From contig NZ_QUBR01000002.1 in NCBI RefSeq assembly GCF_003586285.1, positions 868,001 through 932,000 of the forward strand: 64,000 nt of DNA, in the 5' to 3' direction. The notes beneath the pieces are model-generated. The model ran no database searches. It was not told the origin of the DNA and was given only the letters and a program-made list of their open reading frames with translations. The DNA comes from Aeromicrobium endophyticum. Lineage in GTDB: Bacteria; Actinomycetota; Actinomycetes; Propionibacteriales; Nocardioidaceae. Shown here in pieces: positions 1-64,000 of this stretch (the stretch's first letter is position 1; each line of letters begins with the position of its first letter). The position numbers were made by a program, and so were the translations under genes.

Positions 1-620
1 CCGGCGCGTGGCAGCAGCTCGGTGCCGACCTGCGCGCCCAGGTGTGCGAAGAGCTCAACGTCGGCGCTCTCGAGTCCCTGGCCGAGGCCGGCGGCGAGCT
101 GGTCGACCACTCGGCCAAGGGCAACTTCCGCAACCTCGGCAAGCGGTTCGGCAAGCAGACCCCGCAGGTCGCCGCCGCGATCGCCCAGGCCGACGCCGCC
201 GCGCTCGCCGCCGGGCTGAGCGCCGACGGCACCGCGACCGTCGAGCTCGACGGCGCGACGATCGAGCTCACGGCCGACGACGTCCTCATCTCCGAGCGTC
301 CGCGCGAGGGCTGGTCGGTCGTCAACGACCAGGGCGAGACCGTCGCCCTCGACCTCGAGCTCGACGACGAGCTGCGGCTGGCGGGGTCGGCGCGCGAGGC
401 CATCCGCGTCATCCAGGAGGCCCGCAAGTCGTCGGGTCTCGAGATCAGCGATCGCATCGGCGTCACGTGGACGGCCGACGGTGCGATGGCCGACGCCCTG
501 CGCGCCCACGAGGCTCTCATCGCCGACGAGGTGCTGGCCACGTCGTTCGCCGAGACGTCCGACGCCTCGGCGTTCCGCGACGACGAGCTGGGCTTCGCCT
601 TCACGATCACCAAGGCCTAG
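1..620 (+). CDS. ileS: Isoleucyl-tRNA synthetase, C-terminal part (5' end outside window)
   Basis: The frame is open from base 3 and runs 205 residues to a TAG at 618-620. It would be the end of the cytoplasmic enzyme that charges tRNA-Ile. The visible part is an acidic alpha/beta C-terminal region (NFRNLGKRFGKQTPQVAAAI, then strands ending in FAFTITKA) typical of the domain following the anticodon-binding region in long IleRS. No catalytic motif lies inside the window, so the call rests on this tail and on the position next to wag31, a common actinobacterial arrangement. It converges on wag31. Confidence 0.75.
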   Translation, partial: GAWQQLGADLRAQVCEELNVGALESLAEAGGELVDHSAKGNFRNLGKRFGKQTPQVAAAIAQADAAALAAGLSADGTATVELDGATIELTADDVLISERPREGWSVVNDQGETVALDLELDDELRLAGSAREAIRVIQEARKSSGLEISDRIGVTWTADGAMADALRAHEALIADEVLATSFAETSDASAFRDDELGFAFTITKA

Positions 621-741
621 GGCGCCGGGCTTCGCCCGACCAGCGACTCCGTCGCTGCCACGCTCCGCGTGGGCGCCTGCCTCGCTGCGCTCGGCCCGTG
701 CCCGGTTCAAGGGGCCGAGCAACGCGCTCGCCACCACGCAG
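621..741. repeat. Intergenic run of mini-hairpins
   Basis: After the ileS stop come several tiny perfect stem-loops: gggcttcgccc, gcgac-tcc-gtcgc and ccacgc-tcc-gcgtgg, then a gctgcgctcgg block. They resemble three other intergenic stretches in this window (17643-17791, 30880-31030, 32095-32300). No gene is visible. Confidence 0.5.
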
Positions 742-771
742 AACGGCCCGCCTCCGAGGAGGCGGGCCGTT
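742..771. terminator. Bidirectional terminator between ileS and wag31
   Basis: A perfect 12-bp stem (aacggcccgcct / aggcgggccgtt) closes a 6-nt loop in the gap between the convergent ileS and wag31 genes. The stem is symmetric, so it could stop transcription from both sides. There is no long U run, as is common in high-GC actinobacteria. Confidence 0.75.
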
Positions 772-789
772 CGGGTGGAGCAGGTGCGA

Positions 790-1593
790 CTAGAGGTTCT
801 CGTCGTCGCCGAGCAGCGAGCGGAGACGGCGCGGAGCCGCATCGGCGGGAGCCTGGACGGGCGTGGAGGCCGTCGTGCTCTCGTTGGCCGCGAGCTGGTC
901 GAGCTGGCTCTGGAAGTAGTTCTTGAGCCGGGCGCGGTACTCACGCTCGTACGCCCGCAGGTGCTCGACCTCGCGCTGGATCTCGTAGCGATCGCGCTCG
1001 ATCGTGGCGACAGCCGCCGTACGACGCTCGTTGGTCTCCTCGTCGAGCTTCTGCGCGCGGATGCGAGCATCGGTCTCGAGCCGGTCGGCCTTGCCACGCG
1101 CCTCGTTGGTGATGCGCTCGGCCTTGGCCCGCGCCTCGCCGACCATGCGGTCGGCCTCTTCCTTGGCCGCGTCCATCAGCTGATCGGCGTTGGTCGAGGC
1201 GATCTCGAGCAGACGAGCCGCCGCGGACGAGGCATCGCCCATCGACGGACGCGCCGCAGCCACGGGGGCCGGTGCCGCGGCGACCGGCGCGGGGGCCGGC
1301 TCGGGCTCGGGTGCCGGGGTGGGCTCGACAGCCTTGACCGGCTCCTGCACGGCAGGCGCCGGAGGGGTCGCGGCGGCGGGAGTCGGCGACGAGAGAGCCG
1401 GGATCAGTCCGGTCGGCTCGCCGGTCGATGCGGCAGCTACCTTGGCGCGAAGTTCTTCGTTCTCGACCGTCAGACGTTCGAGCTCAGCCTCGACCTCGTC
1501 GAGGAACTGGTCAACTTCGCCCATGTCATAGCCTTCGCGAAGACGGACTGGCGTAAAACGCTTGTTACGCACGTCCTCTGGCGTCAGTGGCAT
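790..1593 (-). CDS. wag31: Polar growth and division scaffold Wag31 (DivIVA)
   Basis: This 267-aa protein marks the cell poles and recruits the wall-growth machinery. The N-terminus (MPLTPEDVRNKRFTPVRLREGYDMGEVDQFLDE in pieces) is the DivIVA membrane-targeting domain, followed by a first coiled coil, a Pro/Ala-rich linker at about 70-130, and a long second coiled coil rich in Ala, Glu and Arg. The ATG at 1593 was chosen because GAGG lies 7 nt upstream and the conserved MPLTPEDV begins there; the frame extends 16 codons further but without conserved residues. It is the last gene of the dcw cluster and is separated from yggT by 125 bp, so it probably has its own promoter. Confidence 0.95.
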   Translation of the reverse strand: MPLTPEDVRNKRFTPVRLREGYDMGEVDQFLDEVEAELERLTVENEELRAKVAAASTGEPTGLIPALSSPTPAAATPPAPAVQEPVKAVEPTPAPEPEPAPAPVAAAPAPVAAARPSMGDASSAAARLLEIASTNADQLMDAAKEEADRMVGEARAKAERITNEARGKADRLETDARIRAQKLDEETNERRTAAVATIERDRYEIQREVEHLRAYEREYRARLKNYFQSQLDQLAANESTTASTPVQAPADAAPRRLRSLLGDDENL

Positions 1594-1718
1594 GAGTACA
1601 CCTCGGGTTTCGGGGTAGTCCTGGGGACCTGGAGTCTCCACCGTACTCGGTGGGTCATCACTTCTGCCACAGGCGTACCGACATCAGACGGCCGGCTCGG
1701 TCGAGTCGGCCGGGTTGG

Positions 1719-2009
1719 TCAGAAGAACGCGACCTCGACGATGCGCTGCAGGATGAAGATGCCGATGATCAGGATCATCGGCGACAGGTCGAGCATCACG
1801 GCACCGAGCCGCAGGGGCGGGATGACGTTGCGCACGGCCCGCAGCGGCGGGTCGGTGATCGAGTACAGGCCCTCGCACAGCACCGCGACCAGACCGCGCG
1901 GCCGCCAGTTGCGCGCCAGCATCTGGACCCAGTCGAGGACGAAGCGCGCAATCAGCAGCAGGAGGGCGATCCACAGGACGAACAGCAGGACGTTACCGAC
2001 TGTGGCCAT
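1719..2009 (-). CDS. YggT family membrane protein
   Basis: A 96-aa protein with two hydrophobic segments (about residues 5-28 and 72-94) around a conserved middle reading SITDPPLRAVRNVIPPLR, the hallmark of the YggT/YlmG family. The family is linked to cell division and nucleoid or membrane organisation, but its biochemical role is unclear. It begins 3 bp after sepF and sits in the usual sepF-yggT-wag31 order, so it is very probably co-transcribed with sepF. Confidence 0.9.
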   Translation of the reverse strand: MATVGNVLLFVLWIALLLLIARFVLDWVQMLARNWRPRGLVAVLCEGLYSITDPPLRAVRNVIPPLRLGAVMLDLSPMILIIGIFILQRIVEVAFF

Positions 2010-2012
2010 CCG

Positions 2013-2510
2013 TCAGCTCTGGTTGAAGAAGCCGCCGGCAGCGATGCGCTGCTTGTCCTCGTCGGTGACCGAGATGTTCTCGGGCGACAGCAGGAACACC
2101 TTGGCAGTGACGCGGTTGATCGACCCGTGCACGGCGAAGACCAGGCCGGCGGCGAAGTCGACGAGGCGCTTGGCGTCGTCGTCGTCGATCTCGGACAGGT
2201 TCATGATGACGGGCACGCCGGAGCGGTAGTGCTCGCCGACCGTGCGGGCGTCGTTGTAGGTGCGAGGCGTGACGGTCTCGATGCGTGCGAGGTCGGACGC
2301 CGTGGAGGCGCGACGCTCAGGACGCTCGACGCGGCGACGCTCGTCGATGCTGGAGACCGTCGAGGGGCGCACCACGGCGGGTGCGGCCTGCCGGACAGGA
2401 GCCTGGCGAACAGGCGCCTCGTCGGGGTCGAGGTCGTCGAACTCGTCGTCGAAGTCGGCCTGTTCGACGAGGCCGAGGTACTCGCCGACCTTCCGCATTG
2501 CGCCAGCCAT
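2013..2510 (-). CDS. sepF: Cell division protein SepF
   Basis: SepF anchors FtsZ filaments to the membrane in bacteria without FtsA; no ftsA is seen here. The 165-aa protein has an N-terminal amphipathic helix (MAGAMRKVGEYLGL), an acidic/proline linker containing a small direct repeat (APVRQAPVRQA), and a C-terminal SepF core with the conserved YNDARTVGEHYRSGVPVIMNL and DFAAGLVFAVHGSI segments. It lies two genes downstream of pgeF in the ftsZ neighbourhood. Confidence 0.95.
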   Translation of the reverse strand: MAGAMRKVGEYLGLVEQADFDDEFDDLDPDEAPVRQAPVRQAAPAVVRPSTVSSIDERRRVERPERRASTASDLARIETVTPRTYNDARTVGEHYRSGVPVIMNLSEIDDDDAKRLVDFAAGLVFAVHGSINRVTAKVFLLSPENISVTDEDKQRIAAGGFFNQS

Positions 2511-2551
2511 GATTTCTCCGTGGGTCCGTGTCGGGTGTGACGTGTCTGAGA

Positions 2552-3256
2552 TTACCGGGTGGAAGCCCGCTCGCCGAGCACCGAGCGCCCGACTCGCAGG
2601 TGTGTCGCGCCGGCGGCTACGGCGGCCTCGAGGTCGCCGCTCATGCCGGCCGAGACGATCGTCGCCCCGGGGTGGTCGCGACGCAGCTCGCCCGACAGGC
2701 GGACGAGGTGGTCGAAGTGCGGACGGGGGTCGTCGCCGAGCGGCGCGACGGTCATGAGGCCGCCCAGGACGAGGCCCGGCGCGTCGGCGATCGCGTCGGC
2801 GACGGGGCCGATGGCGTCGGGCACGACGCCGGCCCGTCCGGGGTCGGTCGCGTCGAAGTCGACCTGCACGAGGCAGGTGAGCGTGCGACCGGCCGCCTCG
2901 GCACCGCGCGAGAGCGAGTTGACCAGCTTGACCCGGTCGACGCTGTGCACCAGGTCGGCGTAGCGGGCGACGGCTCCGGCCTTGTTGGTCTGCAGCCCGC
3001 CGAGGAAGTGCCAGCGCAACGATGCTTCGACGTCGTGCGCCTTGTCGCCGGCCTCGGGATGACGGTTCTCCCCCACGTCGACGACGCCGAGCTCGGCCAG
3101 GATGTCGACGTCGGACGCCGGATAGGTCTTGGTGACCACGACGAGCGTGATCTCGTCGCGCGAGCGGCCCGCCGAGGCGCAGGCGTCGACGATGCGACGC
3201 TCGGTATCGGCCAGTCCGGCGGCGAGCTCGGCACGACGGTCGCCGGACGCGCTCAT
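2552..3256 (-). CDS. PLP homeostasis protein, YggS/PLPBP family
   Basis: A 234-aa single-domain PLP-binding barrel protein. The family binds pyridoxal phosphate and keeps vitamin B6 and amino-acid pools in balance rather than catalysing a known reaction. The cofactor lysine is in VVVTKTYP (about residue 43); the ENRHPEAGDK and HFLGGLQTNK stretches match the family's GENRVQE and HFIGxLQxNK motifs, and GMSGDLEAAVAAG..RVG closes the phosphate site. The ATG at 3256 overlaps the pgeF stop by 4 bp, implying translational coupling. Confidence 0.92.
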   Translation of the reverse strand: MSASGDRRAELAAGLADTERRIVDACASAGRSRDEITLVVVTKTYPASDVDILAELGVVDVGENRHPEAGDKAHDVEASLRWHFLGGLQTNKAGAVARYADLVHSVDRVKLVNSLSRGAEAAGRTLTCLVQVDFDATDPGRAGVVPDAIGPVADAIADAPGLVLGGLMTVAPLGDDPRPHFDHLVRLSGELRRDHPGATIVSAGMSGDLEAAVAAGATHLRVGRSVLGERASTR

Positions 3257-3969
3257 CGGAGCACCGCCACGGCGCCGAACCGTCCCGACCGCTGGCCCTG
3301 CCGGCGGTACGAGAACCAGCGGTCGTGCTCGATCGTGCACTCGCCGGCGCCGAGGTCGGTCGCGTCGACGCCCTCGGCCTCGAGCTGCGCGATCACGCCG
3401 GCTCCGACGTCGATCGCCGGCGTGCCCCACGACGTGGTGGAGCGCGCCTCGGGCACGACCGACGCGACGGCATCGGCCAGCTCGACGGGCAGCTCGTAGC
3501 AGCGGCCGCACGCCCTCGGACCGATCCAGGCGCGGACGTCTGCGGCTCCACGCTCGCGCATCGCGCGCACGGCGGCCGGCACCACGCCCTTGACCAGACC
3601 CTCGCGTCCGCTGTGCACGACCGCTACCAGGCCGGCGTCGTCGGCCGCCAGCACGACGGGGGTGCAGTCGGCCACGCGCACCAGCACCGCCACACCCGGC
3701 TGATCGGTGACCAGCGCGTCGGCGACCGGGACGTCCGCACCCTCGGCACCGGCCCATGCCACGTCGTTGCCGTGCACCTGGGTCATCGGGACGAGGCGAT
3801 CGGCTCCCACGGCTGCGGCCACGAGCGCGAGGTTGCGCTCGACCACCTCCGGGTCGTCGCCGTTGGACGCCGCGAGGTTGAGCGACGCCCACGGGCCCTC
3901 GCTGTCGCCGCCCTCGCGGTCGGTGAACCCGAACCGGACGCGGCCGTGGCGGCCTTCGTGCCAGAACAC
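3253..3969 (-). CDS. pgeF: PgeF/YfiH-type multicopper oxidase-like protein
   Basis: A 238-aa member of the laccase-domain (DUF152) family. In Escherichia coli the homologue removes mis-incorporated L-Ser from UDP-MurNAc peptides (peptidoglycan editing); other members act as purine nucleoside phosphorylases. The metal-site residues are present in VHGN (about 67-70), ADCTPV (about 99-104) and VVHSGREG (about 116-123), with GPRACGRCYEL further on. The usual HAGWRG is altered to HSGREG. It starts with GTG at 3969, 14 bp after ftsZ, and overlaps the next gene by 4 bp. Confidence 0.9.
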   Translation of the reverse strand: MFWHEGRHGRVRFGFTDREGGDSEGPWASLNLAASNGDDPEVVERNLALVAAAVGADRLVPMTQVHGNDVAWAGAEGADVPVADALVTDQPGVAVLVRVADCTPVVLAADDAGLVAVVHSGREGLVKGVVPAAVRAMRERGAADVRAWIGPRACGRCYELPVELADAVASVVPEARSTTSWGTPAIDVGAGVIAQLEAEGVDATDLGAGECTIEHDRWFSYRRQGQRSGRFGAVAVLR

Positions 3970-3983
3970 CGGGCTCGTCCGGC

Positions 3984-5183
3984 TCAGCGCAGGAAGTCGG
4001 GCACGTCGAGGTCGTCCCCGTAGTCGGCCGGCATCGGCTCGGGCGGCAGCGCCTCGTTGCCCGCTCCGTCACGCGGGGGCAGCGTGGTGGGGCGCCCTCC
4101 GTCGAGGTAGGGATCGGGCGGCAGGTAGCTCTCGGCCGTGCGCGGCGCCGACGGTGCGGCGGGCGCGGCCGGCGGCGGATCGGCCGGCGACGGGTTCTCC
4201 TTGAGCAGGGCCGGCTTGGTGGCGTCGCGCAGCATCGGCTCGCCGCCGTCGAAGCCCGCGGCGATCACCGTGACGCGCACCTCGTCGCCCAGGGCGTCGT
4301 CGATGACGGCGCCGAAGATGATGTTGGCGTCGGGGTGGACCGCGTCGGCGACCAGGCCAGCGGCCTCGTTGATCTCGAACAGGCCGAGGTCGGAGCCTCC
4401 CGCGATCGAGAGCAGCACGCCGCGAGCACCCTCGATCGACGCCTCGAGCAGCGGGCTCGAGACGGCGCTCTCGGCGGCCACGGCCGCACGGTGCTCGCCG
4501 CGGGCCGACCCGATGCCCATCAGGGCCGAGCCGGCGTCGGACATGACCGACTTGACGTCGGCGAAGTCGAGGTTGATCAGGCCCGGAGTGGTGATGAGGT
4601 CGGTGATGCCCGAGACGCCCTGGTGCAGCACCTGGTCGGCCTGCCGGAACGAGTCGAGCAGGCTGACATTGGGATCGCTGATCGACAGCAGCCGGTCGTT
4701 GGGGATGACGATGAGGGTGTCGACCTCGTCGCGCAGCGCCTGGATGCCGGCATCGGCCTGGCCCGAGCGGTTGCGACCCTCGAACTTGAACGGGCGGGTG
4801 ACCACACCGATCGTCAGGGCGCCCAGCGACCGCGCGATGCGGGCCACGACGGGGGCACCACCGGTGCCGGTGCCGCCACCCTCGCCCGCGGTCACGAAGA
4901 CCATGTCGGCACCCTTGATGGCGGCCTCGATCTCCTCGGCGTGGTCCTCGGCGGCCTGCTTGCCGATCTCGGGGTTCGCGCCGGCACCGAGGCCGCGGGT
5001 CGAGTCGCGGCCGACGTCGAGCTTGACGTCGGCGTCGCTCATCAGCAGCGCCTGGGCGTCGGTGTTGATCGCGATGAACTCGACACCCTTGAGCCCCACC
5101 TCGATCATCCGGTTGACGGCGTTGACTCCGCCGCCGCCGATGCCGACGACCTTGATCACGGCGAGGTAGTTCTGGACCGCCAT
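3984..5183 (-). CDS. ftsZ: Cell division GTPase FtsZ
   Basis: The tubulin-like GTPase that forms the division ring. The 399-aa protein begins [20 protein letters not shown], carries the GTP-binding signature [13 protein letters not shown] near residues 104-116 and the T7 loop [12 protein letters not shown] disordered proline-rich linker leads to the conserved C-terminal peptide [10 protein letters not shown], which binds SepF and FtsW. It follows ftsQ after a 181-bp gap that carries its own promoter and a palindrome (5272-5318), so it can be expressed separately from the upstream mur genes. Confidence 0.98.
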
Positions 5184-5271
5184 CGTGTGTCCTTCCGAGG
5201 ATGTTGCGCAGGGTGGATGAGCTCGGGCGCGAGGCTCATGAAGTTCTGGGACGGCCGCCGAGCATGAACCC

Positions 5272-5318
5272 TAACCCTCAAGTGAAGGGTTATAGTTATG
5301 TCAACCTGCGACCTACAA
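5272..5318 (-). promoter_or_regulatory. Probable ftsZ promoter with overlapping palindrome
   Basis: On the minus strand a -35-like TTGTAG (5313-5318) and a -10 TATAAC (5289-5294) are 18 bp apart. A perfect 7-bp inverted repeat TAACCCT-N7-AGGGTTA (5272-5292) overlaps the -10 box, the classic position of a repressor site. The ftsZ start is about 90 nt further on, leaving a sizeable 5' leader. A second TTGACA lies at 5299-5304. Confidence 0.5.
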
Positions 5319-5364
5319 GAACCGTACGCGGACGGGCTGTGGCCGGGACGACGACACGCCGCAG

Positions 5365-6090
5365 CTAGGGCGTCGTGGTCGGTTGGTCGGGCGCGCTGAC
5401 GTCGTAGCGGGACGCCTCGAGGCGCAGCAGCGGGGTGAGCACCTGCAGCTTGCGACCGCCGTCGTCCCTGCTCCCCCACACGACGGTCCGCCCCTTGGTG
5501 AGCTTGAGCTCGATCGAGTCCTTGCTGGAGGCGGTGACCGACTCGACCTGCTCGCGCAGACCGGGGTCCTTGCGGCCGATCAGCGTGACGACCGAGGCGA
5601 GCGACTCGGCCGTCTGCAGCCGGTCGCGCGCGTCGGTGACGTCGATCGTGGCCTCGAGCAGGCCCTTCGGCGGCGAGCCGTACGAGCGGAAGGCGATGCC
5701 GTTGCGGTCGATGCCGCGGATCTGGCCGTCGACGCGCGCCCAGACCACGGACTTGCGCTCGACGATCGAGATCGAGATCGTGTGGGGCCACGAGCGTCCC
5801 ACCTCGACGGTGTCGACCCGGTCGAGCCCGGAGACGCGCTGCTCGATCGCGCCGACGTCGACGCGGGCCAGGGGACGTCCCTGCGGCACCTGCGCGACGC
5901 GCAGCACCTGCGCCTGCTTGAGCGTCGTGCGCCCCGACACCTCCACGTCTCGCACCGCCAGGACGCTCGAGAACCACACCATCCATGCCAGGGCCCCGAG
6001 GGCGGCGACGACCAGCACGCCCAGGGCGACGCGAAAGTACCGTCGGCGACGCTCGGCGCGGCTTCTCTCGGAGAACCGCTCCGCGGTCAT
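5365..6090 (-). CDS. ftsQ: Cell division protein FtsQ
   Basis: A 241-aa bitopic divisome protein: a basic cytoplasmic tail (RSRAERRRRYFR), one membrane segment at about 22-44, the POTRA domain starting VRDVEVSGRTTLKQAQVL, and a beta domain containing SWPHTISISIVERKSVVW. It links FtsW/FtsI to the rest of the divisome. The ATG at 6090 overlaps the murC stop by 4 bp. The frame stays open far upstream, but that part is the shadow of murC. Confidence 0.93.
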   Translation of the reverse strand: MTAERFSERSRAERRRRYFRVALGVLVVAALGALAWMVWFSSVLAVRDVEVSGRTTLKQAQVLRVAQVPQGRPLARVDVGAIEQRVSGLDRVDTVEVGRSWPHTISISIVERKSVVWARVDGQIRGIDRNGIAFRSYGSPPKGLLEATIDVTDARDRLQTAESLASVVTLIGRKDPGLREQVESVTASSKDSIELKLTKGRTVVWGSRDDGGRKLQVLTPLLRLEASRYDVSAPDQPTTTP

Positions 6091-7481
6091 CCCAGGGCCT
6101 CGAGCACCGCCGGGCCGACCGTCGTGATGTCGCCCGCCCCGAGGGTCAGCAGCAGGTCGCCGGGGAGCAGCTCGCGCACGAGCACGTCGGCCAGCCCCGC
6201 GACGGGGCCTCCGAGCATCGCCCGCGGCCCCTGGACGGCGGCGACCACCAGGGCCGAGGTGACCTCGGGATCGGCATCCTCGCGCGCGAGGTAGATGTCG
6301 GCCACGACCACCATGTCGGCCGCCGAGAGCGCTCGGCCCATCTCGGCGCCGTAGACACGGGTGCGGCTGACCAGGTGCGGCTGGTACGCCACCACGAGCC
6401 GGCCGGTGCCCGCGACGGCCCGGGCCGCCGCGAGGTCGGCAGCGATCTCGGTCGGGTGGTGCGCGTAGGAGTCGTACACCCGCACTCCCCCGGCCTCGCC
6501 GAGCGGCTGCATGCGCCGGTTGGCTCCTGTGTAGGCCGCAAGACCCGCGATCAGCAGGTCGACGTTCTGGTCGAGCAGCAGACCCGTGCCGAGCGCGAGC
6601 AGCGCGTCGAGCGCGTAGTGCGCGCCGGGGACGGCCAGCTCGACGGGCCCGAGGTCGACACCGCGCAGCGACGCGGAGAACGTCGTGGTCGTGCCCTCGA
6701 CGACCAGGTGGTGGCCGCGCAGGTCGGCGTCCTCGGAGAAGCCTGCCGTCATGACCTCGAGGCCGGCCGCCCGGGCGGTGCGCGCGAGTGCCTGCGTCCC
6801 GGGGTCGTCGGCGCTCAGCACGACGAACCGCTGGATGCGCGAGACGAACTCGTCGAAGGCCGCCGCGTACGCCTCGACCGTGCCGTAGTTGTCGAGGTGG
6901 TCGGCGTCGACGTTGGTGACGACCGCTCCCTCCGGCTCGTAGACCAGGAAGGCGCCGTCGCTCTCGTCCGCCTCGGCCACCAGCAGGTCGCCCGAGCCGA
7001 GCCGCGCGTTGGCGCCGAGGCTCGCGACCTCGGCCCCGATCGCGTACGACGGCTCGGCGCCCGCGGCGATCAGGGCGCACGTCAGCATCGCGGTGGTGGT
7101 CGTCTTGCCGTGGGTGCCGGCCACCGCGATCGTGCGCCGCCCCTCCATGACCGAGCGCAGGCCCGCCGAGCGGGGCCACAGCCGCAGGCCGCGCCGCAGC
7201 GCCTCGACGATCTCGGGGTTGTCGTCGCGGACCGCGGTGGAGGCGATGACGGTGTCGACGCCGTCGAGCTGCGACGCGTCGTGCCCGACGTGGCACGTGA
7301 TGCCCTCGGCCCGCAGCGCCGCGACGACGGCCGAGTCGAAGGCGTCGCTGCCACTGACGACCACGCCCTGCTGCGCCATGAGCCGCGCGATGGCCGACAG
7401 ACCGGCACCGCCGATGCCGATGAAGTGGACGTGGCCCAGCTCGCCCACCGGCGGGATGTGGGCGGGAACCTCGATCTTCAC
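6087..7481 (-). CDS. murC: UDP-N-acetylmuramate-L-alanine ligase MurC
   Basis: Adds L-Ala to UDP-MurNAc in the cytoplasm. The 464-aa protein has the N-terminal IGIGGAGLSAIARLM motif, the ATP loop AGTHGKTTTTAML (about residue 110), DADHLDNYG, and DSYAHHPTEI in the C-terminal domain. The GTG at 7481 is preceded by GGAGG at 7 nt and overlaps the stop of a 28-codon mini-ORF by 4 nt. An earlier in-frame start would lie inside that mini-ORF's repeat. The tandem 83-bp duplication just upstream repeats this ribosome-binding site. Confidence 0.97.
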   Translation of the reverse strand: MKIEVPAHIPPVGELGHVHFIGIGGAGLSAIARLMAQQGVVVSGSDAFDSAVVAALRAEGITCHVGHDASQLDGVDTVIASTAVRDDNPEIVEALRRGLRLWPRSAGLRSVMEGRRTIAVAGTHGKTTTTAMLTCALIAAGAEPSYAIGAEVASLGANARLGSGDLLVAEADESDGAFLVYEPEGAVVTNVDADHLDNYGTVEAYAAAFDEFVSRIQRFVVLSADDPGTQALARTARAAGLEVMTAGFSEDADLRGHHLVVEGTTTTFSASLRGVDLGPVELAVPGAHYALDALLALGTGLLLDQNVDLLIAGLAAYTGANRRMQPLGEAGGVRVYDSYAHHPTEIAADLAAARAVAGTGRLVVAYQPHLVSRTRVYGAEMGRALSAADMVVVADIYLAREDADPEVTSALVVAAVQGPRAMLGGPVAGLADVLVRELLPGDLLLTLGAGDITTVGPAVLEALG

Positions 7482-7564
7482 GCCGTCACCTCCGAGGAAG
7501 AGCAAGAGTACGGAGCCGACGGCGCGAACCGGCACCCATGGTTCGTTCGCTGGCGCTCACTCAC
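7478..7564 (-). CDS. 28-aa mini-ORF A, coupled to murC
   Basis: A 29-codon frame (GTG to TGA) whose peptide begins V/MSERQRTNHGCRFAPSAPY and ends SSSEVTA. Its start overlaps the stop of mini-ORF B (GTGA) and its stop overlaps the murC start (GTGA). It carries GGAGG 7 nt before the murC start. It is one of two tandem copies differing at two bases, both changing the peptide. A protein of the same length and pattern lies before pspA. Whether the peptide matters or only its translation is unknown. Confidence 0.5.
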   Translation of the reverse strand: MSERQRTNHGCRFAPSAPYSCSSSEVTA

Positions 7565-7650
7565 GCCGTCACCTCCGAGAAAGAGCAACAGTACGGAGCC
7601 GACGGCGCGAACCGGCACCCATGGTTCGTTCGCTGGCGCTCACTCACGCC
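7481..7650. repeat. 83-bp tandem duplication between murG and murC
   Basis: Bases 7481-7563 and 7564-7646 are direct repeats with two mismatches, followed by a 4-bp start of a third copy. Each unit contains one 28-codon mini-ORF, a strong GGAGG site and a GTGA stop-start junction. The arrangement keeps translational coupling intact from murG to murC whatever the copy number. Confidence 0.95.
7561..7647 (-). CDS. 28-aa mini-ORF B, coupled to murG
   Basis: Second copy of the 29-codon unit, with peptide start V/MSERQRTNHGCRFAPSAPY and end CCSFSEVTA. The GTG start at 7647 overlaps the murG stop by 4 nt and its own stop overlaps the start of mini-ORF A by 4 nt. Compared with A, Ser-20 becomes Cys and Ser-23 becomes Phe. 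No known domain. Confidence 0.5.
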   Translation of the reverse strand: MSERQRTNHGCRFAPSAPYCCSFSEVTA

Positions 7651-8720
7651 TCTCCCCCGGCCTCTCGGATCATGGCGGCGAGCTTCTCGTCGGCGTCGCG
7701 GGCCACGATGCCCGAGGCGGCGCGCGACATCGCCGCGAGGCGGCCTTCGTGCGAGACGAGCGGGATGACGACGTTGTCGATCCACGCCGGTGTGAGGGCG
7801 GCGTCGTCGATCAGCAGCCCGCCGCCGGCGCGCACCACCGGATGAGCGTTGTGCGCCTGCTCGCCGTTGCCGATGGGCAGCGGGACGAAGGCGGCGGGCA
7901 GCCCCACGGCGGCCACCTCGGTGACGGTGTTGGCACCGGCCCGGCACACGATCAGGTCGGCGGCGGCGTAGGCCAGGTCCATGCGGTCGATGAACGGCAC
8001 CACGACGTACGGCGGGTCGCCCGCGCGCGGGTTGAGGGCGACCTCGTCGGGGCGTCCTGCCGCGTGCAGCACCTGCACGCCGGCATCGGCCAGGTCGCGC
8101 GCTGCCGCCGACACCGCGTGGTTGATGCGCCGCGCGCCCTGGGAGCCGCCCGTGACCAGCAGCGTCGGGCGATCGGGGTCGAGCCCGAAGAACTCGCGCG
8201 CCTCGGCCCGCAGGGCCGCCCGGTCGAGACGCGAGATCTCGCGCCGGATCGGCAGGCCGATGAAGCGCCCGTGCCGCAGGTCGGTGTCGGGGAAGCTGGT
8301 GGCCACGTGACGCGTGAAGCGCGCGCCCAGCTTGTTGGCGATGCCCGGGATGGCATTGCCCTCGTGCACCACCAGAGGGATGCCACGGCGACGAGCCACC
8401 AGGTAGGCCGGCACCGAGACGTAGCCGCCGAAGCCCACGATCACGTCGGGCCGCACGCGGTCGACGACCTCGCCCGTGGCCTTGACCGCGGCGGTGAGCC
8501 TGCCCGGCACCTGCACCATCGCCTTGCCGGGGCGACGCGGCAGCGGCACGGGCGGGACGAGCTCGAGCGGGTAGCCCGCCTGCGGGATCAACGTCACCTC
8601 GAGGCCGCGCGGCGTGCCGAGGCACGTGATGTCGTCACCGGCGTCGGCCAGCACGGCGGCGGTCGCGAGCAGGGGCGAGGTGTGGCCGGCGGTCCCCCCG
8701 CCGGCGAGCAGCACGCGCAC
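7644..8720 (-). CDS. murG: UDP-GlcNAc: lipid I GlcNAc transferase MurG
   Basis: Peripheral membrane glycosyltransferase that turns lipid I into lipid II. The 358-aa protein shows the N-terminal glycine-rich loop AGGGTAGHTSPLLA, the lipid-facing VIGFGGYVSVPA-type segment, GGSQGARRIN around residue 190, and the donor-site stretch CRAGANTVTEVAAVG. It starts 3 bp after ftsW and its stop is fused to the first mini-ORF. The C-terminal IREAGGEA is the normal end, so the duplication does not damage the gene. Confidence 0.97.
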   Translation of the reverse strand: MRVLLAGGGTAGHTSPLLATAAVLADAGDDITCLGTPRGLEVTLIPQAGYPLELVPPVPLPRRPGKAMVQVPGRLTAAVKATGEVVDRVRPDVIVGFGGYVSVPAYLVARRRGIPLVVHEGNAIPGIANKLGARFTRHVATSFPDTDLRHGRFIGLPIRREISRLDRAALRAEAREFFGLDPDRPTLLVTGGSQGARRINHAVSAAARDLADAGVQVLHAAGRPDEVALNPRAGDPPYVVVPFIDRMDLAYAAADLIVCRAGANTVTEVAAVGLPAAFVPLPIGNGEQAHNAHPVVRAGGGLLIDDAALTPAWIDNVVIPLVSHEGRLAAMSRAASGIVARDADEKLAAMIREAGGEA

Positions 8721-8723
8721 GCG

Positions 8724-9938
8724 TCATCGCCTCCCTGCGACGCGCACGGGCGTCGGGGCCGCGGCGCGGCGACGGTTGGCCCGACCGGCCGCCAGGGCCC
8801 GCTGGGCACCCGGCTCGGTGGTGGCGCAGTTGAGCAGCACGCCGAGCGACACCAGCGTCACGAGCAGGCTCGAGCCGCCGTACGAGATCAGGGGCAGCGG
8901 GATGCCGATGACCGGCAGCATGCCGAGCACCATCCCGATGTTGATGATGGCCTGGATCAGCAGCCAGATCGTGATGCCAGAGGCCGCGTAGCGGACGAAG
9001 GGCTCGCGGGTGCGGGCCGCGATGCGGATGCCGGCGAAGCCCAGCACGATGAACAGCACCAGCACGACGAGCGTACCGAGCAGGCCGAGCTCTTCGCCGA
9101 GGACGGCCAGGATGAAGTCGGTGTGGGCCTCGGGGAGAGCGCCCCACTTCTGCCGGCTGTTGCCGAGCCCGACGCCCCAGAACCCGCCACGCGCCAGCGC
9201 CATCATGCCCTTGATCGCCTGGTAGCCGGCGCTCTCGGGATCGGACTCGGGGTTGAGGAAGTTGAGGAAGCGCGCGACGCGGTGGGGCGAGTTGGCCACG
9301 GCCAGCACCAGGCCCACGAACAGGCCCGCGAGGATGCCGCCCATCTGCCGCCGGGGCAGACCCGCGACCCAGAGCATCCCGACCGTCAGGGCGAAGATGA
9401 CCACCGCGGTGCCGAGGTCGTGCTGCCCGACGACGAGCAGGGCCACCGCGCCGGCCACCGGGACCATGGGGGTCAGGACGTAGCGAGGGGTGCCGAGGTA
9501 CTTCTGCCGGCGCGCGTAGAGATCGGCGATCCACAGCACGAGGGCGAGCTTGGCGAACTCCGACGGCTGCAGCTGGAAGCCGCCGAACAGCGGCAGCCAG
9601 TTGCGGTTGCCGTTGCGCTCGATGCCGACGCCCGGGATGAACGTCGCCATGATGAGCAGCACCGAGACGAGCAGGAACGGCAGGATGAACCGGCGCAGGG
9701 TGCTGAGCGGCATGCGGGCCGCGATGACGGCACCGATGACTCCCAGCACCGCGAAGATCAGCTGGCGGATGAGGATCGAGAACGAGTTGCCGTAGTTGAC
9801 CAACGAGTAGATCGAGCTGGCGCTCAGCACCATGATCAGGCCGATGCCGAGCAGCAGGGCCGAGGTGCCGAGCACGAGCTGGTACGACGCGAGCGGACGC
9901 TCGAGCGTCCGGCGTATCGCCTCGCTGGTGCTCCGCAT
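8724..9938 (-). CDS. ftsW: Septal peptidoglycan polymerase FtsW
   Basis: SEDS-family glycosyltransferase that polymerises lipid II together with FtsI. The 404-aa protein has about ten hydrophobic segments, the conserved GIERNGNRNWLPL, QPSEFAKLALVLW, GGFWGVGLGNSRQKW and PLPLISYGGSS stretches, and a basic C-terminal tail. The ATG at 9938 begins MRSTSEAIRRTLERPL with GAGGA upstream; the frame is open beyond this but without membrane or conserved sequence. There is a 44-bp gap to murD. Confidence 0.95.
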   Translation of the reverse strand: MRSTSEAIRRTLERPLASYQLVLGTSALLLGIGLIMVLSASSIYSLVNYGNSFSILIRQLIFAVLGVIGAVIAARMPLSTLRRFILPFLLVSVLLIMATFIPGVGIERNGNRNWLPLFGGFQLQPSEFAKLALVLWIADLYARRQKYLGTPRYVLTPMVPVAGAVALLVVGQHDLGTAVVIFALTVGMLWVAGLPRRQMGGILAGLFVGLVLAVANSPHRVARFLNFLNPESDPESAGYQAIKGMMALARGGFWGVGLGNSRQKWGALPEAHTDFILAVLGEELGLLGTLVVLVLFIVLGFAGIRIAARTREPFVRYAASGITIWLLIQAIINIGMVLGMLPVIGIPLPLISYGGSSLLVTLVSLGVLLNCATTEPGAQRALAAGRANRRRAAAPTPVRVAGRR

Positions 9939-9982
9939 CGTGATCGTCCTCTGTGCCGGGGACTGTGCTGTCCGGGGGAAGG

Positions 9983-11455
9983 TCAGGATCGGTCGCGCAA
10001 CCTGTGCACCGCCGCCGCGAAGCTGTCGCCCCGGGCGGAGTAGTTGCGGAACTGGTCCATGGACGCGCACCCCGGGGCCAGCAGCACGGTGTCGCCCTCA
10101 CGGGCCAACGGTGCCGCGACCTCGACGACGCGATCCATGGGGTCAGTCTTGCCGGTGTCGACCTCCACGACGGGCACATCGGGCGCGTGTCGCCGCAGCG
10201 CCTCGGCGATCAGCTCTCGGTCGGCGCCGATCAGCACGACGGCGCGCAGCCGGTCGCGGGTCGCGATCACGAGCTCGTCGAACGACGCGCCCTTGGCGAG
10301 CCCGCCGGCGACCCACACCACGTGCTCGAAGCCGTTGAGCGACGCCTGGGCCGCGTGCGCGTTGGTGGCCTTGGAGTCGTCGACCCACCGCACGCCTGCG
10401 ACCGTGGCGACCTCGGCGATGCGATGGGCGTCGGGCACGAACGCCCTCAGCCCGTCGCGCACGGCTCGGGGCTCGACGCCGTGGGCACGGGCCAGGGCCG
10501 AGGCGGCCAGCGCGTTGGCGACCACGTGCGGGGCGGGCACGCGGCTGCTGTCGCCGTGGGCGGCCAGGCCGATGTCCTTGATGCTGCCGAGCTCGGCGGC
10601 GCTGGAGACACGACCGGGGATGAACGCACGATCGGCGATGGCGTCGTCGACCAGACCGATCATGCCGGTGGCCGGGATGCCGAGGGTGAAGCCGATCGCA
10701 CGGCATCCCTCGACGACCTCGGCCTCCTCGACCATGCGCTCGGTGACGGGATCCTGCACGTTGTAGACCGCCGCGACCTGTGTGCGCTCGTAGATGCGGG
10801 CCTTGTCGGCGGTGTAGGCGTCGAGCCCTCCGTGCCAGTCGATGTGGTCGGGAGCCAGGTTGAGCACGGCACTGGCCTGCGCCGACAACGACTGGCTCCA
10901 GTGCAGCTGGTAGCTCGAGAGCTCGACGGCCAGGACGTCGAAGGGCTCGGGGTTCATGACCGCCTCGAGCACGGGGGTGCCGACGTTGCCGACGGCCAGC
11001 GCGTTGAGGCCCTGGGCGCGCAGGATCGACTCGAGCATCTGCACCGTCGTGGTCTTGCCGTTGGTGCCGGTGACGGTGAGCCACGGTGCGGCGTCCTCGC
11101 CGCGCAGGCGCCAGGCCAGCTCGACCTCGCCCCAGACCGGGACGGCTCGAGCGGCGGCCTCGGCCAGCAGCGGTGTCGTGGGCTCCCAGCCGGGCGACGT
11201 CACGAAGAGGTCGACTCCCTCGGGGAACGAGGCGGTGGACCCTGGGCCCATGCGGACGTCGACGCCGAGCATCTCGAGCAGCGTCGCCTTCTCGCGCAGG
11301 GCGTCGTCGTCGCCGTCGTCGAGCACGATCACGTGCGCACCGAGGTGCTGCAGCGTGTCGGCCGCCGCGTAGCCGCTGACGCCGAGGCCACCGACCGCCG
11401 CGCGGACACCCTCCCAGGACGACTCGCGTCCGAGGCTCGCCACGTCCAGGCTCAT
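9983..11455 (-). CDS. murD: UDP-MurNAc-L-Ala-D-Glu ligase MurD
   Basis: Adds D-Glu to UDP-MurNAc-L-Ala. The 490-aa protein has an N-terminal Rossmann part (GGLGVSGYAAADTL), the ATP loop TGTNGKTTTVQML at about 120, LNLAPDHIDWH, WVDDSKATNAHA and the C-terminal LLAPGCASMDQF. The ATG at 11455 overlaps the mraY stop by 4 bp (ATGA). Confidence 0.97.
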   Translation of the reverse strand: MSLDVASLGRESSWEGVRAAVGGLGVSGYAAADTLQHLGAHVIVLDDGDDDALREKATLLEMLGVDVRMGPGSTASFPEGVDLFVTSPGWEPTTPLLAEAAARAVPVWGEVELAWRLRGEDAAPWLTVTGTNGKTTTVQMLESILRAQGLNALAVGNVGTPVLEAVMNPEPFDVLAVELSSYQLHWSQSLSAQASAVLNLAPDHIDWHGGLDAYTADKARIYERTQVAAVYNVQDPVTERMVEEAEVVEGCRAIGFTLGIPATGMIGLVDDAIADRAFIPGRVSSAAELGSIKDIGLAAHGDSSRVPAPHVVANALAASALARAHGVEPRAVRDGLRAFVPDAHRIAEVATVAGVRWVDDSKATNAHAAQASLNGFEHVVWVAGGLAKGASFDELVIATRDRLRAVVLIGADRELIAEALRRHAPDVPVVEVDTGKTDPMDRVVEVAAPLAREGDTVLLAPGCASMDQFRNYSARGDSFAAAVHRLRDRS

Positions 11456-12540
11456 GTTCCCGTGACCCACTCGCTGTAGAAGATGCCCAGGCCCGACACG
11501 ACGCACAGGCCGCTGATGATCCAGAACCGCACGACGATCGTGATCTCGGCCCACCCGAGCAGCTCGAAGTGGTGCTGCAAGGGAGCCATCCGGAAGATGC
11601 GCTTGCCGCCGGAGATCTTGAACCACCCCACCTGGAGGATCACCGACATCGTGATGGCCACGAAGAGCCCGCCGATGATGACCAGCAGCAGCTCGGTGCG
11701 GGTCATCAGCGCGAACCCGGCCATCGCGCCGCCGAGCGACAGCGAGCCGGTGTCGCCCATGAAGATCTTGGCCGGCGACGCGTTCCACCACAGGAAGCCG
11801 AAGCAGGCGCCCGTGAGGGCCGAGGCCACGACGGCCAGGTCGAGGGGGTCGCGCACCTCGTAGCACTTCATGCCGGCGCTGACCGAGCAGTTCTGGCCGC
11901 TCTGCCAGATGTTGATGAAGATGTAGGCGCCGAAGACCATCATCGACGCGCCGATCGCCAGGCCGTCGAGGCCGTCGGTGAGGTTGACGCCGTTGCTCGT
12001 GCCGGCGATCAGCACGAGCACCCACACGATCAGCAGCACCGTCGGCAGGCGCCAGCCGTCGATGTCGCGCGTGAACGAGACGGCGTGCGTGATGGGCGTC
12101 TGACCCGTCTCGTCCTCCCAGCCGATCGCGAGCCAGGCGAAGATCAGTCCGATGACCGTCTGGCCGATCAGCTTGGCCTTGCTGCGCAGGCCGAGGTTGC
12201 GCTGCTTGGAGATCTTGATGAAGTCGTCGAGGAAGCCGATCGCGCCGAGACCCACGAACAGGAACAGCAGCAGCAGCGCCGATGCGCTGGGCGCCCAGCC
12301 CGGACGGAAGTCCGTCGAGATGCCGGTGACCAGCTTGGCGGTGAAGTAGCCCACGACCACGGCCACGATGATGACCAGGCCGCCCATCGTCGGCGTGCCG
12401 CGCTTGGTGTGGTGCGACGTGGGTCCGTCGTCGCGGATGAGCTGGCCGTAGCCCTGCTTGACCAGCACCGAGATGGCGAACCGCGTGCCGATCAGGGTGA
12501 CCAGCAACGAGAGCGCACCTGCGATCAGGATGGCCTTCAT
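11452..12540 (-). CDS. mraY: Phospho-MurNAc-pentapeptide transferase MraY
   Basis: Integral membrane enzyme that moves phospho-MurNAc-pentapeptide onto the polyprenyl carrier to make lipid I. The 362-aa protein has about ten membrane helices and the family motifs SHHTKRGTPTMGG, IGFLDDFIK, NLTDGLDGLAIG, FMGDTGSLSLGG and APLQHHFEL (the catalytic Asp and His residues). A short insertion with two Cys (NCSVSAGMKCYEV) after DGLDG may form a disulfide-like pair; Mycobacterium and Streptomyces relatives have a similar loop. It overlaps murF by 4 bp. Confidence 0.97.
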   Translation of the reverse strand: MKAILIAGALSLLVTLIGTRFAISVLVKQGYGQLIRDDGPTSHHTKRGTPTMGGLVIIVAVVVGYFTAKLVTGISTDFRPGWAPSASALLLLFLFVGLGAIGFLDDFIKISKQRNLGLRSKAKLIGQTVIGLIFAWLAIGWEDETGQTPITHAVSFTRDIDGWRLPTVLLIVWVLVLIAGTSNGVNLTDGLDGLAIGASMMVFGAYIFINIWQSGQNCSVSAGMKCYEVRDPLDLAVVASALTGACFGFLWWNASPAKIFMGDTGSLSLGGAMAGFALMTRTELLLVIIGGLFVAITMSVILQVGWFKISGGKRIFRMAPLQHHFELLGWAEITIVVRFWIISGLCVVSGLGIFYSEWVTGT

Positions 12541-13904
12541 CGAGTGGTGGTCCCTTCGAGCAGAGCGTCGGCGACGCGTTCGAGGCGAACGCCCCTCGAT
12601 GCTTTCACAAGCACGACCTCGTCCCCGGTCAGGCTCGCGGGGAGTGTGCGCCTTGCCACATCGACGGACGGGACGAGCTCGGCCACGTCGCCGGCCCCCT
12701 CGGCGATCGCGCGCGCGTCGTCGCCGACGACGACGACGCGGGCGTAGCCGAGCTCGGCCGCCAGCGCGCCGATGCGGCGGTGCGCGTCGTCGGAGTCGGC
12801 ACCGAGCTCGAGCATCGCGCCCAGGACGGCAACCGACCGGTCACCGCCGATCGCGGCCACCGCGCGCAGCGCCGCGGCCATCGACTCGGGATTGGCGTTG
12901 TAGGCGTCGTTGACCACGACCAGGCCGTCGGGCCGCACCTGGCGGTCCATGCGCATCGGCGACCGCGCCGCCCCGGCCGTCGCGAGCCGGCCGGCGATCG
13001 TGGGCAGGTCGAGCCCCAGCGAGACCGCGGCGAGGGCGGCCGCGGCGGCGTTCATGGCGTGGTAGCCGCCGATCAGCGGCACCGTGGTCTCGACACGCCG
13101 CCGGTCGTGCCCGAGCGTGAAGTGCGGAGAGCCGGCCTCGTCAAGACGTAGGTCGCCCACCTCCATGTCGGCGTCGGGGCCCGTGCCGAAGGTCGCGACG
13201 GTGGCCTCGGTGCGCGCCCGCATCGCGGCGACCCGGGGGTCGTCGGCGTTGAGCACCACGACGCCGTCGGCACCGACGGCCTCGGCCATCTCTCCCTTGG
13301 CACGGGCGATGTTGTCGGCCGAGCCGAACTCGCCCACGTGGGCCGAGCCTACGTTGAGGACCATGCCGATCGACGGAGGCGCGATCTGGCACAGCAGCGC
13401 GATGTCGCCCACCGCGCGCGCCCCCATCTCGACGACCAGGAACCGGGTCAGCTCATCGACGCCCAGCACGGTCAGCGGCACGCCGAGCTCGTTGTTGTAG
13501 TTGCCCTTCGTGGCGACCGTCGCGCCGTCGGGCGCCAGGACGTGGGCGAGGAGGTCCTTGACGCTGGTCTTGCCGCTGGAGCCGGTCATGGCCACGACCT
13601 GGACGTCCTCGCGGAGGTCGAGCACGTGACGGGCCAGCTGGCCGAGGGCACGCGTCACGTCGCCCACGACGACCCCGCGCACGCCGGTGTCGCGTGAGGC
13701 CAGCACCGCGGCGGCTCCCGTCGCGACGGCCTGGGCGGCGTAGGCGTGGCCGTCGACGTGCTCGCCGGCCAGCGCCACGAAGAGACCACCGGGCTCGACG
13801 GCCCGAGAGTCGAGCGTGGCGGGCGCATCGACGACGATCGACGGGTCGCCGACGACCTGACCGCCGGTGACGTCGGCGATCTCTGCGAGCGTCAGGGGGA
13901 TCAC
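12537..13904 (-). CDS. murF: UDP-MurNAc-tripeptide D-Ala-D-Ala ligase MurF
   Basis: Last cytoplasmic Mur ligase, adding D-Ala-D-Ala. The 455-aa protein shows the N-terminal DSRAVEPGGLFVAL, ATP loop TGSSGKTSVKDLL near 115, GNYNNELGVPLTVL, VNDAYNANPESM and KASRGVRLE. The GTG at 13904 overlaps the murE stop by 4 bp; the longer open frame upstream runs through murE and has no MurF sequence. Confidence 0.96.
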   Translation of the reverse strand: MIPLTLAEIADVTGGQVVGDPSIVVDAPATLDSRAVEPGGLFVALAGEHVDGHAYAAQAVATGAAAVLASRDTGVRGVVVGDVTRALGQLARHVLDLREDVQVVAMTGSSGKTSVKDLLAHVLAPDGATVATKGNYNNELGVPLTVLGVDELTRFLVVEMGARAVGDIALLCQIAPPSIGMVLNVGSAHVGEFGSADNIARAKGEMAEAVGADGVVVLNADDPRVAAMRARTEATVATFGTGPDADMEVGDLRLDEAGSPHFTLGHDRRRVETTVPLIGGYHAMNAAAAALAAVSLGLDLPTIAGRLATAGAARSPMRMDRQVRPDGLVVVNDAYNANPESMAAALRAVAAIGGDRSVAVLGAMLELGADSDDAHRRIGALAAELGYARVVVVGDDARAIAEGAGDVAELVPSVDVARRTLPASLTGDEVVLVKASRGVRLERVADALLEGTTTR

Positions 13905-15394
13905 GCGCCGGCCTCGATCAGTTCGACCAGCACCTCGCGGTCGTCGAAGGAGTGCACGATCCCGTCGACCTCCTGACCGCGCTCGTGCCCCTTGCCGGCG
14001 ACCACCACGGTGTCGCCCAGGTGGGCCATGGCCACGGCGTGCTCGATCGCGTCGCGCCGGTCGGCGACCTCGATCGCGAGGCCCGGACCGGCGGCAGCAC
14101 CTTCCATCACGGCGGTACGGATCGAGGAGGCTCGCTCCGACCGGGGGTTGTCGTCGGTGACGATCACCACGTCGGCGTGACGTGCTGCGGCCTCTCCCAT
14201 GAGCGGACGCTTGCCGTGGTCGCGGTCTCCCCCGGCGCCGATCACGATGATCAGCCGCCCGGCCGTGACGGGGCGCAGCGCCGTGAGGACTGCGGTGACG
14301 GCATCGGGCTTGTGCGCGTAGTCGACGATCGCGGTGAACGGCTGGCCCGCCCCGACCCGCTCCATGCGCCCGGGCACGCCGGTGCTCGACGCGATGCCTG
14401 CGGCCAGCTCGGCGGGGTCGTGACCGATGGTCGCCAGCGCGGCGACGACAGCCAGCGCGTTCGACACGTTGAACGCTCCTGGCAGCGGCACCGACAGGTC
14501 GATCGCGAGCCCGTCGGGCCCCAGCACCTCGAGGTCGGTGCCGAGCCGGTGCGGGCGGATGTTGACGCCCCGCCAGTCGGCCGGGTTGCCGTCGGTGGAG
14601 AAGGTCGTGACCGGCAGCGGCGTGAGCTCGCGCAGTCGACGTCCGTGCGCGTCGTCGACGTTGACCACCGCGTGCCGGGCCCGCTCGGGCGTGAACAAGG
14701 CGGCCTTGGCCAGGAAGTAGTCCTCGAGGTCGTGGTGGAAGTCGAGGTGGTCGCGACCGAGGTTGAGGAAGACCGCCACGTCGAACACGAATCCGTCGAC
14801 GCGACCCTGCACCAGGGCGTGGCTCGACACCTCCATCGCACACAGCTCCACGGCCTCCTCGCGCATCACCGCGAACAGGGCCTGCAGCTGCGGGGCCTCG
14901 GGGGTCGTCAGCGTGGACGCCGCCGGGACCTTGCCGATGCGCGTCCCGATCGTGCCGACGACGGCGGAGACCCGGTCGCCCAGGGCGGCCTCGGCGAGGT
15001 AGGTCGTCGTGGTCTTGCCCTGCGTGCCCGTGATGCCCAGGGTCTGGAACGACTCGGCCGGGTGGTCGTAGAACGCCGCACTGAGGCCCGCCAGGCGGCG
15101 ACGGGGAGCGTCGACCACGATCGTCGGCAGGGTGTCGCCGACCAGCGCGGCGCCGGCGTCGTCGGTGAGCACCGCCGAGGCACCTCGGTCACGCGCCTGC
15201 TCGACGTAGCTGCCGCCGTGGGCGTTGGCTCCGGGCAGAGCGACGTACAGGTCGCCGTCGACCAGCTGCCCCGTGTTGAGCGCGAGGCCGGTGACCACTG
15301 CCTCGTCCGAGGTGCTGCCGCCAACCAGGTCGGCCAGCTCCGAGAGCTGCCACCGGGGAGTCTGGTTGGGCCGAACCCGCATCGCATCCGTCAC
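13901..15394 (-). CDS. murE: UDP-MurNAc-tripeptide synthetase MurE
   Basis: Adds the third stem residue. The 497-aa protein has ATP loop TGTQGKTTTTYLAEA at about 130, EVSSHALVQGR, NLGRDHLDFH, and the DDNPRSERASSIR motif. The DNPR signature is known from MurE enzymes that add diaminopimelate, so the wall is predicted to be of the DAP type. It begins with GTG (VTDAMRVRPNQ). Unlike most actinobacteria it is not directly downstream of ftsI: an acyltransferase gene intervenes. Confidence 0.96.
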   Translation of the reverse strand: MTDAMRVRPNQTPRWQLSELADLVGGSTSDEAVVTGLALNTGQLVDGDLYVALPGANAHGGSYVEQARDRGASAVLTDDAGAALVGDTLPTIVVDAPRRRLAGLSAAFYDHPAESFQTLGITGTQGKTTTTYLAEAALGDRVSAVVGTIGTRIGKVPAASTLTTPEAPQLQALFAVMREEAVELCAMEVSSHALVQGRVDGFVFDVAVFLNLGRDHLDFHHDLEDYFLAKAALFTPERARHAVVNVDDAHGRRLRELTPLPVTTFSTDGNPADWRGVNIRPHRLGTDLEVLGPDGLAIDLSVPLPGAFNVSNALAVVAALATIGHDPAELAAGIASSTGVPGRMERVGAGQPFTAIVDYAHKPDAVTAVLTALRPVTAGRLIIVIGAGGDRDHGKRPLMGEAAARHADVVIVTDDNPRSERASSIRTAVMEGAAAGPGLAIEVADRRDAIEHAVAMAHLGDTVVVAGKGHERGQEVDGIVHSFDDREVLVELIEAGA

Positions 15395-15443
15395 CCAGCA
15401 ACCCTACCGACCGGGACCCTCCCGCCAGCGGCGACGGTCCGGT

Positions 15444-17567
15444 TCAGAGCACGTCGAGCGAGCGCAGCGATCGCTCGATCTCGCGTCCGAGGTAGGGCGC
15501 CAGCGAGGCCATGTACGTCTTGGTCACGTGGGTGCGGTCGCGGTGCACCGCGACGCTGCCGATGACGGCCGGGCAGACGCGGGCCGTGCAGTAGAAGTCG
15601 GTCATGTCGACCAGCGCCGTGCGGTCGAGGCGCCTCGTCGCGTCGGGGTTGCCGTCGAAGCGCTCGAAGGCCGCGGACCGCGGCGTCGCGCAGCGGTCGG
15701 GATCGTCCAGGGCGTACCGCTCGACGCACTGCACCGTGTCGTCGGCGGCGGCTGGGTTGTCGACGACGGCCACGACCGGCACGCCCCGCCGTGTCATCGT
15801 GCTCCACGCCTCGACGAGGCCGTCGACGATCGTGGCCCGACGGCTCTGCCCCTCGGGCGGGTCGACCGGGACGCTCGTGGAGTTGGTGGCGAGGACGGCG
15901 TCGATGTCGTCCGCCGCGTCGAGGTAGTCCTGCAGGTTGCTGCGCCACTCGGCACAGCTGGCGCTCTCGGTGCGGCTCTTGAGCGGCAGATCGGCGGTGG
16001 TCCAGTAGCAGGCGGCGTGCCCGGTCAGGTCGATCCGCCAGTTGTACTTCTCGGCGATCTTCTCGTAGGCCGGCACCATCGACAGGTTGTGCGAGTCGCC
16101 GACCGCGAGCAGGTGCAGCGAGTAGCCCGTCTGCGGGCCCATGCTGCACACGTTGACGGACTCGACCCCGTGGGTCGCCCAGCAGCCGGGACGCTTCGAG
16201 GTGTCGTCGGCGACCTTGGCCGGGTCTGGCACGACGACGCCGTCGAGGTCGGGGTTGTCGCACGGCGGTCCGTCGGGGTCCATCGCCGCGGCACCCAGGC
16301 ACCGCGGGCTGCCCGCGAGCACCCGCTGGGCGTCGGCGACGGCCGCCGAGTCGTCACCCTGGACGGCCGACCGCCCGAGGCCCGCCACCAGCACCACGGG
16401 CACCATCGCGACCAGCACGGCGCCGAGCACCGCCACGGGACGAACGCGCGGCGCCACGCGGAAGCGGACCGGCTCCTCGAAGAACCGTGTCGACGCCCAG
16501 GCGACGACGACCGAGACGGCGAGCACCACGAGCTTCGAGGTCGTCGTGAGGTCGGTCAGCGTGACCAAGGGCGGCATCACGATGAGGGGCCAGTGCCACA
16601 GGTACAGCGCGTACGAGATGCGTCCGAGCAGCGCGACGGGCGGCAGCGCCCCCACCCACGACGCGAGCGTCGAGCCACCCCAGCGCACGATGGCGGTGGC
16701 GCCGAGCACCGGAAGCACGGCGGCGCTGCCGGGGAAGGGCGTCTGCCCGTCGATCACGACCATGGCCGCCACGACCGCGGCGCCTCCCGCGAGCGTCAGC
16801 GCGGTGTGCACGGCGGCCCGTCGCCGGCTGAGCCCGGCGAGCGCGGGAGGCGCGAACGAGGCGAGGCCGCCGAGCCCGAACTCCCACATGCGGGTGAAGG
16901 TCGAGAAGTAGGCGATGCCGGGGTCGGTGCTCGTCAGGTGCAGGCAGTACGCGAACGAGGCGGTCGTGACGAGCACCAGGACGACCAGCACGACGCGGGC
17001 CGGGCGGGCACCGAGCCGGCGCGCCACGACCGCCGAGGCCAGCACCAGCAGCGGAAGGAAGACGTAGAACTGCTCCTCGACCGACAGGCTCCAGAAGTGC
17101 TGCGACGCGGACGGCCGGTTGTCGGCGGCGAGGTAGTCGACGGCGTCGCCGGCCAGCTTCCAGTTCTGCACGTAGAACGCCGAGGCGAGGACCTCGGACA
17201 GGAATCGTTCCTGCAGGCTCCGTGGCACGGCGATCAGCACGGCGACGGCCGTGGCCGTCAGCACGAGCAGCGAGGCGGGCAGCAGCCGGCGGGCGCGGGC
17301 GGCCCAGAAGCGCGCCAGCCGGACGCTGCCCGTGCGGTCGATCTCGCGGAGCAGGTGGCCGGTGATCAGGAAGCCGCTGATGACGAAGAAGACGTCGACG
17401 CCGACGAAGCCGCCGCTGAGCCGGTTCGGCCAGAGGTGGTAGAGCACGACGGCCGTCACGGCCAGGGCGCGCAGACCCTGGACGTCGGTGCGGAGGCGGT
17501 GTCCGCCGACCACGGGACCGGTGCCGTCGATCGACCGCCGACGACCCACGGACCCCTCGGCTGTCAC
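15444..17567 (-). CDS. Acyltransferase-3/SGNH fusion, OatA-like O-acyltransferase
   Basis: A 707-aa membrane protein. Residues about 25-400 form the acyltransferase-3 domain (RTDVQGLRALAVTAVVLYHL, GGFVGVDVFFVISGFLI, RRLLPAS, FWSLSVEEQFYVFLP, RISYALYLWHWPL) with roughly ten helices. The extracytoplasmic C-terminus is an SGNH hydrolase fold with GDSH near 488 and the DRTH triad end near 676. Proteins of this design O-acetylate peptidoglycan or other cell-surface glycans. It lies between ftsI and murE inside the dcw cluster, with its own leaderless-type promoter. The acceptor is uncertain; the setting favours peptidoglycan. Confidence 0.85.
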   Translation of the reverse strand: MTAEGSVGRRRSIDGTGPVVGGHRLRTDVQGLRALAVTAVVLYHLWPNRLSGGFVGVDVFFVISGFLITGHLLREIDRTGSVRLARFWAARARRLLPASLLVLTATAVAVLIAVPRSLQERFLSEVLASAFYVQNWKLAGDAVDYLAADNRPSASQHFWSLSVEEQFYVFLPLLVLASAVVARRLGARPARVVLVVLVLVTTASFAYCLHLTSTDPGIAYFSTFTRMWEFGLGGLASFAPPALAGLSRRRAAVHTALTLAGGAAVVAAMVVIDGQTPFPGSAAVLPVLGATAIVRWGGSTLASWVGALPPVALLGRISYALYLWHWPLIVMPPLVTLTDLTTTSKLVVLAVSVVVAWASTRFFEEPVRFRVAPRVRPVAVLGAVLVAMVPVVLVAGLGRSAVQGDDSAAVADAQRVLAGSPRCLGAAAMDPDGPPCDNPDLDGVVVPDPAKVADDTSKRPGCWATHGVESVNVCSMGPQTGYSLHLLAVGDSHNLSMVPAYEKIAEKYNWRIDLTGHAACYWTTADLPLKSRTESASCAEWRSNLQDYLDAADDIDAVLATNSTSVPVDPPEGQSRRATIVDGLVEAWSTMTRRGVPVVAVVDNPAAADDTVQCVERYALDDPDRCATPRSAAFERFDGNPDATRRLDRTALVDMTDFYCTARVCPAVIGSVAVHRDRTHVTKTYMASLAPYLGREIERSLRSLDVL

Positions 17568-17573
17568 CTCAGC

Positions 17574-17579
17574 ACCCTA
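17574..17579 (-). promoter_or_regulatory. -10 box for the acyltransferase, leaderless type
   Basis: TAGGGT on the minus strand ends 6 nt before the GTG at 17567, so the transcript is predicted to start at or next to the start codon. A 42-bp palindromic element (17601-17642) lies immediately upstream, about where the -35 region begins. Confidence 0.5.
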
Positions 17580-17600
17580 ACAACGCCCCACCCGCCCGGA

Positions 17601-17642
17601 CGTCATCACATCAGTACCCAGGCGAGCACACCCGTGATGACG
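17601..17642. repeat. 42-bp palindromic element, solitary copy
   Basis: Starts CGTCATCACATCAGTACC and ends CCCGTGATGACG, with perfect 9-bp terminal inverted repeats CGTCATCAC/GTGATGACG. The length and first 17 bases match the four copies at 49710-49936. It lies upstream of the acyltransferase that interrupts ftsI-murE. Confidence 0.85.
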
Positions 17643-17791
17643 TCCCCCCTGGTCGAGTCGAGCGCAGCGAGCAAAGACCCGCCCCGGGTCCGAGCGAGCG
17701 CAGCGAGCGAAGGACAGGCGGGCCCGCCACGAGCGCAGCGAGGGGCGGGAGGAGTGCGAGGAACGAGCACGAGGCGGCGAAGCCGCCCCGC
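17643..17791. repeat. Intergenic gcgagcgcagcgagcg block with hairpin after ftsI
   Basis: Holds repeated gagcgcagcgag words (three near-copies) and a perfect ggcggc-gaa-gccgcc stem-loop at 17773-17787, 4 bp past the ftsI stop, which could end the ftsI transcript. No coding sequence is supported here. Confidence 0.5.
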
Positions 17792-19564
17792 CTACCAGGT
17801 CTGCTCGACCTTGGGGCTCTTCGAGCCGCTGGGCGCGACACCGAAGCGCTCGAGGGCCATCGACATGATGTCGTGGAACACGGGCGCCGCGGTGGAGCCA
17901 CCGCCCGCGTTGCTGTACGGCTTGTCGAGCACGATGTAGGTCAGGAACCGCGGGTTGTCGGCCGGCGCGAAGCCCATGAACGAGACAGTGTTCTGGCCGC
18001 GGATGTAACGACCGGTCGCGGGGTCGACGCGCCACGCGGTGCCGGTCTTGCCGGCCACCCGGTAGCCCTCGATCTGCGCGGCGGGGGCGGTGCCGTCGTC
18101 GGCCGTGACGGCCTCCATCATGCGGGTGACGGTGGCGGCGGCGTCCTTGGAGACCACGCGGTGCCCGGGCGTGGTCGCGACGGGCGTCTCCTTGCCGTCC
18201 TCACCGACCGTGCCGCTGACGACGGTGGGCTCGCACATCGTGCCGGCGTTGGCGATGGCGCCGACGGCGCGGATCATCTGCATCGCGGTGACGGACACGC
18301 CCTGGCCGAAGGCGATCGTGGCGTGGTTGGCCTTGGTCCACAGCTTGCCGTCGGTCAGGATGCCGTTGGACTCACCGGGCAGGTTGACGCCGGTCTTGCG
18401 CCCGAAGCCGAACTTGCTGAAGTAGTCGTACATCGTCTGGTCGCTCATCTGCTGCGCTGCGACGATGGTGCCGAGGTTCGACGACTTGGCGATGACGCCG
18501 GCGGCGGTCAGGTTGATCCTGCCGTGCTCCCAGTAGTCGCCGATGCGGAACTTGTCGATCGTGAGGCTGGACGGCACCGAGATCGGGGTGTCGGCGGCGA
18601 TCTTGCCCTGGTCGGCCAGCGCGGCCATCGTCACGGTCTTCATGACGCTGCCGGGCTCGTAGACGTTCTGCACGGCTCGCGAGACGGTGTTGGAGTCGTC
18701 CATGCCGGTGCGGGTGTCGGCGTCGAAGGTCGGCGACTGCGACATCTGGACGATCTGGCACGTCTTGACGTCCATCGTGATGGCGAGTCCCCAGTCCGAG
18801 CTGGACTCGTGCACGGCATCGGTGAGCCGCTGGTCGGCGTACCACTGCAGGTCGCGGTCGATCGTGGTCTTGACGTCCTTGCCGGGCACCATCTTGGTGA
18901 TGCTGCTGTCGGCCATCGGGATGCGCTGGCCCGTGGGCGAGACCTCGTAGGTGCTCTTGCCGTCGACGCCCGTGAGCGCCTTGTCGTACTGCTGCTCGAG
19001 GCCCGCGACGCCCTTGCCCGAGCCGTCGACGTAGCCGAGCAGGTTGGCGGCCAGCGAGCCACCCGGGTAGGTGCGGATGTTCTCGCGCTCGGTGAACACG
19101 CCGACCAGCTCGGCCTTGCCCAGCGCCGTGATCGCCTTGTCGGCGGTCCACCGCGGGATGTTGCGGGCCAGCACGACGTACTCGGTGCCGGGCTTGCGCA
19201 GCAGGTCGATCGTGTCGAAGTAGTCGATCTGGTCGCCGAGCTTCTCCCGCAGGATGCGCGCGATCTGCGGCGCCTTGGCCGTCGTCATCTTCGGGTTGGC
19301 CGTGATGACCAGACCGTCGACGCTGGTGGCCAGCTGTGCGCCGTTGCGGTCGAGGATCGCGCCACGCGGCGCCGGGTCGACCGAGTGGTTGGTGCCCTGG
19401 GCGACGGCCTGGGCCGCGTACGCGCTGGCGTCGAGCCCCTGGATCTGGAACAGGCGCGCCCCGAACAGGCCGAACACGATGAAGACGACGACGGTGCACG
19501 CCCTCAGTCGGCGGCGGGTCAGCACGTGACGCTCGGACGCGCCGCGGTTCTTGGTGCGGCTCAT
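17792..19564 (-). CDS. ftsI: Septal transpeptidase FtsI (PBP3, PbpB-like)
   Basis: Class B penicillin-binding protein that cross-links septal peptidoglycan with FtsW. The 590-aa protein has a basic tail, one membrane anchor at about 22-42, a dimerisation domain beginning RGAILDRNGAQLATSV, and the transpeptidase domain with the three active-site motifs EPGSVMKT (Ser nucleophile), KSSNLG and AGKTGTAW. The ATG at 19564 overlaps the ftsL stop by 4 bp. The longer upstream frame is a shadow of ftsL and rsmH. Confidence 0.97.
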   Translation of the reverse strand: MSRTKNRGASERHVLTRRRLRACTVVVFIVFGLFGARLFQIQGLDASAYAAQAVAQGTNHSVDPAPRGAILDRNGAQLATSVDGLVITANPKMTTAKAPQIARILREKLGDQIDYFDTIDLLRKPGTEYVVLARNIPRWTADKAITALGKAELVGVFTERENIRTYPGGSLAANLLGYVDGSGKGVAGLEQQYDKALTGVDGKSTYEVSPTGQRIPMADSSITKMVPGKDVKTTIDRDLQWYADQRLTDAVHESSSDWGLAITMDVKTCQIVQMSQSPTFDADTRTGMDDSNTVSRAVQNVYEPGSVMKTVTMAALADQGKIAADTPISVPSSLTIDKFRIGDYWEHGRINLTAAGVIAKSSNLGTIVAAQQMSDQTMYDYFSKFGFGRKTGVNLPGESNGILTDGKLWTKANHATIAFGQGVSVTAMQMIRAVGAIANAGTMCEPTVVSGTVGEDGKETPVATTPGHRVVSKDAAATVTRMMEAVTADDGTAPAAQIEGYRVAGKTGTAWRVDPATGRYIRGQNTVSFMGFAPADNPRFLTYIVLDKPYSNAGGGSTAAPVFHDIMSMALERFGVAPSGSKSPKVEQTW

Positions 19565-19986
19565 CGCGTCACGCTCCTGATGTTGCTGCCGGGCTCCGCC
19601 GGGGCGGGCTTGCCGAGGATCCTGCCGTCCGACAGGCGCAGGAAGGCGGGGTTGGCGTTCGGCACCATGCCGATCGCGATGGCGCGGCTCGCGACGTTGG
19701 CGGGGCTCTGGAGCCGCTCGACCTCGCGGGAGATGGCCTGCTGGCGGGTCTCGAGCGCCGTGGCCTGACGGTCGAGCTTGGCAGACTCGAAGGCCTGGGC
19801 CTGCAGCACCGTGCTCATGACGATCAGCCCGACGAGCCCGGATCCGAGCACCGCCAGCACGACCACCACGAACGGCGCACGGCGAGCGCGGCTGCGGACG
19901 GGACGGACGAGGCGCAGGCCGGCGGCCCTCGCCTCCTCCAGACGCTTCGGAGCCGGTGCCAGGGCACGCGCGACCATCGAGCTCAT
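19561..19986 (-). CDS. ftsL: Divisome protein FtsL-like
   Basis: A 141-aa bitopic protein with a basic cytoplasmic part rich in Ala/Arg ([16 protein letters not shown]), one hydrophobic stretch at about 41-63, a short heptad-like region ([26 protein letters not shown]), and a proline-rich tail. Sequence conservation of FtsL is poor, so the call rests on size, topology and the exact rsmH-ftsL-ftsI position. It overlaps both neighbours by 4 bp. Confidence 0.85.
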
Positions 19987-20930
19987 GCGGTTGTCCTCTC
20001 GACCACGCGGAGGCGGACCGACCGCGCCCGGGAGTTGTCGTCGACCTCGTCGTCCGTGGCCATCTCGGCGCCGCGGGTGACGAGGGTGAACTTGGCCTCG
20101 TGCCCGGCGGGCACGAACGGCATGTCGCGGGGCACGTCGGTCGTGGTGACCTCGGTGAACGCGCGCTTGGTGATGCGGTCCTCGAGCGAGTGGTACGACA
20201 GGACGACGACCCGGCCGCCGGGGGCCAGCACGTCGAGCGAGGCCGGCAGCGCCCGGCGGTAGACGCCCAGCTCGTCGTTGACCTCGATGCGCAGCGCCTG
20301 GAACGTCCGCTTGGCCGGGTTGCCTCCCGTGCGGCGCGCGGCCTGCGGGATCGATTCACGGACCAGGTCGACGAGGCGGGCGCTGGTGGTGAAGGGCTCC
20401 TTGGCGCGCTCGGCGACGACGTTGTCGGCGATGCGCTTGGCGAACTTCTCCTCGCCGTACTCGCGCAGCACGCGGGACAGATCGCGCGAGGAGTACGTGT
20501 TGAGGATGTCGGCGGCGGTCAGCTCGTCCTCGCCGTTCATCCGCATGTCGAGCGGTGCGTCCTGCGCGTAGGCGAAGCCGCGGTCGGCCAGGTCGAGCTG
20601 CATCGACGACACGCCCAGGTCGAACAGGACCCCCGACACCGTCCGGAACCCGGCAGCGGCGACGACCTCGCCGATCTCGTCGTACACGGCGTGGGCGAAG
20701 GTGACGCGGTCGCCGAACGGCGCGAGCCGAGCCGTGGCCCGCGACAGCGCCTCGGGGTCGCGGTCGATGCCGATGACGTGGACGTCGGGGAACCGCTCGA
20801 GCATCGCCTCGGTGTGACCGCCGAGGCCCAGCGTGGCGTCGACCACCACGGGCCGCTCCCCCGTCAGGGACGGTGCCAGGAGATCGAGCACGCGGTCGAG
20901 CAGGACGGGGACGTGGCTGGCGTCGCTCAC
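19983..20930 (-). CDS. rsmH: 16S rRNA (cytosine-1402-N4) methyltransferase RsmH
   Basis: SAM-dependent enzyme that methylates C1402 in the ribosomal P site. The 315-aa protein has [12 protein letters not shown], motif [41 protein letters not shown], and [14 protein letters not shown], all typical of MraW/RsmH. It is coupled on both sides by 4-bp overlaps, upstream to a 47-aa membrane protein and downstream to ftsL. Confidence 0.97.
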
Positions 20931-21070
20931 AGGTGGCCCAGGCCGATCGAGATCAGCAGCGCGAGGGCGATCGACGACCCGAGGGAGAAGGCCATGAGGC
21001 GGGCGCCGTCGGCGAGCTCGTGCCGCACACGCCTGGTCGGCTCGGTGTCGGTATCGATGTCGATCGTCAT
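20927..21070 (-). CDS. 47-aa single-pass membrane protein between mraZ and rsmH
   Basis: A short gene with a strong ribosome-binding site (GAGGAGGGGAC before ATG) and a stop overlapping the rsmH start by 4 bp. The product begins [19 protein letters not shown], then has one hydrophobic helix ([22 protein letters not shown]) to the end. A longer frame exists upstream, but the strong site and the acidic-then-basic N-terminus favour this start. It is unlike FtsL, which lies after rsmH. I do not recognise a family; a role as a small divisome or membrane subunit is inference from position. Confidence 0.7.
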
Positions 21071-21216
21071 GTCCCCTCCTCGTCCTTCTCCGGTCGTGCT
21101 GTCCGTGGTGCTGCGCTGCCCGGCTGACCGTCGTGCGACCAGATCCGCGACCGCCGGGTCTGACACCGGGGAAGTGATGTCAGAACCGCGCGGGCGCAGA
21201 TCTCGCCGCACGAACG

Positions 21217-21666
21217 TCAGAAGATCCCGGGCATCACTTCTTCCGACATGTCCGCGAACGGACCTTCCTGCGATGCGGAGAACTCGTCCCAGCGGCCGGA
21301 GTCCCAGATCTCGATGCGATCCATGGCGCCCACGACGGTGCACTCCTTGTCGAGGTGCGCCCAGGTGCGCAGGACCGAGGGGATCGAGATGCGTCCCTGC
21401 TTGTCGGGAACCTCCGACGAGGCGCCGGAGAAGAACATCCGGTTGAAGTTGCGTGCCGCCTGGTTGGTGAAGGGGGTGTTGCGGATGCGGTCGGTGAAGG
21501 CGTTGAACGACTCCGTGGTCCACCCGTAGATGCAGTTCTCCTGCCCGCGGGTGAGCACGATGCCCGTCTCGAGGCGCGGCCGGAACTTCGCCGGCAGGAA
21601 CAGGCGGCCCTTGTCGTCGAGTCGCGGGGTGTAGGTGCCGAAGAAGTTCGAGACATCCGGGTTCAC
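21217..21666 (-). CDS. mraZ: Transcriptional regulator MraZ
   Basis: DNA-binding protein that represses its own dcw operon. The 149-aa protein has the two SpoVT-AbrB-like halves: FFGTYTPRLDDKGRLFLPAKF at about 8-28 and DKQGRISIPSVLRTWA at about 86-102. The GTG at 21666 follows GAGGAGGAG. Four TGGWG repeats lie just upstream (21692-21731), the type of site MraZ binds. The first gene of the dcw cluster; 146 bp separate it from the small membrane protein. Confidence 0.96.
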   Translation of the reverse strand: MNPDVSNFFGTYTPRLDDKGRLFLPAKFRPRLETGIVLTRGQENCIYGWTTESFNAFTDRIRNTPFTNQAARNFNRMFFSGASSEVPDKQGRISIPSVLRTWAHLDKECTVVGAMDRIEIWDSGRWDEFSASQEGPFADMSEEVMPGIF

Positions 21667-21691
21667 CTCGCTCCTCCTCGTCGACGGTCAT

Positions 21692-21731
21692 GCGCTCCAT
21701 TTCGCACCACTGTACTCCACTATGCACCACT
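21692..21731 (-). promoter_or_regulatory. MraZ operator: four direct repeats at 10-bp spacing
   Basis: On the minus strand the sequence reads AGTGGTGCAT, AGTGGAGTAC, AGTGGTGCGA, AATGGAGCGC: four TGGTG/TGGAG cores exactly 10 bp apart, one helical turn. Known MraZ operators are TGG-type repeats separated by 5 bp. They end about 26 bp before the mraZ start, within or just after the promoter. Confidence 0.85.
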
Positions 21732-21815
21732 CAGACATCATCTGAGCCATGTTTTCGGGCATGTCGACACGCGCCCCCCACCCGGTGGAGAGCGCGATGT
21801 CGCCTGCAAGCGCAC

Positions 21816-21843
21816 AAAAAAAACCGCCCCCGAGGGGGCGGTT
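21816..21843 (-). terminator. Rho-independent terminator after the DUF3040 gene
   Basis: Read on the minus strand: an aaccgcccc/ggggcggtt stem with a CG-rich tetraloop, followed by eight U (the a run at 21816-21823). The clearest intrinsic terminator in the window. It insulates the dcw promoter from the upstream unit. Confidence 0.9.
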
Positions 21844-21896
21844 GTTGTGGTGGTGGAGCGAAGTGGGGCGAGAACGCCCTACCGCGTCAGCGGGAG

Positions 21897-22292
21897 CTAG
21901 ATGCCATCGCCGTCGCGGCGGCGCTGCCAGCGCTCCTCCATGCGGTCGACGAACGAGCCGGACGACTTCTGCTGACGTCCGCGCGGCGCCGACGGAACGG
22001 TGGTCTGCTCGTCGCGGCCGCCGATGCCTCGTCGCCAGGCCTGGCTGAACACGAAGGCGGTGCCCACCATGGCCAGGAATCCGATGACGCCGAGCCAGGT
22101 CATCTTGGACACCACGCCGGAGAACATCACCGCGAGGCCGGCGATGAAGCCCAGGGCCGCGAGCACCGCGACCCGCCGGTTGCGCGCCATGAACTTGGCG
22201 CCGCGCAGCGTGGAGGCGAAGTCCGGGTCTTCGGCGGCCAGCGACTGCTCGAGCTGGTGCAGCAGCCTGGCCTCTTCGTCAGAGAGTGGCAC
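21897..22292 (-). CDS. DUF3040 membrane protein
   Basis: A 131-aa protein starting MPLSDEEARLLHQLEQSLAAEDPDFASTL, the DUF3040 signature, then two membrane segments (about 42-62 and 67-87) and a basic C-terminal tail. The family is actinobacterial, found just upstream of mraZ, and of unknown function. Its start overlaps the end of the methyltransferase gene by 14 bp, so the two are co-transcribed. Confidence 0.9.
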   Translation of the reverse strand: MPLSDEEARLLHQLEQSLAAEDPDFASTLRGAKFMARNRRVAVLAALGFIAGLAVMFSGVVSKMTWLGVIGFLAMVGTAFVFSQAWRRGIGGRDEQTTVPSAPRGRQQKSSGSFVDRMEERWQRRRDGDGI

Positions 22293-23049
22293 TCTTGCCT
22301 CCTGGATCGGGTGGTGCTGCTGTCAAGTCTAGGCGGGCGATCGTGTGCAGACCAGCCGAAAGTCCCGTGAACTCCGACGACCCCGTCAGGACACGCTCGA
22401 GAGCGAGCAGCGCATCGCGTGCTCCGGGCTCGGTGTCGACGATCGCGCTGGGCACCAGGTCGGCGAACACGCGCACGCCCTGGCTGCGCACGGTCACGAA
22501 CGCGAGGTCGGCCAGCAGCGTCTCGACCTCCTGCGCGACGAACCGCCGAGCGCCCATCGTGCGCACGTCCCAGCCGGACGCCGAACGGCCCAGCAGCGTC
22601 TGGGCGGTCGCGAAGTCACCCGCGAGGGCCCGCGCTGCGACCGCGGCGTTGCGCCCCGCCACCATGACGCTGACGTGGCCGCCCGGGCGGAGCACCGCGG
22701 CGACCGGCCTCAGGGCCTCGGCGGGATCGTCGACGTGCTCGAGCACGCCGTGGCAGACGACGAGGTCGAAGGAGGCCGGCGCCACGTGGTCGAGCAGGTC
22801 GGCCGAGTCGCCGAGCACGCCCGTGACCGGCACGGCCAGACCCGCCTCGACACCTCGCCGGTGCAGCGACGCGAGGGCGTCGGGGCTGGGATCGACCACG
22901 GTGACCCGGTGGCCGAGCGCAGCCAGGCGCACGGCGTCGCCGCCCGTGCCACCGCCGAGGTCGAGCACGTCGAGCAGGTCGCCGTCACCGGCGATCTGGA
23001 CGGCATCGGCGACCGCCTGCCACATCAGCTCGGAGCGCACCGGACCCAT
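22279..23049 (-). CDS. Class I SAM-dependent methyltransferase
   Basis: A 256-aa protein with the Rossmann motif I VLDLGGGTGGDAVRLAALG, VTVVDPSPDAL (motif II), and FDLVVCHGVLEHVDDP (motif IV). The layout resembles CmoM/SmtA-like tRNA or small-molecule methyltransferases, but the substrate cannot be told. The ATG at 23049 is preceded by TACAGT at 7 nt (leaderless type); the longer frame upstream lacks conserved sequence. It diverges from the oxidoreductase gene. Confidence 0.85.
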   Translation of the reverse strand: MGPVRSELMWQAVADAVQIAGDGDLLDVLDLGGGTGGDAVRLAALGHRVTVVDPSPDALASLHRRGVEAGLAVPVTGVLGDSADLLDHVAPASFDLVVCHGVLEHVDDPAEALRPVAAVLRPGGHVSVMVAGRNAAVAARALAGDFATAQTLLGRSASGWDVRTMGARRFVAQEVETLLADLAFVTVRSQGVRVFADLVPSAIVDTEPGARDALLALERVLTGSSEFTGLSAGLHTIARLDLTAAPPDPGGKSATL

Positions 23050-23056
23050 GACCGAC

Positions 23057-23130
23057 ACTGTAGTCACAGGTCCCGAGCGCCTCCTCGTCCCGCTCCCCCA
23101 CGCCTCGTCGCGCCGAGCGGCCCGTAGTCT
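23057..23130. promoter_or_regulatory. Divergent leaderless-type promoters, methyltransferase and oxidoreductase
   Basis: Minus strand: TACAGT (23057-23062) 7 nt before the methyltransferase ATG. Plus strand: TAGTCT (23125-23130) 6 nt before the oxidoreductase ATG at 23137. Both transcripts would begin at the start codon. Confidence 0.5.
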
Positions 23131-23136
23131 GCGCGC

Positions 23137-24393
23137 ATGGCGAACGTCGTGGTGGTCGGTGGCGGCTTCGCGGGCCTCTCGGCCGCTGCGCGCCTGGCCA
23201 AGCTGCGTCACGACGTCACGCTCGTCGAGTCCGGCGACCGTCTGGGCGGACGCCTCAACGGTCACGTCGTCGACGGCCACGCCTGGCCGCTCGACCTCGA
23301 CACCGTGACGCTGCCGGGCGTCTTCCGCGACCTGTTCCGCAAGTCCGGACGCCCCATCGACCGCGTCATCGGCCTCGACAAGACCGTCGGACGCAGCCAT
23401 CTGTTCAAGGACGGGTCACGGCTCGACCTGCCGCTGGGCAACCGCGGCGACCAGCACGAGGCCGTCATGGCGCTGTTCGGCGAGGACGAGTGGTCGCCGT
23501 GGGTCGACCAGTTCGCCGAGCCCTGGAACCTGATCCGGCGCATGGCGCTCGACGAGGTCTTCCCGGGCCGGCCGGCCGTCACCCGCGCGGTCCGCAAGGT
23601 GCTGCGCCCCCGCCGGACGGTCGCGGCGCTCGACCGCGAGCTGGCCGACGAGCGCCTGGCCAAGATCGTCCTCGACCCCGTGCGGCTCGCGGGGCACGAC
23701 CGTCGCTCGACCCCCGCGTTCCTCGCGGTCGGCCACTACGTCGAGCGCTCGTTCGGCCGGTGGCGGTTCGAGGGAGGGCTGCCCGGGCTGGCCGCCGCGC
23801 TCGAGACGCGGCTCACCGAGCGACGCGTCACGGTCGACCTGGGCGAGACGGCCGTCGACGTCACGCGGTCGGACGGGCAGGTCACCGGCGTCGTGACCGA
23901 CCGCCGGTCGATCGCCGCCGACGTCGTCGTCTGGTGCGCACCCACGATGCCCGCCAGCCTGCCTCCTGTGCGGATGCTGCCGGTCATCCCCGCCTTCCGC
24001 ACCCTGGTCACGCTGTCGGCCGACGCTCCCCCGATGCCCGACGAGATGCTGGTGCACGCCAATCCGCCGGTGCGCCTGTTCCGGGCCGGGGACCGGCGGT
24101 GGACGATCGAGCACCACGGCGGCGAGGACGCGATCATCGCCCTGGCCCGCCTCGGGCTCGACCTGCGCGCCCACGTCGAGCACCGCACGACCGTGTCCCC
24201 CGGCGAGCTCGTGACGATGGGCCACTGGGGCTGGACGTGGAGCAGGTGGACCACCGCGTTCGACCTGCCGGGCGTCGCGCCGACCGGCGGTCTGTACCTC
24301 GCCGGCGCGCACGCCCACCCGGGCGGCTCGCTCGAGGCGGTGGGCATGGCCACGGCGGCGATCGCCGCCGACGTGGGCCCGGCCGGTCGCTGA
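23137..24393 (+). CDS. NAD(P)/FAD-dependent oxidoreductase, phytoene desaturase-like
   Basis: A 418-aa flavoprotein. It opens with the dinucleotide-binding motif VVVVGGGFAGLSAAARLAKL and the adjacent VTLVESGDRLGGRLNGHVVDG typical of amine oxidase/phytoene desaturase folds. It ends GLYLAGAHAHPGGSLEAVGM, the C-terminal FAD-binding stretch. A polyprenyl synthase gene lies 930 bp downstream, so a role in isoprenoid or carotenoid-like metabolism is possible; the substrate is not evident. Confidence 0.8.
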   Translation: MANVVVVGGGFAGLSAAARLAKLRHDVTLVESGDRLGGRLNGHVVDGHAWPLDLDTVTLPGVFRDLFRKSGRPIDRVIGLDKTVGRSHLFKDGSRLDLPLGNRGDQHEAVMALFGEDEWSPWVDQFAEPWNLIRRMALDEVFPGRPAVTRAVRKVLRPRRTVAALDRELADERLAKIVLDPVRLAGHDRRSTPAFLAVGHYVERSFGRWRFEGGLPGLAAALETRLTERRVTVDLGETAVDVTRSDGQVTGVVTDRRSIAADVVVWCAPTMPASLPPVRMLPVIPAFRTLVTLSADAPPMPDEMLVHANPPVRLFRAGDRRWTIEHHGGEDAIIALARLGLDLRAHVEHRTTVSPGELVTMGHWGWTWSRWTTAFDLPGVAPTGGLYLAGAHAHPGGSLEAVGMATAAIAADVGPAGR

Positions 24394-24407
24394 CGACCTG
24401 CTGCGGC

Positions 24408-25301
24408 TCAGACCAGGCCGTCGGCCCGCAGCTGCTCGAAGATCTCGCGCGTGGCTCGCGACCGGTTGAGCGTGATGAAGTGCAGGCCGGGAGCGCCTCC
24501 CGCGAGCAGGTCGCGGCACAGCTGCGTCGCGAGCTCTATGCCCTTGGCGCGCACGGCGACCTTGTCGTCGGCGATCGGCTCGATCTGCTCGAGCACCTCG
24601 GCCGGCATGGCCGCCCCTGAGAGCTCGGCCATGCGGGCGACCTGCGCGAAGTTGAGGATCGGCATGATGCCGGGGACGATCGGGATGTCGCTGCCCAGCG
24701 CGCGCACCCGCTCGACCAGCCCGAAGTAGTCGGACGAGCGGAAGAACAGCTGGGTGATGGCGTAGTCGGCCCCGGCCCGCGCCTTGGCCGCCAGCACCTC
24801 GGCGTCGTGGTCGAGGCTGGCGGCATCGGGGTGGCCCTCGGGGAACGCGGCCACGCCGATCTCGAAGCCGCCGAGCTCCTTGGCCAGCTCGACGAGGTCG
24901 ACGGCGTACGTCATGCCGTCGGGGTGCGGCTCCCACGGGGCCCGCGGCCCGCCCTTGGGATCGCCCCTCAGTGCGAGGACGTTGTCGACGCCGGCGGCGG
25001 CGTACTGCTTGAGCACCGACTCGATCTCGCCGCGCGTCTGTGCCACGAGGGTCAGGTGGCCGACCGGACGCATGGCGGTCTGCTCGGCGATGCGCGCCGT
25101 GATGCGGACCGTGCGCTCCTGGCTCGTGCCTCCCGCCCCGTACGTCACCGAGACGAAGGTCGGGTCGAGCGGCTCGAGATCGGCGATCGTCTGCCACAGG
25201 ACGGCCTCGCCGTCGTCGTCCTTGGGCGGGAAGAACTCGAACGAGTAGCTCGGTGCGGGGGCCCGGAGGGCAGCGACGAGGGAGCGGTCATCGGAAGCCA
25301 T
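24408..25301 (-). CDS. metF: Methylenetetrahydrofolate reductase
   Basis: Reduces 5,10-methylene-THF to 5-methyl-THF for methionine synthesis. The 297-aa barrel protein has YSFEFFPPKDDDGEAVLW, FVSVTYGAGGTSQERT, VDNVLALRGDPKGG, FEIGVAAFPEGHPDA and GADYAITQLFF (FAD and substrate contacts). It starts at ATG 25301 with TACCGT exactly 6 nt upstream, so the mRNA is probably leaderless. It diverges from the polyprenyl synthase gene with overlapping -10 boxes. Confidence 0.95.
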   Translation of the reverse strand: MASDDRSLVAALRAPAPSYSFEFFPPKDDDGEAVLWQTIADLEPLDPTFVSVTYGAGGTSQERTVRITARIAEQTAMRPVGHLTLVAQTRGEIESVLKQYAAAGVDNVLALRGDPKGGPRAPWEPHPDGMTYAVDLVELAKELGGFEIGVAAFPEGHPDAASLDHDAEVLAAKARAGADYAITQLFFRSSDYFGLVERVRALGSDIPIVPGIMPILNFAQVARMAELSGAAMPAEVLEQIEPIADDKVAVRAKGIELATQLCRDLLAGGAPGLHFITLNRSRATREIFEQLRADGLV

Positions 25302-25306
25302 GGGGC

Positions 25307-25318
25307 AACGGTACCGTT
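25307..25318. promoter_or_regulatory. Perfect palindrome forming two overlapping -10 boxes (metF / polyprenyl synthase)
   Basis: AACGGTACCGTT is a perfect 12-bp palindrome. Read on the minus strand it gives TACCGT (25308-25313) 6 nt before the metF ATG. Read on the plus strand it gives TACCGT (25312-25317) 7 nt before the GTG at 25325. The two boxes share 2 bp, so one polymerase probably excludes the other. Confidence 0.65.
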
Positions 25319-25324
25319 CAGGAC

Positions 25325-26368
25325 GTGGCCACCGACGCGGTTGATGCAGTGTTCAGCACCCAGGTCGATCACCTGCTCGCACGGTTCGTCGAGCGCCAGC
25401 GCTCGCTCTTCGCCGGCATGGGCCCCGATCTCGACGAGCTCGCCGACGCCGCGGCCGCCTTCGTCGAGGGGGGCAAGCGGCTGCGGCCGCAGTTCTGCTT
25501 CGCCGGGTGGCTCGTGGCCGGAGGCGATCCCGACGAGCCCGGCATCGTCCCGCCCGCTGCCTCGCTCGAGTGGCTGCAGGGCAGCGCCCTCGTGCACGAC
25601 GACCTGATGGACGGGTCCAACACGCGCCGCGGACGCCCCGCCGTGCACCGCGAGTTCGAGTCACGTCACCGGCACGACGCCCGGGTCGGCGACCCCGAGG
25701 GATTCGGCGAGTCCGTGGCCGTGCTGCTGGGCGACCTGATGCTGTCGTGGTGCGACGAGATGTTCCGCGCCAGCACCCTGCCCACCGTGCCGCGGGCGCT
25801 CACGTACCTCGACCTGTGCAAGACCGAGGTCGTCGCGGGCCAGTTCCTCGACGTCGTCGGGCAGACCCGCCCCACCCTGTCGGTCGACGAGGCCATGCGG
25901 GTCGTCCGCTTCAAGTCGGCCAAGTACACCGTCGAGCGTCCCCTGCACATCGGTGCAGCCCTGGCCGGCGCCGACGAGGACCTCGTCGCCGGGCTCTCGC
26001 AGGTGGCCCTGCCGCTCGGCGAGGCCTTCCAGCTGCGCGACGACGTGCTGGGCGTCTTCGGCGATCCCGAGGTGACCGGCAAGCCCGCCGGCGACGACCT
26101 GCGCGAGGGCAAGCGCACCGTGCTGGTCGCGCGCACCCACGAGCTCACCGACGCCGCCGGCCGGACGCTGCTGGCCGACGCCCTGGGCACCGTCGACGGC
26201 GTCGCGGCGCTCGCCGACCTCATCCGCAGCAGCGGTGCCCTGGACGCGGTCGAGGCCGACATCTCGCGACTCGAAGCGGCATCCGACGCGGCGATCGACC
26301 GGCTGGGCGGCCGGGCCCACGAGGTGCTCCATCCCCTGGCGCTGAAGGCGACCCGCCGCGCTCGCTGA
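25325..26368 (+). CDS. Polyprenyl diphosphate synthase (E-type)
   Basis: Chain-lengthening prenyltransferase, a likely geranylgeranyl or longer diphosphate synthase. The 347-aa protein has GGKRLRPQFC, the first Asp-rich motif LVHDDLMDGSNTRRGRPAVH near residue 91, the second EAFQLRDDVLGVFGDPEVTGKP, and DDLREGKRTVLV. The second motif ends in Gly rather than Asp, as is usual in this subfamily. M. tuberculosis has idsA2 at the equivalent place. The GTG at 25325 is chosen from the leaderless-type promoter. Product length cannot be read from sequence. Confidence 0.88.
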   Translation: MATDAVDAVFSTQVDHLLARFVERQRSLFAGMGPDLDELADAAAAFVEGGKRLRPQFCFAGWLVAGGDPDEPGIVPPAASLEWLQGSALVHDDLMDGSNTRRGRPAVHREFESRHRHDARVGDPEGFGESVAVLLGDLMLSWCDEMFRASTLPTVPRALTYLDLCKTEVVAGQFLDVVGQTRPTLSVDEAMRVVRFKSAKYTVERPLHIGAALAGADEDLVAGLSQVALPLGEAFQLRDDVLGVFGDPEVTGKPAGDDLREGKRTVLVARTHELTDAAGRTLLADALGTVDGVAALADLIRSSGALDAVEADISRLEAASDAAIDRLGGRAHEVLHPLALKATRRAR

Positions 26369-26500
26369 GGGCAGCAGCGCCCGTGCGGGAGAGATCACAG
26401 CGGCGCGCAACACGCATCGGTGCTGGTCACGGACCCATGTGGCAGAGTCACTAGAATGCGTTCAGGACCGCCGGGGTCCGCTGTGCGACGAGGAGGGCAA

Positions 26501-28528
26501 GTGGCGATCACAGGCGACGACGCCCTCGTCGGCACCATCCTCAACGAGCGCTACCTCATGGGCGAGCGCATCGCCCGCGGCGGCATGGCCAGCGTGTTCA
26601 AGGCCACCGACCAGCGCCTCGACCGCGAGGTCGCGATCAAGGTCATGCACCGGGGCCTCGGCGACGACCAACAGTTCACGCAGCGGTTCGTGCGCGAGGC
26701 CAAATCGGCCGCCAAGCTCAACCACCGCAACGTCGTGTCGGTCTTCGACCAGGGCACTGATGGCGAGGTCACCTACCTCGTCATGGAGTACGTCCCCGGC
26801 AACACCCTGCGCGACCTGATGCGTGACGAAGCGCCGATGCCTCCCTACCGCGCGCTCGAGCTGCTCGAGCAGGTGCTCATCGCCCTGTCTGCGGCGCACG
26901 CCGCGCGCATCATCCACCGCGACGTCAAGCCCGAGAACGTGCTCATCACGCCCGACGGAGAGGTCAAGGTCGCCGACTTCGGCCTGGCGCGCGCCGTCAG
27001 CGCAGCGACCACCGCCACCGGCGGCACCCTGATCGGCACCGTGTCGTACCTGGCGCCCGAGATCGTCACCAACGACGGCGTCGACGCCCGGTCCGACGTC
27101 TACGCGTGCGGCGCGATGCTCTACGAGATGCTCACCGGGTTCAAGCCGCACGCCGGCGAGTCGCCCATCCAGGTCGCCTACAAGCACGTCCACGAGGACA
27201 TCGGCCGTCCCTCGGCCGTCCAGCGCGGCATCCCGCCGTACGTCGACGCCCTAGTGGCGCGGGCGACGGTGCGCGACCGCGACCAGCGCTCCACCGACGC
27301 GCGCGTGCTGCTGCAGCAGGTTCGCTCGGTCCAGCGTGCCCTCGCCGCCGGTCTCGACGACGACCCCGAGCTCGTCCGCGACCTGCTGCCCGGTGCCCGG
27401 GTCGATGCCGACGCGCCCACCCTTGCCGTCCCCCGCGAGGCGCTCGCCCCCACCGTCGCGGCCACGGCCTCGGCGTCCGCGGTCACCACCGCGACCGCGG
27501 CGGGGCCCGAGGCCACCGTGCAGTGGAGTGCCGGCGGTCCGCCTCCCCCGCCGATGCCCATCGAGGGAGCGGCCAAGCCTGCCGGGCTGCACCCGCCGAT
27601 GTCACGCGAGCAGTACGGCCAGGCCGCGCCGCCGCGGCACTCGCGGCGCGGGCGCAACCTGCTGATCGCCGCCGTCGTCGTGGCCCTCCTGGCAGGCCTG
27701 CTCACCTGGTACGTCACCGACCTGCGCTACGACGAGACGCCCTTCCTGGTCAACAACGCCGAGACGGTCGCCCAGCAGAACGCCGAGAAGGCCGGCTTCA
27801 CGTTCAAGGTCACCGATCGCAAGTTCTCCGAGACCGTCCTGGCCGGCACCATCATCAGCACCAGCCCCGAGCCAGGCGACAAGATCCTGCCCGGCGGCAC
27901 GATCGATGCGGTGGTCTCCAAGGGCCCCGACCGCGTGTTCATCCCCGAGGGCAACCTCAAGGGCATGACGATCGAGGCGGCCACCGCTGCGCTCGACGCC
28001 CAGGACCTCAAGCTCGGCGAGCAGAAGAAGAGCTACAGCGAGTCGATCGCCGAGGGCCTGATCATCAAGGCCGACACGATCACGTCCGCCGACCCGCTCA
28101 AGCGCGGCGACTCGGTCGACGTGCGCGTCAGCCTCGGACGCCGTCCCATCGACATCGCGAGCTACGTGGGTCAGCCCCTGGCCGATGCCCGCAAGGGCCT
28201 CGAGTCGGCCGGCTTCAAGGTCGACGCCAGCGAGGCGTTCAGCGACACCGTCGCCCCGGGTGCCGTCATCTCGCAGGCGCCCGAGGGCGGCCAGGGATTC
28301 AAGAACGACACGATCACGCTGTCGGTCTCCAAGGGTCCCGAGTTCACCCCGATCCCGTCGGTGATCGGCATGAAGAAGTCCGACGGCCGGTCCGCGCTCG
28401 AGGCAGCCGGCTTCGACGTGCGCGCGTTCTCGTTCCCGGGGGCGGGCAACTACATCATCCAGCGCCAGTCGCCCGACGCGGGCACGCCGGCCAAGCGCAA
28501 CGCGACCGTCACCATCTCGCCGCTCTGA
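26501..28528 (+). CDS. PASTA-domain Ser/Thr protein kinase (PknB/PknL-like)
   Basis: Membrane kinase sensing peptidoglycan. The 675-aa protein has the kinase domain at about 14-285: GERIARGGMASVFKA, VAIKVM (ATP lysine), IIHRDVKPENVLI, VADFGLA and GTVSYLAPEI. A Pro/Ala juxtamembrane linker follows, one membrane helix at about 386-406, and four extracellular PASTA repeats to the end. The GTG at 26501 has AGGAGGG just upstream and the product then opens VAITGDDALVGTILNERY; a longer frame upstream lacks conserved sequence. A TAGAAT box lies at 26452-26457. M. tuberculosis PknL lies at the same place but lacks PASTA repeats. Confidence 0.95.
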   Translation: MAITGDDALVGTILNERYLMGERIARGGMASVFKATDQRLDREVAIKVMHRGLGDDQQFTQRFVREAKSAAKLNHRNVVSVFDQGTDGEVTYLVMEYVPGNTLRDLMRDEAPMPPYRALELLEQVLIALSAAHAARIIHRDVKPENVLITPDGEVKVADFGLARAVSAATTATGGTLIGTVSYLAPEIVTNDGVDARSDVYACGAMLYEMLTGFKPHAGESPIQVAYKHVHEDIGRPSAVQRGIPPYVDALVARATVRDRDQRSTDARVLLQQVRSVQRALAAGLDDDPELVRDLLPGARVDADAPTLAVPREALAPTVAATASASAVTTATAAGPEATVQWSAGGPPPPPMPIEGAAKPAGLHPPMSREQYGQAAPPRHSRRGRNLLIAAVVVALLAGLLTWYVTDLRYDETPFLVNNAETVAQQNAEKAGFTFKVTDRKFSETVLAGTIISTSPEPGDKILPGGTIDAVVSKGPDRVFIPEGNLKGMTIEAATAALDAQDLKLGEQKKSYSESIAEGLIIKADTITSADPLKRGDSVDVRVSLGRRPIDIASYVGQPLADARKGLESAGFKVDASEAFSDTVAPGAVISQAPEGGQGFKNDTITLSVSKGPEFTPIPSVIGMKKSDGRSALEAAGFDVRAFSFPGAGNYIIQRQSPDAGTPAKRNATVTISPL

Positions 28529-28529
28529 C

Positions 28530-28570
28530 GGGGTGTGGCCCGCACCCCGTCGGGGCGCGGGCCACGCCCC
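28530..28570. terminator. Bidirectional terminator between kinase and aroG
   Basis: A stem of about 14 bp (gtggcccgc/gcgggccac perfect core, extended by gggg/cccc with one G-T pair) and an inner ccccg/cgggg pairing lies in the 49-bp gap between the convergent kinase and aroG genes. Confidence 0.75.
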
Positions 28571-28577
28571 GGGCCGG

Positions 28578-29912
28578 TCAGCGTCCGGCGAGCATCTCGG
28601 CGACGAGGAAGGCCAGCTCGAGCGACTGCGCACGGTTGAGGCGCGGGTCGCAGAGCGTCTCGTACCGGTGGGTCAAGTCTTCGGCCGAGAGCTTGGCCCC
28701 GCCGCCGACGCACTCGGTGACGTCGTCGCCCGTGAGCTCGACGTGGACGCCGCCCGGCCACGTGCCCAGCGAGCGGTGCACCTCGAAGAAGCCGCGGACC
28801 TCGTCGATGACGTCGTCGAACTCACGGGTCTTGTAGCCGTTCGACGTCTCGAACGTGTTGCCGTGCATGGGGTCGCAGATCCAGGCGACCTCGATGCCGG
28901 CAGCGGTGACCTTCTCGACCAGGTTGGGCAGGCCGTCGCGGATCTTGCCGGCGCCGAAGCGGGTGATGAAGCTGACCTTGCCGGGCGTCCGGTCGGGGTT
29001 GAGCTTCTCGTAGAGCGCGATCGCGTCGTCGGCCGTCGTCGTGGGGCCGAGCTTGACGCCGATGGGGTTGGCGATGCGGCTCAGCAGCTCGACGTGCGCA
29101 CCGTCGAGCTGACGCGTGCGCTCGCCGATCCAGACGAAGTGGCTCGAGACGTCGTACGGCTGCTCGGTGCGCGAGTCGATGCGCGTGAGGGCGTGCTCGT
29201 ACTCGAGGATGAGCGCCTCGTGGGACGAGAAGAAGTCGACGGTGTGGAGCTCGTCGGGGTCGACGCCGATCGCGTCCATGAAGGCCAGCGCGCGATCGAT
29301 CTCGGTGCCGATGCGCTCGTAGCGCTCGCCCACGGGGCTGCTCTTGACGAAGTCGGTGTTCCACGCGTGCATCTGGCGCAGGTCGGCGTAGCCGCCGGTC
29401 GTGAAGGCGCGAGCGAGGTTGAGCGTGGCGGCCGACGCGTTGTAGACGTCGACGAGGCGCTGCGGGTCGTGCGCGCGCGACTCGGGGGTGAAGTCGAAGC
29501 CGTTGACGGCGTCGCCGCGGTAGGCGGGCAGGGTGACGCCGTCGCGGGTCTCGGTGTCGCTCGAGCGCGGCTTGGCGTACTGCCCGGCGAGCCGGCCGAC
29601 CTTGACCACGGGGACGCTGGCCGCGTAGGTCAGCACGACGGCCATCGAGAGCAGGACGCGCAGCTTGTTGCGGACGTTCTCGGCGGTGACGCCCTCGAAG
29701 GTCTCGGCGCAGTCGCCGCCCTGCAGCAGGAAGGCCTTGCCGCGCGCGACGTCGGCCAGACGGTCGCGCAGCGCGTCGCACTCGCCCGCAAACACCAGGG
29801 GCGGCATCTTCCGCAGCGTCTGCACCGCGGCGTCGCGGGCGGACTGGTCGACATACGTGGGCTGCTGGGCAGCGCCGATCGCATGGAGTTCGTCAAGGCT
29901 GGGAATGCTCAC
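28578..29912 (-). CDS. aroG: Class II DAHP synthase (AroG type)
   Basis: First enzyme of the shikimate pathway, condensing PEP and erythrose 4-phosphate. The 444-aa length and motifs LLQGGDCAETFEG, PVVKVGRLAGQYAKPRS, WICDPMHGNTFETSNGYKTR and GGVHVELTGDDVTECVGG identify the class II (plant-like) family. The GTG at 29912 gives VSIPSLDELHAIG and is 6 nt after TATTCT, a leaderless-type start; the upstream open frame is a shadow of the next gene. Confidence 0.96.
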   Translation of the reverse strand: MSIPSLDELHAIGAAQQPTYVDQSARDAAVQTLRKMPPLVFAGECDALRDRLADVARGKAFLLQGGDCAETFEGVTAENVRNKLRVLLSMAVVLTYAASVPVVKVGRLAGQYAKPRSSDTETRDGVTLPAYRGDAVNGFDFTPESRAHDPQRLVDVYNASAATLNLARAFTTGGYADLRQMHAWNTDFVKSSPVGERYERIGTEIDRALAFMDAIGVDPDELHTVDFFSSHEALILEYEHALTRIDSRTEQPYDVSSHFVWIGERTRQLDGAHVELLSRIANPIGVKLGPTTTADDAIALYEKLNPDRTPGKVSFITRFGAGKIRDGLPNLVEKVTAAGIEVAWICDPMHGNTFETSNGYKTREFDDVIDEVRGFFEVHRSLGTWPGGVHVELTGDDVTECVGGGAKLSAEDLTHRYETLCDPRLNRAQSLELAFLVAEMLAGR

Positions 29913-29918
29913 CGCAGA

Positions 29919-29924
29919 AGAATA
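29919..29924 (-). promoter_or_regulatory. -10 box for aroG, leaderless type
   Basis: TATTCT on the minus strand, 6 nt before the aroG GTG at 29912. Confidence 0.5.
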
Positions 29925-29970
29925 CCTGGGCTCGACCGGACGCCGACCACCGCGACGGCTGACGAGACCG

Positions 29971-30327
29971 TCAGGTCGACGACCAGACCCCGAGCTCGTT
30001 GCCGCCCGGATCGGCGAAGTGGAGACGACGGCCACCGGGGAAGGAGTACGCCTCGCGGACGATGGTTCCACCGGCCTCGATGATCGACGCCGCGGACGCG
30101 TCGAGGTCGTCGGAGTAGAGGAGCACCAGCGGCCCCCCGGCTCTCGGCGACGCCGTGGCGTCGATGCCGCCGACCTCACCCTCGCCGTCGGACGACTGGA
30201 TGCCTGCGTGCGACGGCCCGTAGGCCGTGAAGCGCCAACCGAACGCCTGCTCGTAGAACCTCTGTGACGCCGCGAGGTCGTGTGCGCCCAGCTCGACGTA
30301 GTCGATCGTGTGGTGGGTGGAGGTCAT
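29971..30327 (-). CDS. Glyoxalase/VOC-family protein
   Basis: A 118-aa single vicinal-oxygen-chelate domain (HTIDYVELGAHDLAASQRFYEQAFGWRF ... RLHFADPGGNELGVW). Family members are glyoxalases, dioxygenases and antibiotic-binding proteins; the metal ligands here would be His-6 or Glu-11 and the C-terminal Glu. The substrate is unknown. TACCGT lies 6 nt before the ATG at 30327 (leaderless type). Confidence 0.85.
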   Translation of the reverse strand: MTSTHHTIDYVELGAHDLAASQRFYEQAFGWRFTAYGPSHAGIQSSDGEGEVGGIDATASPRAGGPLVLLYSDDLDASAASIIEAGGTIVREAYSFPGGRRLHFADPGGNELGVWSST

Positions 30328-30333
30328 GCGTCG

Positions 30334-30339
30334 ACGGTA
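30334..30339 (-). promoter_or_regulatory. -10 box for the glyoxalase-family gene
   Basis: TACCGT on the minus strand, 6 nt before the ATG at 30327. Confidence 0.45.
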
Positions 30340-30370
30340 GCGACGACCTCGGACACCGTCGGCCCGCCGC

Positions 30371-30850
30371 TCACCAACCGAGCGTGCCGGGAGCACCCTT
30401 GAAGGGGCCGGTGACGCGTGACGTGATCCAGCCGCCGTAGAAGTCGCCCTCCTGCGCCTGCACGGTCTCGCCGTCGATCGAGCAGGCGTCGACCTTGCCG
30501 GGGTAGATCGCGACGTGGCCGACGAGGTCGCGGTAGCCGTCGTTGGGCGTCTCGTACGTCCACGCGCCGGCGGCGATCGTGCGCTCAGGGGTGGCGACGT
30601 CGAAGTACGAGGCGGCCCCCTTCCACTCGCACCACGTCGAGCCGTCGATCGGACGCAGCACGCCGTCGGCGAACGCCGACATCGGCAGGTAGTACGTCGG
30701 CGGGTGGCTGGTCTCGCAGATCCGGTACGACGTCGTGGTGTCGGCGATCGTGACACCGCCGAGCACGACGACCAGGTGCTCGTCGCTCGGCTCGATCGAC
30801 GGCGGACGCGGGTAGTCCCACACATTCTCGACAGGACGGGAGGAAGGCAT
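30371..30850 (-). CDS. DUF427 family protein
   Basis: A 159-aa protein with the DUF427 features VVVLGGVTIADTTTSYRICETSHPPTYYLP, CEWKGAASYFDV and AWTYETPNDGYRDLVGHVAIYPGKVDA. The family forms a small beta fold of unknown biochemical role, common next to metabolic genes. A TAGCCT box lies 6 nt before the ATG. Confidence 0.88.
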   Translation of the reverse strand: MPSSRPVENVWDYPRPPSIEPSDEHLVVVLGGVTIADTTTSYRICETSHPPTYYLPMSAFADGVLRPIDGSTWCEWKGAASYFDVATPERTIAAGAWTYETPNDGYRDLVGHVAIYPGKVDACSIDGETVQAQEGDFYGGWITSRVTGPFKGAPGTLGW

Positions 30851-30856
30851 GCGGTG

Positions 30857-30862
30857 AGGCTA
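30857..30862 (-). promoter_or_regulatory. -10 box for the DUF427 gene
   Basis: TAGCCT on the minus strand, 6 nt before the ATG at 30850. Confidence 0.45.
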
Positions 30863-30879
30863 CGCCGCTCGTGGTGGGA

Positions 30880-31030
30880 GGGCATCCCACGCCGGTTGAG
30901 GTGCGAGGCCGCCCGCGGCCGAGCCTCGAAACCGCCCGTGCCTGATCTCGTGCGAGGTTTCGTCGACGGGCGGCTCCGCCGCGTCACGCTCAACCCGGCT
31001 TCGGCGCTCGCTCGCAGAGCTCGCTCGGCC
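30880..31030. repeat. Intergenic imperfect palindrome and mini-hairpins after pfkA
   Basis: The 180-bp gap between pfkA and the DUF427 gene begins near ggttgaggtgcgaggc and ends ctcggcctcaacc, an imperfect long inverted repeat. Inside are smaller ones: gaggccgcccgcggccgagcctc and gcggctccgccgc. It may serve as a pfkA terminator. No gene is visible. Confidence 0.45.
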
Positions 31031-32059
31031 TCAACCGAAGAACACCTCGGCTTCTTCGTAGAGGTCGTGGCGGACGGTCTTGAGCGTCTCGGTGCCCTCC
31101 GACAGCGGCACCCGCGCGATCTCGGTGCCGCGCAGCGCCATCATCGTGCCGAAGGCACCCTCGTGCACCGCGGTGATCGCGTGCAGGCCGAACCTCGTGG
31201 CGAGCCAGCGGTCGAAGGCCGTGGGCGACCCGCCGCGCTGCACGTGGCCCAGCACGACGGCGCGCGCCTCCTTGCCGGTGCGGTGCTCGATCTCGGACGC
31301 CAGCCGGTCGCCGATGCCCCCGAGCCGCACGTGGCCGAAGGCGTCCTTCTCGCCGCTGACCAGCGACATGTCGCCGCCCTCGGCCGGAACGGCGCCCTCG
31401 GACACCACGATGATCGGCGCGTAGTGCGTCGCGAACCGGCTCTCGACCTGGGCGCACACCCGGTCGATGTCGAACGGGCGCTCGGGGATCAGGATGATGT
31501 TGGCCCCTCCGGCCAGACCGCTGTGCAGCGCGATCCACCCGGCATGACGTCCCATCACCTCGACGACGAGCACCCGGTGGTGCGACTCGGCGGTCGTGTG
31601 CAGCCGGTCGATGGCCTCGGTCGCGATGTTGACCGCCGTGTCGAAGCCGAAGGTGAAGTCGGTGCCCGACAGGTCGTTGTCGATCGTCTTGGGGACCCCC
31701 ACGACCCTGACACCGAGGTCGGCGAGCTGGGTCGCGACGCCGAGGGTGTCCTCTCCCCCGATCGCGATGAGCGCGTCACACCCGTGCTTCTCGAGGTTGT
31801 CCTTGATGCGCTGCACGCCGTCGTCGATCGCGAACGGGTTGGTGCGCGACGAGCCGAGGATCGTGCCACCCCGGGGCAGGATGCCGCGCACCTCGTCGAC
31901 GCCGAGCGTGACGGTGTCGTCCTCGAGGGGTCCACGCCAACCGTCGCGGAACCCGATGAACTCGTGCCCGTACTGCTGGACTCCCTTGCGGACGGCCGCA
32001 CGGATGACAGCGTTGAGTCCGGGGCAGTCGCCACCCCCGGTGAGCATGCCGACGCGCAT
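31031..32059 (-). CDS. pfkA: 6-phosphofructokinase with pyrophosphate-type active-site residues
   Basis: Phosphorylates fructose 6-phosphate in glycolysis. The 342-aa protein has GMLTGGGDCPGLNAVIR, VVGVPKTIDNDL (catalytic Asp) and MGRHAGWIA. Where ATP-dependent enzymes carry GGDGS and PGTIDND, this one has GGEDT and PKTIDND. Asp at the E. coli Gly104 position and Lys at Gly124 are the residues known to mark pyrophosphate-dependent enzymes, so PPi use is predicted. An AGGAGGG site precedes the ATG. A palindrome lies in the promoter. Confidence 0.93.
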   Translation of the reverse strand: MRVGMLTGGGDCPGLNAVIRAAVRKGVQQYGHEFIGFRDGWRGPLEDDTVTLGVDEVRGILPRGGTILGSSRTNPFAIDDGVQRIKDNLEKHGCDALIAIGGEDTLGVATQLADLGVRVVGVPKTIDNDLSGTDFTFGFDTAVNIATEAIDRLHTTAESHHRVLVVEVMGRHAGWIALHSGLAGGANIILIPERPFDIDRVCAQVESRFATHYAPIIVVSEGAVPAEGGDMSLVSGEKDAFGHVRLGGIGDRLASEIEHRTGKEARAVVLGHVQRGGSPTAFDRWLATRFGLHAITAVHEGAFGTMMALRGTEIARVPLSEGTETLKTVRHDLYEEAEVFFG

Positions 32060-32070
32060 CGACCCTCCTG

Positions 32071-32094
32071 AGTGTCGTGTGACCTACGACACTA
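32071..32094 (-). promoter_or_regulatory. pfkA promoter box with perfect inverted repeat
   Basis: AGTGTCGT-N7-ACGACACT (32071-32093) is a perfect 8-bp inverted repeat overlapping a TAGTGT -10-like box (32089-32094, minus). The position fits a repressor operator controlling pfkA. Confidence 0.45.
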
Positions 32095-32300
32095 GCCCGC
32101 TCGCGCCCGCGGCGAGGCCGACCTCGCCTCCGTCCTCCAGGAAGGACGCTTGCGGCCGACCGTGAGCGAAGCGAGGGGGACCCCCGCAAGCCTGACCGGG
32201 CGGTCCGCCTCGGGCTCCGCCCTCACGGTCGCTGCGCTCCCTGGCGAGCGGGATGGGTCGTGACCTCGCCCGACCGCGGAGGCTCGCGCTCCGCTGGCGC
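32095..32300. repeat. Intergenic repeat block between pfkA and plsC
   Basis: About 200 bp of short inverted and direct repeats (gtgagcgaagcgag, ggctccgcc, cggtcgctgcgctccct, gctcgcgctccgctggc). Same style as the other intergenic mosaics. No open frame with ribosome site and conserved features was found. Confidence 0.45.
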
Positions 32301-32325
32301 GGTCTGACGCTCGCTCGGTCAGACC
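32301..32325 (-). terminator. Hairpin overlapping the plsC stop codon
   Basis: ggtctgac / gtcagacc, a perfect 8-bp stem with a 9-nt loop; the plsC TGA lies in one arm. A plausible terminator without U run. Confidence 0.5.
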
Positions 32326-33071
32326 GGCTTGATCTCGTCCCAGACCTCGTCGGACTCCTCGCGGGCCGCGGCCTGCGCCGCCTCTTTCTCGCGAGCCTGG
32401 TCGCGCTTCTTGGCGTCCTGCGCGTAGAGGTCGACGTACTCCTGGTCGGACAGGCGCATGATCTCGTACATGATCTCGTCGGTGATGGCGCGCAGGATGT
32501 AGCGGTCGTCCTGCATGCCCTCGTAGCGGCTGAAGTCGAGCGGCTTGCCGAACCGGACGCCCGGACGCGCGTACGAGCCGAAGATCTTGCCCGGAGGAGC
32601 CACGACGTTGGTTCCGATGACCGCCAGCGGGATGACCGGCACACCGGCCTCGAGAGCCAGCCGGGCCACACCGGTGCGGCCCCGGTAGAGCTTGCCGTCG
32701 TGCGAGCGCGTGCCCTCGGGGTAGATGCCGCACACCTCGCCGTCGGCGAGCAGCCGCAGCTGCGTCGAGATCGCCCCGGCGGCCGCCGAGCCGCTCGTGC
32801 GGTCGATCGGCACCTGACCGGCGCCGGAGAAGAAGGTCTTCTGGAGCCAGCCCTTGATGCCCACGCCCTCGAAGTACTCGGCCTTGGCGACGAACGTGAC
32901 CCGCCGCGGGATGACCAGCGGCATGAACAGCCAGTCGCTGTACGAGAGGTGGTTGCTGGCCAGGATGACCGCGCCCTCCCGAGGGACGTTCTCGGTGCCC
33001 TCGGCCCATGGTCTGAAGATCAGCTTGAGCAACGGACCCAGCGCGAGGAACTTCAAGAACCAATAGAACAC
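32319..33071 (-). CDS. plsC: 1-acylglycerol-3-phosphate O-acyltransferase (PlsC family)
   Basis: Makes phosphatidic acid from lysophosphatidic acid at the membrane. The 250-aa protein has a hydrophobic N-terminus (VFYWFLKFLALGPLL), the catalytic NHLSYSD (HX4D variant), and YPEGTRSHDGKLYRGRTG (substrate site). It ends in a charged helix. The start is the GTG at 33071, 7 nt after TAGTGT. A longer frame upstream has no conserved sequence. In M. tuberculosis a plsC-like gene also lies in this neighbourhood. Confidence 0.9.
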   Translation of the reverse strand: MFYWFLKFLALGPLLKLIFRPWAEGTENVPREGAVILASNHLSYSDWLFMPLVIPRRVTFVAKAEYFEGVGIKGWLQKTFFSGAGQVPIDRTSGSAAAGAISTQLRLLADGEVCGIYPEGTRSHDGKLYRGRTGVARLALEAGVPVIPLAVIGTNVVAPPGKIFGSYARPGVRFGKPLDFSRYEGMQDDRYILRAITDEIMYEIMRLSDQEYVDLYAQDAKKRDQAREKEAAQAAAREESDEVWDEIKPV

Positions 33072-33078
33072 GGACAGG

Positions 33079-33084
33079 ACACTA
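33079..33084 (-). promoter_or_regulatory. -10 box for plsC
   Basis: TAGTGT on the minus strand, 7 nt before the GTG at 33071; it decides that start, since no good ribosome site is present. Confidence 0.45.
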
Positions 33085-33181
33085 CTCCGTCGGCGTCCTC
33101 CTGCGCAGGATCCGGCGCGCCGCGGCCGGCACCTCCTGAGTGTCGATGGGTGGTGTGCCCGGGGTGGTGGATGATGGAGGC

Positions 33182-33946
33182 ATGACCTCTGCACTCAGGC
33201 CCGGTGCGGAGCCGTTCGCGGCAGCCGGTGGTCGCACCGGATTCCTGCTGAGCCACGGCTTCACGGGCTCCCCCGCGTCGATGACGCCGTGGGCCCGGCA
33301 CCTCGCCGGGCTGGGCCACACCGTGCGGGTCCCCCGGCTCCCGGGACACGGCACGACGTGGCAGGAGATGAACCGCACCCGATGGGACGACTGGTACGGC
33401 GAGCTCGATGCCGCCCTCACCGAGCTGCGCGGCCAGTGCGACCGCGTGGTGGTCGCCGGGCTCTCGATGGGTGGCTGCCTGGCGCTGCGACTGGCCGAGC
33501 AGCGCACGTCCGAGGTCGACGCGGTGGTGCTGGTCAACCCGGCCGTCAACGTCCGGCGTCTCGACGTCAAGCTCGTGCCGGCCCTCCAGTGGGTCGTCCC
33601 GTCGATGCCCGGCATCGGCAACGACATCAAGAAGCCCGGTCAGGACGAGGTCGGCTACGACCGCACGCCCCTCAAGGCCCTCGCCTCGCAGCTGAGGATG
33701 TGGAAGGACGTGCGCGCGCACCTGTCACAGGTCACGCAGCCCCTGCTGATGTTCCGCTCGACCGACGACCACGTGGTCGACGACTCGTCGCAGGCGATCA
33801 TCCTCGACGGCGTCTCGTCGCAGGTCGCCGAGCTCGTCACGCTGCACGACAGCTTCCACGTCGCGACGCTCGACCACGACGCCGAGCTCGTCTTCACCCG
33901 CACCGACGCCTTCGTGGCCGAGCACCTCGAGACCGCGCATGAGTGA
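33182..33946 (+). CDS. Alpha/beta hydrolase, Est30/monoacylglycerol lipase-like
   Basis: A 254-aa serine hydrolase: LLSHGFTGSPASM (oxyanion loop), VVAGLSMGGCLALRLA (nucleophile Ser near 99), a late Asp in RSTDDHVV and His in LHDSFHVATLDHD. The GLSMGG elbow and size match bacterial carboxylesterases that cleave short acyl esters or monoacylglycerol. The ATG at 33182 is taken because the conserved fold begins right after it; GGAGG sits only 1 nt before, which is tight. It overlaps the next gene by 8 bp. Confidence 0.88.
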   Translation: MTSALRPGAEPFAAAGGRTGFLLSHGFTGSPASMTPWARHLAGLGHTVRVPRLPGHGTTWQEMNRTRWDDWYGELDAALTELRGQCDRVVVAGLSMGGCLALRLAEQRTSEVDAVVLVNPAVNVRRLDVKLVPALQWVVPSMPGIGNDIKKPGQDEVGYDRTPLKALASQLRMWKDVRAHLSQVTQPLLMFRSTDDHVVDDSSQAIILDGVSSQVAELVTLHDSFHVATLDHDAELVFTRTDAFVAEHLETAHE

Positions 33947-34328
33947 GCGCGACGACTTCGACCGCATCGTCGAGGGGCTCGACCTCGACCTGTCGTTCAT
34001 CGACGAGCCGCTGCCCGAGCCCGAGCCGGCTCCTGCACCTGCTCCCGCGCCCGTCGACGACTCGCCCGGCGAGGACGAGGCCTTCTACCGTCAGGTCGAC
34101 GCCGCACCGCTCCTGCCACGTCGCCGCGACATCGTGCTGGCCTGGGCCGGCGTCATCGGCGCCCCCTTGGCGCTCGTGCTCGCGACCGTGGCCCACGTCC
34201 TCCTCGACCGGGCGGTCGTGGCGGGGGCCGCGCTCATCTTCGTGGCTTCGGCGATCTACCTGTTCTTGCAGCTGCCCGAACACGGGCCCTCGCGCCGGGA
34301 CTGGCCGGACGACGGCGCCGTGCTGTGA
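33939..34328 (+). CDS. Hypothetical two-helix membrane protein
   Basis: A 129-aa protein with an acidic, proline-rich N-terminus (FIDEPLPEPEPAPAPAPAP), then two membrane segments (about 67-84 and 92-110) and a short tail. It is coupled to the esterase by an 8-bp overlap. Its last 95 bp run antisense into the end of a ROK kinase gene. I do not recognise the family. Confidence 0.7.
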   Translation: MSERDDFDRIVEGLDLDLSFIDEPLPEPEPAPAPAPAPVDDSPGEDEAFYRQVDAAPLLPRRRDIVLAWAGVIGAPLALVLATVAHVLLDRAVVAGAALIFVASAIYLFLQLPEHGPSRRDWPDDGAVL

Positions 34329-35271
34329 TGCGAGCCATGTCGGCCGCGCCGATCAGCCCGGCCTCCGGACCGAGGTGCGCCCGCACGATCCTGGCCTCGG
34401 CGCGGTAGCCGCGCCCCGTCAGCGTGCGTGAGAACGCCGCGCGTGCCGGGCCGATGAGCAGCTGATCGGCATCGCTCACGCCGCCGCCGATCACGAACAT
34501 GCCCGGATCGAGCGCGGCGGCCAGGTTGGCGATGCCCACGCCGAGCCAGTCGCCGACGTCGGCGATCCACTCGACGGCCTCGGCGTTGCCCGCTCTCGCG
34601 TGCGCCGTGACCAGGTGTCCCTCTATCCGCTCGACGGTGCCGCCGGCATCGGCCAGCATGAGCTTGCCGAGCTCGGTGCCGTCGGTCGCTGCGGCGCGGG
34701 CGCGCCGGGTCAGCACCCGGCCGCTGGCGTACTGCTCCCAGCAGCCCTGGTTGCCGCACTCGCACTGGTTGCCGTTGGGGACGACCTGCATGTGGCCGAA
34801 CTCCCCGGCGATGCCGAACTGGCCGCGGTAGGGCTGGCCGTCGATGACGATGGCGCCGCCGATGCCGGTGCCGAGCGTGATCAGCACGAGATCGGCCTCG
34901 TTCTGCGCGGCACCGAAGCGCCACTCGGCCCAGCCGGCGGCGTTGGCGTCGTTGTCGACCAGGACGGGCAGGCCCGTGCGGCGAGCCACCGAGTCGCGCA
35001 GCGGCTCGTGGCGCCACGCCAGGTGGGGAGCGAACAGCACGGTCGACTGCGTCGCGTCGACGAAGCCCGCCGCACCCACGCCGATGGCTCGGATGTGGTG
35101 CTCGCGACGGAACTCCTCGGTGATCGACGCGATCGCGTCGATCACCTCGAGGGGCTCGGTCGTCGGCGTCTCACGCTTCAGGCGGGCCAGGACGTGACCG
35201 TCCTCGTCGACGACGCCGGCAGCGATCTTGGTGCCGCCGATGTCGATGCCCACGGCCAGCTTGTCGGCCAT
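34234..35271 (-). CDS. ROK-family sugar kinase, glucokinase type (copy 1)
   Basis: A 345-aa kinase. It shows the phosphate loop LAVGIDIGGTKIAAGVV, VDNDANAAGWAE (catalytic Asp), LITLGTGIGGAIV, and the zinc motif GHMQVVPNGNQCECGNQGCWEQYASG. These match bacterial glucokinases such as Streptomyces GlkA; another hexose is possible. The start codon shares one base with the stop of the second ROK gene (TGATG). The basic tail (RRRRPASPGARARVRAAARTG in part) extends beyond the usual ROK end and overlaps the opposite gene by 95 bp. Confidence 0.9.
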   Translation of the reverse strand: MADKLAVGIDIGGTKIAAGVVDEDGHVLARLKRETPTTEPLEVIDAIASITEEFRREHHIRAIGVGAAGFVDATQSTVLFAPHLAWRHEPLRDSVARRTGLPVLVDNDANAAGWAEWRFGAAQNEADLVLITLGTGIGGAIVIDGQPYRGQFGIAGEFGHMQVVPNGNQCECGNQGCWEQYASGRVLTRRARAAATDGTELGKLMLADAGGTVERIEGHLVTAHARAGNAEAVEWIADVGDWLGVGIANLAAALDPGMFVIGGGVSDADQLLIGPARAAFSRTLTGRGYRAEARIVRAHLGPEAGLIGAADMARITARRRRPASPGARARVRAAARTGRSPKPRR

Positions 35272-36251
35272 CAGGCCCCCCTCGTCGCGGTGGTAGGTGT
35301 TGACGTCGCCGGTTCGGTGCGAGCGAGGTCGGCGGCCCCGATGATGCCCGCCTCGTTGCCCAAGGCCGCAAGACGAAGCGCTGCCTGTGGACGGTGGGCC
35401 CGGGCCGGGAGATGCGTCTCGAAGGCCTCGACCAGGTGCGTCATGAGCAGGTCGCCGGCAGCGCCGACGCCACCGCCGATCGCGATGACGCTGGGGTCGA
35501 GGATCGTGGCCAGCACCGCGGCTCCCTCGCCGATCCAGCGACCGAGGTCGGCGAGCAGGTCGACCGCCATGGGATCGCCCTCCTGCGCGAGCTTCGTGAC
35601 GGCCGGGCCCGTGATGCGGCTCAGGTCGCCGCCGCCGAGGGCCGCGATGGCCTCGGAGCCCGGGTCGCCGTTGGTGACACGCTCGCGGGCGTCGCGGACC
35701 AAGGCGCTGCCGCTGCCGTACTGCTCGTAGCAGCCACGCTGCCCGCAGCCGCACAGGATGCCGTCGGGGACGATGCGCATGTGCCCGATCTCGGCCGCGA
35801 CGCCGAAGCCGCCGCGGAACAGCTGGCCGCGGTGCACGATGCCGCCGCCGATGCCCGTGCCGACCGTGATGAGCAACAGGTCGTCGGTGTCCTCGCCGGC
35901 ACCGAACCGGAACTCGCCCCACGCCGCGGCGTTGGCGTCGTTCTCGACCACCACGGGCAGGTCGACGAGGGCGGCGACGTGCTCGCCCAGAGGCTCCTCG
36001 CGCCAGTCGATGTTGGGGGCGAACCGCACGGTCGAGCGGTCCTCGCCCACGAAGCCCGCCGCACCGATGCCGATGCCGGAGGCCTTCTCGTCGCCGGTGA
36101 GGCGCTCGACCAGATCGGCGACGACGGCCGGGATCTTGGTCGCGTCGGCCGGGGTGGGCTCGGCGACCGAGTCGAGGATGTCGCCGGCCTCGGACACCAG
36201 TCCGGCCGCGATCTTGGTGCCGCCGATGTCGACGCCGATGGCCAGGGTCAC
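35271..36251 (-). CDS. ROK-family sugar kinase, glucokinase type (copy 2)
   Basis: A 326-aa paralogue of the neighbouring kinase, with the same motifs: LAIGVDIGGTKIAAGLV, VENDANAAAWGE, LITVGTGIGGGIV and zinc motif GHMRIVPDGILCGCGQRGCYEQYGSG. The two genes form a tandem duplication that has since diverged. The GTG at 36251 overlaps the stop of the upstream small gene by 4 bp. Confidence 0.9.
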   Translation of the reverse strand: MTLAIGVDIGGTKIAAGLVSEAGDILDSVAEPTPADATKIPAVVADLVERLTGDEKASGIGIGAAGFVGEDRSTVRFAPNIDWREEPLGEHVAALVDLPVVVENDANAAAWGEFRFGAGEDTDDLLLITVGTGIGGGIVHRGQLFRGGFGVAAEIGHMRIVPDGILCGCGQRGCYEQYGSGSALVRDARERVTNGDPGSEAIAALGGGDLSRITGPAVTKLAQEGDPMAVDLLADLGRWIGEGAAVLATILDPSVIAIGGGVGAAGDLLMTHLVEAFETHLPARAHRPQAALRLAALGNEAGIIGAADLARTEPATSTPTTATRGA

Positions 36252-36580
36252 TTCTTCTCCTCGGGAGTGAGGGCGGTCTCGACGAGGTCGCGCAGGGAGC
36301 GCGCCAGGTCGGTGGCCGACCGCGTCACCGACGCGATGGCGTCGGGGTTGTCGCGCACGAAGCCGACGACCTGGCACACGGGGCACCACGAGGTCGAGCA
36401 CGTGTGGTCATGAGAGGCCTGGTCGCCGGTGGTGTGGTCGCCGGCGGGTTGACTGCCGGCGTCGGCCTGCGACGTCACGGCGCGGAACAGCTTGAAAGCC
36501 TCCTGCGCCACGGAGCCCACGGGCTCGGCGTCGTGGGACGGGTCGTCGACCCGCGGGGCGGCCGGGTCCGGCCCGCTCAC
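36248..36580 (-). CDS. Conserved small protein with Cys-rich motif
   Basis: A 110-aa protein: Pro/Asp-rich start, QEAFKLFRAV, then His/Asp-rich spacer, CSTSWCPVCQVVGFV (three Cys near 67-75, zinc-like), and a helix ATDLARSLRDLVETAL. It overlaps both neighbours by 4 bp (GTGA), so it is tightly coupled to the SRPBCC protein and the ROK kinase. A similar small gene sits in this place in other actinobacteria; its function is unknown. Confidence 0.75.
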   Translation of the reverse strand: MSGPDPAAPRVDDPSHDAEPVGSVAQEAFKLFRAVTSQADAGSQPAGDHTTGDQASHDHTCSTSWCPVCQVVGFVRDNPDAIASVTRSATDLARSLRDLVETALTPEEKK

Positions 36581-37014
36581 CGGGCCTCGACCTGCTTCTT
36601 CAACCCCTTGAGAGCGGTGTCGATGATGACCTTCTCGGCCTTGCGCTTGAGCATGCCCAGCAAAGGGATCGAGACGTCGACGGCCAGCTGGTACGTGACG
36701 CGCGTCTGCCCCTGCCCGGCCGGCTCGAGGATGTAGGCACCGTCCATCGACTTGAGCATCGACCCGGGCTCGACCAGGCTCCACGAGACCGTGCGGTCGC
36801 CGTCCCAGACGTAGCCGAGGTCGTACTCGTCGCGGATCGGGGTGGCGTCGAGCACGAAGTGCACGCGCTCGGCCCGGCCGTCGGGTGCGGCCGACACGAC
36901 GTCGGCGGTCTTCATGCCCGTGGCCCAGGTCGGGTAGGAGGCGAAGTCGGCGATGACGTCCATGATCTCGTCAGCCGATGCATCGATGACGATGTCGCTG
37001 GTGGTCCGCGCCAT
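36577..37014 (-). CDS. SRPBCC-family lipid/ligand-binding protein
   Basis: A 145-aa protein with the START-like fold (TTSDIVIDASADEIMDVIADFASYPTWA ... TRVTYQLAVDVSIPLLGML). Members bind hydrophobic ligands or polyketide intermediates; the closest neighbours in actinobacteria lie beside fadD15-like ligases, as here. The ATG at 37014 follows GAGGAGGGG. First gene of the operon continuing into the Cys-rich protein and the two ROK kinases. Confidence 0.88.
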   Translation of the reverse strand: MARTTSDIVIDASADEIMDVIADFASYPTWATGMKTADVVSAAPDGRAERVHFVLDATPIRDEYDLGYVWDGDRTVSWSLVEPGSMLKSMDGAYILEPAGQGQTRVTYQLAVDVSIPLLGMLKRKAEKVIIDTALKGLKKQVEAR

Positions 37015-37111
37015 CACCCCTCCTCGTGCCGCTCCAGTGTGAGCCCCCATGCTAGTGGCTCGGCGAGCCTCGCAGCCCGTGGGCTCCCCCGCGTCGCCCG
37101 CCGCGTGCGAG

Positions 37112-37117
37112 TAGCGT
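37112..37117 (+). promoter_or_regulatory. -10 box for the acyl-CoA ligase gene
   Basis: TAGCGT, 7 nt before the GTG at 37125 (leaderless type). Confidence 0.45.
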
Positions 37118-37124
37118 TCCGTAC

Positions 37125-38858
37125 GTGACCGAGCCTTCGACGCCCTCGTTGGGCAACCTCAGCGACGACATCCTCGACCGCCTTCCCGCCCACGGCGACG
37201 ACATCGCCCTGGCGCGCTCCGAGGGCGACACCTGGGTCGACGTGACGCTCGCGGAGTTCCACCGTGACGTCGTCGCCGTGGCCAAGGGCCTGGTGGGCGC
37301 CGGTGTCGCCCCCGGCGACCGCGTCGTGCTGCTGTCGAAGACGCGGTACGAGTGGACCGTCGCCGACTACGCGATCTGGTGGACCGGCGCGGTGACCGTG
37401 CCGATCTACGAGACGTCGTCCGCGGCGCAGATCGCCTGGATCCTGTCCGACTCCGGAGCCGTCGCCGCGATCGTCGAGAACGACGGGCACCTGTCGAAGA
37501 TCGAGCAGGCCCGCGCCGAGGCTCCCGTTCTCGAGCACGTCTGGACGATCGACACCGGCGACCTCGACGACCTCAGGTCGGCCGGCGCCGGCGTCACCGA
37601 CGACGACCTCGAGAAGCGTCGCTCCGCACTCACCAGCGACACGCTCGCGACGCTGATCTACACGTCCGGCACCACCGGGCGCCCCAAGGGATGCTGCCTG
37701 ACGCACGGCAACTTCCGCTACGAGCTCGAAGCGGCCACCGAGCAGCTCACCGACCTGTTCACCGCCGAGGGCGCGTCGACGCTGCTCTTCCTGCCGCTCG
37801 CCCACGTCTTCGCGCGCGTCATCCAGGTCGGTGCGATCCGGTCGGGCGCCCGGCTGGGGCACACCGCCGACGTCAAGGACCTCGTGACGCACCTCGGCAC
37901 CTTCCACCCGACCTTCGTCCTGGCCGTCCCGCGCGTGTTCGAGAAGGTGTTCAACTCGGCCAGCGGCAAGGCGTACGCCGACGGCAAGGGCAAGATCTTC
38001 GACCGCGCCGTGCAGACCGCGATCGGCTACAGCCGCGCGCTCGACGACGGCCGTCCCGGCCTGGCGCTGCGCGCCCGCCACGCACTGTTCGACCGGCTCG
38101 TCTACGGCAAGCTGCGCGACGCGCTGGGCGGCGAGGCGCAGTGGGCCATCTCCGGCGGCGCGCCGCTCGGTGACCGGCTCGCCCACTTCTACCGGGGCAT
38201 CGGCGTGACGGTCCTCGAGGGCTACGGGCTGACCGAGACGACCGCCGCCCTGTGCGTCAACACCCCTGACGACCAGCGCATCGGCACCGTCGGACGTCCG
38301 CTGCCCGGCACCGAGGTACGCGTCGGCGACGACGGCGAGCTGAGCTTCCGCGGCGACCAGGTCTTCGGCGGCTACTGGCACAACGACGAGGCCACGGCCG
38401 AGGCCGTCGACGCCGACGGGTGGTTCGCCACGGGCGACCTGGGCGAGGTCGACGACGACGGCTTCGTGCGCATCACCGGGCGCAAGAAGGAGATCATCGT
38501 CACCGCCGGCGGCAAGAACGTCGCGCCGGCCGTGCTCGAGGACCGCGTGCGGGCGCACCCCCTGGTGAGCCAGTGCCTCGTCGTGGGCGACGGCAAGCCG
38601 TTCGTCGCGGCACTCGTCACGATCGACGAGGAGGCCTGGACGGGCCGCCTCGACGATCCCGAGCTGCTGGCCGAGGTGCAGAAGGCCGTCGACGACGCCA
38701 ACTCACAGGTCTCGCAGGCCGAGTCGATCCGCAAGTTCGAGATCCTGCCCGAGGACTGGACCGAGGAGAACGGCTACCTGACGCCGTCGTTCAAGGTCAA
38801 GCGCAACGCGGTGCTGCGCGACTATCACGACACCGTCGAGGCGCTCTTCGTCAGGTAG
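37125..38858 (+). CDS. Long-chain fatty acid-CoA ligase (FadD15-like)
   Basis: Activates fatty acids to acyl-CoA via acyl-AMP. The 577-aa protein has the AMP-binding P-loop LIYTSGTTGRPKGCCLTHGN near 178, LLFLPLAHVFARV, the YGLTETTAALC motif, WFATGDLGEVDDDGFVRITGRKKEIIVTAGGKN and a C-terminal FKVKRNAVL lysine loop. Rv2187 (fadD15) occupies this position in M. tuberculosis. Its end overlaps the convergent protease-like gene by 34 bp. Confidence 0.93.
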   Translation: MTEPSTPSLGNLSDDILDRLPAHGDDIALARSEGDTWVDVTLAEFHRDVVAVAKGLVGAGVAPGDRVVLLSKTRYEWTVADYAIWWTGAVTVPIYETSSAAQIAWILSDSGAVAAIVENDGHLSKIEQARAEAPVLEHVWTIDTGDLDDLRSAGAGVTDDDLEKRRSALTSDTLATLIYTSGTTGRPKGCCLTHGNFRYELEAATEQLTDLFTAEGASTLLFLPLAHVFARVIQVGAIRSGARLGHTADVKDLVTHLGTFHPTFVLAVPRVFEKVFNSASGKAYADGKGKIFDRAVQTAIGYSRALDDGRPGLALRARHALFDRLVYGKLRDALGGEAQWAISGGAPLGDRLAHFYRGIGVTVLEGYGLTETTAALCVNTPDDQRIGTVGRPLPGTEVRVGDDGELSFRGDQVFGGYWHNDEATAEAVDADGWFATGDLGEVDDDGFVRITGRKKEIIVTAGGKNVAPAVLEDRVRAHPLVSQCLVVGDGKPFVAALVTIDEEAWTGRLDDPELLAEVQKAVDDANSQVSQAESIRKFEILPEDWTEENGYLTPSFKVKRNAVLRDYHDTVEALFVR

Positions 38859-40102
38859 GCCTGCCAGTCGGACGTCAGCTCGGCGACCGACAGCCCGAAC
38901 CTCGCCCGCAGGGCGCGGTCGACCGGCTCGCCGCCGAGGACGTCACGGTAGAACGCGACGACGTCGGTCGGCGGATGCTGCTCGCCGAGCATGCGGAAGA
39001 CCATCCACGTCGACTCGTACACCGCGCCGAGGCCGTGCTGGGTCGACCCGAAGTCGGCGTCGGTCGGCAGGGCACGTGGCACACGGCCGGCCCGCACCTC
39101 GGCGAGGATCTGCCCGGCGCTGACCGACAGCGGAGCGGTGTCGTCCCGCAGCGCGACGTAGTCGGCGAAGCCCTCGACGACCCAGTTGACGGCCGTCGTG
39201 CCGACGGCCGACGTCAGCACGTGCGTCGCCTCGTGGGTCAGCACGACCTGGGCTGCACGCCGGTCCATCGTGGCGAACACCGCGGGATTCAGCACGACGA
39301 CCGGGTCGGTCGCGGTCTCGTCGCCGTCGATGCCGGTCGTGACGGCCGCGACCTGGGCCACGGCCGCCTCGTCCTGACCCAGCAGCGCGGCCATCTGGGC
39401 CTGGCTGTGCGGCGAGACGATCGTGAGGTCTCCGCCGACACCGCGCACGGTGCGCTCGACGGCGGCACGGGCCGAGGTGACCATCTCGTCGATCGGCACG
39501 GCGGCGTCTCCCCCGCCGACCCGGATGACGGCGCGTCCCGGCTCCACGTCGACCGTCACGGCACCCAGCAGCCACAGCGGGACGCCTCCGTCGGCCGGCG
39601 CGGCGCCGACGAGGGACAGGTCGCCGTCGGCGGCCGGTGCCACCCGCAGCCGCACCGTGGACGTGCGGGTCACCTCGGGGTCGAGACCCGACCGCGCCGT
39701 GGCCCGCCACGACACGTCGACGGTCGCCGTCGCCGATCCGTCGGCCCGGTCGGCCACCTCGCCCCCGCTGACGTAGCGGAACGTGGCGCCCGGCTGGGCC
39801 ACGGCACGCAGCGACCGCCACGTGCGGCGGCCGAAGTCGCGACCGGCGGGCAGGTCGCCGGCCGCCGCGACGAACTGCTGCTCGGAGGTCGCGTCGGAGA
39901 GCGCGCGCAGCTGGGACGTCAAGCGGGTCGACGCGTCACGCGGGATGACCGCGGTCGCCGGGCCGTCGCTGGCGTCATCACGCCATGGCTGCTGCCACGC
40001 GAGCAGCGCCGCCGCCAGCACGGCCAGGACGACGGCCGCCGCCACGTTGGGCGACAGCCTCCGTGATCGCTCAGCCAACCCGCGCCGCGCGGGTGAAGCC
40101 AC
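38825..40102 (-). CDS. Exported zinc metallopeptidase-like protein (HEATH, peptidase MA-like)
   Basis: A 425-aa protein with an N-terminal membrane anchor (about 20-36), an unrecognised middle region of beta-rich character, and a gluzincin site: VVLTHEATHVLTSA near 289 with the third ligand Glu in WVVEGFADYVALRD near 308. The C-terminal part (YESTWMVFRMLGEQ... YRDVLGG) continues the fold. It is probably a secreted or surface-anchored protease; the substrate is unknown. It overlaps the NlpC/P60 gene by 32 bp, so the two are co-expressed and may both act on the wall. Start GTG 40102; a TTG 21 bp downstream is an alternative. Confidence 0.75.
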   Translation of the reverse strand: MASPARRGLAERSRRLSPNVAAAVVLAVLAAALLAWQQPWRDDASDGPATAVIPRDASTRLTSQLRALSDATSEQQFVAAAGDLPAGRDFGRRTWRSLRAVAQPGATFRYVSGGEVADRADGSATATVDVSWRATARSGLDPEVTRTSTVRLRVAPAADGDLSLVGAAPADGGVPLWLLGAVTVDVEPGRAVIRVGGGDAAVPIDEMVTSARAAVERTVRGVGGDLTIVSPHSQAQMAALLGQDEAAVAQVAAVTTGIDGDETATDPVVVLNPAVFATMDRRAAQVVLTHEATHVLTSAVGTTAVNWVVEGFADYVALRDDTAPLSVSAGQILAEVRAGRVPRALPTDADFGSTQHGLGAVYESTWMVFRMLGEQHPPTDVVAFYRDVLGGEPVDRALRARFGLSVAELTSDWQAYLTKSASTVS

Positions 40103-41087
40103 TCAGTCCGGTGATCTCGACGCTCTTGCCCGGACGCGGGGCGTGGACGACGCGACCGTTGCCCAGGTAGAGGCCGTCGTGCGACATGTCGCCGTAGGCC
40201 ACGATGTCGCCGGGCTGCAGCTGGTCCATCGGGACGGGCTTGCCGGCCGCGATCTGCGGACCGACGACGCGCGGGATCGAGACCCCGGCGGCAGCCCACG
40301 ACTTCATGACCAGGCCCGAGCAGTCCCAGCGGTCGGGACCCGTTCCGCCGTACACGTACGGATCGCCGATCTGGGCCATCGCGAAGGCCAGCGCCGTCTT
40401 GGCGCGGCCACCCGCGTCGACCTCGAAGTCGATGTCGGTGTTGCTGGTGTTGAACGCGGCCTGCTCGGCGGCCGTCAGGCGGGCGAGCTCGGCCTTGGCG
40501 GCCTCGTAGTCGCTGCGGATCGCGGCACGCTTGGCATCGGCGTCCTTGGTGGCGGCCGTCAGCGCCTTTTTGCGGTCCTGCAGCTGCGCTCGACGGTTCT
40601 TGAGCTCCTTGCTGGTGCGGCCGAACTGCTCGAGCGCATCGGCGCGCGTGTTGTTGAGCGCGCGGACGGCTCCCAGGCCGGCGAGGAACTGGTCGGGGTC
40701 GTCGCTGCTCAGCAGGTTGGCGGTCGGCCCCAGCGGGGCGTCGAGCTGCTGCTGGACGATGGCTCCGCTGAGCTCGTCGCGCTGCGCCGTGTAGACCGCC
40801 ATGCCGCTGGCGATGTCGGCCGAGAGGTCGTCGATCTCGGCCTGGGTCTGCTTGACCTGCTCGCCCAGCTGGTTGACCTGCTCGTTGGCCGCCTCGACGC
40901 GGCTGAACGCGGCCTCGACGTCCTTGACGGTGACCTTGGGCTCGGCCTGCGCGGACGGAACGGCCAGCAACCCCCCGGCGAGCGCGAGGGACGCGACGAG
41001 CGCCAGGCCGCGGCGCCTGGCCGGTCGGCGACGATGCTGGTCGTGCTGTGTCGAACCGTGCTGTGTCACGCGGTGGGCCATGCGCAC
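40071..41087 (-). CDS. NlpC/P60 peptidoglycan endopeptidase, RipC-like
   Basis: A 338-aa secreted wall hydrolase: basic start, signal peptide (about 26-48, ending PSAQAEP), a long coiled-coil domain (about 50-215), and an NlpC/P60 domain with DCSGLVMKSW (catalytic Cys near 254) and HDGLYLGNG (His). It cuts stem peptides during growth and separation. M. tuberculosis RipC is at the same place. The GTG at 41087 has AGGAG 6 nt upstream; ATG at 41081 is the alternative. A c-di-AMP riboswitch lies directly upstream. Confidence 0.93.
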   Translation of the reverse strand: MRMAHRVTQHGSTQHDQHRRRPARRRGLALVASLALAGGLLAVPSAQAEPKVTVKDVEAAFSRVEAANEQVNQLGEQVKQTQAEIDDLSADIASGMAVYTAQRDELSGAIVQQQLDAPLGPTANLLSSDDPDQFLAGLGAVRALNNTRADALEQFGRTSKELKNRRAQLQDRKKALTAATKDADAKRAAIRSDYEAAKAELARLTAAEQAAFNTSNTDIDFEVDAGGRAKTALAFAMAQIGDPYVYGGTGPDRWDCSGLVMKSWAAAGVSIPRVVGPQIAAGKPVPMDQLQPGDIVAYGDMSHDGLYLGNGRVVHAPRPGKSVEITGLSGFTRAARVG

Positions 41088-41106
41088 GTAGCTCTCCTAC
41101 ATCCTC

Positions 41107-41256
41107 GACGTCTACCGGGTGAGCTGACGGGTTCGGACCTCGGATTGCCCTACGCACGGCACCGCCCGGAGGCAGGCACAGCACGATTCACCCCACTTGC
41201 GTGGTTCCCCGGTTCGCCTCAGACATCTTCCCCATGGCTGCGGCGACTCGACGGTG
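41107..41256 (-). ncRNA. c-di-AMP riboswitch (ydaO/yuaA class)
   Basis: The 5' leader of the NlpC/P60 gene, read on the minus strand, contains the hallmark words of this class in order: GGCGAACCGGGGAACCACG, AGTGGGGTGAATCG, then after a variable stem TAGGGCAATCC and CCGAACCCGTCAGCTCACC with the closing GTAGACG. Actinobacterial copies of this class are known upstream of NlpC/P60 and rpf wall-hydrolase genes and shut them off when c-di-AMP is high. The 3' end lies about 9 nt before the AGGAG site, so control of translation or termination at that point is likely. Confidence 0.88.
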
Positions 41257-41306
41257 CGTCCGACACCGGCCTGGGAGGTCGGCGATCAACGGACGCACGA
41301 AATCCC

Positions 41307-41335
41307 ACTGTAGGTGCACCCATGGGTCAGTTCAA
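41307..41335 (-). promoter_or_regulatory. Promoter of the riboswitch transcript
   Basis: TTGAAC (41330-41335) and TACAGT (41307-41312) on the minus strand, 17 bp apart: a good housekeeping-sigma promoter. Start is predicted near 41300, about 45 nt upstream of the riboswitch core. Confidence 0.65.
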
Positions 41336-41372
41336 CTTGCTCGACGCCATGTCGGCCGATGTTCGAGATGCC

Positions 41373-41612
41373 TCAGACCGCCTGGGTCTCGGGTCCCGCG
41401 ACCGGGGTGACCAGGCGCAGTGGCGGCGTGAGCCCGGCGTCGGACAGCACCCCCAGCGCGGCCATCTCGTCGGCGTCGATCTCGATGCCGGCGGGCGGGG
41501 CGCCCAGCAGGAAGGTGACGACGCAGTCGCCGCACGCACTCGGGCTGCGGACGAGGCAGCGATCGCAGTCGACGACCACCGAGTCGGTGGGGTGGGACTC
41601 GTTCTCGGTCAT
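41373..41612 (-). CDS. Small Cys-rich protein (CxxC...CxxC)
   Basis: A 79-aa protein starting MTENESHPTDSVVVDCDRCL, then CLVRSPSACGDCVVTFLLG: two CxxC pairs likely to bind zinc or form a redox pair. The remainder is a short alpha/beta tail. The ATG at 41612 has GGAGG 7 nt upstream; an in-frame ATG at 41636 lacks it. A protein of this type lies at this place in other actinobacteria; no function is known. Confidence 0.78.
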   Translation of the reverse strand: MTENESHPTDSVVVDCDRCLVRSPSACGDCVVTFLLGAPPAGIEIDADEMAALGVLSDAGLTPPLRLVTPVAGPETQAV

Positions 41613-41766
41613 GCTGTGACCTCCGGTGCTGTTCATGGGGATGCTCCTGGTGTGGGGAAGACCCCCGGTATCTCGGGGACATCCACGACGCTAGGAGCCG
41701 GTCCGGACAAAAACGCGCGGTGACGACGCGCGGCATCCGGTCGGCCGCTCTGTCGGTGGCTCCGCC

Positions 41767-41772
41767 TAGCGT
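41767..41772 (+). promoter_or_regulatory. -10 box for the DnaQ/GIY-YIG gene
   Basis: TAGCGT, 7 nt before the GTG at 41780; supports that start. Confidence 0.45.
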
Positions 41773-41779
41773 CTGGGGC

Positions 41780-43483
41780 GTGAGAGCAGTGCAAGCATCC
41801 TTCGACGAGCTGGGGCGCCACCTGGCCGACGTCACGTTCTGCGTGGTCGACCTCGAGACCACCGGCGGTTCGGCCGCCAAGGGCTCCAAGATCACCGAGG
41901 TCGGAGCGGTCAAGGTCCGCGGCGGCGAGGTGCTCGGCGAGTTCCAGACCCTCGTCAACCCCGACGAGTCCATCCCGGCCTACATCACGGTGCTGACCGG
42001 CATCACCGACCAGATGGTCGTGCACGCCCCCCGCGTCGCCGAGGTGCTGCCGAGCTTCCTCGAGTTCGCGCGGGGCAGCGTGCTCGTCGCGCACAACGCA
42101 CCGTTCGACGTCGGCTTCCTCAAGCACTTCAGCCGCGAGCTGGGCATCCCCTGGCCCGGCTTCGAGACGCTCGACACCGCGGTGCTGGCCCGACGCGTGC
42201 TCAGCCGCGAAGAGGTGCCCAACTGCAAGCTGTCGACCCTCGCGGCGGCCTTCTCGGCGTCGACGTCGCCCAACCACCGCGCCCTGTCCGACGCCCGGGC
42301 CACCGTCGACGTGATGCACGCCCTGTTCGAACGTCTCGGCCCGCTGGGGGTGACGACCCTCGAAGAGGTGTCGACCTACACGTCCAAGGTCAAGCCCGAG
42401 CAGCGACGCAAGCGGCACCTCGTCGAGCACCTGCCCGAGGCGCCGGGCGTCTACCTGTTCCGCGACGCCAACGACGCGATCCTGTACGTCGGTACCTCGC
42501 GCAACCTGCGCACCCGTACGCGCTCGTACTTCACCAAGGCCGAGACCCGCACCCGCATGGGCGAGATGGTCATGCTGGCGCAGCGCGTCGAGGGCATCGT
42601 CTGCGCGACGGCCCTCGAGGCCCACGTGCGCGAGCTGCGGCTCATCGGCCACCACCGTCCGCCGTACAACCGGCGGTCCCGGTTCCCCGAGCGGATGAGC
42701 TGGCTCAAGCTCACCCGCGAGCCGTGGCCGCGTCTGTCGATCGTCCGTGCGATCCTCGACGACGACGCCGACTACATCGGCCCCTTCCGCCGGCGGCCCG
42801 ACGCCGAGGCGGCCCTCACCGCGCTGCACGACACCTTCCGCATCCGCCAGTGCACGCCCCGGCTCGCCAAGAAGTCCCGCTCGTCGCCGTGCGTGCTGGC
42901 CGAGATGGGCCACTGCCTGTCGCCGTGCGACGGCTCGGCCGACGCCGACGAGTACGCCGGCGAGGTGCAGCGCGTCCGGCTCGCGATGACCGGCGACCCG
43001 GCGCCGCTGGTCAGCTCGGTCCGCCACCACATGCTCGACCTCGCGCGGGCCGAGCGGTTCGAGGACGCCGCGGTCCGGCGCGACCGGCTCGCCGCGTTCC
43101 TGCGTGCGGCCAGTCGCACGCAACGGCTCCGCGAGCTCACGGCGGTCGACGAGCTCGTGGCGGCCGCTCCGCACCCGAACGGGTACGAGGTCCACGTCAT
43201 CCGCTTCGGCCGGCTGGCCGCGGCCGGCGTCCTGCCGCGCGGCGTCCACCCGACCGGCTGGGTCGACGCCCTGCTCGCTACGGCCGAGACCGTGGTCGGC
43301 GGGTTCGGTCCCGTCCCCGCCGCAACGGCCGAGGAGACCGAGACCCTGCTGCGCTGGCTCGACACGCCGGGTCTGCGCATGGTCCGAGGCGCGTGGCACG
43401 CCCCGCTCGAGAGCGCCGCCCGGCACCTGCTCCCGTTCGAGCAGGCCACCTCGGCGTGGCACGACCTGCAGCGTCCGGGCTGA
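41780..43483 (+). CDS. DEDD exonuclease fused to a GIY-YIG (UvrC-like) nuclease
   Basis: A 567-aa two-part nuclease. Residues about 15-180: DnaQ-like exonuclease with VVDLETTGGSAAKGSKITEVGAV, LVAHNAPFDVGFL and NHRALSDARATVDV (DEDDh). Residues about 215-300: GIY-YIG domain (EAPGVYLFRDANDAILYVGTSRNLRTR) as in the N-terminal half of UvrC/Cho; a C-terminal region with CVLAEMGHCLSPCDG follows. The homologue is Rv2191. The fusion suggests incision and resection in DNA repair; in vivo role uncertain. Start GTG 41780 decided by the promoter box. Confidence 0.9.
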   Translation: MRAVQASFDELGRHLADVTFCVVDLETTGGSAAKGSKITEVGAVKVRGGEVLGEFQTLVNPDESIPAYITVLTGITDQMVVHAPRVAEVLPSFLEFARGSVLVAHNAPFDVGFLKHFSRELGIPWPGFETLDTAVLARRVLSREEVPNCKLSTLAAAFSASTSPNHRALSDARATVDVMHALFERLGPLGVTTLEEVSTYTSKVKPEQRRKRHLVEHLPEAPGVYLFRDANDAILYVGTSRNLRTRTRSYFTKAETRTRMGEMVMLAQRVEGIVCATALEAHVRELRLIGHHRPPYNRRSRFPERMSWLKLTREPWPRLSIVRAILDDDADYIGPFRRRPDAEAALTALHDTFRIRQCTPRLAKKSRSSPCVLAEMGHCLSPCDGSADADEYAGEVQRVRLAMTGDPAPLVSSVRHHMLDLARAERFEDAAVRRDRLAAFLRAASRTQRLRELTAVDELVAAAPHPNGYEVHVIRFGRLAAAGVLPRGVHPTGWVDALLATAETVVGGFGPVPAATAEETETLLRWLDTPGLRMVRGAWHAPLESAARHLLPFEQATSAWHDLQRPG

Positions 43484-43505
43484 GCACCGGGTGCCCCGGC
43501 GTCGG

Positions 43506-43511
43506 TAGGCT
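43506..43511 (+). promoter_or_regulatory. -10 box for the RAM-domain gene
   Basis: TAGGCT, 6 nt before the ATG at 43518. Confidence 0.45.
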
Positions 43512-43517
43512 CTGCTC

Positions 43518-43793
43518 ATGATCACCGCCATCGTCTTCATCCAGGCCGAGGTCGCACGGCTGTCCGACATCGCCGAGCGCATCGCCGCGATCGACGGCGT
43601 CAGCGAGGTCTACTCCGTCACCGGCGAGCTCGACCTGGTCGCGATGGTGCGGGTGCGACAGATCGACGACGTCGCAGCGGTGGTCGCCGACCAGCTCAAC
43701 AAGGTCGAGGGCATCGTCTCGACGCAGACGCAGATCGCCTACCGCGCGCACAGCCAGCACGACCTCGAGGACGCGTTCAGCATCGGCCTATGA
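43518..43793 (+). CDS. Stand-alone Lrp/AsnC ligand-binding (RAM) domain protein
   Basis: A 91-aa protein equal to the C-terminal effector domain of Lrp/AsnC regulators (ITAIVFIQAEVARLSDIAERIAAIDGVSEVYSVTGELDLV) without a DNA-binding part. Such domains bind amino acids and form decamer rings; they may modulate full-length Lrp proteins. Neighbour trpD hints at amino-acid sensing. It ends 17 bp from the convergent trpD. Confidence 0.88.
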   Translation: MITAIVFIQAEVARLSDIAERIAAIDGVSEVYSVTGELDLVAMVRVRQIDDVAAVVADQLNKVEGIVSTQTQIAYRAHSQHDLEDAFSIGL

Positions 43794-43810
43794 CCCACCT
43801 AGGGGCAGGG

Positions 43811-44848
43811 TCAGCCGGCGAGGTCCTGCGTGGCCGCGGCCCACTGGGCCAACGTCCGCTGCGCCGCGCCCGAGTCGATCGACGCACGGGCGCGCTCGAC
43901 ACCGGCCGACAGCCGCTCGACCAGGGTGCCGCTGCCGGCCTCGTGGGCGGCGATCGCCGCGCCCGCGTTGAGCAGCACCGCGTCGCGCACCGGTGAGACC
44001 TCTCCCCCGACGACCCGCCGGAACACGTCGGCGTTGAACGCCGGATCGGCCCCGACGAGGCTCTCGGGCGGGGCCAGCTCGAAGCCCAGGTCGGTCGGGT
44101 CGAGCACGCTCTCGACGACCTGACCCCCGGCCACCTCCCACACGCGTGTGCTGGTGGTGATCGTGATCTCGTCGAGCCCGTCCTCGCCGCGGAACACGAA
44201 GGCGTCCCGGCCACGTGCCGCAAGCACCCCGGCCATCAGCGGGGCCATGCGCACGTCGGCGCAGCCGATCGCCGACGCCGCGGGCTGAGCCGGGTTGGTC
44301 AACGGACCGAGGAAGTTGAACGGCGTGGCGATGCCGAGCTCGCGGCGTGGGACGGCCGTGTGCCGGAACGAGGGATGGAACACCGGCGCGAAGCAGAACG
44401 TGATGCCGCTGCGGGCGAACACCTCGGGGATGCGGGCTGCCGGCACGTCGAGCCGGATGCCGAGCACCTCGAACACGTCGGCGGTGCCGCTCGAGCTGGA
44501 GGCGGCCCGGTTGCCGTGCTTGACGACGCCCACCCCGGCGCCCGCGGCGACCACCGCCGACATCGACGAGATGTTGACCGTCATGGAGCGATCGCCGCCC
44601 GTGCCCACGATGTCGACCAGGCGGCCCGGGATGTCGAGCCGGGTAGCGCGGGCCAGCATCGCGTCGGCCAGCCCGCCCAGCTCGTCGGCCGTGACGCCCT
44701 TGGCGTGCAGGGCCACGGCGAAGCCGGCGATCTGCGAATCGGTAGCCTCGCCCGCGAGGATCTGGTCCATGGCCCACCCGGTGGTGGACGCGTCGAGGTC
44801 GTGCCCGGCCACGAGTGCGGTCAGCACGTCGGGCCACGTGTGTGGCAT
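43811..44848 (-). CDS. trpD: Anthranilate phosphoribosyltransferase
   Basis: Transfers phosphoribose to anthranilate in tryptophan synthesis. The 345-aa protein has DIVGTGGDRSMTVNISS (PRPP loop), KHGNRAASSSSGTADV, FCFAPVFHPSFR and FNFLGPLTNPA. No other trp genes are near, as in M. tuberculosis where trpD is also alone. It begins 8 bp after a receiver-like gene and is probably expressed with it. The long open frame upstream is a shadow. Confidence 0.95.
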   Translation of the reverse strand: MPHTWPDVLTALVAGHDLDASTTGWAMDQILAGEATDSQIAGFAVALHAKGVTADELGGLADAMLARATRLDIPGRLVDIVGTGGDRSMTVNISSMSAVVAAGAGVGVVKHGNRAASSSSGTADVFEVLGIRLDVPAARIPEVFARSGITFCFAPVFHPSFRHTAVPRRELGIATPFNFLGPLTNPAQPAASAIGCADVRMAPLMAGVLAARGRDAFVFRGEDGLDEITITTSTRVWEVAGGQVVESVLDPTDLGFELAPPESLVGADPAFNADVFRRVVGGEVSPVRDAVLLNAGAAIAAHEAGSGTLVERLSAGVERARASIDSGAAQRTLAQWAAATQDLAG

Positions 44849-44856
44849 GCCGGCCC

Positions 44857-45261
44857 TCAGCCGGGCTGCAGGACGCCGCGCGCGAGCGCGATGACGGCCT
44901 CGGCGAGCCGGATGGGCTCGATGGGGTGCGAGACGGCGGCCTCGGCACGCGACCAGGTGGCGAGCCACGCGTCCTGCGGACGACCGGTCAGCACCAGCAC
45001 CGGCGGTGCCTGGAAGATCTCGTCCTTGACCTGCCGAGCGATGCCCAACCCGCCGACGGGAACGGCCTCCCCGTCGAGGACGACCAGGTCGATGCCACCG
45101 TCGTCGAGGTGCTGGAAGACCACCGGCTCGGTGGCGCACTCGACGTACTCGAAGGGCGGAAGATCGGGGTGCGGACGGGCCCCGAGCGCTGAGACGACAG
45201 CGGATCGGACGTCTCGATCGTCGCTGTAGACCAGGACACGTAGGGGCTTGTCTGCGCTCAC
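44857..45261 (-). CDS. Stand-alone response-regulator receiver-like protein, degenerate
   Basis: A 134-aa single-domain protein with the CheY-like pattern: [13 protein letters not shown] (acidic pair), [10 protein letters not shown] (phospho-acceptor Asp) and [10 protein letters not shown] (Thr). The conserved Lys-Pro near the end is replaced by HP (AVSHPIEP), so normal phospho-signalling may be lost or altered. No output domain or partner kinase is nearby. The GTG at 45261 sits 6 nt after TACGAT; an in-frame ATG at 45276 would lie within the promoter. It leads into trpD. Confidence 0.75.
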
Positions 45262-45267
45262 GAGTCG

Positions 45268-45279
45268 ATCGTACATAAT
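45268..45279. promoter_or_regulatory. Abutting divergent -10 boxes: receiver gene and ctaE
   Basis: Minus strand TACGAT (45268-45273) 6 nt before GTG 45261; plus strand CATAAT (45274-45279) 6 nt before GTG 45286. The boxes touch head to head, so both leaderless transcripts start 12-13 bp to either side of the junction. Confidence 0.55.
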
Positions 45280-45285
45280 GATCGG

Positions 45286-45924
45286 GTGACGACTACCTCC
45301 GTGATTCCCGCCTCCCGCCTGCACGGCCAGGAAGGCCGTCCCTCGATGGTGACGGTCGGGACCATCGTCTGGCTCTCGAGCGAGCTCATGTTCTTCGCCG
45401 GACTGTTCGCTGCGTACTTCACGATCCGCAACATCTCGCCGGGTCTGTGGGCGCAGGAGACGGAGGTGCTCAACGTCCCCTTCGCCACCGCCAACACCAC
45501 GATCCTGGTGCTGTCGTCGCTGACCTGCCAGTTCGGCGTGTTCGCCGCCGAGCGCGGCAAGGCCGGTCGCTCCGGCAAGATCTACCAGTTCAAGCTGTGG
45601 GGCATGCGCGAGTGGTTCGTGCTGACCTACCTCATGGGCGCGGTCTTCATCGGTGGTCAGGCCACCGAGTACGCCGAGCTCGTGCGCGAGGGCATCACGA
45701 TCCCCAGCTCGCCCTACGGCAGCCTGTTCTACCTCGCCACCGGGTTCCACGGCATCCACGTCATCGGCGGCCTGCTGGCCTTCCTGCTCGTGATCGGCCG
45801 CACCTTCGCGGCCCGCCGCTTCACCCACGAGCAGGCCATCTCGGCGATCGTCGTGTCGTACTACTGGCACTTCGTCGACATCGTGTGGGTCGGCCTCTTC
45901 ATCACGATCTACGTCATCAAGTAG
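45286..45924 (+). CDS. ctaE: Cytochrome c oxidase subunit III
   Basis: Subunit III of the aa3 oxidase in the bcc-aa3 supercomplex. The 212-aa protein has five hydrophobic segments and the motifs [37 protein letters not shown] and [15 protein letters not shown] of the family. It starts at GTG with a leaderless-type promoter and is followed after 83 bp by the qcrCAB operon, the standard actinobacterial order. Confidence 0.96.
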
Positions 45925-46007
45925 GTCGCTCGACAGGCGATCCCCTAAGGCTTGCCTGAGTCACGAACTTCCGCGTGCCGAAAGGTACGCTGGCATCACT
46001 TCCAGGA

Positions 46008-46850
46008 ATGAGGTCCTCGGTGCGGAAACTGTCCACCAGACGCCGGCATCCACTCGCCGGACTCGTCGTGCTCTTGCTGGGGCTCGTCATCGCAGGCGGC
46101 GCGTACCACGTGTTCGCGCCCAAGCCCGCTGAGGCGCAGGAGGTCACGGCCAACGATGTCGAGGCCGGACGAAACCTGTTCCTCATCGGCTGCGCCAGCT
46201 GCCACGGCAAGAACGCCACCGGTATCGAGACCGAGCGCGGCAACAACTACGGTCCGTCGCTGATCGGCGTCGGCGCTGCCGCCGTCGACTTCCAGGTCGG
46301 CACCGGACGCATGCCGATGGCGCAGACCGCGCCGCAGGCCCCGGCCAAGAACCCCGAGTACACGGCCGAGGAGACTCGTCAGCTGGCGGCGTACATCGCC
46401 TCGCTGGCGCCCGGCCCGGCCATCCCCGACGGTGAGTACACCGACCTCGGCAAGGCCAACGTCGACGACATCCGCGAGGGCGGCGAGCTGTTCCGCGCCA
46501 ACTGCACGGCCTGCCACAACTCGGTCGGCGCCGGCGGCGCCATGCCGGGCGGCAAGTACGCACCCTCGATCAAGGGCGTCAGCGCCAAGCACATCGCCGA
46601 GGCCATGATCACCGGTCCGCAGCAGATGCCCGTCTTCTCCGACGACGTCATCACGCCCGAGGACAAGCGCAACATCATCGCCTACGTCAAGCAGGTCCAG
46701 GGCCAGCCCAACTACGGCGGTCTCGGCGGCGGTGGCCTCGGCCCCGTGGTCGACGGCATGTTCACCTGGATCATCGGCATCGGCGGCCTGGTCATCGCAT
46801 CCATCTGGATCGGTGCGCACGGGGCGAGAGTGAAGAAGAGGAACTCATGA
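46008..46850 (+). CDS. qcrC: Menaquinol-cytochrome c reductase diheme cytochrome c subunit QcrC
   Basis: Carries electrons from the bcc complex to the oxidase. The 280-aa protein has a basic start, a membrane/signal segment at about 17-38, two c-type haem sites (CASCH near 62 and CTACH near 168), the axial-Met stretches GRMPM and QQMPVFSDD, and a C-terminal membrane anchor. The start is uncertain between ATG 46008 and GTG 46020, the latter with GAGG 6 nt before. The stop overlaps qcrA by 4 bp. Confidence 0.96.
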   Translation: MRSSVRKLSTRRRHPLAGLVVLLLGLVIAGGAYHVFAPKPAEAQEVTANDVEAGRNLFLIGCASCHGKNATGIETERGNNYGPSLIGVGAAAVDFQVGTGRMPMAQTAPQAPAKNPEYTAEETRQLAAYIASLAPGPAIPDGEYTDLGKANVDDIREGGELFRANCTACHNSVGAGGAMPGGKYAPSIKGVSAKHIAEAMITGPQQMPVFSDDVITPEDKRNIIAYVKQVQGQPNYGGLGGGGLGPVVDGMFTWIIGIGGLVIASIWIGAHGARVKKRNS

Positions 46851-47896
46851 GCGACGAGCTGCAGCCGGTTGCCGATACCGAGCCCATCAAGGACCCGGGT
46901 CTGGCCGAGCACCAGTTCCGCCCGCAGGACGTCGACGAGGCCCAGGCCAAGCGCACCGAGCGGCAGATCGCCTGGATGTTCCGCGTCGCGGGCCTGCTGT
47001 TCCTGGGGTTCTGCTTCGCCTACTTCCTGATCGACATCGACGACACCTTCCTCGGTTGGTCGGCGCAGAACTTCGCCTTCGGCATGACGCTCGGCGGCGG
47101 CCTGCTGCTGGTCGGCGTCGGCATCATCCAGTGGGCCAAGAAGCTCATGGGCGATCACGAGATGGTCGAGATGCGTCACCCGTCGGCCTCGTCCGACGAG
47201 GACCGCGTCGCGGTCATGAAGGACATCAACGCGGGCATCGAGGAGTCGGGCTTCGGCCGACGTCCCATGATCCGCAACAGCCTGCTCGGCTCGATGGCCC
47301 TGCTGGGCCTGCCGGCCGTCGTGCTGCTGCGCGACCTCGGACCGCTCCCCCACGGCCAGCGCGAGACGGTCTGGAAGAAGGGCATGCGCCTGGTCAACGA
47401 CGTCACGGGCACCCCGATCAAGCCGTCCGACATGCAGGTCGGCCAGCTCGTCAACGGCCAGCCCGCCGTCGTCTACGAGACCGACGCCGACGGCGAGCCC
47501 GTGCTGCACGGCACCGAGCTGCTGCAGGTCAAGTCGAAGGCCTCCATCATCGTCGTGCGCATGCGCCCCGAGGACGTCACGCCGTCGAAGGGACGCGAGA
47601 ACTGGGGCGTCGACGGCATCTTGTGCTTCTCCAAGATCTGCACCCACGTCGGCTGCCCGATCAGCCTCTGGGAGCAGCAGACGCACCACCTGCTGTGCCC
47701 CTGCCACCAGTCGACGTTCGACCTCGGCGACAACGGCAAGGTCATCTTCGGCCCCGCCCACCGTCCGCTCCCCCAGCTGCCGCTGGGCGTCGATGACGAG
47801 GGCTACCTGATCGCCATGAGCGACTTCCCCGAGATCGTCGCGCCGAGCTATCCAGAACTCGCGCGTGACCAGAAGAAGTTGGACAATAAGTCATGA
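46847..47896 (+). CDS. qcrA: Rieske iron-sulfur subunit QcrA
   Basis: The [2Fe-2S] subunit of the bcc complex. The 349-aa protein has three N-terminal membrane helices (about 43-60, 75-95, 140-160), characteristic of actinobacterial QcrA, and the Rieske cluster motifs CTHVGC near 265 and CPCHQSTF near 284. It is coupled on both sides by ATGA overlaps. Confidence 0.97.
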   Translation: MSDELQPVADTEPIKDPGLAEHQFRPQDVDEAQAKRTERQIAWMFRVAGLLFLGFCFAYFLIDIDDTFLGWSAQNFAFGMTLGGGLLLVGVGIIQWAKKLMGDHEMVEMRHPSASSDEDRVAVMKDINAGIEESGFGRRPMIRNSLLGSMALLGLPAVVLLRDLGPLPHGQRETVWKKGMRLVNDVTGTPIKPSDMQVGQLVNGQPAVVYETDADGEPVLHGTELLQVKSKASIIVVRMRPEDVTPSKGRENWGVDGILCFSKICTHVGCPISLWEQQTHHLLCPCHQSTFDLGDNGKVIFGPAHRPLPQLPLGVDDEGYLIAMSDFPEIVAPSYPELARDQKKLDNKS

Positions 47897-49599
47897 GCAC
47901 CACGGAGCAGTACACACCGATCGAGCAGACCGGCGTGGGCAAGAAAGCGGCCGGCCCCGTCGGCTGGCTCGATGATCGGCTCGGACTGGCCGGCGTCGCC
48001 AAGAAGAACCTGCGCAAGGTGTTTCCCGAGCACTGGTCCTTCATGCTGGGCGAGATCGCCCTCTGGAGCTTCGTCGTCCTGTTGCTGACGGGCGTGTTCC
48101 TGACGTTCTGGTTCCAGCCCAGCATGACCGAGGTCGAGTACCACGGCTCCTACCTGCCGTTCAACGGCCTCGAGATGTCCCAGGCGTACAAGTCGACGCT
48201 CGACATCTCGTTCGACATCCGTGGTGGCCTGCTGATCCGTCAGATCCACCACTGGGCCGCGGCCCTGTTCATCGCCGCGATGATCGCCCACATGCTGCGC
48301 GTGTTCTTCACGGGCGCGTACCGCAAGCCGCGCGAGATCAACTGGCTGATCGGTGTCGGACTGTTCTCGCTCGGCCTGGTCGAGGGATTCGCCGGCTACT
48401 CGCTGCCCGACGACCTGCTGTCCGGCACGGGCCTGCGGTTCGTCGACGGCCTGATCCGCTCGATCCCGCTGGTGGGCTCCTACCTGGAGTTCTTCATCTT
48501 CGGTGGCGAGTTCCCGGGTGACGAGATCATCCCCCGCCTCTACATGGCTCACATCCTGCTGATCCCGGCGATCCTGCTGGGCCTGGTGGGTGCACACATG
48601 CTGCTGCTCGTCTACCACAAGCACACGCAGTGGCCTGGGCCCGGACGCACCGAGAAGAACGTCGTCGGCTACCCGATGCTGCCGGTCTACGCGGCCAAGG
48701 CCGGAGGCTTCTTCTTCGTCGTGTTCGGCTTCACCGCACTGATGGGTGCGCTGCTGCAGATCAACCCGGTGTGGGTCTACGGCCCGTACAACCCGTCCGA
48801 GGTCACCGCCGGCTCGCAGCCCGACTGGTACATGGGCTTCTCCGAGGGTCTCGTCCGCATGATGCCGGGCTGGGAGAGCACGTTCTTCAACTACACCTGG
48901 AGCTGGAACGTCTTCATCCCCGCGGTGGGTGGTCTGACCGGACTGTTCGTGGTCCTGGGTGTCTGGCCCTTCATCGAGCAGTGGATCACCGGTGACAAGC
49001 GTGACCACCACCTGCTGCAGCGTCCGCGCAACGCTCCGGTGCGCACCGCGATCGGCGTCGCCGGCATGACGGCGTACGGCGTCGCCTGGGCGGCCGGCGG
49101 CAACGATATCCTGGCCACGAAGTTCCACATGGACATCTACACGCTGACGTGGATCTTCCGCATCGGGTTCTTCGTGTTCCCGGTCATCGCCTTCATGGTC
49201 ACCAAGCGCATCTGCATCGGCCTGCAGCGTGCGGATGCCAACCGCATCCTGCACGGCTACGAGACCGGCGTGATCGAGCGGTCGCCCGAGGGCGGCTTCT
49301 CGGAGCGCCACGCTCCCCTGCCGGCCGCTCAGCAGTACACGCTGACGGCGCACGACCGGGTTCCCGTGCTCGAGGCACCGGCCGAGACCGACGCCAACGG
49401 TGTCGCGGCTCCGCACTCGCGCAAGGAGAAGCTCCGGGCACGCGTGCAGCGGTTCTACTACCGCGACACGCTCGACAAGCCCACCGCTGAGGATGTCCAT
49501 CACGCCGAGGAGCACCTCGGTCACCACGATGGTCACCCCGTCGAGCTGGGCGACGAGTTCCAGGGCGTCTCGGAGACGGGTGTCCCCCGGGTCCACTGA
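47893..49599 (+). CDS. qcrB: Cytochrome b subunit QcrB
   Basis: Di-haem membrane core of the bcc complex where menaquinol is oxidised. The 568-aa protein has the haem-ligand helices with HHWAAALFIAAMIAHMLR and MAHILLIPAILLGLVGAHM, the Qo-site region QPDWYMGFSEGLVRMMPGWE, and a long soluble C-terminal tail (about 440-568), as in M. tuberculosis. A strong terminator follows. Confidence 0.97.
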   Translation: MSTTEQYTPIEQTGVGKKAAGPVGWLDDRLGLAGVAKKNLRKVFPEHWSFMLGEIALWSFVVLLLTGVFLTFWFQPSMTEVEYHGSYLPFNGLEMSQAYKSTLDISFDIRGGLLIRQIHHWAAALFIAAMIAHMLRVFFTGAYRKPREINWLIGVGLFSLGLVEGFAGYSLPDDLLSGTGLRFVDGLIRSIPLVGSYLEFFIFGGEFPGDEIIPRLYMAHILLIPAILLGLVGAHMLLLVYHKHTQWPGPGRTEKNVVGYPMLPVYAAKAGGFFFVVFGFTALMGALLQINPVWVYGPYNPSEVTAGSQPDWYMGFSEGLVRMMPGWESTFFNYTWSWNVFIPAVGGLTGLFVVLGVWPFIEQWITGDKRDHHLLQRPRNAPVRTAIGVAGMTAYGVAWAAGGNDILATKFHMDIYTLTWIFRIGFFVFPVIAFMVTKRICIGLQRADANRILHGYETGVIERSPEGGFSERHAPLPAAQQYTLTAHDRVPVLEAPAETDANGVAAPHSRKEKLRARVQRFYYRDTLDKPTAEDVHHAEEHLGHHDGHPVELGDEFQGVSETGVPRVH

Positions 49600-49618
49600 T
49601 CGCCCCGCAGCACCGTCG

Positions 49619-49648
49619 AGCCCCCGTCAGCAGCGTCTGACGGGGGCT
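49619..49648 (+). terminator. Terminator of the qcrCAB operon
   Basis: A perfect 12-bp stem agcccccgtcag / ctgacgggggct with a 6-nt loop, then tcgtcgtcg. It lies 20 bp after the qcrB stop. Confidence 0.85.
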
Positions 49649-49709
49649 TCGTCGTCGCCAGCACCCAGCCCCGCCAGCAGGCAGAGGCCATGGCCGACCC
49701 ACCCCAGGA
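49649..49709. other. Spacer between the qcrB terminator and the palindromic repeats
   Basis: 61 bp with no recognisable signal; together with the repeats it makes a 376-bp gene-free gap between the convergent qcrB and L,D-transpeptidase genes. Confidence 0.5.
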
Positions 49710-49936
49710 CGTCATCACATCAGTACCTGAGCTGCCGCATCCGTGATGACGCCCAGGGGCCACCTCGGTACGTCATCACATCAGTACCTGCGCTGCCGCA
49801 TCCGTGATGACGTCCACGGGTCCACCTCGGTACGTCATCACATCAGTACCTGCGCTGCCGCATCCGTGATGACGTCCACGGGTCCACCTCGGTACGTCAT
49901 CACGTCAGTACGCGCGCTGCGTCATCCGTGATGACG
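49710..49936. repeat. Four tandem copies of the 42-bp palindromic element
   Basis: Copies at 49710-49751, 49771-49812, 49833-49874 and 49895-49936, each exactly 42 bp with termini CGTCATCAC / GTGATGACG, separated by 19-20 bp spacers that are nearly identical to each other (ccacctcggta in all). The period is 61-62 bp. Copies 2 and 3 also fold an inner TGCG-CTGC-CGCA stem; copy 4 has diverged most. The same element occurs once at 17601. The sites lie between convergent genes. Confidence 0.95.
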
Positions 49937-49975
49937 TACCCCACTCCCCCACCGGACGGCTGGGGCGGGCCTGAG

Positions 49976-51199
49976 TCAGTCGACGACGCCGTCGGCCGCG
50001 GGCTCGCCGGCGGCCGGCGCAGCAGCCGCCTGGAGAGCCGAGCCGGCCGTCCAGGTCGACCACGGGACGTTCCAGTCGGTCCAGCCGTTGCGGTCCTCCA
50101 GCGGCCGCGGGCTGTCGACGTACTCGACGACGTCACCACGGCGCGAGCGGTCGTAGAGCCACTTGGCATCAGCCGTGCTCATGCCGGTGCAACCGTGGCT
50201 GACGTTGGCGTGCCCCTGCGAGGCCACCGACCACGGCGCCGCGTGCAGGAACTCCCCCGAGTTGGTCAGTCGCATGGCCCAACGGACGTCGGAGATGTTG
50301 TAGTAGCCCGGGTCCTCCGAGTCGACACCCGTCGTGGCCGCGTCCATGTCGACCGACGAGAACTTCTCCATGATGATCTTGACGCCGGCACGCGTGCGAT
50401 GTCCGTCGTCGCCCGTGGTGACGGGGATCGTGCGCACCTTCTTGTCGTCGAGCGAGTAGGTCAGCTGGTGCTTGCCGACGTCGACGGTCGTCACGGCCTT
50501 CTGCCCGACCTGGAAGCTGATGTCCTGGTCCTGCTGGCCGTACACGCCGTCGCCCGCCGGCAGGCTGTTGAGCGACAGCTTCACGTTGACCTTGGTGTTG
50601 GCCGGCCAGTACGTCTCGGGGCGATAGTGCGCCTCGTTGTCGCTGAACCACGTCCACGAGCCGGTCGTGCCGTTGTCGGTGGTGACGGTCATGTGCTTCT
50701 CGAAGAGCTTGCGCTTGCGGACCGGCAGGTCGAAGGTGACGATGATCGGCATGCCGACGCCCACGGTCTCGCCCTGCAGCGGCGCGACGGCCGGGTAGGT
50801 CTGCTGCTCGAGCGTCAGCGACTGCGTCGTGAACGCACTGGTGACCGTCGCCTCCTTGCCGTCCTCACCGGTGCCCGTGGCCGTCAGACGATAGGACGTG
50901 CCGGGCTCGAGGCGGCTGGAGGCGCGCCATCCCGAGTCCGTGACCTTGCCAGGCACCTCGGTCGCGCCGTCGGCCGTCGAGAGCTTCGCCGACGAGACGG
51001 TGCCGTCCTCTGCCAGGACCTTGACCGTGGTGCTGACCTTGACGTCCTTGGCACCGTCGGCCACGTTGGGCGTCAGGCTCAACGAGTCGAGCGAGCTCTC
51101 GTCGGGAGACAGACGGTCCTTGGCGTCCTTGATCGAGCAGGACGACAGGGCGATCATCGCCGCGCACGCGAGTGCGACCGGCAGGCGGAGGTGCTTCAC
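49976..51199 (-). CDS. L,D-transpeptidase lipoprotein (YkuD, LdtMt2-like)
   Basis: Cross-links peptidoglycan through 3-3 bonds. The 407-aa protein has a lipobox (ALSSC, Cys-21), two Ig-like domains (about 35-240), and a YkuD domain with HANVSHGCTGMS, catalytic Cys near 336. The tail after WYKE-like residues is Ala/Pro-rich. The GTG at 51199 follows TAAACT by 6 nt. It sits between the qcr and cta genes, where M. tuberculosis has other genes, so it is an extra insertion in the respiratory cluster. Confidence 0.93.
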   Translation of the reverse strand: MKHLRLPVALACAAMIALSSCSIKDAKDRLSPDESSLDSLSLTPNVADGAKDVKVSTTVKVLAEDGTVSSAKLSTADGATEVPGKVTDSGWRASSRLEPGTSYRLTATGTGEDGKEATVTSAFTTQSLTLEQQTYPAVAPLQGETVGVGMPIIVTFDLPVRKRKLFEKHMTVTTDNGTTGSWTWFSDNEAHYRPETYWPANTKVNVKLSLNSLPAGDGVYGQQDQDISFQVGQKAVTTVDVGKHQLTYSLDDKKVRTIPVTTGDDGHRTRAGVKIIMEKFSSVDMDAATTGVDSEDPGYYNISDVRWAMRLTNSGEFLHAAPWSVASQGHANVSHGCTGMSTADAKWLYDRSRRGDVVEYVDSPRPLEDRNGWTDWNVPWSTWTAGSALQAAAAPAAGEPAADGVVD

Positions 51200-51200
51200 C

Positions 51201-51219
51201 CCGACAGTTTACGTGTCGG
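51201..51219 (-). promoter_or_regulatory. Promoter box and inverted repeat before the L,D-transpeptidase gene
   Basis: TAAACT (51206-51211, minus), 6 nt before the GTG at 51199, lies inside a perfect CCGACA-N7-TGTCGG inverted repeat. A regulator binding there would block the promoter. Confidence 0.45.
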
Positions 51220-51269
51220 TGCCCACCAACCCGAGCAGCGCGGACGTGACGAACGTCAGCCGTCGAGGA

Positions 51270-51665
51270 TCAGTGCGAGTGGATGCCGCGGTAGTACTCG
51301 AAGATCCAACCGCAGACCATGACGGCACCGATCGTGCAGCCGATGATGAACAGCCACCAGCCGATGACGACACCGAGAACGCACACGGCCAGGGCCGCGG
51401 CGCAGAACAGGGGCCACCAGCTGTAGGGCGGGAAGAAGCCCTGCTCGCCCGCTCCGTCGAGGATCTCGCCGTCCGACCTGTCCTCAGGACGATCGGGGAT
51501 CTGCTTGGCGACCACGCCGAGGTAGAAGCCCAGCAGGACGCACAGCAGCGTGGTCATGACCAGAGCGGTCGTGCCCGTCGGATCCTTGGTCAGGACCCAG
51601 TACACCGGCGCGATCAGGGCGAAGAAGATCCCGCACGACAAGATGGTCCATGTCTCGGCCTTCAT
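51270..51665 (-). CDS. ctaF: Cytochrome c oxidase subunit IV (CtaF)
   Basis: A 131-aa actinobacteria-specific oxidase subunit with four hydrophobic segments, MKAETWTILSCGIFFALIAPVYW at the start, GFFPPYSWWPLFCAAALAV in the middle, and WIFEYYRGIHSH at the end. It follows ctaD after 3 bp. Confidence 0.95.
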   Translation of the reverse strand: MKAETWTILSCGIFFALIAPVYWVLTKDPTGTTALVMTTLLCVLLGFYLGVVAKQIPDRPEDRSDGEILDGAGEQGFFPPYSWWPLFCAAALAVCVLGVVIGWWLFIIGCTIGAVMVCGWIFEYYRGIHSH

Positions 51666-51668
51666 GGA

Positions 51669-53465
51669 TCAGCGACCGTCCTTACCGTTGTTGTCGGGCT
51701 CAGTGTCGTACGACTCGGCCTGGACGCGGCCGTTGGCCTGCCCGTGCTTGCCGCTGACGTCGGGTGCGTCGGCGAAGATCGAGTCCTCGCCGGGGTTGTC
51801 GGCCAGCTCGAGTGCAGCGATCTCGGGGTGGTGCAGATCGAAGGCAGGGCTCTCGGAGCGGATGCGCGGCAGCGACGTGAAGTTGTGGCGCGGCGGAGGC
51901 GAGGAGGTCGCCCACTCGAGCGAGCGGCCCCAGCCCCACGGGTCGTCGAGCCCGACCAGGGGCCCCTTGCGCGACTTCCACACGTTGAAGAAGAACGGCA
52001 GCGTCGAAGCACCGAGCAGGAAGGCGCCGATCGAGGAGATCTCGTTGAGCGTCGTGAACCCGTCGCCCGGTCCGTAGTCGGCGTAGCGACGCGGGAAGCC
52101 CTCGACACCCAGCCAGTGCTGCACCAGGAAGGTCAGGTGGAAGCCGATGAACAGCAGCCAGAAGTGGATCTTGCCGAGCTTCTCGTCGAGCATGCGACCG
52201 GTGAGCTTGGGCCACCAGAAGTAGAAGCCCGCGAACATCGCGAACACCACGGTGCCGAACACCACGTAGTGGAAGTGCGCCACCACGAAGTAGCTGTCGG
52301 ACAGCTGGAAGTCGAGCGTCGGGGACGCCAGGATGACACCGGTCAGACCACCGAAGAGGAAGGTCGTGAGGAAGCCGAGGGCGAAGATCAGCGGGGTGTC
52401 GAAGGACAGGGATCCGCCCCACAACGTGCCGATCCAGTTGAAGAACTTCACGCCGGTGGGCACCGCGATCAAGAACGTCATGAAGGAGAAGAACGCCAGG
52501 TCGACCGAGCCGGTGACGAACATGTGGTGGGCCCACACCGCGACCGACAGGGCGGCGATCATCAGCGTGGCGCCGACCAGGCCGACGTAGCCGAAGATCG
52601 GCTTGCGGCTGAAGACCGGCAGGATCTCGGTGATGATGCCGAAGAACGGCAGCGCGATGATGTAGACCTCGGGGTGCCCGAAGAACCAGAACAGGTGCTG
52701 CCACAGGATCGGGCCGCCGTTGGCGGCGTCGAAGACGTGGGCGCCCAGTCGCCGGTCGGCCTCGAGCGAGAGAAGCGCCGCGGCGAAGATCGGGAACGCG
52801 ATCAGCACCAGCATGCTGGTGACGAGCGTGTTCCAGACGAAGATGGGCATGCGGAACATCGTCATGCCGGGCGCACGCATCGTGAAGATCGTGGTGATGA
52901 AGTTGACGCCACCGAGGATCGTGCCGAGCCCGGACATCCACAGGCCCATGACCCACAGGTCACCGCCGACTCCTGGCGAGTTGACCGCGTCGCTCAGCGG
53001 GGCGTACGCGAACCAGCCGAAGCTCGCCGCGCCACCGGGCACGAAGAAGCCCGAGACGACGATCGTGCTGCCGAACAGGTACAGCCAGTAGCTGAACATG
53101 TTGAGGCGCGGGAACGCCACGTCGGGCGCACCGATCTGCAACGGCATGATCGCGTTGCCGAACCCGAAGAACAGCGGCGTCGCGAACATCAGCAGCATGA
53201 TCGTGCCGTGCATCGTGAACAGCTGGTTGTAGGTCTCGTCGTCGACGAACTGCGTGCCCGGCTGGGCCAGCTCGGCGCGGATCATCAGGGCGAGGATGCC
53301 GCCGATGATGAAGAAGGCGAACGACGTGACCAGGTACATGTTGCCGATGACCTTGTGGTCGGTCGTCGTGAGCACCGTGACGACCTTCTGGCCGAGGGTC
53401 CGTTCCTTGACCCCGGCGCGCAGGGTCGTGGACCCGTCGTCGAATGCTGCTGTTGCGTCAGCCAT
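51669..53465 (-). CDS. ctaD: Cytochrome c oxidase subunit I
   Basis: Catalytic haem-copper subunit reducing oxygen and pumping protons. The 598-aa protein has about twelve helices, [15 protein letters not shown] (haem a ligand), [19 protein letters not shown] (CuB His and crosslinked Tyr) and [14 protein letters not shown] (haem ligands). The start codon shares one base with the ctaC stop (TGATG). M. tuberculosis keeps ctaD elsewhere; Streptomyces has the present order. Confidence 0.98.
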
Positions 53466-54331
53466 CAGCTCTTGCCTGTCCCGTCTCCCTGGACCTCAGC
53501 GACCTTGCCGCTCTTGTCTTCGCCCCTGAGACCGGCGATCTCATTGGCTTCCTTGGCGCCCTGGGGCGCTCCGACCTGATCGGCCTGCTTGAGCTCCTCG
53601 AGGTGCGAGTCGTACTCGGCGCGCGAGACCACGTGCACCTTGAAGATCATGCGGGAGTGGTAGAGCCCGCACAGCTCGGCGCAGCGTCCGGTGAAGACGC
53701 CCTCGCGCGTCGGCGACAGGTCGAAGGTGTTGACCTTGCCCGGCACGACGTCCATCTTGAAGTAGAACTCGGGGATCCAGAACGAGTGGATGACGTCGGG
53801 CGACTTGAGCTTGAAGCGCACCGACTCGCCCACCGGGAGCCACAGCTCGGCCGGCTCCTGCGGGGTGCCGACGTCGAAGACGTCCTCGCCCTGCGTGGCG
53901 TCCTCGTCGAGGTAGTTGAACGCCCACTGCCACTTGCTGCCCACGACCTCGACGGTGTGGTCGGGGTTGTCGACCCGCTCGAGCACGTTGTTCTGCGACG
54001 TGACCGTGTGGAAGAAGAACACCGCGACGATGATGACGGGCGCGAACGTGTAGAGCGCCTCGATCGGCAGGTTGTAGCGGATCTGCGCGGGGATCTCGTC
54101 GTCGCTGCGGCGGCGGTAGCGGATCATCGAGTAGACGATCAGGCCGAACACCAGCAGGAAGATCACCAGCACGGCGATCCATGCGCCGAGCCACAGCTCC
54201 CAGATGTCCTGGGTGCGATCGGTGCTGCCGACCGGCAGGGCGAGGCGTGCGAGATCCGAGTCGGCATCTGGTGCACAGCCGCTCAACACAACGGCGGCGA
54301 GGAGCACAACCGCCAATTTCATCCGACCCAC
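53465..54331 (-). CDS. ctaC: Cytochrome c oxidase subunit II
   Basis: CuA-bearing subunit that accepts electrons from QcrC. The 288-aa precursor has a lipoprotein signal (VVLSGC, Cys-19), two membrane helices, and the cupredoxin domain with [13 protein letters not shown] and [12 protein letters not shown] (CuA ligands). A charged, Lys/Glu-rich tail follows. GTG 54331 is preferred because AGAAAGG lies 6 nt upstream; ATG 54322 is the alternative. A partial match to the repeat arms, GTCATCACGTGAC, lies just upstream. Confidence 0.95.
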
Positions 54332-54405
54332 GGGGCGCCTTTCTGGACCATGATTGTCACGTGATGACACGACAGCACCTTACTTCAGTGGAACGTGCTG
54401 GGAGC

Positions 54406-54423
54406 GGTCAGGTCTGCCTGACC
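54406..54423 (-). terminator. Small hairpin after adoK
   Basis: ggtcagg-tctg-cctgacc, a 7-bp stem 25 bp beyond the adoK stop. Weak terminator, or an operator for the ctaC promoter lying in the same gap. Confidence 0.4.
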
Positions 54424-54447
54424 TGACACGCGTCGTCGCTCGGACGG

Positions 54448-55422
54448 TCACGCCAGCGACAGCGCGGCGTCGACCTCGGCGCGAGCATCGTCGCCGTACG
54501 CGGTGCCGAGGCGGTCGAGGAAGCCCGCACGATCGAGGACGTACTCCTGCGTGCCGGTGGTCTCGACCACGCTCGCGGCGATCGTGCAGCCGATCTGCGC
54601 CGACCGCTCGAAGCCGAGCCCGGCCGCGACACCGGCGAGGAAGCCTGCGCGGAAGCTGTCGCCGACGCCCGTGGGGTCGACCGCGACGACGCCCTGGATG
54701 GCCTTGACCTCGATGGGCTCTCCATCGGCGGGCAGCACCGTGACGCCGTCCTTGCCGCGGGTGATGACCTGCGTGCCGACGTGGGCACGGACGTCGTCGG
54801 CGCTCCATCCGGTCTTCTGCTGGATCAGCGAGGCCTCGTAGTCGTTGCTGAACAGATAGGTCGCACCGTCGATCAGGTCGCGGATCACGTCGCCCTCGGC
54901 CCACGCCAGCTGCTGCGACGGATCGGCGGCGAAGGCGATGCCGCGCTCGCGGCACGTGCGGGTGTGCCGCAGCATGCCCTCGGGGTCGTCGGGCCCGATC
55001 AGCACCAGGTCGTAGTCGGAGCCGACGGCGAGGAGGTCGATGTCGCGCGACTCGGACATGGCGCCGGCGTAGAAGGTGGCGAACTGGGCCAGCTGGGTGT
55101 CGGTGGTGCACACGAAGCGCGCGGTGTGGCGGGTGTCGGAGACCAGGACACCGCTGGTGTCGACGCCGGCGGCGTCGAGCCAGCCGCGGTACTCGGTCTC
55201 GAAGTCGCGACCGACCGCGCCGACCAGCAGGGGGCGGTGCCCCAGCTTGGCGAGCGCGAAGGCGATGTTGGCGCCGCACCCGCCGCGTCGGACGTCGAGG
55301 TCGTCGACCAGGAAGGACAGCGAGATCTTGTCGAGCTGGTCGGGCACCAGCGAGTCGACGAACTTGCCCGGGAAGGTCATGAGGTGGTCGGTCGCGATGG
55401 ATCCGGTGATGGCGAGATGCAC
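54448..55422 (-). CDS. adoK: Adenosine kinase (PfkB/ribokinase family)
   Basis: Phosphorylates adenosine to AMP for purine salvage. The 324-aa protein matches mycobacterial AdoK closely: ITGSIATDHLMTFPGKF at the start, SLSFLVDDLDVRRGGCGANIAFAL (substrate lid), AADPSQQLAWAEG, TYLFSNDYEA, and the catalytic VDPTGVGDSFRAGFL. The GTG at 55422 lies 6 nt after TATGGT (leaderless type). It sits between the cta genes and erpA, as Rv2202c does. Confidence 0.93.
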   Translation of the reverse strand: MHLAITGSIATDHLMTFPGKFVDSLVPDQLDKISLSFLVDDLDVRRGGCGANIAFALAKLGHRPLLVGAVGRDFETEYRGWLDAAGVDTSGVLVSDTRHTARFVCTTDTQLAQFATFYAGAMSESRDIDLLAVGSDYDLVLIGPDDPEGMLRHTRTCRERGIAFAADPSQQLAWAEGDVIRDLIDGATYLFSNDYEASLIQQKTGWSADDVRAHVGTQVITRGKDGVTVLPADGEPIEVKAIQGVVAVDPTGVGDSFRAGFLAGVAAGLGFERSAQIGCTIAASVVETTGTQEYVLDRAGFLDRLGTAYGDDARAEVDAALSLA

Positions 55423-55428
55423 CTACCC

Positions 55429-55434
55429 ACCATA
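55429..55434 (-). promoter_or_regulatory. -10 box for adoK
   Basis: TATGGT on the minus strand, 6 nt before the GTG at 55422. The erpA terminator starts only 1 bp upstream, so this promoter's -35 region lies inside that hairpin. Confidence 0.45.
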
Positions 55435-55435
55435 G

Positions 55436-55468
55436 ACAACGCCCCCCTGCTGTGCAGGAGGGCGTTGT
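55436..55468 (-). terminator. Terminator after erpA
   Basis: acaacgccc/gggcgttgt outer stem of 9 bp plus inner cctgc/gcagg, making one long hairpin in the 85-bp gap between erpA and adoK. Confidence 0.75.
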
Positions 55469-55507
55469 GTGAAGATCCTCGGGCCGGCGGGGCGCCAGCC
55501 GGGAGGA

Positions 55508-55885
55508 CTAGTGGAACGAGTCGCCGCAGGCGCAGGATCCGGTCGCGGCGGGGTTGTCGATCGTGAAGCCCTGCTTCTCGATGGTGTCGACGAAGTCGAT
55601 GGTCGCCCCTCCGAGGTACGGCAGGCTCATGCGGTCGACGACGACGTTGACGCCGCCGAAGCCGAACGTCTGGTCGCCGTCGAGCGAGCGCTCGTCGAAG
55701 AACAGCTGGTAGCGCAGGCCCGAGCAGCCGCCGGGCTGGACGGCGATGCGCAGGGCGAGGTCGTCGCGACCCTCTTGGGCCAGGAGGCTCGCAACCTTCT
55801 CGGCGGCGCCGTCGCTGAGGCTCACGCCGGACGCGACCTCCGCGGTCGGCTCGGCGGCGGTGGTCTGGTCGGTCTCGACTGTCAT
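55508..55885 (-). CDS. erpA: Iron-sulfur cluster insertion protein ErpA (A-type carrier)
   Basis: Delivers [Fe-S] clusters to target proteins. The 125-aa protein has an acidic N-terminal extension of about 20 residues and the HesB/IscA core with the three cluster Cys in GGCSGLRYQL and GSCACGDSF. CGGGAG lies 5 nt before the ATG at 55885; a longer frame upstream is not conserved. It serves perhaps the Rieske or other respiratory proteins encoded nearby (inference). Confidence 0.94.
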   Translation of the reverse strand: MTVETDQTTAAEPTAEVASGVSLSDGAAEKVASLLAQEGRDDLALRIAVQPGGCSGLRYQLFFDERSLDGDQTFGFGGVNVVVDRMSLPYLGGATIDFVDTIEKQGFTIDNPAATGSCACGDSFH

Positions 55886-55979
55886 GTGAACTCCCGAAGG
55901 TGTGGTCTGCGGACTCGTCACGAGGGACGCTTCTCGATCAACAACCAAGCGTGTGACGATTCCATTCCATCGTACGCCG

Positions 55980-57095
55980 TCAGCCCAGCGTCCGCGGCGA
56001 CCACGTCCGCGCCACGCGCTCGGCCAGATCGGCCAGGTGGCGTGCCGGATCACCCATGGACGCCTCGACCCCGACGCGCTCGGTCACCCCGTAGGCGGAC
56101 TCGACGCCCATGGCTCGCATCTCGCGCGAGCCCACCAGCACCTGCCCGGCCAGCACGATGCACGGACGCGCCGCCGATGCCGCCACGGCCGCGACTCCGT
56201 GGACGACCTTCCCGGCGCGTGACGAGAAGTCGTAGGTGCCCTCCCCCGTCACGACGAGATCGTGGGCGGCGGCGCTCGCGGTCAACCCGACCACGCCGGC
56301 GACCAGCTCGATGCCGGAGACGACGCTCCCCCCGAGCAGCATCAGCGCGAACCCCAGCCCGCCGGCGGCGCCGGCGCCGCGGGCATCGGCCGGACGGCGC
56401 TCGGCCGGTGACGGACCGCACGCCGCGACCACGAAGCGGTCGAGCCAGCCGTCGACCTCGATGATCTGCTCGTCGGTCAGGCCCTTCTGCGGCCCGAAGG
56501 TCTTGGTCGCACCGAACATGCCGAGCAGCGAGACGTCGACGTCGGCGGCGATCACCAGCTCGACGCCGTCGAGCCGAGCGGCGGCCGGTGAGAGGTCGAC
56601 GCTCGTGACGTCCGCCAGCCGTGCGGGTCCCGCGTCGAGCGGGACGTCGGACGTCGCCCCGAGTGCCGCGAGCATGCCCGCCCCGCCGTCGTTCGTGGCA
56701 CTGCCGCCGAGCCCGACGACGACACGGGTGGCGCCGCCGTCGACCGCGGCACCGATGGCCTGGCCCACGCCGTACGTGGAGGCGTTCAGAGGGTCACGAC
56801 GATCGACGAGGTGCAGCCCGCAGGCCTGCGCCGACTCGACGTACGCGGTGCCCTCGACGTGCAGCACCGTCATGGGCACCTGGGTGCCCAGCGGGCCGCG
56901 GACCGGGACGACGTCGAGGCGTCCGCCGGCCGCGGCGTGCACCACGTCGACGAAGCCCGGTCCCCCGTCGGCCATCGCCGCGGCGGTCAGGACGTCGTCG
57001 GGCGCGTGCCGGCGCCAGCCCTCGATGATCGCCCGGGCGGCCTCGGGTGCCGTCAGCGTGCCGCCGAACGAGTCCGGCGCGACCAGCACCCTCAC
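55980..57095 (-). CDS. Glycerate kinase
   Basis: Converts glycerate to phosphoglycerate. The 371-aa protein fits the GlxK/GarK family: VLVAPDSFGGTLTAPEAARAI, AMADGGPGFVDV, VVGLGGSATNDGGAGMLAALG, GATKTFGPQKGLTDEQI and VTGEGTYDFSSRAGKVV. The second Gly-rich stretch has ADGGPGF where most have ADGGEGT. It starts at GTG 13 bp after the aminotransferase gene and is probably in its operon. Rv2205c is at the equivalent place. Confidence 0.93.
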   Translation of the reverse strand: MRVLVAPDSFGGTLTAPEAARAIIEGWRRHAPDDVLTAAAMADGGPGFVDVVHAAAGGRLDVVPVRGPLGTQVPMTVLHVEGTAYVESAQACGLHLVDRRDPLNASTYGVGQAIGAAVDGGATRVVVGLGGSATNDGGAGMLAALGATSDVPLDAGPARLADVTSVDLSPAAARLDGVELVIAADVDVSLLGMFGATKTFGPQKGLTDEQIIEVDGWLDRFVVAACGPSPAERRPADARGAGAAGGLGFALMLLGGSVVSGIELVAGVVGLTASAAAHDLVVTGEGTYDFSSRAGKVVHGVAAVAASAARPCIVLAGQVLVGSREMRAMGVESAYGVTERVGVEASMGDPARHLADLAERVARTWSPRTLG

Positions 57096-57108
57096 GAGCG
57101 GTGCCGGT

Positions 57109-58380
57109 CTAGCCCGCGAGCGCGTGCTCGGCGGCCGCGATCAGCACGCTCGTGGCGAGCACGTCGATCGCGACGGCGAGCTCGTCGGGCGACGGGTACG
57201 ACGGCGCGATGCGGATGTTGCGGTCGCGGGGGTCGTCGCCGTAGGGGAAGGCCGCACCCGCCGGCGTCATCGCGACGCCCGCCTCACGGGTCAGCTCGAT
57301 GACCCGCGTGGCGGTGCCGTCGACGACGTCGAGGCTGACGAAGTAGCCGCCCTTGGGCTCGGTCCAGCTCGCGACCCCGTGAGGTGCGAGCCGCTCGTCC
57401 AGGATCGACACGACGGCCTCGAACTTCGGCGCCAGGATCGCGCGGTGGCGGTCCATCAGCGCGTGGACGCCGTCGACGTCCTTGAGGTGACGTGCGTGAC
57501 GCAGCTGGTTGACCTTGTCGGGGCCGATCGTCCGCTTGCCCAGGTGCGAGAGGTACCACGCGACGTTGTCGGGCGAGCTGCCCAGGAAGCACACGCCCGA
57601 CCCCGCGAAGGTGATCTTCGAGGTCGACGCGAAGACCACGGCGCGGTCGGGGTGGCCCGACGCGACGCACAGACCGAGGATGTCGGCGGTCTTGGTCTGC
57701 TCGTCGGTGAGGTGGTGGACGGCGTAGGCGTTGTCCCAGAAGATGCGGAAGTCGGGTGCCGCGGTCTCGAGCGCGGCGAGCTCGGCCGCGACGGCCTCGC
57801 TGACGACCGATCCGGTGGGGTTGCTGTACGTCGGGACGAGCCACATCCCCTTGACGGCCGGGTCCTTGACCGCCTCGCGGACGGCGTCGACGTCGGGACC
57901 GTCCTCGTTGAGCGGTACCGGGACCATCTCGATGCCGTACTCCTCGAGCAGGGCGAAGTGGCGGTCGTAGCCCGGCACGGGGCAGATGAACTTGACCGAC
58001 TCCTCGACGCCCCACGGCTGCTCGGAACCCGGGACCCCGTGGAACAGCGCGAAGACGAGGTTGTCGTGCATCATCGCCAGGCTGGCGTTGTCGCCGGCCA
58101 CGACCTGCTCGACGGGGACCTGCATGATCGGGGCGAAGATCTCGCGGATCTCGGTCAGGCCGGTGAGGCCGCCGTAGTTGCGCGTGTCGACGCCGCCGGC
58201 ATCGGCGAAGTCGTCGCCCGGCAGCGACAGCAGGTCGTTGGAGAGGTCGAGCTGCTCCGGCGACGGCTTGCCGCGGGTGAGGTCGAGCTTGAGGCCTCGG
58301 TCCTTCAGCGCGCGGTGCGCGGCCGTCTGCTCGTCGAGGAGGGTCTGGATCTGGTCACGGGACAGGTCGTCGAGGCTCAC
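57109..58380 (-). CDS. Aspartate aminotransferase-like PLP enzyme (fold type I)
   Basis: A 423-aa aminotransferase. Motifs: LDLTRGKPSPEQLDLS, NYGGLTGLTEIREIFA, WLVPTYSNPTGSV, IFWDNAYAVHHL (PLP Asp/Tyr), the PLP lysine in ASTSKITFAGSG near 255, and RNIRIAPSYPSPDEL with the substrate Arg. It matches the family of MocR-like aspartate aminotransferases (PF12897). Substrate: aspartate or a broad amino donor. The GTG at 58380 sits 6 nt after TAGGTT. Confidence 0.9.
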   Translation of the reverse strand: MSLDDLSRDQIQTLLDEQTAAHRALKDRGLKLDLTRGKPSPEQLDLSNDLLSLPGDDFADAGGVDTRNYGGLTGLTEIREIFAPIMQVPVEQVVAGDNASLAMMHDNLVFALFHGVPGSEQPWGVEESVKFICPVPGYDRHFALLEEYGIEMVPVPLNEDGPDVDAVREAVKDPAVKGMWLVPTYSNPTGSVVSEAVAAELAALETAAPDFRIFWDNAYAVHHLTDEQTKTADILGLCVASGHPDRAVVFASTSKITFAGSGVCFLGSSPDNVAWYLSHLGKRTIGPDKVNQLRHARHLKDVDGVHALMDRHRAILAPKFEAVVSILDERLAPHGVASWTEPKGGYFVSLDVVDGTATRVIELTREAGVAMTPAGAAFPYGDDPRDRNIRIAPSYPSPDELAVAIDVLATSVLIAAAEHALAG

Positions 58381-58386
58381 GGAGCC

Positions 58387-58392
58387 AACCTA
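58387..58392 (-). promoter_or_regulatory. -10 box for the aminotransferase gene
   Basis: TAGGTT on the minus strand, 6 nt before the GTG at 58380. Confidence 0.45.
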
Positions 58393-58423
58393 TCGTCCGG
58401 GACCTCTCGAAGCACCCAGGCTG

Positions 58424-58993
58424 TCAGGCCAGCCCCGGCGCGCCCCAGATCGCGAGCCACTTGGTCAGGTCGGGCTCGACCGGCACGTCGTCGGCGATGA
58501 CTCCGCGCACCTGCAGCTCGAGCGCGTTGTCGCGCCGTTCGCCGCCGTCGGGCGCGAACGGGTAGAAGGTGCCGCGCTTGTAGAGGTAGACCAGCCCGAA
58601 CGGCGTGCCGGCCGGCGTCGTGAAGACGAACGTCGAGCACAGCAGCGACGTGCCGAACCCCGCATCGGCCAGCGAGCTGTTGACGGCGTGCAGGTCGGTG
58701 GTCAGGCCCGACACGTCGGCATCGGTGCGGCTGACGGTGAGCCAGTGGAAGCCGAAGCGGTCGTCGCTGCGGGTGACGGTGGAGCCGGTGGACGACGTGA
58801 TGATCTTCTCGGCGTCGGCCATGACGGCGTCGTCCGCCTGCCCCTCGACGTCGCGGAAGCACACCGAGCCCGACCCCGTCGGCGTGAAGCCCTCGAGCTG
58901 CAGCGAGATGACCGCCTGCGGCACCGAGAACAGCACGTCGAGGTCGGCCTCCGGCGGCTTGGACCGTCCGAGGATCCCGTCGAGGAAGCCCAT
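58424..58993 (-). CDS. PspA-associated protein PspAB
   Basis: A 189-aa protein starting MGFLDGILGRSKPPEADLDVLFSV. It has an alpha/beta fold (TGSGSVCFRDVEGQADDAVMADAEKII ... LYKRGTFYPFAPDGGERRDN) and belongs to a family found next to PspA in actinobacteria. The role is unknown, presumably in membrane-stress handling with PspA and HtpX. Its start shares one base with the htpX stop (TGATG). Confidence 0.85.
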   Translation of the reverse strand: MGFLDGILGRSKPPEADLDVLFSVPQAVISLQLEGFTPTGSGSVCFRDVEGQADDAVMADAEKIITSSTGSTVTRSDDRFGFHWLTVSRTDADVSGLTTDLHAVNSSLADAGFGTSLLCSTFVFTTPAGTPFGLVYLYKRGTFYPFAPDGGERRDNALELQVRGVIADDVPVEPDLTKWLAIWGAPGLA

Positions 58994-59904
58994 CAGCCCT
59001 GCTCGGAGAGCTCGGCGCTGACCTTGGCCAGCTGGTCGAGGCGCTGCTGCAGCGGCGGGTGCGTCGAGAACAGCGCACCGATCGACTCGCGGTTGATCGC
59101 GGGGGCGAAGAAGAAGGCGCTCATCGCCTGGCTCTCGCGCAGGTCGCTGTTGGGGATGCGGGCCATGTCGCCCGAGATCTTCACCAGCGCCGACGACAGC
59201 TTCGACGGGCGACCCGTCATGTAGGCGCCGCTGCGGTCGGCGCTGAGCTCGCGGTAGCGCGACAGCCCTCGGATGAGCACGAAGCTGACGGCGTAGACCA
59301 CGAGGCTGACGAGGAAGACCACGATGAACGCCGGTCCGCCGTTGCTGTTGTTGTTGCGATCGCGTCCGCCGCCGAACATCCCACCGAAGTACATGCCGTA
59401 TCGCGTGATGAAGCCCGCCAGCAGACCGATCGACGAGGCCACCGTCATGACCGTGACGTCGCGGTTGGCGACGTGCGACAGCTCGTGGGCCAGCACGCCC
59501 TCGAGCTCGTCGGCGTCGAGGCGCTGCATGATGCCGGTCGTGACGCAGACGGCCGAGTGGTTCGGCGTGCGCCCGGTGGCGAAGGCGTTGGGCATGTCGG
59601 TGACGGCGATCGCCACGCGCGGCTTGGGCATGTCGGCCAGTGCGCACAGCCGGTCGATCATGGCGTGCAGCTCGGGCGCCTGGTGCGGCTCGACCACCTG
59701 GGCCCGCATCGACTTCAGCGCCAGGGAGTCCGAGAAGTACCACTGCCCCCAGGCCATCGCCAGGACGACGACGAACCCGACAGCGCCCAAGGCCGTCTGG
59801 TAGAGCACCGCCGCGAACAGCAGGTAGAGCACGCCCAACCCGAGGCTCACGCCGCCCATGCGCAGCGAGAGCCCGCGATCAGTCCTGAAGCGGCTTCGCG
59901 CCAT
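58993..59904 (-). CDS. htpX: Membrane zinc protease HtpX
   Basis: Cleaves misfolded membrane proteins under stress. The 303-aa protein has membrane helices at about 15-55 and 155-200, zinc motif LAHELSHVANRD near 139, third ligand in RYRELSADRSGAYMTG, and the FSTHPPLQQRLDQL end. The ATG at 59904 overlaps the pspA end by 26 bp. A longer frame upstream is a pspA shadow. Confidence 0.95.
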   Translation of the reverse strand: MARSRFRTDRGLSLRMGGVSLGLGVLYLLFAAVLYQTALGAVGFVVVLAMAWGQWYFSDSLALKSMRAQVVEPHQAPELHAMIDRLCALADMPKPRVAIAVTDMPNAFATGRTPNHSAVCVTTGIMQRLDADELEGVLAHELSHVANRDVTVMTVASSIGLLAGFITRYGMYFGGMFGGGRDRNNNSNGGPAFIVVFLVSLVVYAVSFVLIRGLSRYRELSADRSGAYMTGRPSKLSSALVKISGDMARIPNSDLRESQAMSAFFFAPAINRESIGALFSTHPPLQQRLDQLAKVSAELSEQG

Positions 59905-60613
59905 CGTCACCCTCCTGCTGCTCGTCCGGCCGAGCGATCTGCTCGAGCTGGCGGTCGACCTCGGGGCCGTCGAGCGCCGCGTCGAACTGGCGGGCCAGCC
60001 GCTCGTCGGCCGTCTCGCCCGTCGTGCCCACGACTCCCTCGGCGACGAGCTCGTCGACGGCGTCGGACGTCGCCTCCATCTCACGGGTGCGACGCTCGGC
60101 CGCCTCCATCGCCTGCCCGACGTCGCTCACGGTCGAGTTGATGCCGCTGGTCGCGCTGTTGATCTCGGCCCGCGCCGACGCCGCGGTGTGCCGCGCCGAC
60201 AGCGTGTCCTTGCGCACCCGGAAGCTCGCGACGTCCTGCTCGATGGTGTCGGCCGACAGCTCGAGCTTGCGCTCCTGGGCGAGCAGGTCGTCGCGCTGGG
60301 TGCGCAGGTCGGCGGCGGTCTTGTCGAGGGCGACCTTGCGCGTCAGTGCGGCGCGGGCGTCGTCGTCGCGTCCGGCGGCGACGGCATCGGAGGCCTGCTG
60401 GTCGAGCTGCGCCGCCTGCTGGGCGAGCGTCGCCAGCTGGAGGTCGACGCGCTTGCGGCTGGTCTGGACGTCGGCGACCCCGCGGCGGACCTGCTGCAGC
60501 AGCGCGGTCTGGGTGCGGTACGTCTCGTCGAGGCGCTCCTTGAGGGCCCCCGTGTCGTCGCCCCCCGCACTGCGCGAATGCCACCACTTCGCGAGGCGAT
60601 CACCGATGCTCAT
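59879..60613 (-). CDS. pspA: Phage-shock protein A (PspA/IM30 family)
   Basis: Forms oligomeric coats on stressed membranes. The 244-aa protein is almost all coiled coil after the start MSIGDRLAKWWHS, ending in an acidic low-complexity tail. The family pattern (amphipathic helix 0 plus long coiled coil) and the HtpX/PspAB neighbours support the call. The ATG at 60613 overlaps the stop of an upstream 28-codon mini-ORF by 4 nt (ATGA), so pspA is probably translated by coupling. Confidence 0.88.
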   Translation of the reverse strand: MSIGDRLAKWWHSRSAGGDDTGALKERLDETYRTQTALLQQVRRGVADVQTSRKRVDLQLATLAQQAAQLDQQASDAVAAGRDDDARAALTRKVALDKTAADLRTQRDDLLAQERKLELSADTIEQDVASFRVRKDTLSARHTAASARAEINSATSGINSTVSDVGQAMEAAERRTREMEATSDAVDELVAEGVVGTTGETADERLARQFDAALDGPEVDRQLEQIARPDEQQEGDDGAKPLQD

Positions 60614-60696
60614 GGTGTCCGTCCCGAGGAAGGGGCACGATACGGAACGGCCACCACGACACGGTGCACATCGTTCACTCGCTGACGCTCGCTCAT
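60610..60696 (-). CDS. 28-aa mini-ORF C, coupled to pspA
   Basis: A 29-codon frame, ATG to TGA, whose stop overlaps the pspA start by 4 nt. The peptide begins MSERQRVNDVHRVVVAVPYR and ends APSSGRTP; it has the same length as the murG-murC mini-ORFs and shares SERQR, N8, R12, PY, S24 and T27 with them. TAGGCT lies 7 nt before its ATG, so the pspA operon transcript probably begins exactly here. No SD is needed for it, and pspA would rely on coupling. Confidence 0.5.
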   Translation of the reverse strand: MSERQRVNDVHRVVVAVPYRAPSSGRTP

Positions 60697-60703
60697 GCTG
60701 TCA

Positions 60704-60719
60704 AGCCTACGGGTAGGGT
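60704..60719. promoter_or_regulatory. Divergent -10 boxes: mini-ORF C/pspA and DUF3043
   Basis: Minus strand TAGGCT (60704-60709) 7 nt before ATG 60696; plus strand TAGGGT (60714-60719) 7 nt before GTG 60727. The boxes diverge with 4 bp between them. Confidence 0.55.
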
Positions 60720-60726
60720 GTCGCGG

Positions 60727-61284
60727 GTGGCTGACGAGACAGAAGCACGCAAGGGCCGGCCGACACCGAGTCGTCGAGAGGCCGAGGCTGCTCGCAAGAA
60801 GCAGATGAAGACTCCGATGACCCGCAAGGAGCAGGCCAAGCGCGACCGGTCGGCTCGGGAGCAGATCCGCGTCAAGCAGCGCGAGGCGCTCAAGACCGGC
60901 GACGAGCGCTACCTGCCCCTGCGCGAGCAGGGGCCGGTGCGGCGTTTCACGCGCGACTACGTCGACCGCCGCCGCAACTTCGCCGAGTACCTGCTGCCGT
61001 TCCTGGTGGTGCTGCTCGTGCTCTTCACGGTCTCCAGCGGCTTCAGCGACCAGGTGCAGACCGCCCTCACCGCGTTCGCCTACCCGTTCCTGATCCTCGG
61101 CACGGTCCTCGACGAGGTCGTCATGGTGCGCGGCCTCAAGAAGGAGCTGCGGGCCCGCTTCGGCGCCGACGAGATCAAGGGCACCACCAGCTACGCGGTG
61201 CTGCGCAGCACCCAGCTGCGGCGGTTCCGCCTGCCGAAGCCCCAGGTCGCCCGCGGCGAGACGCTCGGCACCAGCTACCGCTGA
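60727..61284 (+). CDS. DUF3043 membrane protein
   Basis: A 185-aa protein with a long, very basic N-terminus (ARKGRPTPSRREAEAARKKQMK), the family motif REQGPVRRFTRDYVDRRRNFAEYLLP, and two membrane segments (about 86-104 and 110-130). Family of unknown function, usually next to pspA in actinobacteria. The GTG at 60727 is chosen from the promoter box; a GTG 9 nt earlier is possible. Confidence 0.88.
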   Translation: MADETEARKGRPTPSRREAEAARKKQMKTPMTRKEQAKRDRSAREQIRVKQREALKTGDERYLPLREQGPVRRFTRDYVDRRRNFAEYLLPFLVVLLVLFTVSSGFSDQVQTALTAFAYPFLILGTVLDEVVMVRGLKKELRARFGADEIKGTTSYAVLRSTQLRRFRLPKPQVARGETLGTSYR

Positions 61285-61293
61285 CCGGGGCGG

Positions 61294-61491
61294 CTACGCC
61301 TCGGCGTGCAACGACATCGGGCCGTAGATCTCGGCCTCGCCGTCGAACAGGCGCACCTGGTCGACGCCCTGCTCGAGCAGCTCGCCGAAGGCCTCGCCGA
61401 CCCACGACTCGGCATCGCTGCGGCTCTCGAAGGGCTCGGAGCGGCCGGTGACCTCACCGGCGGCGGTCTCCAACGTCCAGGTCCAGGTCAT
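61294..61491 (-). CDS. Conserved small protein downstream of gcvT
   Basis: A 65-aa protein starting MTWTWTLETAAGEVTG with a compact alpha/beta pattern (SRSDAESWVGEAFGELLEQGVDQVRLFDGEAEIYGPMSL). AAGGAG lies 8 nt before the ATG at 61491; the gcvT stop ends 2 nt before, so the two are co-translated. The family is common in actinobacteria, unknown in function. Confidence 0.75.
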   Translation of the reverse strand: MTWTWTLETAAGEVTGRSEPFESRSDAESWVGEAFGELLEQGVDQVRLFDGEAEIYGPMSLHAEA

Positions 61492-61493
61492 GG

Positions 61494-62594
61494 TCACGAC
61501 TCCTTCGTCGACGGCTGCACGAACGGGGGCTTGGTCACCGTGAACGCCTCGGACCGGCCGCGGACGTCGACGACTACGGTGGCGCCATCCTCGACCGACC
61601 GGTCGAGGAGCGCAAGCGCGATGCCCTGGCGCATCGTCGGCGAGAACGTGCCCGACGTGATCTCACCGAGCGCCTCGCCGCCGTCGGCGAGCACCGACAT
61701 GCCCGGACGCGGGATGCCGCGTCCCTGAGCGACCAGTCCGCGCAGCGTGCGCACGGTCTTCTCGGCCCGCTGCGTCTCGAGGGCGTCCTTGCCCCAGAAG
61801 GCGGGCTTGCTCCAGCCGACGGCCCACCCGGCCCGGGCCATGACGGGGCTGATCTCGGCCGACAGCTCGTGGCCGTGCAGCGGGTAGCCCATCTCGGTGC
61901 GCAGCGTGTCGCGAGCACCGAGCCCGCACGGACGGATGCCGAACGGCTCGCCGGCCGCCAGCACGGCGTCCCAGACGTCGAGGGCAGCGGCCTGGGGCAC
62001 GACCAGCTCGTAGCCCCGCTCCCCCGTGTAGCCCGTGCGGCACACCGTGACGGGAGCGCCGGCGACCGTCGCGTCGGCGAACGACATGTACTCGTGGTCG
62101 ACCGGCAGGTCGAGCGCCTGGAGGACCTCGTCGCTGAAGGGGCCCTGGATCGCGAGCACGGCGTGGTCCCGGTGCTGGTCGAGCACCTCGATGCCGTCGG
62201 GCGCGGCGGCACGCAGCCTCGCCACGACCGCCGCGGTGTTGGCCGCGTTGGGGATCAGGAAGACCTCGAAGTCGCTGCGCAGGTAGGCGATCAGGTCGTC
62301 GACCGTGCCGCCGTCGTCGTCGCAGCACAGCGTGTACTGGGCCTTGCCGGGCTGGATGCGCCCCAGGTCGTTGGTCAGGCACGCGTTGACGAAGGCGGCG
62401 GCGCCGGTGCCCCGCACGAGCGCCTTGCCCAGGTGGCTGACGTCGAACAGGCCGACACCCTCGCGGACGGCCTTGTGCTCGGCGAGCACGCCACCCCCGG
62501 CGTACTCGAGAGGCATCTCCCAGCCCCCGAACTCTGCGAGCTTGGCGCCGAGCACCACGTGACGGTCGTGCAGCGGTGAGTGAAGCAGATCCAT
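61494..62594 (-). CDS. gcvT: Aminomethyltransferase (glycine cleavage T-protein)
   Basis: Transfers the methylene group from glycine to tetrahydrofolate. The 366-aa protein begins [31 protein letters not shown] and shows [49 protein letters not shown] and [21 protein letters not shown]. No gcvH or gcvP is nearby, so it works with distant partners, as in M. tuberculosis. TAGGTT lies 7 nt before the ATG. Confidence 0.95.
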
Positions 62595-62601
62595 GGTCCT
62601 C

Positions 62602-62645
62602 AACCTAGGGGACGGTTCCGCGCCTCGCGGTGGCGACCTTAGAGT
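62602..62645. promoter_or_regulatory. Divergent leaderless-type promoters, gcvT and pepA
   Basis: Minus strand TAGGTT (62602-62607) 7 nt before the gcvT ATG; plus strand TAGAGT (62640-62645) 7 nt before the pepA ATG at 62653. Both are in a 58-bp gap. Confidence 0.5.
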
Positions 62646-62652
62646 GGCAGCC

Positions 62653-64000
62653 ATGCCGTCCGTCACCCTGAGCACGTCCAAGCCGACCACCGCCAGCGCC
62701 GACGTCCTGATCCTCGGGATTCGCAGCGACGACGACAAGGGGGACCTCGCAGACACACTGACCCTGCTGGGCTTCTCGGGCGAGAAGGGACAGACCGTCC
62801 GCTTCCCGTCCGGCGGCCTCATCAAGGCCCCCGTCGTCGTGGCGGTCGCCCTGCCGGCCGAGCCCACGGCCGAGGACCTCCGTCGCGCCGCCGCCCGGGG
62901 CGTGCGGGCAGCCACCCACGCGTCCAGCGTCGCGATCGCCCTGCACCCTGCCGGCGTCGACGAGGTCGAGGCCATCGCCGAGGGCGTCGGTCTCGGCACG
63001 TACCGCTACGACGCCTACAAGTCCAAGAACGACGCCAAGGGCGCCAAGGCGGTCGAGCTGACGAGCGCGACGATCCTGACGCCGTTCGCGCGCCAGACGA
63101 CCGCGACCAAGGCCGCCGAGCGCGCGGCGACCGTCGCGGCTGCGGTCAACACGGCCCGCGACTGGGTCAACACCCCGCCCGGCGACAAGCGTCCGGTCGA
63201 TCTCGTCGAGGCCATCTCCGCCTACGTCGGCGCCTCGGGGGCCGATGCGCTCAAGATCTCGGTCTGGGACGAGAAGCGGCTGGCCAAGGAGCGGTGCGGT
63301 GGCATCCTCGGCGTCGGCCAGGGCTCCGACAGCCCGCCGCGCCTCGTGACCCTGTCGTACGAGCCGGCCGGCGCCGTGGCCCACCTGGCCCTGGTCGGCA
63401 AGGGCATCACGTTCGACTCGGGCGGCCTGTCGATCAAGCCCGGCGCGTCGATGCAGACCATGAAGCTCGACATGGCCGGCGCGGCCGCCGTCGTCGCCGC
63501 TACGGTCGCGATCGCGCAGCTGGGCCTGCCCGTGCGCGTGTCGGCCTACGCGTGCCTCGCCGAGAACATGCCCAGCGGCCGGGCCACGCGTCCCGGCGAC
63601 GTCCTGCACATGCGCAGCGGCGCCACGGTCGAGGTGCACAACACCGATGCCGAGGGACGCCTGGTGCTGGCCGACGGGCTGGCGCTCGCCGCGGAGTCCG
63701 AGCCCGACCAGATCATCGACGTCGCGACCCTCACCGGCGCCTGCGTCGTGGCGCTCGGCTCGTACACCACCGGTGTGATGGGCAACGACGACGGCCTCGC
63801 CGACACCGTGCTGGCCGCGTCCGAGCGGGCCGGCGAGCCGATGTGGCGGCTGCCGATCACCGAGGAGATGAAGGGCACCGTCACCTCGTCGAGCATTGCC
63901 GACCTGCGCCAGCACAACCCGAAGCCGTACGGCGGCGCCCTGTTCGCCGCGGCGTTCCTGCGCGAGTTCGTCGGCGACGTGCCCTGGGCGCACCTCGACA
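62653..64000 (+). CDS. pepA: Leucyl aminopeptidase (M17), 3' end outside window
   Basis: Two-zinc aminopeptidase of peptide turnover. About 449 residues are visible of an expected 490-500. After an N-terminal regulatory domain ([17 protein letters not shown]) comes the catalytic domain with [45 protein letters not shown], the metal-site signature [16 protein letters not shown], and [20 protein letters not shown]. It is open to the window end. The ATG at 62653 is set by TAGAGT 7 nt upstream. Confidence 0.93.

Follow-up and report, generated by a model that had tools for sequence, protein, structure and literature searches.

The closest described systems are the mycobacterial MIRUs. In the cited passages, they are units of 40 to 100 bp that occur both in tandem and dispersed, at 41 places (PMC2734929), with unit lengths of 77 and 53 bp and a varying copy number (PMC4213456, PMC2453075). 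They are also described there as apparently mobile, as inserting at start codons, and as coupling an internal ORF at a spacing of −4 nt (PMC12548453, citing Supply et al. 1997).

The element described here, from Aeromicrobium endophyticum and its congeners, resembles MIRUs in several respects. Its units are short, mostly 80 or 83 bp, and are both dispersed and arranged in tandem arrays of two to four; they lie at start codons, in the same orientation as the gene downstream, with an ORF arrangement at −4 nt that suggests coupling. The unit lengths are 2 mod 3 in both cases (80, 83, 77, 62, and 50 bp in Aeromicrobium; 77 and 53 bp for the MIRUs of the passages cited above), so copies can be added in phase. 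The Aeromicrobium element differs in its occurrence in another genus and order, in its presence also at leaderless-type starts, and in having a head motif and two covarying hairpins, whereas MIRUs reportedly lack dyad symmetry. Because the two are likened by description and not by sequence, and because the hairpins contradict what is said of MIRUs, the element can be said to work like a MIRU but is not filed as one. A literature search, judged on titles and abstract openings, found no description of the Aeromicrobium family. The hairpin-bearing family looks new, and the kind of element looks already known from mycobacteria.

The window analyzed is a stretch of 64,000 nucleotides of the A. endophyticum genome (G000), in which two mini-ORFs separate murG from murC. 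The best explanation as a whole, with a probability of roughly 0.85, is that these mini-ORFs are tandem units of a small, presumably non-autonomous dispersed element, which would have inserted directly after an RTGA tetramer serving as a gene's start codon and which leads through a chain of mini-ORFs into the displaced gene.

The murG-murC junction and its empty counterparts

The junction lies on the minus strand, in a cluster that we take to be murD, ftsW, murG, murC, ftsQ, and ftsZ; within it, the identities of murG and murC are backed by the MurG search and by the reading of the junction in congeners. Between murG (7644 to 8720, with its stop at 7646 to 7644) and murC (6087 to 7481) sit two 83-bp direct repeats, copy B at 7561 to 7643 and copy A at 7478 to 7560, which are 98% identical (TRF score of 332) and differ at two bases. 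With the upstream GTGA of each (7644 to 7647 for B and 7561 to 7564 for A), the copies span 7561 to 7647 and 7478 to 7564. Each forms a reading frame from GTG to TGA that encodes 28 amino acids (29 codons with the stop, 87 nt), with the peptide VSERQRTNHGCRFAPSAPYCCSFSEVTA in mini-ORF B (7647 to 7561) and VSERQRTNHGCRFAPSAPYSCSSSEVTA in mini-ORF A (7564 to 7478), and the two base differences replace C by S and F by S. Three 4-nt GTGA overlaps chain murG, mini-ORF B, mini-ORF A, and murC together: the TGA of murG overlaps the GTG of mini-ORF B, and the GTG start of murC (7481) lies within the last GTGA of copy A. Both units terminate in GGAGGTGACGGC, directly 5' of the next GTGA. The 19-nt head motif, with up to three mismatches allowed, has no occurrence in the window other than these two (shuffled mean of 0.10). 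A preliminary description of the locus had reported the duplicated 83-bp unit, the three GTGA junctions, and the GTG-to-TGA frames, all of which are confirmed exactly from the ORFs and repeats. The 28 and the 29 codons given there are one and the same frame, and its statements that both base differences alter the peptide and that each unit carries its own Shine-Dalgarno site are borne out by the substitutions and unit ends given above.

MurG was matched in 49 of 49 genomes of the genus, and the murG/murC junction was read at 30 loci, one from A. endophyticum and 29 from congeners. Every one of the 29 congeners shows a direct murG/murC overlap at an RTGA; the two closest relatives in MurG (94% and 93%) have an empty site. 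The distance from the murG stop to the FIGIGG-type motif of MurC is 53 nt in 28 congeners and 219 nt in A. endophyticum, which equals 53 + 2 × 83; the 29th congener (G063), whose sequence ends inside murC, was left out of this count and has an identical junction. The direct overlap in 29 of 29 congeners therefore shows that 166 bp were inserted at the GTGA in A. endophyticum. Most likely, the tandem pair arose from one insertion by duplication of the 83-bp unit.

The empty sites and the in-phase units support the earlier proposal of an inserted translational-coupling cassette, with the coupling deduced from anatomy and comparison; none of the 29 congeners has a gap of equal length in which the frames are broken. 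The proposal, made with no described element of this kind known at this site, needs some correction. The element is not specific to the site, being a member of a dispersed family, and its kind is known from the mycobacterial MIRUs, as far as the cited part of PMC12548453 describes them. The search for further copies that had been proposed finds the unit throughout the genome and in 44 of 49 Aeromicrobium genomes.

A dispersed family at start codons

A DNA search matched 27 of 58 genomes (26 of 37 from Aeromicrobium and 1 of 21 others), and the named matches of a motif search were all from Aeromicrobium (4/4). A covariance model, R1, was built from aligned copies and scores copy B at 82.3 bits (G000:C2:875561-875647) and copy A at 80.7 bits (G000:C2:875478-875564). 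At an E value of ≤0.01 it yields 747 matches in 44 of the 49 genomes of the genus, with a median of 7 and a maximum of 81 per genome, at up to 92 candidates scored per genome. At the order level it matched 23 of 245 genomes, 21 of them Aeromicrobium, and at the class level 25 of 394, comprising 12 Aeromicrobium and 13 others, the latter weakly.

The genome of A. endophyticum holds 14 copies, 12 of which lie beyond the murG/murC pair, at 11 other places. All 14 extend from RTGA to RTGA with an open mini-ORF that leads into a gene or the next unit. One of them (L111) was counted after its match was lengthened by 3 nt, as was that of L003, and matches weaker than L112 (E value of 0.0097 and up) were left out of the count; those weaker matches that were viewed resemble another G+C-rich repeat or chance. 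This other repeat, found at L116, L117, L119, L120, L122, and L124, has a GAGCGCCAGCGAGCGAAG-like head and no RTGA ends; it often stands after CCATGGG and is in some cases followed by GGGGGCACCTCCCGC-like sequence. Copy number can vary in a VNTR-like manner, with the same locus in two related genomes having four units in G029 (L016) and three in G005 (L017 or L092).

Insertion was read at 90 sites in 72 loci, hand-picked from 103 alignment rows. Before hand-listing, 82 loci had entered, with the murG loci and the weak loci of A. endophyticum left out. Eleven loci that repeat other places were dropped after their identity was checked (L070 to L073, L078, L080, L082, L089, L093, L095, and L139), together with five rows of low score that were antisense or overlapping (L094, L074, L015, L071, and L136, one row per locus). 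The list gained seven tandem partners, and where the model stopped short of the shared RTGA, the ends were lengthened to it. Most loci are the best-scoring match of their genome, which leaves too few weak or decayed copies in the sample.

Downstream, 70 of these sites lead into a gene frame and 19 into the next unit, the remaining one meets an N run, and at 89 of the 90 what follows has the same direction as the element. All 70 gene frames exceed 100 codons, with GC highest at position 3 in 69; as a control, 251 of the 767 RTGA of the window are followed by 100 open codons. None of the 89 readable sites lies at a place without a long frame or a further unit downstream, and a rough gene call of the window counts 108 intergenic non-start RTGA versus 27 start RTGA. 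Either the element aims at starts or insertions elsewhere vanish. The downstream genes belong to unrelated families: besides MurC and IlvN, Pfam matches were obtained for 9 of 10 tested, as follows: GcpE, short-chain dehydrogenase, Usp, MnhE, ResB, ABC transporter, PspA, MerR, and methylmalonyl-CoA mutase. A dedicated regulon was rejected on this ground.

Upstream, 55 sites are preceded by an open frame (minimum of 50 codons) that terminates at the TGA in question, 17 are downstream members of a tandem, and 18 have neither; an "upstream gene" in this sense is a weak label, for which 239 of the 767 RTGA of the window also qualify. Among the 18, two (L019 and L029) are truncated at a contig end or N run, and three (L003, L031, and L129) come directly after ilvB, which ends there in another frame. 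A −10 box of the type TANNNT, such as TAGGCT, shortly before the start codon is characteristic of leaderless-type starts. In a small test, TANNNT occurs 5 to 9 nt before the RTGA at 5 of the 18 sites without an upstream frame, where the distance is about 6 nt, versus 2 of the 55 with one. One of these two is L108, labeled as having an upstream frame although no gene is called there. It is the second copy of the window, a single unit at 60610 to 60696 on the minus strand, at the start of a PspA/IM30-family gene (59879 to 60613), and TAGGCT stands about 7 nt before its ATG. This copy apparently sits at a leaderless start. The same site is filled in G061 and empty in G008 and G012, where the sequence is kept as TAGGCT and reads TACGCT, respectively.

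The ilvB/ilvN junction was read at 30 loci, out of 47 genomes with a match. Twenty are empty (one judged by eye), G000, G008, G004, and G033 have full elements, four have short, remnant-like pieces that keep the frame (a clear case in G011, less clear ones in G005, G029, and G065), and two have an unrelated spacer. The occupancy patterns conflict, with pspA being filled in A. endophyticum and G061 and ilvN in A. endophyticum and G008; loss, recombination, or repeated insertion must therefore occur. At L150, L152, L153, and L154, this junction carries different elements in several Aeromicrobium genomes.

For a dispersed element of this kind, the targeted start could be leaderless or, as at murG/murC, coupled through its overlap with an upstream stop. 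The RTGA at the target would then serve as the start of the mini-ORF, and the terminal Shine-Dalgarno sequence and RTGA of the element itself would provide a new start for the displaced gene, overlapping the mini-ORF stop by 4 nt. Anatomy and comparison suggest that the mini-ORFs are translated and coupled, with reinitiation at each RTGA: ribosomes arriving from murG would translate B, then A, and then reinitiate at murC, and the passing ribosome would melt the hairpin in which the Shine-Dalgarno sequence and start codon are buried. Such a takeover and restoration of start codons would let a tiny element spread through essential operons, seen here outside mycobacteria and with clean empty sites. 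It offers a tractable system for element movement, start-codon targeting, and the carry-over of ribosomes by phased mini-ORFs.

Hairpins, candidate movers, and the reading frame

The element consists, in order, of the RTGA, the head GYGAGCGCCAGCGARY, a variable stretch, and a 3' hairpin. The head forms two short stems with G-A mismatches between them, and the consensus 3' arm of the 3' hairpin is CGGAGGTGACGGC-RTGA, that is, the Shine-Dalgarno sequence and the start codon of the next gene. In copy B, the head hairpin (GTGAGCGCCAGCGAAC, with short stems and G-A/G-A mismatches between them), whose structure was counted on alignments, is located at 7628 to 7643 and the 3' hairpin at 7561 to 7610, both on the minus strand; the 5' arm of the latter is at 7610 to 7594, and its 3' arm at 7577 to 7561 holds CGGAGGTGACGGCGTGA, the Shine-Dalgarno sequence and start of copy A. 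The corresponding minus-strand features of copy A are the head hairpin at 7545 to 7560 and the 3' hairpin at 7478 to 7527, with a 5' arm at 7527 to 7511 and a 3' arm at 7494 to 7478 that contains the Shine-Dalgarno sequence and the murC start codon.

Across 28 copies, 93.2% of the stem cells are paired versus 83.2% in shuffled alignments, and double changes occur at 13 of 20 pairs, a count matched by none of 500 shuffles. A model-fitted alignment of 87 distinct rows, which includes a few antisense matches and leans towards the structure, gives 94.3% versus 81.8%, with double changes at 16 of 20 pairs. The fold of the A. endophyticum unit itself is only moderately better than that of shuffled sequences (z of −1.33; 14 of 200 shuffles as good). 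Within sites, 11 of 41 differences between four equal-length ortholog pairs fall in stems, which are thus not clearly protected; four stem pairs are broken, one is gained, and none is compensated on both sides. One further ortholog (L032, compared with L086) lacks most of the hairpin through an in-frame deletion. The pspA copies of A. endophyticum and G061 differ in the stem, with pairing kept in both (by eye). Strong covariation between copies contrasts with weak covariation within sites, which is read as selection acting mainly while the element moves. The 3' hairpin would block uncoupled initiation, and an added role on the mRNA is possible.

A hairpin that covaries and encloses the Shine-Dalgarno sequence and start codon could also be the function itself, which would make the element a domesticated cis-regulatory RNA (attenuator, thermosensor, or riboswitch), and the preserved pairing of the two pspA copies fits this explanation. 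It is nevertheless unlikely: the downstream genes share no common pathway, the region from 7400 to 7720 has no Rfam match up to an E value of 1, and most genomes read are without the element at murG/murC and ilvB/ilvN. The deletion in L032 and the uncompensated stem changes in the four other ortholog pairs also speak against it.

The mobility of the dispersed element would need a trans-acting enzyme. With a tetramer beside a hairpin at one end, and a hairpin and tetramer at the other, it resembles REP/IS200-IS605-derived elements, which are said to have terminal hairpins beside a tetramer, and a resident Y1 transposase might have moved it in single-stranded form. It differs from them in its phased ORF and start-codon position, and the Y1 transposase family PF01797 matched 0 of 49 genus genomes versus 5 of 14 control genomes; on this result such an origin was rejected, and we give it little credence. 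The IS110 transposase (PF02371) is present in 15 of 49 genus genomes. It was absent from A. endophyticum (15 element matches) and from the element-rich genomes G022 (81, the richest), G062 (35), G027 (33), and G010 (33), and IS110 is not supported as a resident mover. Tentatively, and as a minority reading, the element may belong to an actinobacterial mobile class, with MIRUs maybe one branch, that is aimed at start codons, coupled and leaderless alike, and not merely filtered by selection; its mover would perhaps be RNA-guided or linked to translation and would recognize the covarying end hairpins.

At the 90 sites, the RTGA is present at the beginning in 89 and at the end in 89, and the length is a multiple of three in 87. 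The spanning frame is open at 87 sites, frame 2 at none, and frame 3 at 56, so openness by itself is not rare. Multiples of three (84 or 87 nt) also make up 147 of the 150 genus matches listed, in agreement with the earlier claim that the unit length permits copies to be added in phase; the two lengths may partly be inherited length classes. Of the three exceptions among the 90, one is interrupted by an N run; the other two are each the upstream unit in a tandem pair, and in one of them (L035) the frame continues in phase through the unit that follows. A proper spanning frame is lacking in seven Aeromicrobium copies (L034, L035, and L189 to L193), of which L189 to L193 were fetched on purpose for their odd lengths. 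Among these, L193 reads through the next unit, L190 and L191 stop early, and L189 and L192 stop at a TGA inside the Shine-Dalgarno sequence, 4 nt upstream of the ATGA at the end of the copy. Phase is also kept in copies shortened to 81, 66, 54, and 54 nt.

The open frames and the shared MSERQR... beginning of the peptides would also be expected of a true small-protein gene that was duplicated and encodes a functional peptide of 28 amino acids. In 16 near pairs, however, 69 nonsynonymous and 19 synonymous changes were counted versus 63.8 and 24.2 expected, so that no constraint on the peptide is detectable, and six mini-ORF peptides have no Pfam or NCBIfam match; a conserved small protein was rejected on these results. 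Head variants shorter by one base (GCAGCGA) are compensated elsewhere in L010, L014, L019, and L021, and the middle is therefore read in another frame there, yet open. The common MSERQR can be explained by the conserved DNA of the head hairpin. A functional peptide is thus highly improbable. With no conservation of the peptide, what is preserved is the frame rather than its product, and "MSERQR" ORFs of 26 to 28 amino acids call for further evidence before they are regarded as small proteins. An artefact of assembly or the duplication of an ordinary spacer by simple slippage, which the 98% identity of the two copies might suggest, has a negligible probability, given the relatives without any spacer between murG and murC, the 12 further copies at 11 other places of the same genome, and the recurrence of the family in other assemblies.

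Similar elements in other Actinomycetes

Elements of an MSERSER type were read at 17 places in other Actinomycetes (L142 to L148 and L179 to L188). They share a RTGAGCGAGCGNAGCGAGCGAA-type head with the Aeromicrobium element, have in several cases a predicted 3' hairpin that reaches the start codon, and at 12 of the 17 places contain a spanning mini-ORF into the next gene; the other 5 are degenerate or cut short. They differ in the middle and the apical loop and score weakly with the Aeromicrobium model (best E value of 2.2e-6). The three head motifs have no match in the literature searched, where "MSERSER" was found only in unrelated plant-barcoding work. With a spanning frame at most of the places read, these elements suggest a wider class. 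At two of the places (L148 and L186, from another family of the class), an apparent ilvN follows an element.

Two in-phase lengthened elements of 108 and 126 nt (L194:601-708 and L195:601-726) carry a GGGGGCACC motif within the head hairpin, which gives the impression of two merged repeat families. Elsewhere in the window, at positions 49709 to 49937, a 62-bp unit that contains a ACGTCATCAC...GTGATGACGT inverted repeat occurs 3.7 times in tandem.
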